DNA of 7,246 bases from Candidatus Poribacteria bacterium (GTDB lineage Bacteria > Poribacteria > DTPJ01 > WJIO01): assembly GCA_014730235.1 (NCBI GenBank), contig WJIO01000284.1, positions 1-7,246 on the forward strand. Reading direction: 5' to 3'. The position numbers and the translations under genes were made by a program. The notes under the pieces were generated by a model. It ran no database searches, had not been told where the DNA came from, and was given only the letters and a program-made list of their open reading frames with translations. Shown piece by piece: positions 1-7,246 of the stretch; position 1 is the stretch's first letter; the number at the start of each line of letters is the position of its first letter.

Positions 1-668
1 ATGTATAAATTCTTCTGGCTTCAATATTTTTATGCCTTTATATTCCCTAAAATCCAGTAAATCCAGGTCGCGACTCACAATATAGCTTGCCTGACAAGCC
101 ACAGCACAAGCAATAATCATGTTATCACTCGGATCCCGTTCAATAACCTTAATATCCGGCATTTGTTCCGCTACATTGCTCTTTTCCCTGATTAACTCAA
201 TAAAACGCTCAAACTCATGGTCAAGATAGCTATACTTACTCCTGATATGCTCTTTTTCCAAAAGAACACTCCGGGTTTCCTCCAAAATCTCCTCTGCTGT
301 GCAGAGAATTCCTTCTATCATACATAAGCGGAAGAGAGCTGACGATAAGTTCTCTTTGGTTTTGGCTAAGAAAGCACTGAGTGAAGTACCCGGGGTCAGG
401 GGAACCAATTCTCCCTCGCCTGTGCCGCCAGTGGCCATATCAAGCTGACGCGTCAGTTCAATGCCTAACGGCTTGAATATGGCCGCCCGTTTTTCAGTCA
501 TGGGATCATCCGCGTCACCGACGACTTCACAAGTCACATGAGTCCGACCATCGGGACGCCCTTGAAGGACAATGCGTCCCAGTTCGCCCAATTGTGTATG
601 CCGGACAGGCGTTCTTTTCGAAAAGAAACGTCTGGCGGCAACTTGAAGCCGCGCTGAATGTTTGGCAT
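1..668 (-). pseudogene. Frameshifted fusion: unknown N-terminal domain joined to a PIN-nuclease C-terminus (runs off left edge)
   Basis: An ATG at 668 has a perfect GGAGG SD (681-677) eight bases upstream, but its own frame stops after 44 codons. Adding one A to the AAA run at 661-663 joins this start to a frame that is open to the window edge, about 222 residues. The N-terminal part contains AARRFFSKRTP, HTQLGELGRIVLQG and DPMTEKRAAIFKPLG. I recall similar uncharacterised proteins but cannot name the family. The C-terminal part is a COG1569-like PIN domain: the helix with EEILEE, then ERDPSDNMIIACA, then SRDLDLLDF, ending KILKPEEF. The expected opening DTN-type motif with the first catalytic Asp is replaced by LTPGTSLSAFL, so nuclease activity is doubtful. 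The N-terminal segment is 52-57% G+C, unlike its neighbours. I infer two unrelated genes joined by a deletion. The true C-terminus lies outside the window. Confidence 0.6.
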
Positions 669-782
669 TTCTCTTTCCTCCAGATGCTGTTTTTCGATTC
701 CCACAACCGTTGTGCTATGCTTTGTTGTATCGTGCCTTTGCAGATCCCCTGCCGCTGAACACCCTATGGCATCATATCGCAG

Positions 783-928
783 CTACAGTTCTGCTACCCC
801 TAGATCCACATCGCCTCTGACAGCAGAGCCGAACATTATAATGCGTTCTGGATAATGCGTTCTGGGTCGGCTGCACTGACTATGCAGTCAATAATATCCT
901 GTAATGTATCTTCTGCTACAGTTGCCAT
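783..928 (-). pseudogene. Remnant of MNT-type minimal nucleotidyltransferase (antitoxin of HEPN/MNT systems)
   Basis: From the ATG at 928 the frame reads MATVAEDTLQDIIDC, then AADPERII, then stops at 836 inside a 14-bp tandem duplication. Removing one copy of the duplication continues the protein as MFGSAVRGDVDLGVAEL, ending at a TAG at 783. DPERIIxFGSxxRGD is the diagnostic start of the MNT nucleotidyltransferase fold (COG1708-like), whose active site is GS followed by DxD. Here DVD follows the GS motif too closely, so several residues between RG and the aspartates also seem lost. Intact members are about 100-150 residues; only about 45 are traceable here. No HEPN partner is recognisable beside it. 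MNT proteins usually pair with HEPN ribonucleases as antitoxins, so this is probably half of a dead TA module. The MNT assignment is firm for so short a piece; the dead status is near certain. Confidence 0.7.
838..865. repeat. 14-bp perfect tandem duplication
   Basis: The unit ATAATGCGTTCTGG occurs at 838-851 and again directly at 852-865. Fourteen is not a multiple of three, so the second copy shifts the MNT reading frame. Removing one copy restores the FGS motif. It looks like a replication-slippage insertion. Confidence 0.95.
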
Positions 929-1173
929 ATTAGCCGCCCTGATCTCGGAGCGCGTGTCTATGGATTCTTATATAGGCACAGGTGCGTATGGTGATATTCC
1001 GGGGAAGTCCCACTGGTGGAATTGATATTATTCTTCTTCTTGATAATCTCTTTATGAATTCTTGTTTTTTATATCCTTACCAGATATGGGAAGTATTTGT
1101 CTCGCTTGCATCTCCAATTTCCTGGACCAGAATAATATTGATTCAATAAATGCCTTTGTATTAAAAATGGTAT
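929..1173. other. Gene-poor gap between PIN toxin gene and MNT remnant
   Basis: I see no convincing gene, RNA or terminator in these 245 bases. On the minus strand a frame after the PIN stop reads through KAFIESILFWSRKLE and ends soon after. It has no start codon with an SD and no recognisable motif. Since the MNT gene is a remnant, this stretch may be decayed coding DNA or its old leader. Confidence 0.4.
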
Positions 1174-1593
1174 TTATCTTATGAAATTTACCGTGCCAGG
1201 ACAAAATCCATTTTTTAGAATAAGATCAAACTCATGATGATCCGATGTCACTATTGTGGCTTTTTCGCGTTCAGCAAGTGACAGAACGAAACAATCTGCT
1301 AACGGAACATTCAGGGATGATTTTCTAATTCTGGCTTTATACAATGCAACCATTTTCCAGAATTGTTCATCCATATCTTCCCTGAAAATGAGATCAAGAG
1401 ACTTCAGGTCGGCAATAAGTTCATTGGCAGTAGATTCATTATCCCCACGTAAAAGGCAATCATAATAGACTTCACATAAATTGATGGCATGAGCCATACA
1501 ATTCTCTTTTAAGAGAAGTGACATTACAACATCGGCACCCTTTTCATCTCTCAAGAATGCAATAATAGCACAGGCATCCAGAACATAATTCAA
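1174..1593 (-). CDS. VapC-like PIN-domain ribonuclease toxin
   Basis: This 139-residue protein is a complete PIN domain, a metal-dependent ribonuclease fold used by type II TA toxins. The acidic active-site set is visible: Asp6 in YVLDACAIIAFL, Glu41 in LCEVYYD, Asp100 in PLADCFVLSLA, and Asp118/Asp123 in TSDHHEFD. The start is a TTG at 1593, two bases after the antitoxin stop codon, with a GGAGAG SD (1606-1601) lying inside the last antitoxin codons. This geometry indicates translational coupling, with antitoxin made first. Length and motif order are normal for the family and nothing appears broken. Activity is presumably held in check by the 88-residue partner directly upstream. The RNA target cannot be told from sequence. 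The VapC-like class is clear; the exact subfamily is not. Confidence 0.88.
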   Translation of the reverse strand: MNYVLDACAIIAFLRDEKGADVVMSLLLKENCMAHAINLCEVYYDCLLRGDNESTANELIADLKSLDLIFREDMDEQFWKMVALYKARIRKSSLNVPLADCFVLSLAEREKATIVTSDHHEFDLILKNGFCPGTVNFIR

Positions 1594-1595
1594 TT

Positions 1596-1862
1596 TTATC
1601 TCTCCATTTGAATTTCTTCCTGCTTACGTTGGACATATTCATCACTACTTGTAAGAGCTGAAGAATACTTTCCCTTAATATTTATTAATCGGATTAGACG
1701 TTGCTCCTGTGATACCTGTTGCTCATCACCAATGGCTTCTGTAACGTAACGCTTGATAAGCTCTTCCTTGGATATACCAAGCTCCTTGGCTCTATTTTCA
1801 AGAAGCTCAAATTGACGATCTGCAACTTTGATAATAATCTCATGTTCTACTAATTCTGGCAT
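1596..1862 (-). CDS. Antitoxin of the PIN toxin, ribbon-helix-helix-like
   Basis: An 88-residue protein encoded directly upstream of the PIN toxin with a two-base gap. I prefer the ATG at 1862 (MPELVEHEIIIKV). A GGTGAT-type SD at 1875-1870 lies about seven bases before it, whereas the GTG at 1874 and ATG at 1871 overlap that SD. The N-terminal half looks like a ribbon-helix-helix DNA-binding fold: strand EHEIIIKV, then helix FELLENRAKELG, turn ISKEE, helix LIKRYVTEAI. The C-terminal half is charged and ends KQEEIQMER, as expected for a flexible toxin-binding tail. By family logic it neutralises the PIN toxin and represses its own operon. I cannot assign a named antitoxin family. A degenerate second copy of its N-terminus lies at 1892-1990, between it and the winged-helix gene. 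Confidence 0.78.
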   Translation of the reverse strand: MPELVEHEIIIKVADRQFELLENRAKELGISKEELIKRYVTEAIGDEQQVSQEQRLIRLINIKGKYSSALTSSDEYVQRKQEEIQMER

Positions 1863-1891
1863 TATATACATCACCTTCCTTACTTGATGAT

Positions 1892-1990
1892 CTAAACTCT
1901 TTCCCCAGAATCTATGTCTGCCTTGGACGAAAATCCAAGCTCCTTTGCCCTGTCTTCGAGGAATTCATATTGCTGTTCCTCAACCTTGAC
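1892..1990 (-). pseudogene. Degenerate second copy of the antitoxin N-terminus
   Basis: Read from 1990 down, this frame gives VKVEEQQYEFLEDRAKELG, then FSSKADIDSGERV and a TAG at 1892. It aligns with the intact antitoxin next door at IKVADRQFELLENRAKELG; the DNA for RAKELG is nearly identical (AAGGAGCTTGG shared). There is no start codon, since a TAA lies just upstream in frame, and no toxin-binding half. It is a paralogous antitoxin fragment, either from a tandem TA duplication or carried in with the right-hand module. No function is expected, though the DNA could still affect repression nearby. Confidence 0.75.
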
Positions 1991-2026
1991 GCCTTACCTT
2001 ATGGATTGATTGACATATGACTTACC

Positions 2027-2504
2027 TCATAAATTCTCTCTCTTCAGAATTTCATTCTCTCTGGCTGTGATCAGTGGTTCTGTTACGAGTTCACTTTTGT
2101 ATTCTCCGGAATCGCGTATTTCTTGTCTGGCCCGTTCCCTGAGCTCAACCTGTTCATCTTCCGATAACGATTTTCTTATTGCATTCAGTCTCTGTAATTC
2201 CCGCTCTTCTTCAGCCTTCTGTTCTTCTTCTTCCCTCCTTGCCTGAAGCTGTCTGTTCTTAATGGCGTTAGATTTATCCCTTTCCGCCACTGCTTTGCCT
2301 ATCATACTGCAAATGCTGGAGAAGTCATAGGGCTTCTCCCCGAAGTTCTTGATGGTGTAGTCAATGGCATGATGAATGTCCTCCAGGTTGAAGCCATCTT
2401 CCTTCAGTTCTTCTATACAGGAATTCGCTCTCTCCCTCTGCTGCTTGGTAATTTTTGATTGGCCTATTTTATTATAAAATTCTTGTATCAGGTCTTCTTG
2501 AGAG
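2027..2504 (-). pseudogene. Displaced C-terminal part of the winged-helix replication-like protein
   Basis: This frame continues the upstream gene after a one-base shift at about 2496-2504. It reads TLSQEDLIQEFYNKIGQSK, then NSCIEELKEDGFNLEDI, HHAIDYTIKNFGEKPYDFS and SICSMIGKAVAERDK, then a Glu/Arg/Gln-rich coiled coil (RREEEEQKAEEERELQRL) and a tail ending ILKRENL at a TGA. The DGFNLEDIxxAIDYT region resembles a helical C-terminal domain I associate with winged-helix replication-like proteins, and it continues the upstream protein naturally, so I read both as one gene of about 433 residues. The part starting at the ATG at 2305 has no good SD and is unlikely to be a gene by itself. G+C is 42-50% here against about 27% just upstream, so the frame break coincides with a composition break. 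Confidence 0.7.
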
Positions 2505-3329
2505 AGTGTCTTTTAAATTGTCTTTATTATCTTTAATGGGTGGAATTTTTGTAGACTCCACGTTTTTTGTAGACTCCACGTTTTTTGTAGACTCTACATT
2601 ATTTGTATACTCCTTTTGAGGTAATTGCTTTACTTCTATTTTTGTCTTACTATCTTTTTCTAAAATCTCTTGGGGAAGAAAGACTTCGTATAAAGTACCT
2701 TTGTTATTTCTGTTAATTATTCTAATATGACCTTGTGTTACTAGGTTATCAACTGCTGTATTTAAAGTTCTTCTATCTTTTATGTTACAAGATGTTAGTA
2801 ACGCCTTAGATGTTATTCTTGTTTGTTTTCTACCCCATCCGATGGATAATCTATAAAGCCTGTTGTAAATACTTTGTTCTATTGGCGTCTGCATAGGATT
2901 AAGATAATCACTTACATCATTATCCCATTTAGTGAAGTTGCATTTGATATTAACTGCTAATGTTTTCTGGGAATTTTTTAATGTATCACTGTATTTTTTT
3001 GTTTTTATAGCTATTCTTTTAGTCTGAAATGGGTATACATTTTTTGTTAAATCTACATTTGATGTGCCCTCTTTGTTATCGATTTTGCTGTCTTTTTGCT
3101 TTAATGACTCTACATTAGATGTATACTCGTCATTATTTGTAGACTCTACATTTGATGTACTGTCTCTTCTGGATATTGATATGATAAATTCATCGATACT
3201 TTTCCAATCTTCGCTTTTAAAGCGTTGTATCAGTTTATATTCATCAGCGGTTAATTTACCGCTGTTATAAGCATTAAGAAGTGCTATACCTGTAGAATCT
3301 TTATATTCTTTTAACTTTGCGCTTTCCAT
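2472..3329 (-). CDS. Winged-helix, replication-initiator-like protein, N-terminal part (frameshifted at its end)
   Basis: I place the start at the ATG at 3329, with GGAG ten bases upstream; an in-frame ATG at 3353 would add eight residues. Either overlaps the end of the ATPase gene. Residues about 146-220 form a winged helix: TPIEQSIYNRLYRLSIGWG, then ITSKALLTSCNIKDRRTLN, recognition helix TAVDNLVTQGHIRI, and a wing ending KGTLYEVFLP. Such domains occur in plasmid and phage replication proteins; I infer DNA binding, not a proven initiator role. Flexible linkers on both sides repeat the motif T(S/N)NVES; three perfect NVESTK units follow the domain. The frame ends SRRPDTRIL at 2472. One base removed near 2496-2504 would extend it through 2027. 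The gene is about 27% G+C. It follows the ATPase in one operon and probably works with it. Confidence 0.68.
   Translation of the reverse strand: MESAKLKEYKDSTGIALLNAYNSGKLTADEYKLIQRFKSEDWKSIDEFIISISRRDSTSNVESTNNDEYTSNVESLKQKDSKIDNKEGTSNVDLTKNVYPFQTKRIAIKTKKYSDTLKNSQKTLAVNIKCNFTKWDNDVSDYLNPMQTPIEQSIYNRLYRLSIGWGRKQTRITSKALLTSCNIKDRRTLNTAVDNLVTQGHIRIINRNNKGTLYEVFLPQEILEKDSKTKIEVKQLPQKEYTNNVESTKNVESTKNVESTKIPPIKDNKDNLKDTLSRRPDTRIL
2551..2604 (-). repeat. Three tandem 18-bp units encoding NVESTK
   Basis: Units begin at 2551, 2569 and 2587. The first two are identical (GTAGACTCCACGTTTTTT on the + strand) and the third differs at a few positions; a partial fourth begins at 2605. Related copies of the core GACTCTACATT lie upstream in the same gene at about 3051-3160. 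They encode a repeated linker peptide. They could also act as DNA-level repeats (iterons), which is only an inference. Confidence 0.85.
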
Positions 3330-4151
3330 AGAGTTTTTTCTCCATCTCCCCATGGGTCTTAACTATGTCATCTGTCACGACAAATATACCATTCATTATA
3401 CATGTTTCCAAGCATGTACCACATAGACGCACAACATGCCGGGGGAAACCCTTTGTATAATCATGGATAGTATTATATGAGTTCTCTATAAATAACTTAT
3501 TGCCATTCCATCCTGCGACTTCTAACCTAAATTCTATCATCTTTTGCATTTCATTAAGATTTAGTGCATTAAGAACATATGATAAACTAATTCTATCAAC
3601 AAAGTTTTTTCTTCTTCTAATTTTTGGTAAAAGCTCCATTTGTCCGAATATTATGATCTGTAGAAATTTCTGTTCAGGTGTCTCAAAATTTAAGAGAGTT
3701 CTGAGAATATCTATATTTGTTGGAGTTAGTGCTTCACCTTCATCTATTATCAGTATTAATGTTCTACCTTTTCCTATATTTTGTTCAAAAGCACAAGTTT
3801 CTAGAGCTGTTCTTGACGCTAATGTAGATCTTGAAATATTCTTTACATTAAAAGAATTAAGTATAAGCTGATAAAATTGATACTCACTTTTAGCCTTTGC
3901 AGTTGACAGTTTAGCTACTAAAAAGTCATCCCTATTGGCATATTCTTTTTGGAGAATCTCCACCATAGTACTTTTACCTGTACCATAGTCACCATAGATT
4001 ACATTTAGTCCACTTTTTTTTCAATAGAAAGATGCAAACGCTGTAGTGCATCATCATGATCTTTTGTATGGTAGAAGAATCTTGGGTCAGGACTGATGCG
4101 AAAAGGATCTTCTTTTAAATCTACTAGTTCATAGATGTTTTGTTTCCCCAT
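3301..4151 (-). CDS. ExeA/TniB-like AAA ATPase, with a -1 frame break at an A8 run
   Basis: The ATG at 4151 has AGGAGG (4163-4158) six bases upstream and overlaps the MerR gene by 23 bases. The zero frame gives 48 codons (NIYELVDLKEDPFRISPDPRF is the ExeA/GspA-type opening) and stops at 4005. At the A8 run (4021-4014), a -1 shift joins it to SGLNVIYGDYGTGKSTMVEI and on to a TAA at 3301, 283 residues in all, the normal family length. Walker A is GDYGTGKS (54-61), Walker B is LILIIDEGE with Asp137/Glu138, sensor 1 is in IIIFGQMELL, an arginine-finger candidate is in FVDRIS, and sensor 2 is GFPRH near 238. Relatives act as DNA-associated ATPases in secretion (ExeA) or transposon targeting (TniB). 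The order with MerR-like and winged-helix genes points to DNA transactions. The shift may be slippage, mutation or sequencing error. The ATG at 3966 lies beyond Walker A and cannot be the true start. Confidence 0.8.
4014..4021 (-). promoter_or_regulatory. A8 slippery run at the ATPase frame break
   Basis: The minus strand reads G, eight A, then GTGGACTAA. In zero frame the codons are GAA AAA AAA GTG GAC TAA. Slipping back one base on AAA AAA gives AGT GGA CTA, the continuation of the ATPase. A-AAA-AAA runs are known sites for bacterial -1 ribosomal frameshifting and for transcriptional slippage. No stimulatory stem was established. Confidence 0.5.
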
Positions 4152-4374
4152 TTGCATCCTCCTTATTAAGTAATTCTTTAATATATTTTATAGCCTGACC
4201 TTTCTTTCTTAATGCTACAATTTGTTTTAATCTTTCTAAGTCATGATCATCAAAAACTCTTTGCCGACTTCCTACGATATTTGATTCTCTTATTAATCCC
4301 TCTTTGATGTAGTAATATACTGTATGGTAAGATATACCAGTTTCTACTGCGAGGTCTGATATTGTATAAACCAA
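4129..4374 (-). CDS. MerR-type DNA-binding protein, short (81 residues)
   Basis: The start is a TTG at 4374, with GGAGG nine bases upstream. Residues 4-24 (TISDLAVETGISYHTVYYY) form the MerR helix-turn-helix, followed by the wing and second helix pair GLIRESNIVGSRQRVFDDH and LERLKQIVALRKKGQAI. The protein ends soon after, at 81 residues. It therefore lacks the long dimerisation helix and effector domain of classic MerR regulators (usually above 110 residues). Short forms of this kind are found as regulators or as excisionase-like factors of mobile elements. It is the first gene of the module and overlaps the ATPase gene. The promoter upstream has a perfect dyad in the -35/-10 spacer, the place where MerR proteins bind, so self-regulation of the operon is likely. 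No ligand-binding residues are visible. Confidence 0.85.
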   Translation of the reverse strand: MVYTISDLAVETGISYHTVYYYIKEGLIRESNIVGSRQRVFDDHDLERLKQIVALRKKGQAIKYIKELLNKEDANGETKHL

Positions 4375-4397
4375 TTTGGGTAACCTCCTATAGTATC

Positions 4398-4436
4398 ACT
4401 TAAAAGTATTTGAGTAATACTTAAAAAAATTTAAGT
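4398..4436. promoter_or_regulatory. Cluster of repeats in the leader of the MerR operon
   Basis: ACTTAAA occurs at 4398-4404 and 4419-4425, two helical turns apart, and its complement TTTAAGT at 4430-4436. Within this lies a perfect inverted repeat, AAGTATT (4404-4410) and AATACTT (4416-4422). These sit between the predicted transcription start and the SD of the MerR gene. They may be operator half-sites or an RNA stem. The AT-rich background makes chance matches possible. Confidence 0.5.
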
Positions 4437-4442
4437 AGAGCT

Positions 4443-4471
4443 ATTTTACTAAAGAGTAAATCTATAGTCAA
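4443..4471 (-). promoter_or_regulatory. Sigma70-type promoter of the MerR-ATPase-winged-helix operon with spacer dyad
   Basis: On the minus strand, -35 TTGACT (4471-4466) and -10 TAAAAT (4448-4443) are separated by exactly 17 bases. A perfect inverted repeat TTTACT-n4-AGTAAA (4445-4460) covers the spacer and overlaps the -10. Transcription should start near 4436, about 60 bases before the TTG start codon. The dyad inside the spacer is the usual arrangement of MerR operators, although classic ones have a 19-20 base spacer. Confidence 0.7.
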
Positions 4472-4539
4472 GGCTTATTTTTATGAATATATGATCCAAA
4501 GCTCATTTCGGCGGGATATTTAGACATAAGCTATAACTT

Positions 4540-4555
4540 GGTGATAATTATCACC
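4540..4555. promoter_or_regulatory. 16-bp perfect palindrome
   Basis: GGTGATAATTATCACC is a perfect palindrome. Its core TGATAATTATCA resembles Fur-family boxes without their central bases. It lies about 70 bases upstream of the MerR -35 element. It is probably a binding site for a dimeric protein; the protein is unknown. Confidence 0.55.
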
Positions 4556-4790
4556 CTGAGAGGCCATATAAGAGGATTACCAACCTAAGGCGGTGCGCTA
4601 ATGTCTCTCTATGGATCTCCTGTGAGGTCTAGTAGGGGTATATCCTTTCCTCCATATCCTGAAGTTGCAGAACATTGTAGCTCTTTTGATCATGAATACT
4701 GATTTTATGTTCTAAGCGGAATTTAAGATTCTTTTATCTTAATATTATTACCAACCATAAGTCATTTCAGAGTTCGATAAAAGGAGCATT

Positions 4791-4828
4791 TTATTTAACT
4801 ATTTTACTTACCGTATATAGTTAAATAA
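4791..4828. repeat. Inverted repeat with 12-bp perfect arms
   Basis: TTATTTAACTAT (4791-4802) and ATAGTTAAATAA (4817-4828) are exact reverse complements around a 14-base loop. No T-run follows on either strand, so a terminator is unlikely. It may be an operator, a recombination site or part of an origin. Confidence 0.7.
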
Positions 4829-4897
4829 TTGGTGTGATACCCGGGTCGGATAGATTTTTTCAGAGTCCGCAATTGATAGTTTACAGACATTGAAAGC

Positions 4898-6087
4898 CTA
4901 TCTTATCCATATCTTGCCAAACATAATCAGGAATAATACCAGTAGATACCATCCCAGAAATTTTTGAATACGGTGTCCCCAAATTATCCATCCTGATTCC
5001 CTGTCCAGATTGTATATGCTTTTTTGAGGGATAGTAAAGAGTCAAATTCTATTCCAGGAGTTAATGTATCCAGACTGTATAATAAACCATAAGGTATCCT
5101 TCTCAATTTATCATGTATTAAGGAACTGAACCAGTTCCTGTATCTTATTCTGCACCTTAGGAATATGGAATAATATAAGCCAGGAGCAATCCACAAAAAT
5201 GAAAAGAAACATAGGAATATTAAGGGTTTGACACCATAGCCAAAAGTTTCTTCCAGGAATATTTGTTCTGCTACCCTTGCCCAACTATTATAGCGCCTTA
5301 TTCTCTTTTCTTTTCGATAGGTGTAATAAGCATCATCAGCCTGATCCAGCCAGCCCATATCCCTATAATTTTTGATTAATGCTATATAAAAAGTTTCATC
5401 ATAATGCAAGTGTCTTTTTATGCCATATTGGCTATTATCCCAATATATCCACATTTTGTAAAAGCCACTGACACGATCAAAATGTATTATGCCTTTAAAA
5501 ATCTTAACATTAAAGTAAGTATCTCTGTTAAATGTACTTAAAGAAAAAATAGCACCTTCAGAGAAGGTACTGGAAGTGAAATAAACGTCTTTGTTGAAGT
5601 AACATCCGGAGAAATTAGCAGTTCTGGTGAAGGTGCTGCCTCCAAAGAAAGCACCACCTTTAAAGATAGCGGATGAAAAAAAAGTGTTCCCTTTAAAGGT
5701 ACAACCACGGAAGTCAGCGTCTTGGTTGAAGGTATCCCTTTGGAAGTCCAAAGAAGCACCTCTATCAAAGGTGCTGCCACGGAAGTCACCCTCTCCGTTA
5801 AATGAGGAATTTATAATATGAATAGAATTCTTGACAATAGAACCGACAAATCTGATGTTTCCTTCTACCTTTACATTCAAAAGCCTAATCGCTTTACCTT
5901 CTGTCAGTGCCTTCTCGATATCAGACGCTTCAACAATTTCTAGATTATCATTAGTTCCTATAGCTATAACATAATTCTTACCTTCAGGAGAGCTAAACGG
6001 TTGTGGTTTGGCATTCAGCAAATTCCAGTCAGCAATAGCAGAACAAGAAATTAAACAAAGAGTCAAAATGCCTAAGAAAAGCTGCAT
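4898..6087 (-). CDS. Pentapeptide-repeat protein with a two-helix pore-like membrane domain (frameshifted near the end)
   Basis: I start at the ATG at 6087, where GGAGAG lies just upstream; the ATG at 6090 is also possible. Residues 1-15 (MQLFLGILTLCLISC) look like a lipoprotein or Sec signal with a LISC lipobox. Residues about 97-197 hold roughly nine tandem 11-residue units such as NQDADFRGCTF and NKDVYFTSSTF, the phenylalanine-rich Pentapeptide_3-like beta-helix. After a soluble part containing LHYDETFYIALIKNYRDMG, a membrane helix (PLIFLCFFSFLWIAPGLYY, from about 288) is followed by a pore-loop-like RIPYGLLYSLDTLTPGI. The zero frame stops at 4984. One extra G at 4999-5001 continues it as ESGWIIWGHRIQKFLGWYL and a second helix, LLVLFLIMFGKIWIR, ending at 4898 (396 residues). 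The layout recalls pentapeptide proteins with an Ion_trans_2-like tail, but no TVGYG filter is present. Substrate unknown. Confidence 0.75.
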
Positions 6088-6104
6088 CATACTCTCCGTT
6101 TGTA

Positions 6105-6299
6105 TCAATATATGTAATCGTATCCAAGGAACTCCTTGGGTACGGAAAGCTGGTATTTCCATCTGTTCCATCCATCTTGCTTATTCTCTATGTATGACTC
6201 AACGTTGACCGTAGGCCGTGTATCTTTACTTGTATCCCTAAGGTCACGAAAGTCAATATTATTTACATTTTTTTCTCTTGAAACCCTGTCCAGGATCAT
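6105..6299 (-). CDS. Possible small hypothetical protein (64 residues) before the pentapeptide gene
   Basis: An ATG frame reads MILDRVSREKNVNNIDFRD, then SYIENKQDGWNRWKYQLSV and PKEFLGYDYIY, stopping 14-17 bases before the pentapeptide gene. Its position as a first gene in that operon and its sensible composition favour a real product. Against it, the ATG has no SD and I recognise no domain. A weak promoter candidate (TTGACA at 6330-6325 with TAAAAT at 6303-6298) has an overlong 21-base spacer. It could be a decayed leader gene. Confidence 0.3.
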   Translation of the reverse strand: MILDRVSREKNVNNIDFRDLRDTSKDTRPTVNVESYIENKQDGWNRWKYQLSVPKEFLGYDYIY

Positions 6300-6350
6300 T
6301 TTAGCGAGACATAATTGCTCGTGTTGTCAATTACTATCTAAATCACCGCC

Positions 6351-6379
6351 TTGACTTTTTGTAAGAAATATCTTACAAT
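6351..6379 (+). promoter_or_regulatory. Near-consensus promoter of the HigBA-type operon
   Basis: -35 TTGACT (6351-6356), a 17-base spacer, and -10 TACAAT (6374-6379). The expected start of transcription, six to eight bases after the -10, coincides with the toxin ATG at 6386, so the mRNA should be leaderless. Confidence 0.8.
6359..6378. promoter_or_regulatory. Operator-like inverted repeat over the HigBA promoter
   Basis: TTGTAAGA (6359-6366) and TCTTACAA (6371-6378) are perfect inverted arms around a four-base centre, covering the spacer and -10. This is where a HigA-type antitoxin or antitoxin-toxin complex would bind to block RNA polymerase. The antitoxin's helix-turn-helix makes it the likely ligand. 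Confidence 0.75.
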
Positions 6380-6385
6380 TGATAT

Positions 6386-6724
6386 ATGGAGATTAAACCC
6401 AGAATCATACGCAATTATGTAACTCCAGAAGGACGAGAGCCTTTTGAAGACTGGCTTGACTCCCTTAAGGATAAGAAAACTCAGGCTTTAGTGCTTGAGA
6501 GGCTTAACCGGATTCGCCTGGGTAACCCTGGCGACTGTAAGCATCTGGACAAAGGTTTATATGAACTGAGAGTTCACTATGGCCCGGGTTACAGAATATA
6601 TTTTGGCGATCTTGATGGCGTAATTGTTATCCTCCTCTGTGGCGGCACTAAAAGTTCACAGAACAGAGATATAAAAAGAGCCAGGGAATACTGGCAGGAA
6701 TTAAAGGAACGAACTGATGAATAA
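6386..6724 (+). CDS. higB: HigB/RelE-type toxin (addiction-module killer protein, Gp49-like)
   Basis: The 112-residue protein matches the RelE-superfamily killer proteins of TIGR02683 type along its whole length: FEDWLDSLKDKKTQALVLER (20-39), RIRLGNPGDCKHLDKGLYEL, then RVHYGPGYRIYF (62-73) and ILLCGGTKSSQNRDIKRA (82-99). Members are ribosome-dependent mRNA interferases that cut translated mRNA in the A site. The ATG at 6386 agrees with the usual family start (the YVTPEGREPFEDWL segment follows shortly), but no SD precedes it and the promoter predicts a leaderless transcript. The gene overlaps the antitoxin start by eight bases, in the toxin-first order typical of higBA. It seems intact, with none of the frame damage seen elsewhere in the window. 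The symbol reflects family type, not a proven orthologue. Confidence 0.9.
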   Translation: MEIKPRIIRNYVTPEGREPFEDWLDSLKDKKTQALVLERLNRIRLGNPGDCKHLDKGLYELRVHYGPGYRIYFGDLDGVIVILLCGGTKSSQNRDIKRAREYWQELKERTDE

Positions 6725-7076
6725 AGAATCGGTCTTAAAACATACATCCAGCTACAGGGACAGGCTTCTGAAAAGGCTGAAAGACCCGGAAATGGCTCAG
6801 GCATATCTTGAAGCTGCCGTCGAATCCTACGAAAGAGAAGGGGAAACACAGGCTTTACTACTGGCCATGAGAGATGTCGCTGAAGCCCAGGGAGGCATCG
6901 GTCAGCTTGCCAAAAGGACAACCATAAGTCGTCCACATCTCTATGATATACTTGCCAGTAAACATGAGCCGCGTCTGGATAATTGGCTAAGTATCATTTC
7001 CGGTCTGGGTTTCCGTATTCGATTAGAACCCCAGGAAACCAGGACAGAGCCTGTTCTTTCTGATCTCAAATCTTAA
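6717..7076 (+). CDS. higA: HigA-type antitoxin with helix-turn-helix (TIGR02684-like)
   Basis: This 119-residue protein has the layout of probable addiction-module antidote proteins. The helical N-terminus YRDRLLKRLKDPEMAQAYLE is followed by LLLAMRDVAEAQGGIGQLAK and the helix-turn-helix RTTISRPHLYDIL (67-79), then HEPRLDNWLSIISGLGFRIR, ending in a polar tail. The first half should wrap the toxin and the Cro/CI-type domain should bind the operator at 6359-6378. The ATG at 6717 lies inside the last toxin codons, with an AAAGGA SD (6703-6708) eight bases upstream, so translation is coupled and SD-driven. The toxin start has no such SD. That contrast may favour antitoxin synthesis over toxin. The protein looks intact. 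Downstream, no terminator is visible before the possible IS end. Confidence 0.9.
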   Translation: MNKESVLKHTSSYRDRLLKRLKDPEMAQAYLEAAVESYEREGETQALLLAMRDVAEAQGGIGQLAKRTTISRPHLYDILASKHEPRLDNWLSIISGLGFRIRLEPQETRTEPVLSDLKS

Positions 7077-7079
7077 ATC

Positions 7080-7108
7080 GAGTCTGTCAACCCTTTTGTG
7101 TAAACTGA
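7080..7108. mobile_element. Possible terminal inverted repeat of an IS256-family element
   Basis: The stretch contains CTGTCAACCCTTTTGTGTAA followed by ACTG. TTTTGTGTAAA next to a CTGTCAA-type sequence is common at IS256-family ends. No transposase is seen in the remaining bases, which have no clear coding frame, and the partner end is not in the window. It may be a remnant or the edge of an element lying to the right. Confidence 0.3.
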
Positions 7109-7246
7109 GTGCGATTCAAAATTGTGAAAAGCGAAAAAACTTTGACGACATAGAAACTCAGGTTCGTTGTGTGATGCTTGAGATAGGCATACAGACAGTA
7201 GAATCCATAATAAGAGCCCGTGGCACAGGGTTTTGAGGCAAAGGCA

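Follow-up and report, generated by a model that had tools for sequence, protein, structure and literature searches.

What unites three overlapping genes encoding a small MerR-type protein, an ExeA-type AAA+ ATPase and a winged-helix protein on a short contig of an uncultured bacterium? The window analysed here is the entire contig (7246 bases, G000:C223) and originates from a MAG of the phylum Poribacteria; to our knowledge, the replicons of this and similar uncultured phyla have been little described. A preliminary description of this DNA had proposed that the trio could be the replication or targeting core of a mobile element or integrated plasmid. The first half of that proposal is favoured here, as the winged-helix protein is of the replication-initiator type, and targeting of the TniB/MuB type is not. 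We read the locus preferentially as the core of a replicon whose composition has not been recorded before, and whose copy in this contig is either inactive or misassembled.

Organization of the locus

The features of the contig are collected in Table 1. As first described, the three genes overlap, by 29 bp (MerR/ATPase) and 53 bp (ATPase/winged-helix gene), and the first of them encodes an MerR-type protein of 81 residues, whose TTG start is preceded by AGGAGG. A common promoter had also been proposed, and a promoter-like sequence does lie at 4471-4443, with TTGACG-17-TATAAT at the equivalent position of the second trio described below (L006), but such sites hardly exceed chance in the leader.

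Table 1. Features of the 7246-base window
Feature	Position	Strand	Remarks
PIN-domain gene at contig start	1..704		apparent frameshift around 540-590; third broken gene on the contig
VapBC pair	1174..1874
Degenerate second vapB-like stretch adjoining the pair	1935..1989		73% identical, 55 nt
Replication-initiator-like winged-helix gene	2027..3353	-	frameshifted; ORFs 3353-2472 and 2512-2027
18-bp direct repeats within the winged-helix gene, candidate iterons	2546..2613	-	TRF array
Another array of this 18-bp repeat, weaker, ahead of the winged helix	3106..3159	-	TRF
ExeA-type AAA+ ATPase gene	3301..4157	-	AAA_22 55.9 bits, TIGR03015 113 bits; frameshifted
MerR-type small DNA-binding protein	4129..4374	-	81 aa, TTG start, without effector domain; Pfam MerR_1 67.1 bits
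Leader	4375..4471	-	promoter-like TTGACT-17-TAAAAT and AT-rich inverted/direct repeat (4398-4437)
Pentapeptide-repeat protein	4984..6171		395 aa, apparent membrane segment near the C-terminus
HigB/HigA-like toxin-antitoxin pair	6386..7076		intact; Gp49 and dnstrm_HI1420 families
Dispersed repeat at contig end	7102..7245		three further contigs of the genome carry 99-100% copies

The G+C content is 31-32% for the three genes and 43% for the C-terminal part of the winged-helix gene, rather than the 25-28% originally given. Sampled 2.35-kb windows of the genome have a mean of 41.1% (sd 2.2) and a minimum of 36.3%, so that the module is indeed AT-rich for its genome. No transposase or integrase gene was found on the contig, as had been noted before, and no relaxase gene either; one copy of the dispersed repeat was checked for a transposase beside it, and none was seen. 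The contig shows no terminal redundancy in a circularity check and contains no detectable RNA families or tRNAs, and defence-system models returned just weak P-loop matches and one MerR-domain match to mads_1.

Distribution and a second trio

The overlapping trio was found in one of the 83 other Poribacteria genomes, at locus L006 (G001:C367), with flanks unrelated to those of the window, and is absent from the remaining 82; the only other genome of the window's order among those searched was 'Candidatus Poribacteria bacterium SpSt-970'. At L006 the genes overlap by 23 bp (MerR/ATPase) and 47-65 bp (ATPase/winged-helix gene), and the identity to the window is 65% for the MerR protein (2559-2804), 74% for the ATPase, which is one unbroken frame of 283 aa, and 54% for the winged-helix protein. 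Between the two loci, which belong to different genera, dN values range from 0.17 to 0.36 and synonymous sites (dS) are saturated, which indicates that all three genes have been under purifying selection at the protein level. The L006 initiator stops after the winged helix, and inspection of the sequence beyond it revealed no matching C-terminal part. About 140 bp past the initiator gene (4518-4640), a perfect 22-bp tandem repeat of 5.6 copies runs off the contig end; its length is iteron-like, but this contig has further perfect tandem repeats.

Relatives of the winged-helix protein were found in only two of the 84 Poribacteria genomes. A second phylum contributes Deltaproteobacteria RBG_13_61_14 and one further genome, and a third phylum four genomes of the family f155, besides a marginal match (4.6e-4) in a fifth genome from another family. 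The initiator-like genes of f155 lie in ordinary chromosomal surroundings in all four genomes. Searches of plasmid and phage collections with three winged-helix queries, and of IMG/VR with the protein, its profile and the repeat DNA, gave no match, and membership of the module in plasmids or phages was dropped for this reason. Two further readings were discarded. A chromosomal origin had been considered because of a dnaN fragment beside L006, but G001 has three copies of this clamp fragment, contig C237 carrying a duplicate at 96.5%, so its position says little; replacement of the chromosomal DnaA by the module was rejected, since G000:C290 encodes DnaA, as do the f155 genomes.

The import of the module as a unit, as first suggested, is consistent with these data in part: recurrence with different flanks and absence from 82 genomes would fit an imported or a lineage-specific unit. 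The co-occurrence of the three genes cuts both ways, in that they are adjacent again at L006, whereas the MerR and ATPase genes widely co-occur without the winged-helix gene, and the latter occurs elsewhere without this ATPase. Of the features that would have spoken for a mobile module, no recombinase was found in the window, no transposase beside L006 and no match of the winged-helix protein in the plasmid collection. Mobility is conceivable, with only the patchy distribution, the differing flanks in two genomes and the low G+C (31-32% vs 41.1%) pointing to it.

The winged-helix protein

The protein is composed of an N-terminal helical domain, a repeat linker, the winged helix, a second repeat linker and, beyond the frameshift, a helical domain and a coiled-coil tail; the repeated linkers and the tail reported earlier are present, though the tail lies after the frameshift. 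In the predicted model, residues 157-224 clearly form a winged helix, and the N-terminal helical domain is modelled with fair confidence.

That the winged helix is of a kind found in replication proteins, as had been claimed, agrees with several profile matches. The window protein itself scores 20.0 bits with Phage_rep_O, below the curated cut-off of 28.7, and weakly matches phrog_18020 (O-like). Its relatives give stronger matches to replication-initiator PHROGs, namely phrog_678, 186, 270, 391, 8102 and others, nearly all of which are annotated as replication initiation or helicase loading. The f155 relatives tested end in DnaA_N (DnaA domain I; PF11638, 1e-8; also DnaA structures in the PDB), and their genes adjoin an MerR-ParA fusion (L019 6750-9503, L026 3545-6139, L027 4160-6924 and L028 5499-9469; the arrangement occurs twice in one genome). 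Structurally, the modelled winged helix resembles the RepA_N initiators 4pql, 4pt7 and 5kbj with Z-scores of 9.8, 9.5 and 8.9, which unrelated winged helices, including those of regulators, equal. Pfam RepA_N gave no match to the protein at E-values up to 0.1, and a PDB sequence search with the winged-helix profile gave nothing convincing. Overall, the assignment of the protein to the replication-initiator type is supported.

Repeats inside the initiator-like gene

At the DNA level, the linkers, of the form EST(K/N)NV, correspond to an 18-bp repeat, GTRGAGTCTACAAAnAAY, the best copies of which contain the perfect dyad TGTAGA-G-TCTACA. Two arrays flank the winged-helix region; the stronger has a period of 18, 3.8 copies, a score of 108 and 90% matches, with the unit GTRGAGTCTACAAAAAAY. 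The repeat pattern matches the window four times, versus none expected from 200 shuffles. At L006 the same motif appears with 18- and 15-bp spacing, and also twice in reverse orientation (GTATACTC), and the weaker array of the window has a 22-bp exact word in common with it.

Exact words of at least 16 bp common to both trios occur solely in the repeats, and third codon positions differ by 52-58% between the trios over the MerR gene, the ATPase core and the winged-helix gene. Within the repeats, glutamate is encoded by GAG in 14 of 14 codons, compared with 19 of 65 elsewhere, the repeat copies being treated as independent. The restriction of exact words to the repeats and the GAG bias are suggestive of selection acting on the DNA itself, in tests that duplication within each gene inflates; the conservation could instead reflect recent tandem duplication. 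Origins inside initiator genes are documented: the lambda origin lies inside gene O and carries four 18-bp dyad iterons (PMC6022878), and in pSK41 the origin is located centrally within rep (PMC5703833).

The ATPase and its MerR partner

The ATPase best matches the ExeA/TIGR03015 type, with AAA_22 above its cut-off, and displays a PDPRFFY N-terminal motif, Walker A/B and DEG motifs and a whole-length alignment to ExeA/GspA ATPases; TIGR03015 scores 113-153 bits against a cut-off of 324. Of the initial label, ExeA/TniB-like, the ExeA part is retained, and TniB/MuB no longer stands as the first comparison, since the ExeA families outscore it: the TniB domain reaches 19.6 bits in the window versus a cut-off of 22.4, and 22.4 bits, at the cut-off, at L006. 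With these TniB scores and 47-58 bits for phrog_296 (DNA transposition protein), the module might be taken for the TniB/MuB-like targeting core of a transposon, which the far higher TIGR03015 scores and the lack of a transposase on the contig or beside L006 make very improbable.

The neighbourhoods of the ATPase were surveyed in 386 genomes. In all seven of its closest matches outside Poribacteria, which align with 38-43% identity, a small MerR gene (72-94 aa) is located directly upstream, as opposed to none of 21 weaker matches; in these seven genomes from several lineages (L032-L038), the MerR gene overlaps or abuts the ATPase gene. Neighbours in several of these loci include PilM, PilN, PilO, a T2SS C-like (T2SSC) protein and secretin-like proteins, and in the tree the window ATPase groups, on a long branch, with the ATPases of such MerR-coupled pilus/secretion loci (98/92). 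From this grouping and these neighbours, the MerR-ATPase pair is old and, outside Poribacteria, linked to pili or secretion; within Poribacteria, its partner is an initiator instead.

These observations also accommodate an explanation in which the trio is a displaced MerR-ExeA pair from a type IV pilus or type II secretion locus, combined with a winged-helix transcription regulator, so that the operon controls expression and not replication; the equally good scores of regulators' winged helices would agree with it. However, neither Poribacteria contig (window, L006) carries secretion or pilus genes, the PHROGs call the winged-helix family replication-initiator, and its relatives carry DnaA domain I. 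We consider this explanation unlikely.

State of this copy

In the window, the ATPase and the winged-helix gene are each interrupted by a frameshift, which the preliminary description passed over, speaking of restored proteins. The ATPase frame is broken at an A8 run (about 4013-4020), and the first ORF ends at 4005; the break cuts codons 1-48 off from the Walker A portion, and the second ORF has no start codon ahead of Walker A. Consequently, no full ATPase would be made unless transcription slips at the A8 run, which is speculative. In the winged-helix gene, the frame is broken near 2500-2515. In a comparison with a profile built from five f155 relatives, the first half aligns to positions 44-231 (75 bits) and the second to 297-421 (31.5 bits, versus 10.3 for the best of 1000 shuffles), and since both halves are collinear with one relative protein, the two ORFs represent one gene. 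Assembly error and decay are indistinguishable for both frameshifts; if they are not assembly errors, this copy no longer yields the full ATPase or initiator.

Such lesions raise the question of whether the trio is a dead remnant, that is, a degraded piece of a prophage, plasmid or island that has no present function and has persisted by chance amid toxin-antitoxin genes. The two frameshifts, the apparent third in the PIN-domain gene, the degenerate vapB-like copy and the dispersed repeat at the contig end are what such a remnant might display. Against it, dN lies well below dS in the comparison of the two genomes, which shows that the trio was functional for most of the time since they diverged, and the homopolymer and CT-repeat at the lesion sites fit assembly error as well. 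A remnant of this kind therefore seems rather improbable.

A possible replication core

We see about an even chance that the module is a small replicon's replication core, the copy in this genome having probably decayed. The basis in hand consists of homology, operon structure, selection and repeats. It is supported by the initiator-family matches, the DnaA_N-bearing relatives beside MerR-ParA, the internal repeats and the purifying selection, as well as by the layout shared by the lambda origin and pSK41, with the origin within the initiator gene. It is weakened by the missing C-terminal part of the L006 initiator and by ATPase kin found in pilus/secretion loci and not in replication, and also by the lack of a circular contig or of a plasmid, phage or viral match, by the chromosomal surroundings in f155 and by the occurrence of the trio in two genomes only.

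In such a replicon, the winged helix would bind the 18-bp repeats as iterons, and the AT-rich gene region would be melted. The C-terminal domain, represented by DnaA domain I in distant relatives, may recruit a helicase or primase, and the ExeA-type ATPase may act as a loader or partition-like partner, filling the slot that an MerR-ParA fusion holds in another phylum. Autoregulation of the operon would fall to the short MerR protein. A wider proposal, in which an origin-in-gene winged-helix initiator and an MerR/P-loop ATPase operon define an unrecorded replicon type, with ParA elsewhere and, in Poribacteria, an ExeA-type ATPase recruited from pilus/secretion loci as a loader, is tentative and rather doubtful. 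If confirmed, the winged-helix protein would provide a searchable marker for replicons in Poribacteria and comparable uncultured phyla. More generally, one may ask what ties a small MerR so closely to ExeA-type ATPases, in the pilus/secretion loci of several lineages as well as here, beside an initiator.

Comparison with known systems

The MerR protein of the window has the helix-turn-helix domain of MerR regulators (MerR_1) and lacks their effector-binding domain. With ExeA/GspA ATPases (TIGR03015, XrtA-associated), the ATPase has in common the motifs and the whole-length alignment given above, but it scores well under the cut-off and has no secretion or PEP-CTERM genes nearby.

Lambda O and its origin are similar to the module in combining a winged-helix initiator, 18-bp dyad-bearing repeats in its own gene and an adjacent partner gene. 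In contrast to lambda O, the window protein stays under the Phage_rep_O cut-off, its partner is an ExeA-type AAA+ ATPase instead of the helicase loader lambda P, the operon is headed by MerR, and the winged helix lies between two repeat arrays. The Rep proteins of RepA_N plasmids (pSK41) and of pPR9 likewise consist of an N-terminal DNA-binding domain, an origin-encoded central linker and a helical C-terminal domain; pPR9 Rep uses HTH_36, which relatives of the window protein match weakly. Unlike RepA_N initiators, the window protein has no RepA_N sequence match, and an MerR-ATPase operon is not described for RepA_N plasmids in the available part of the review (PMC5703833).

The f155 locus differs in that its ATPase is of the ParA type and fused to MerR, and in that its initiator ends in DnaA domain I, but like the window it places an MerR domain, a P-loop ATPase and a homologous initiator-like protein side by side.
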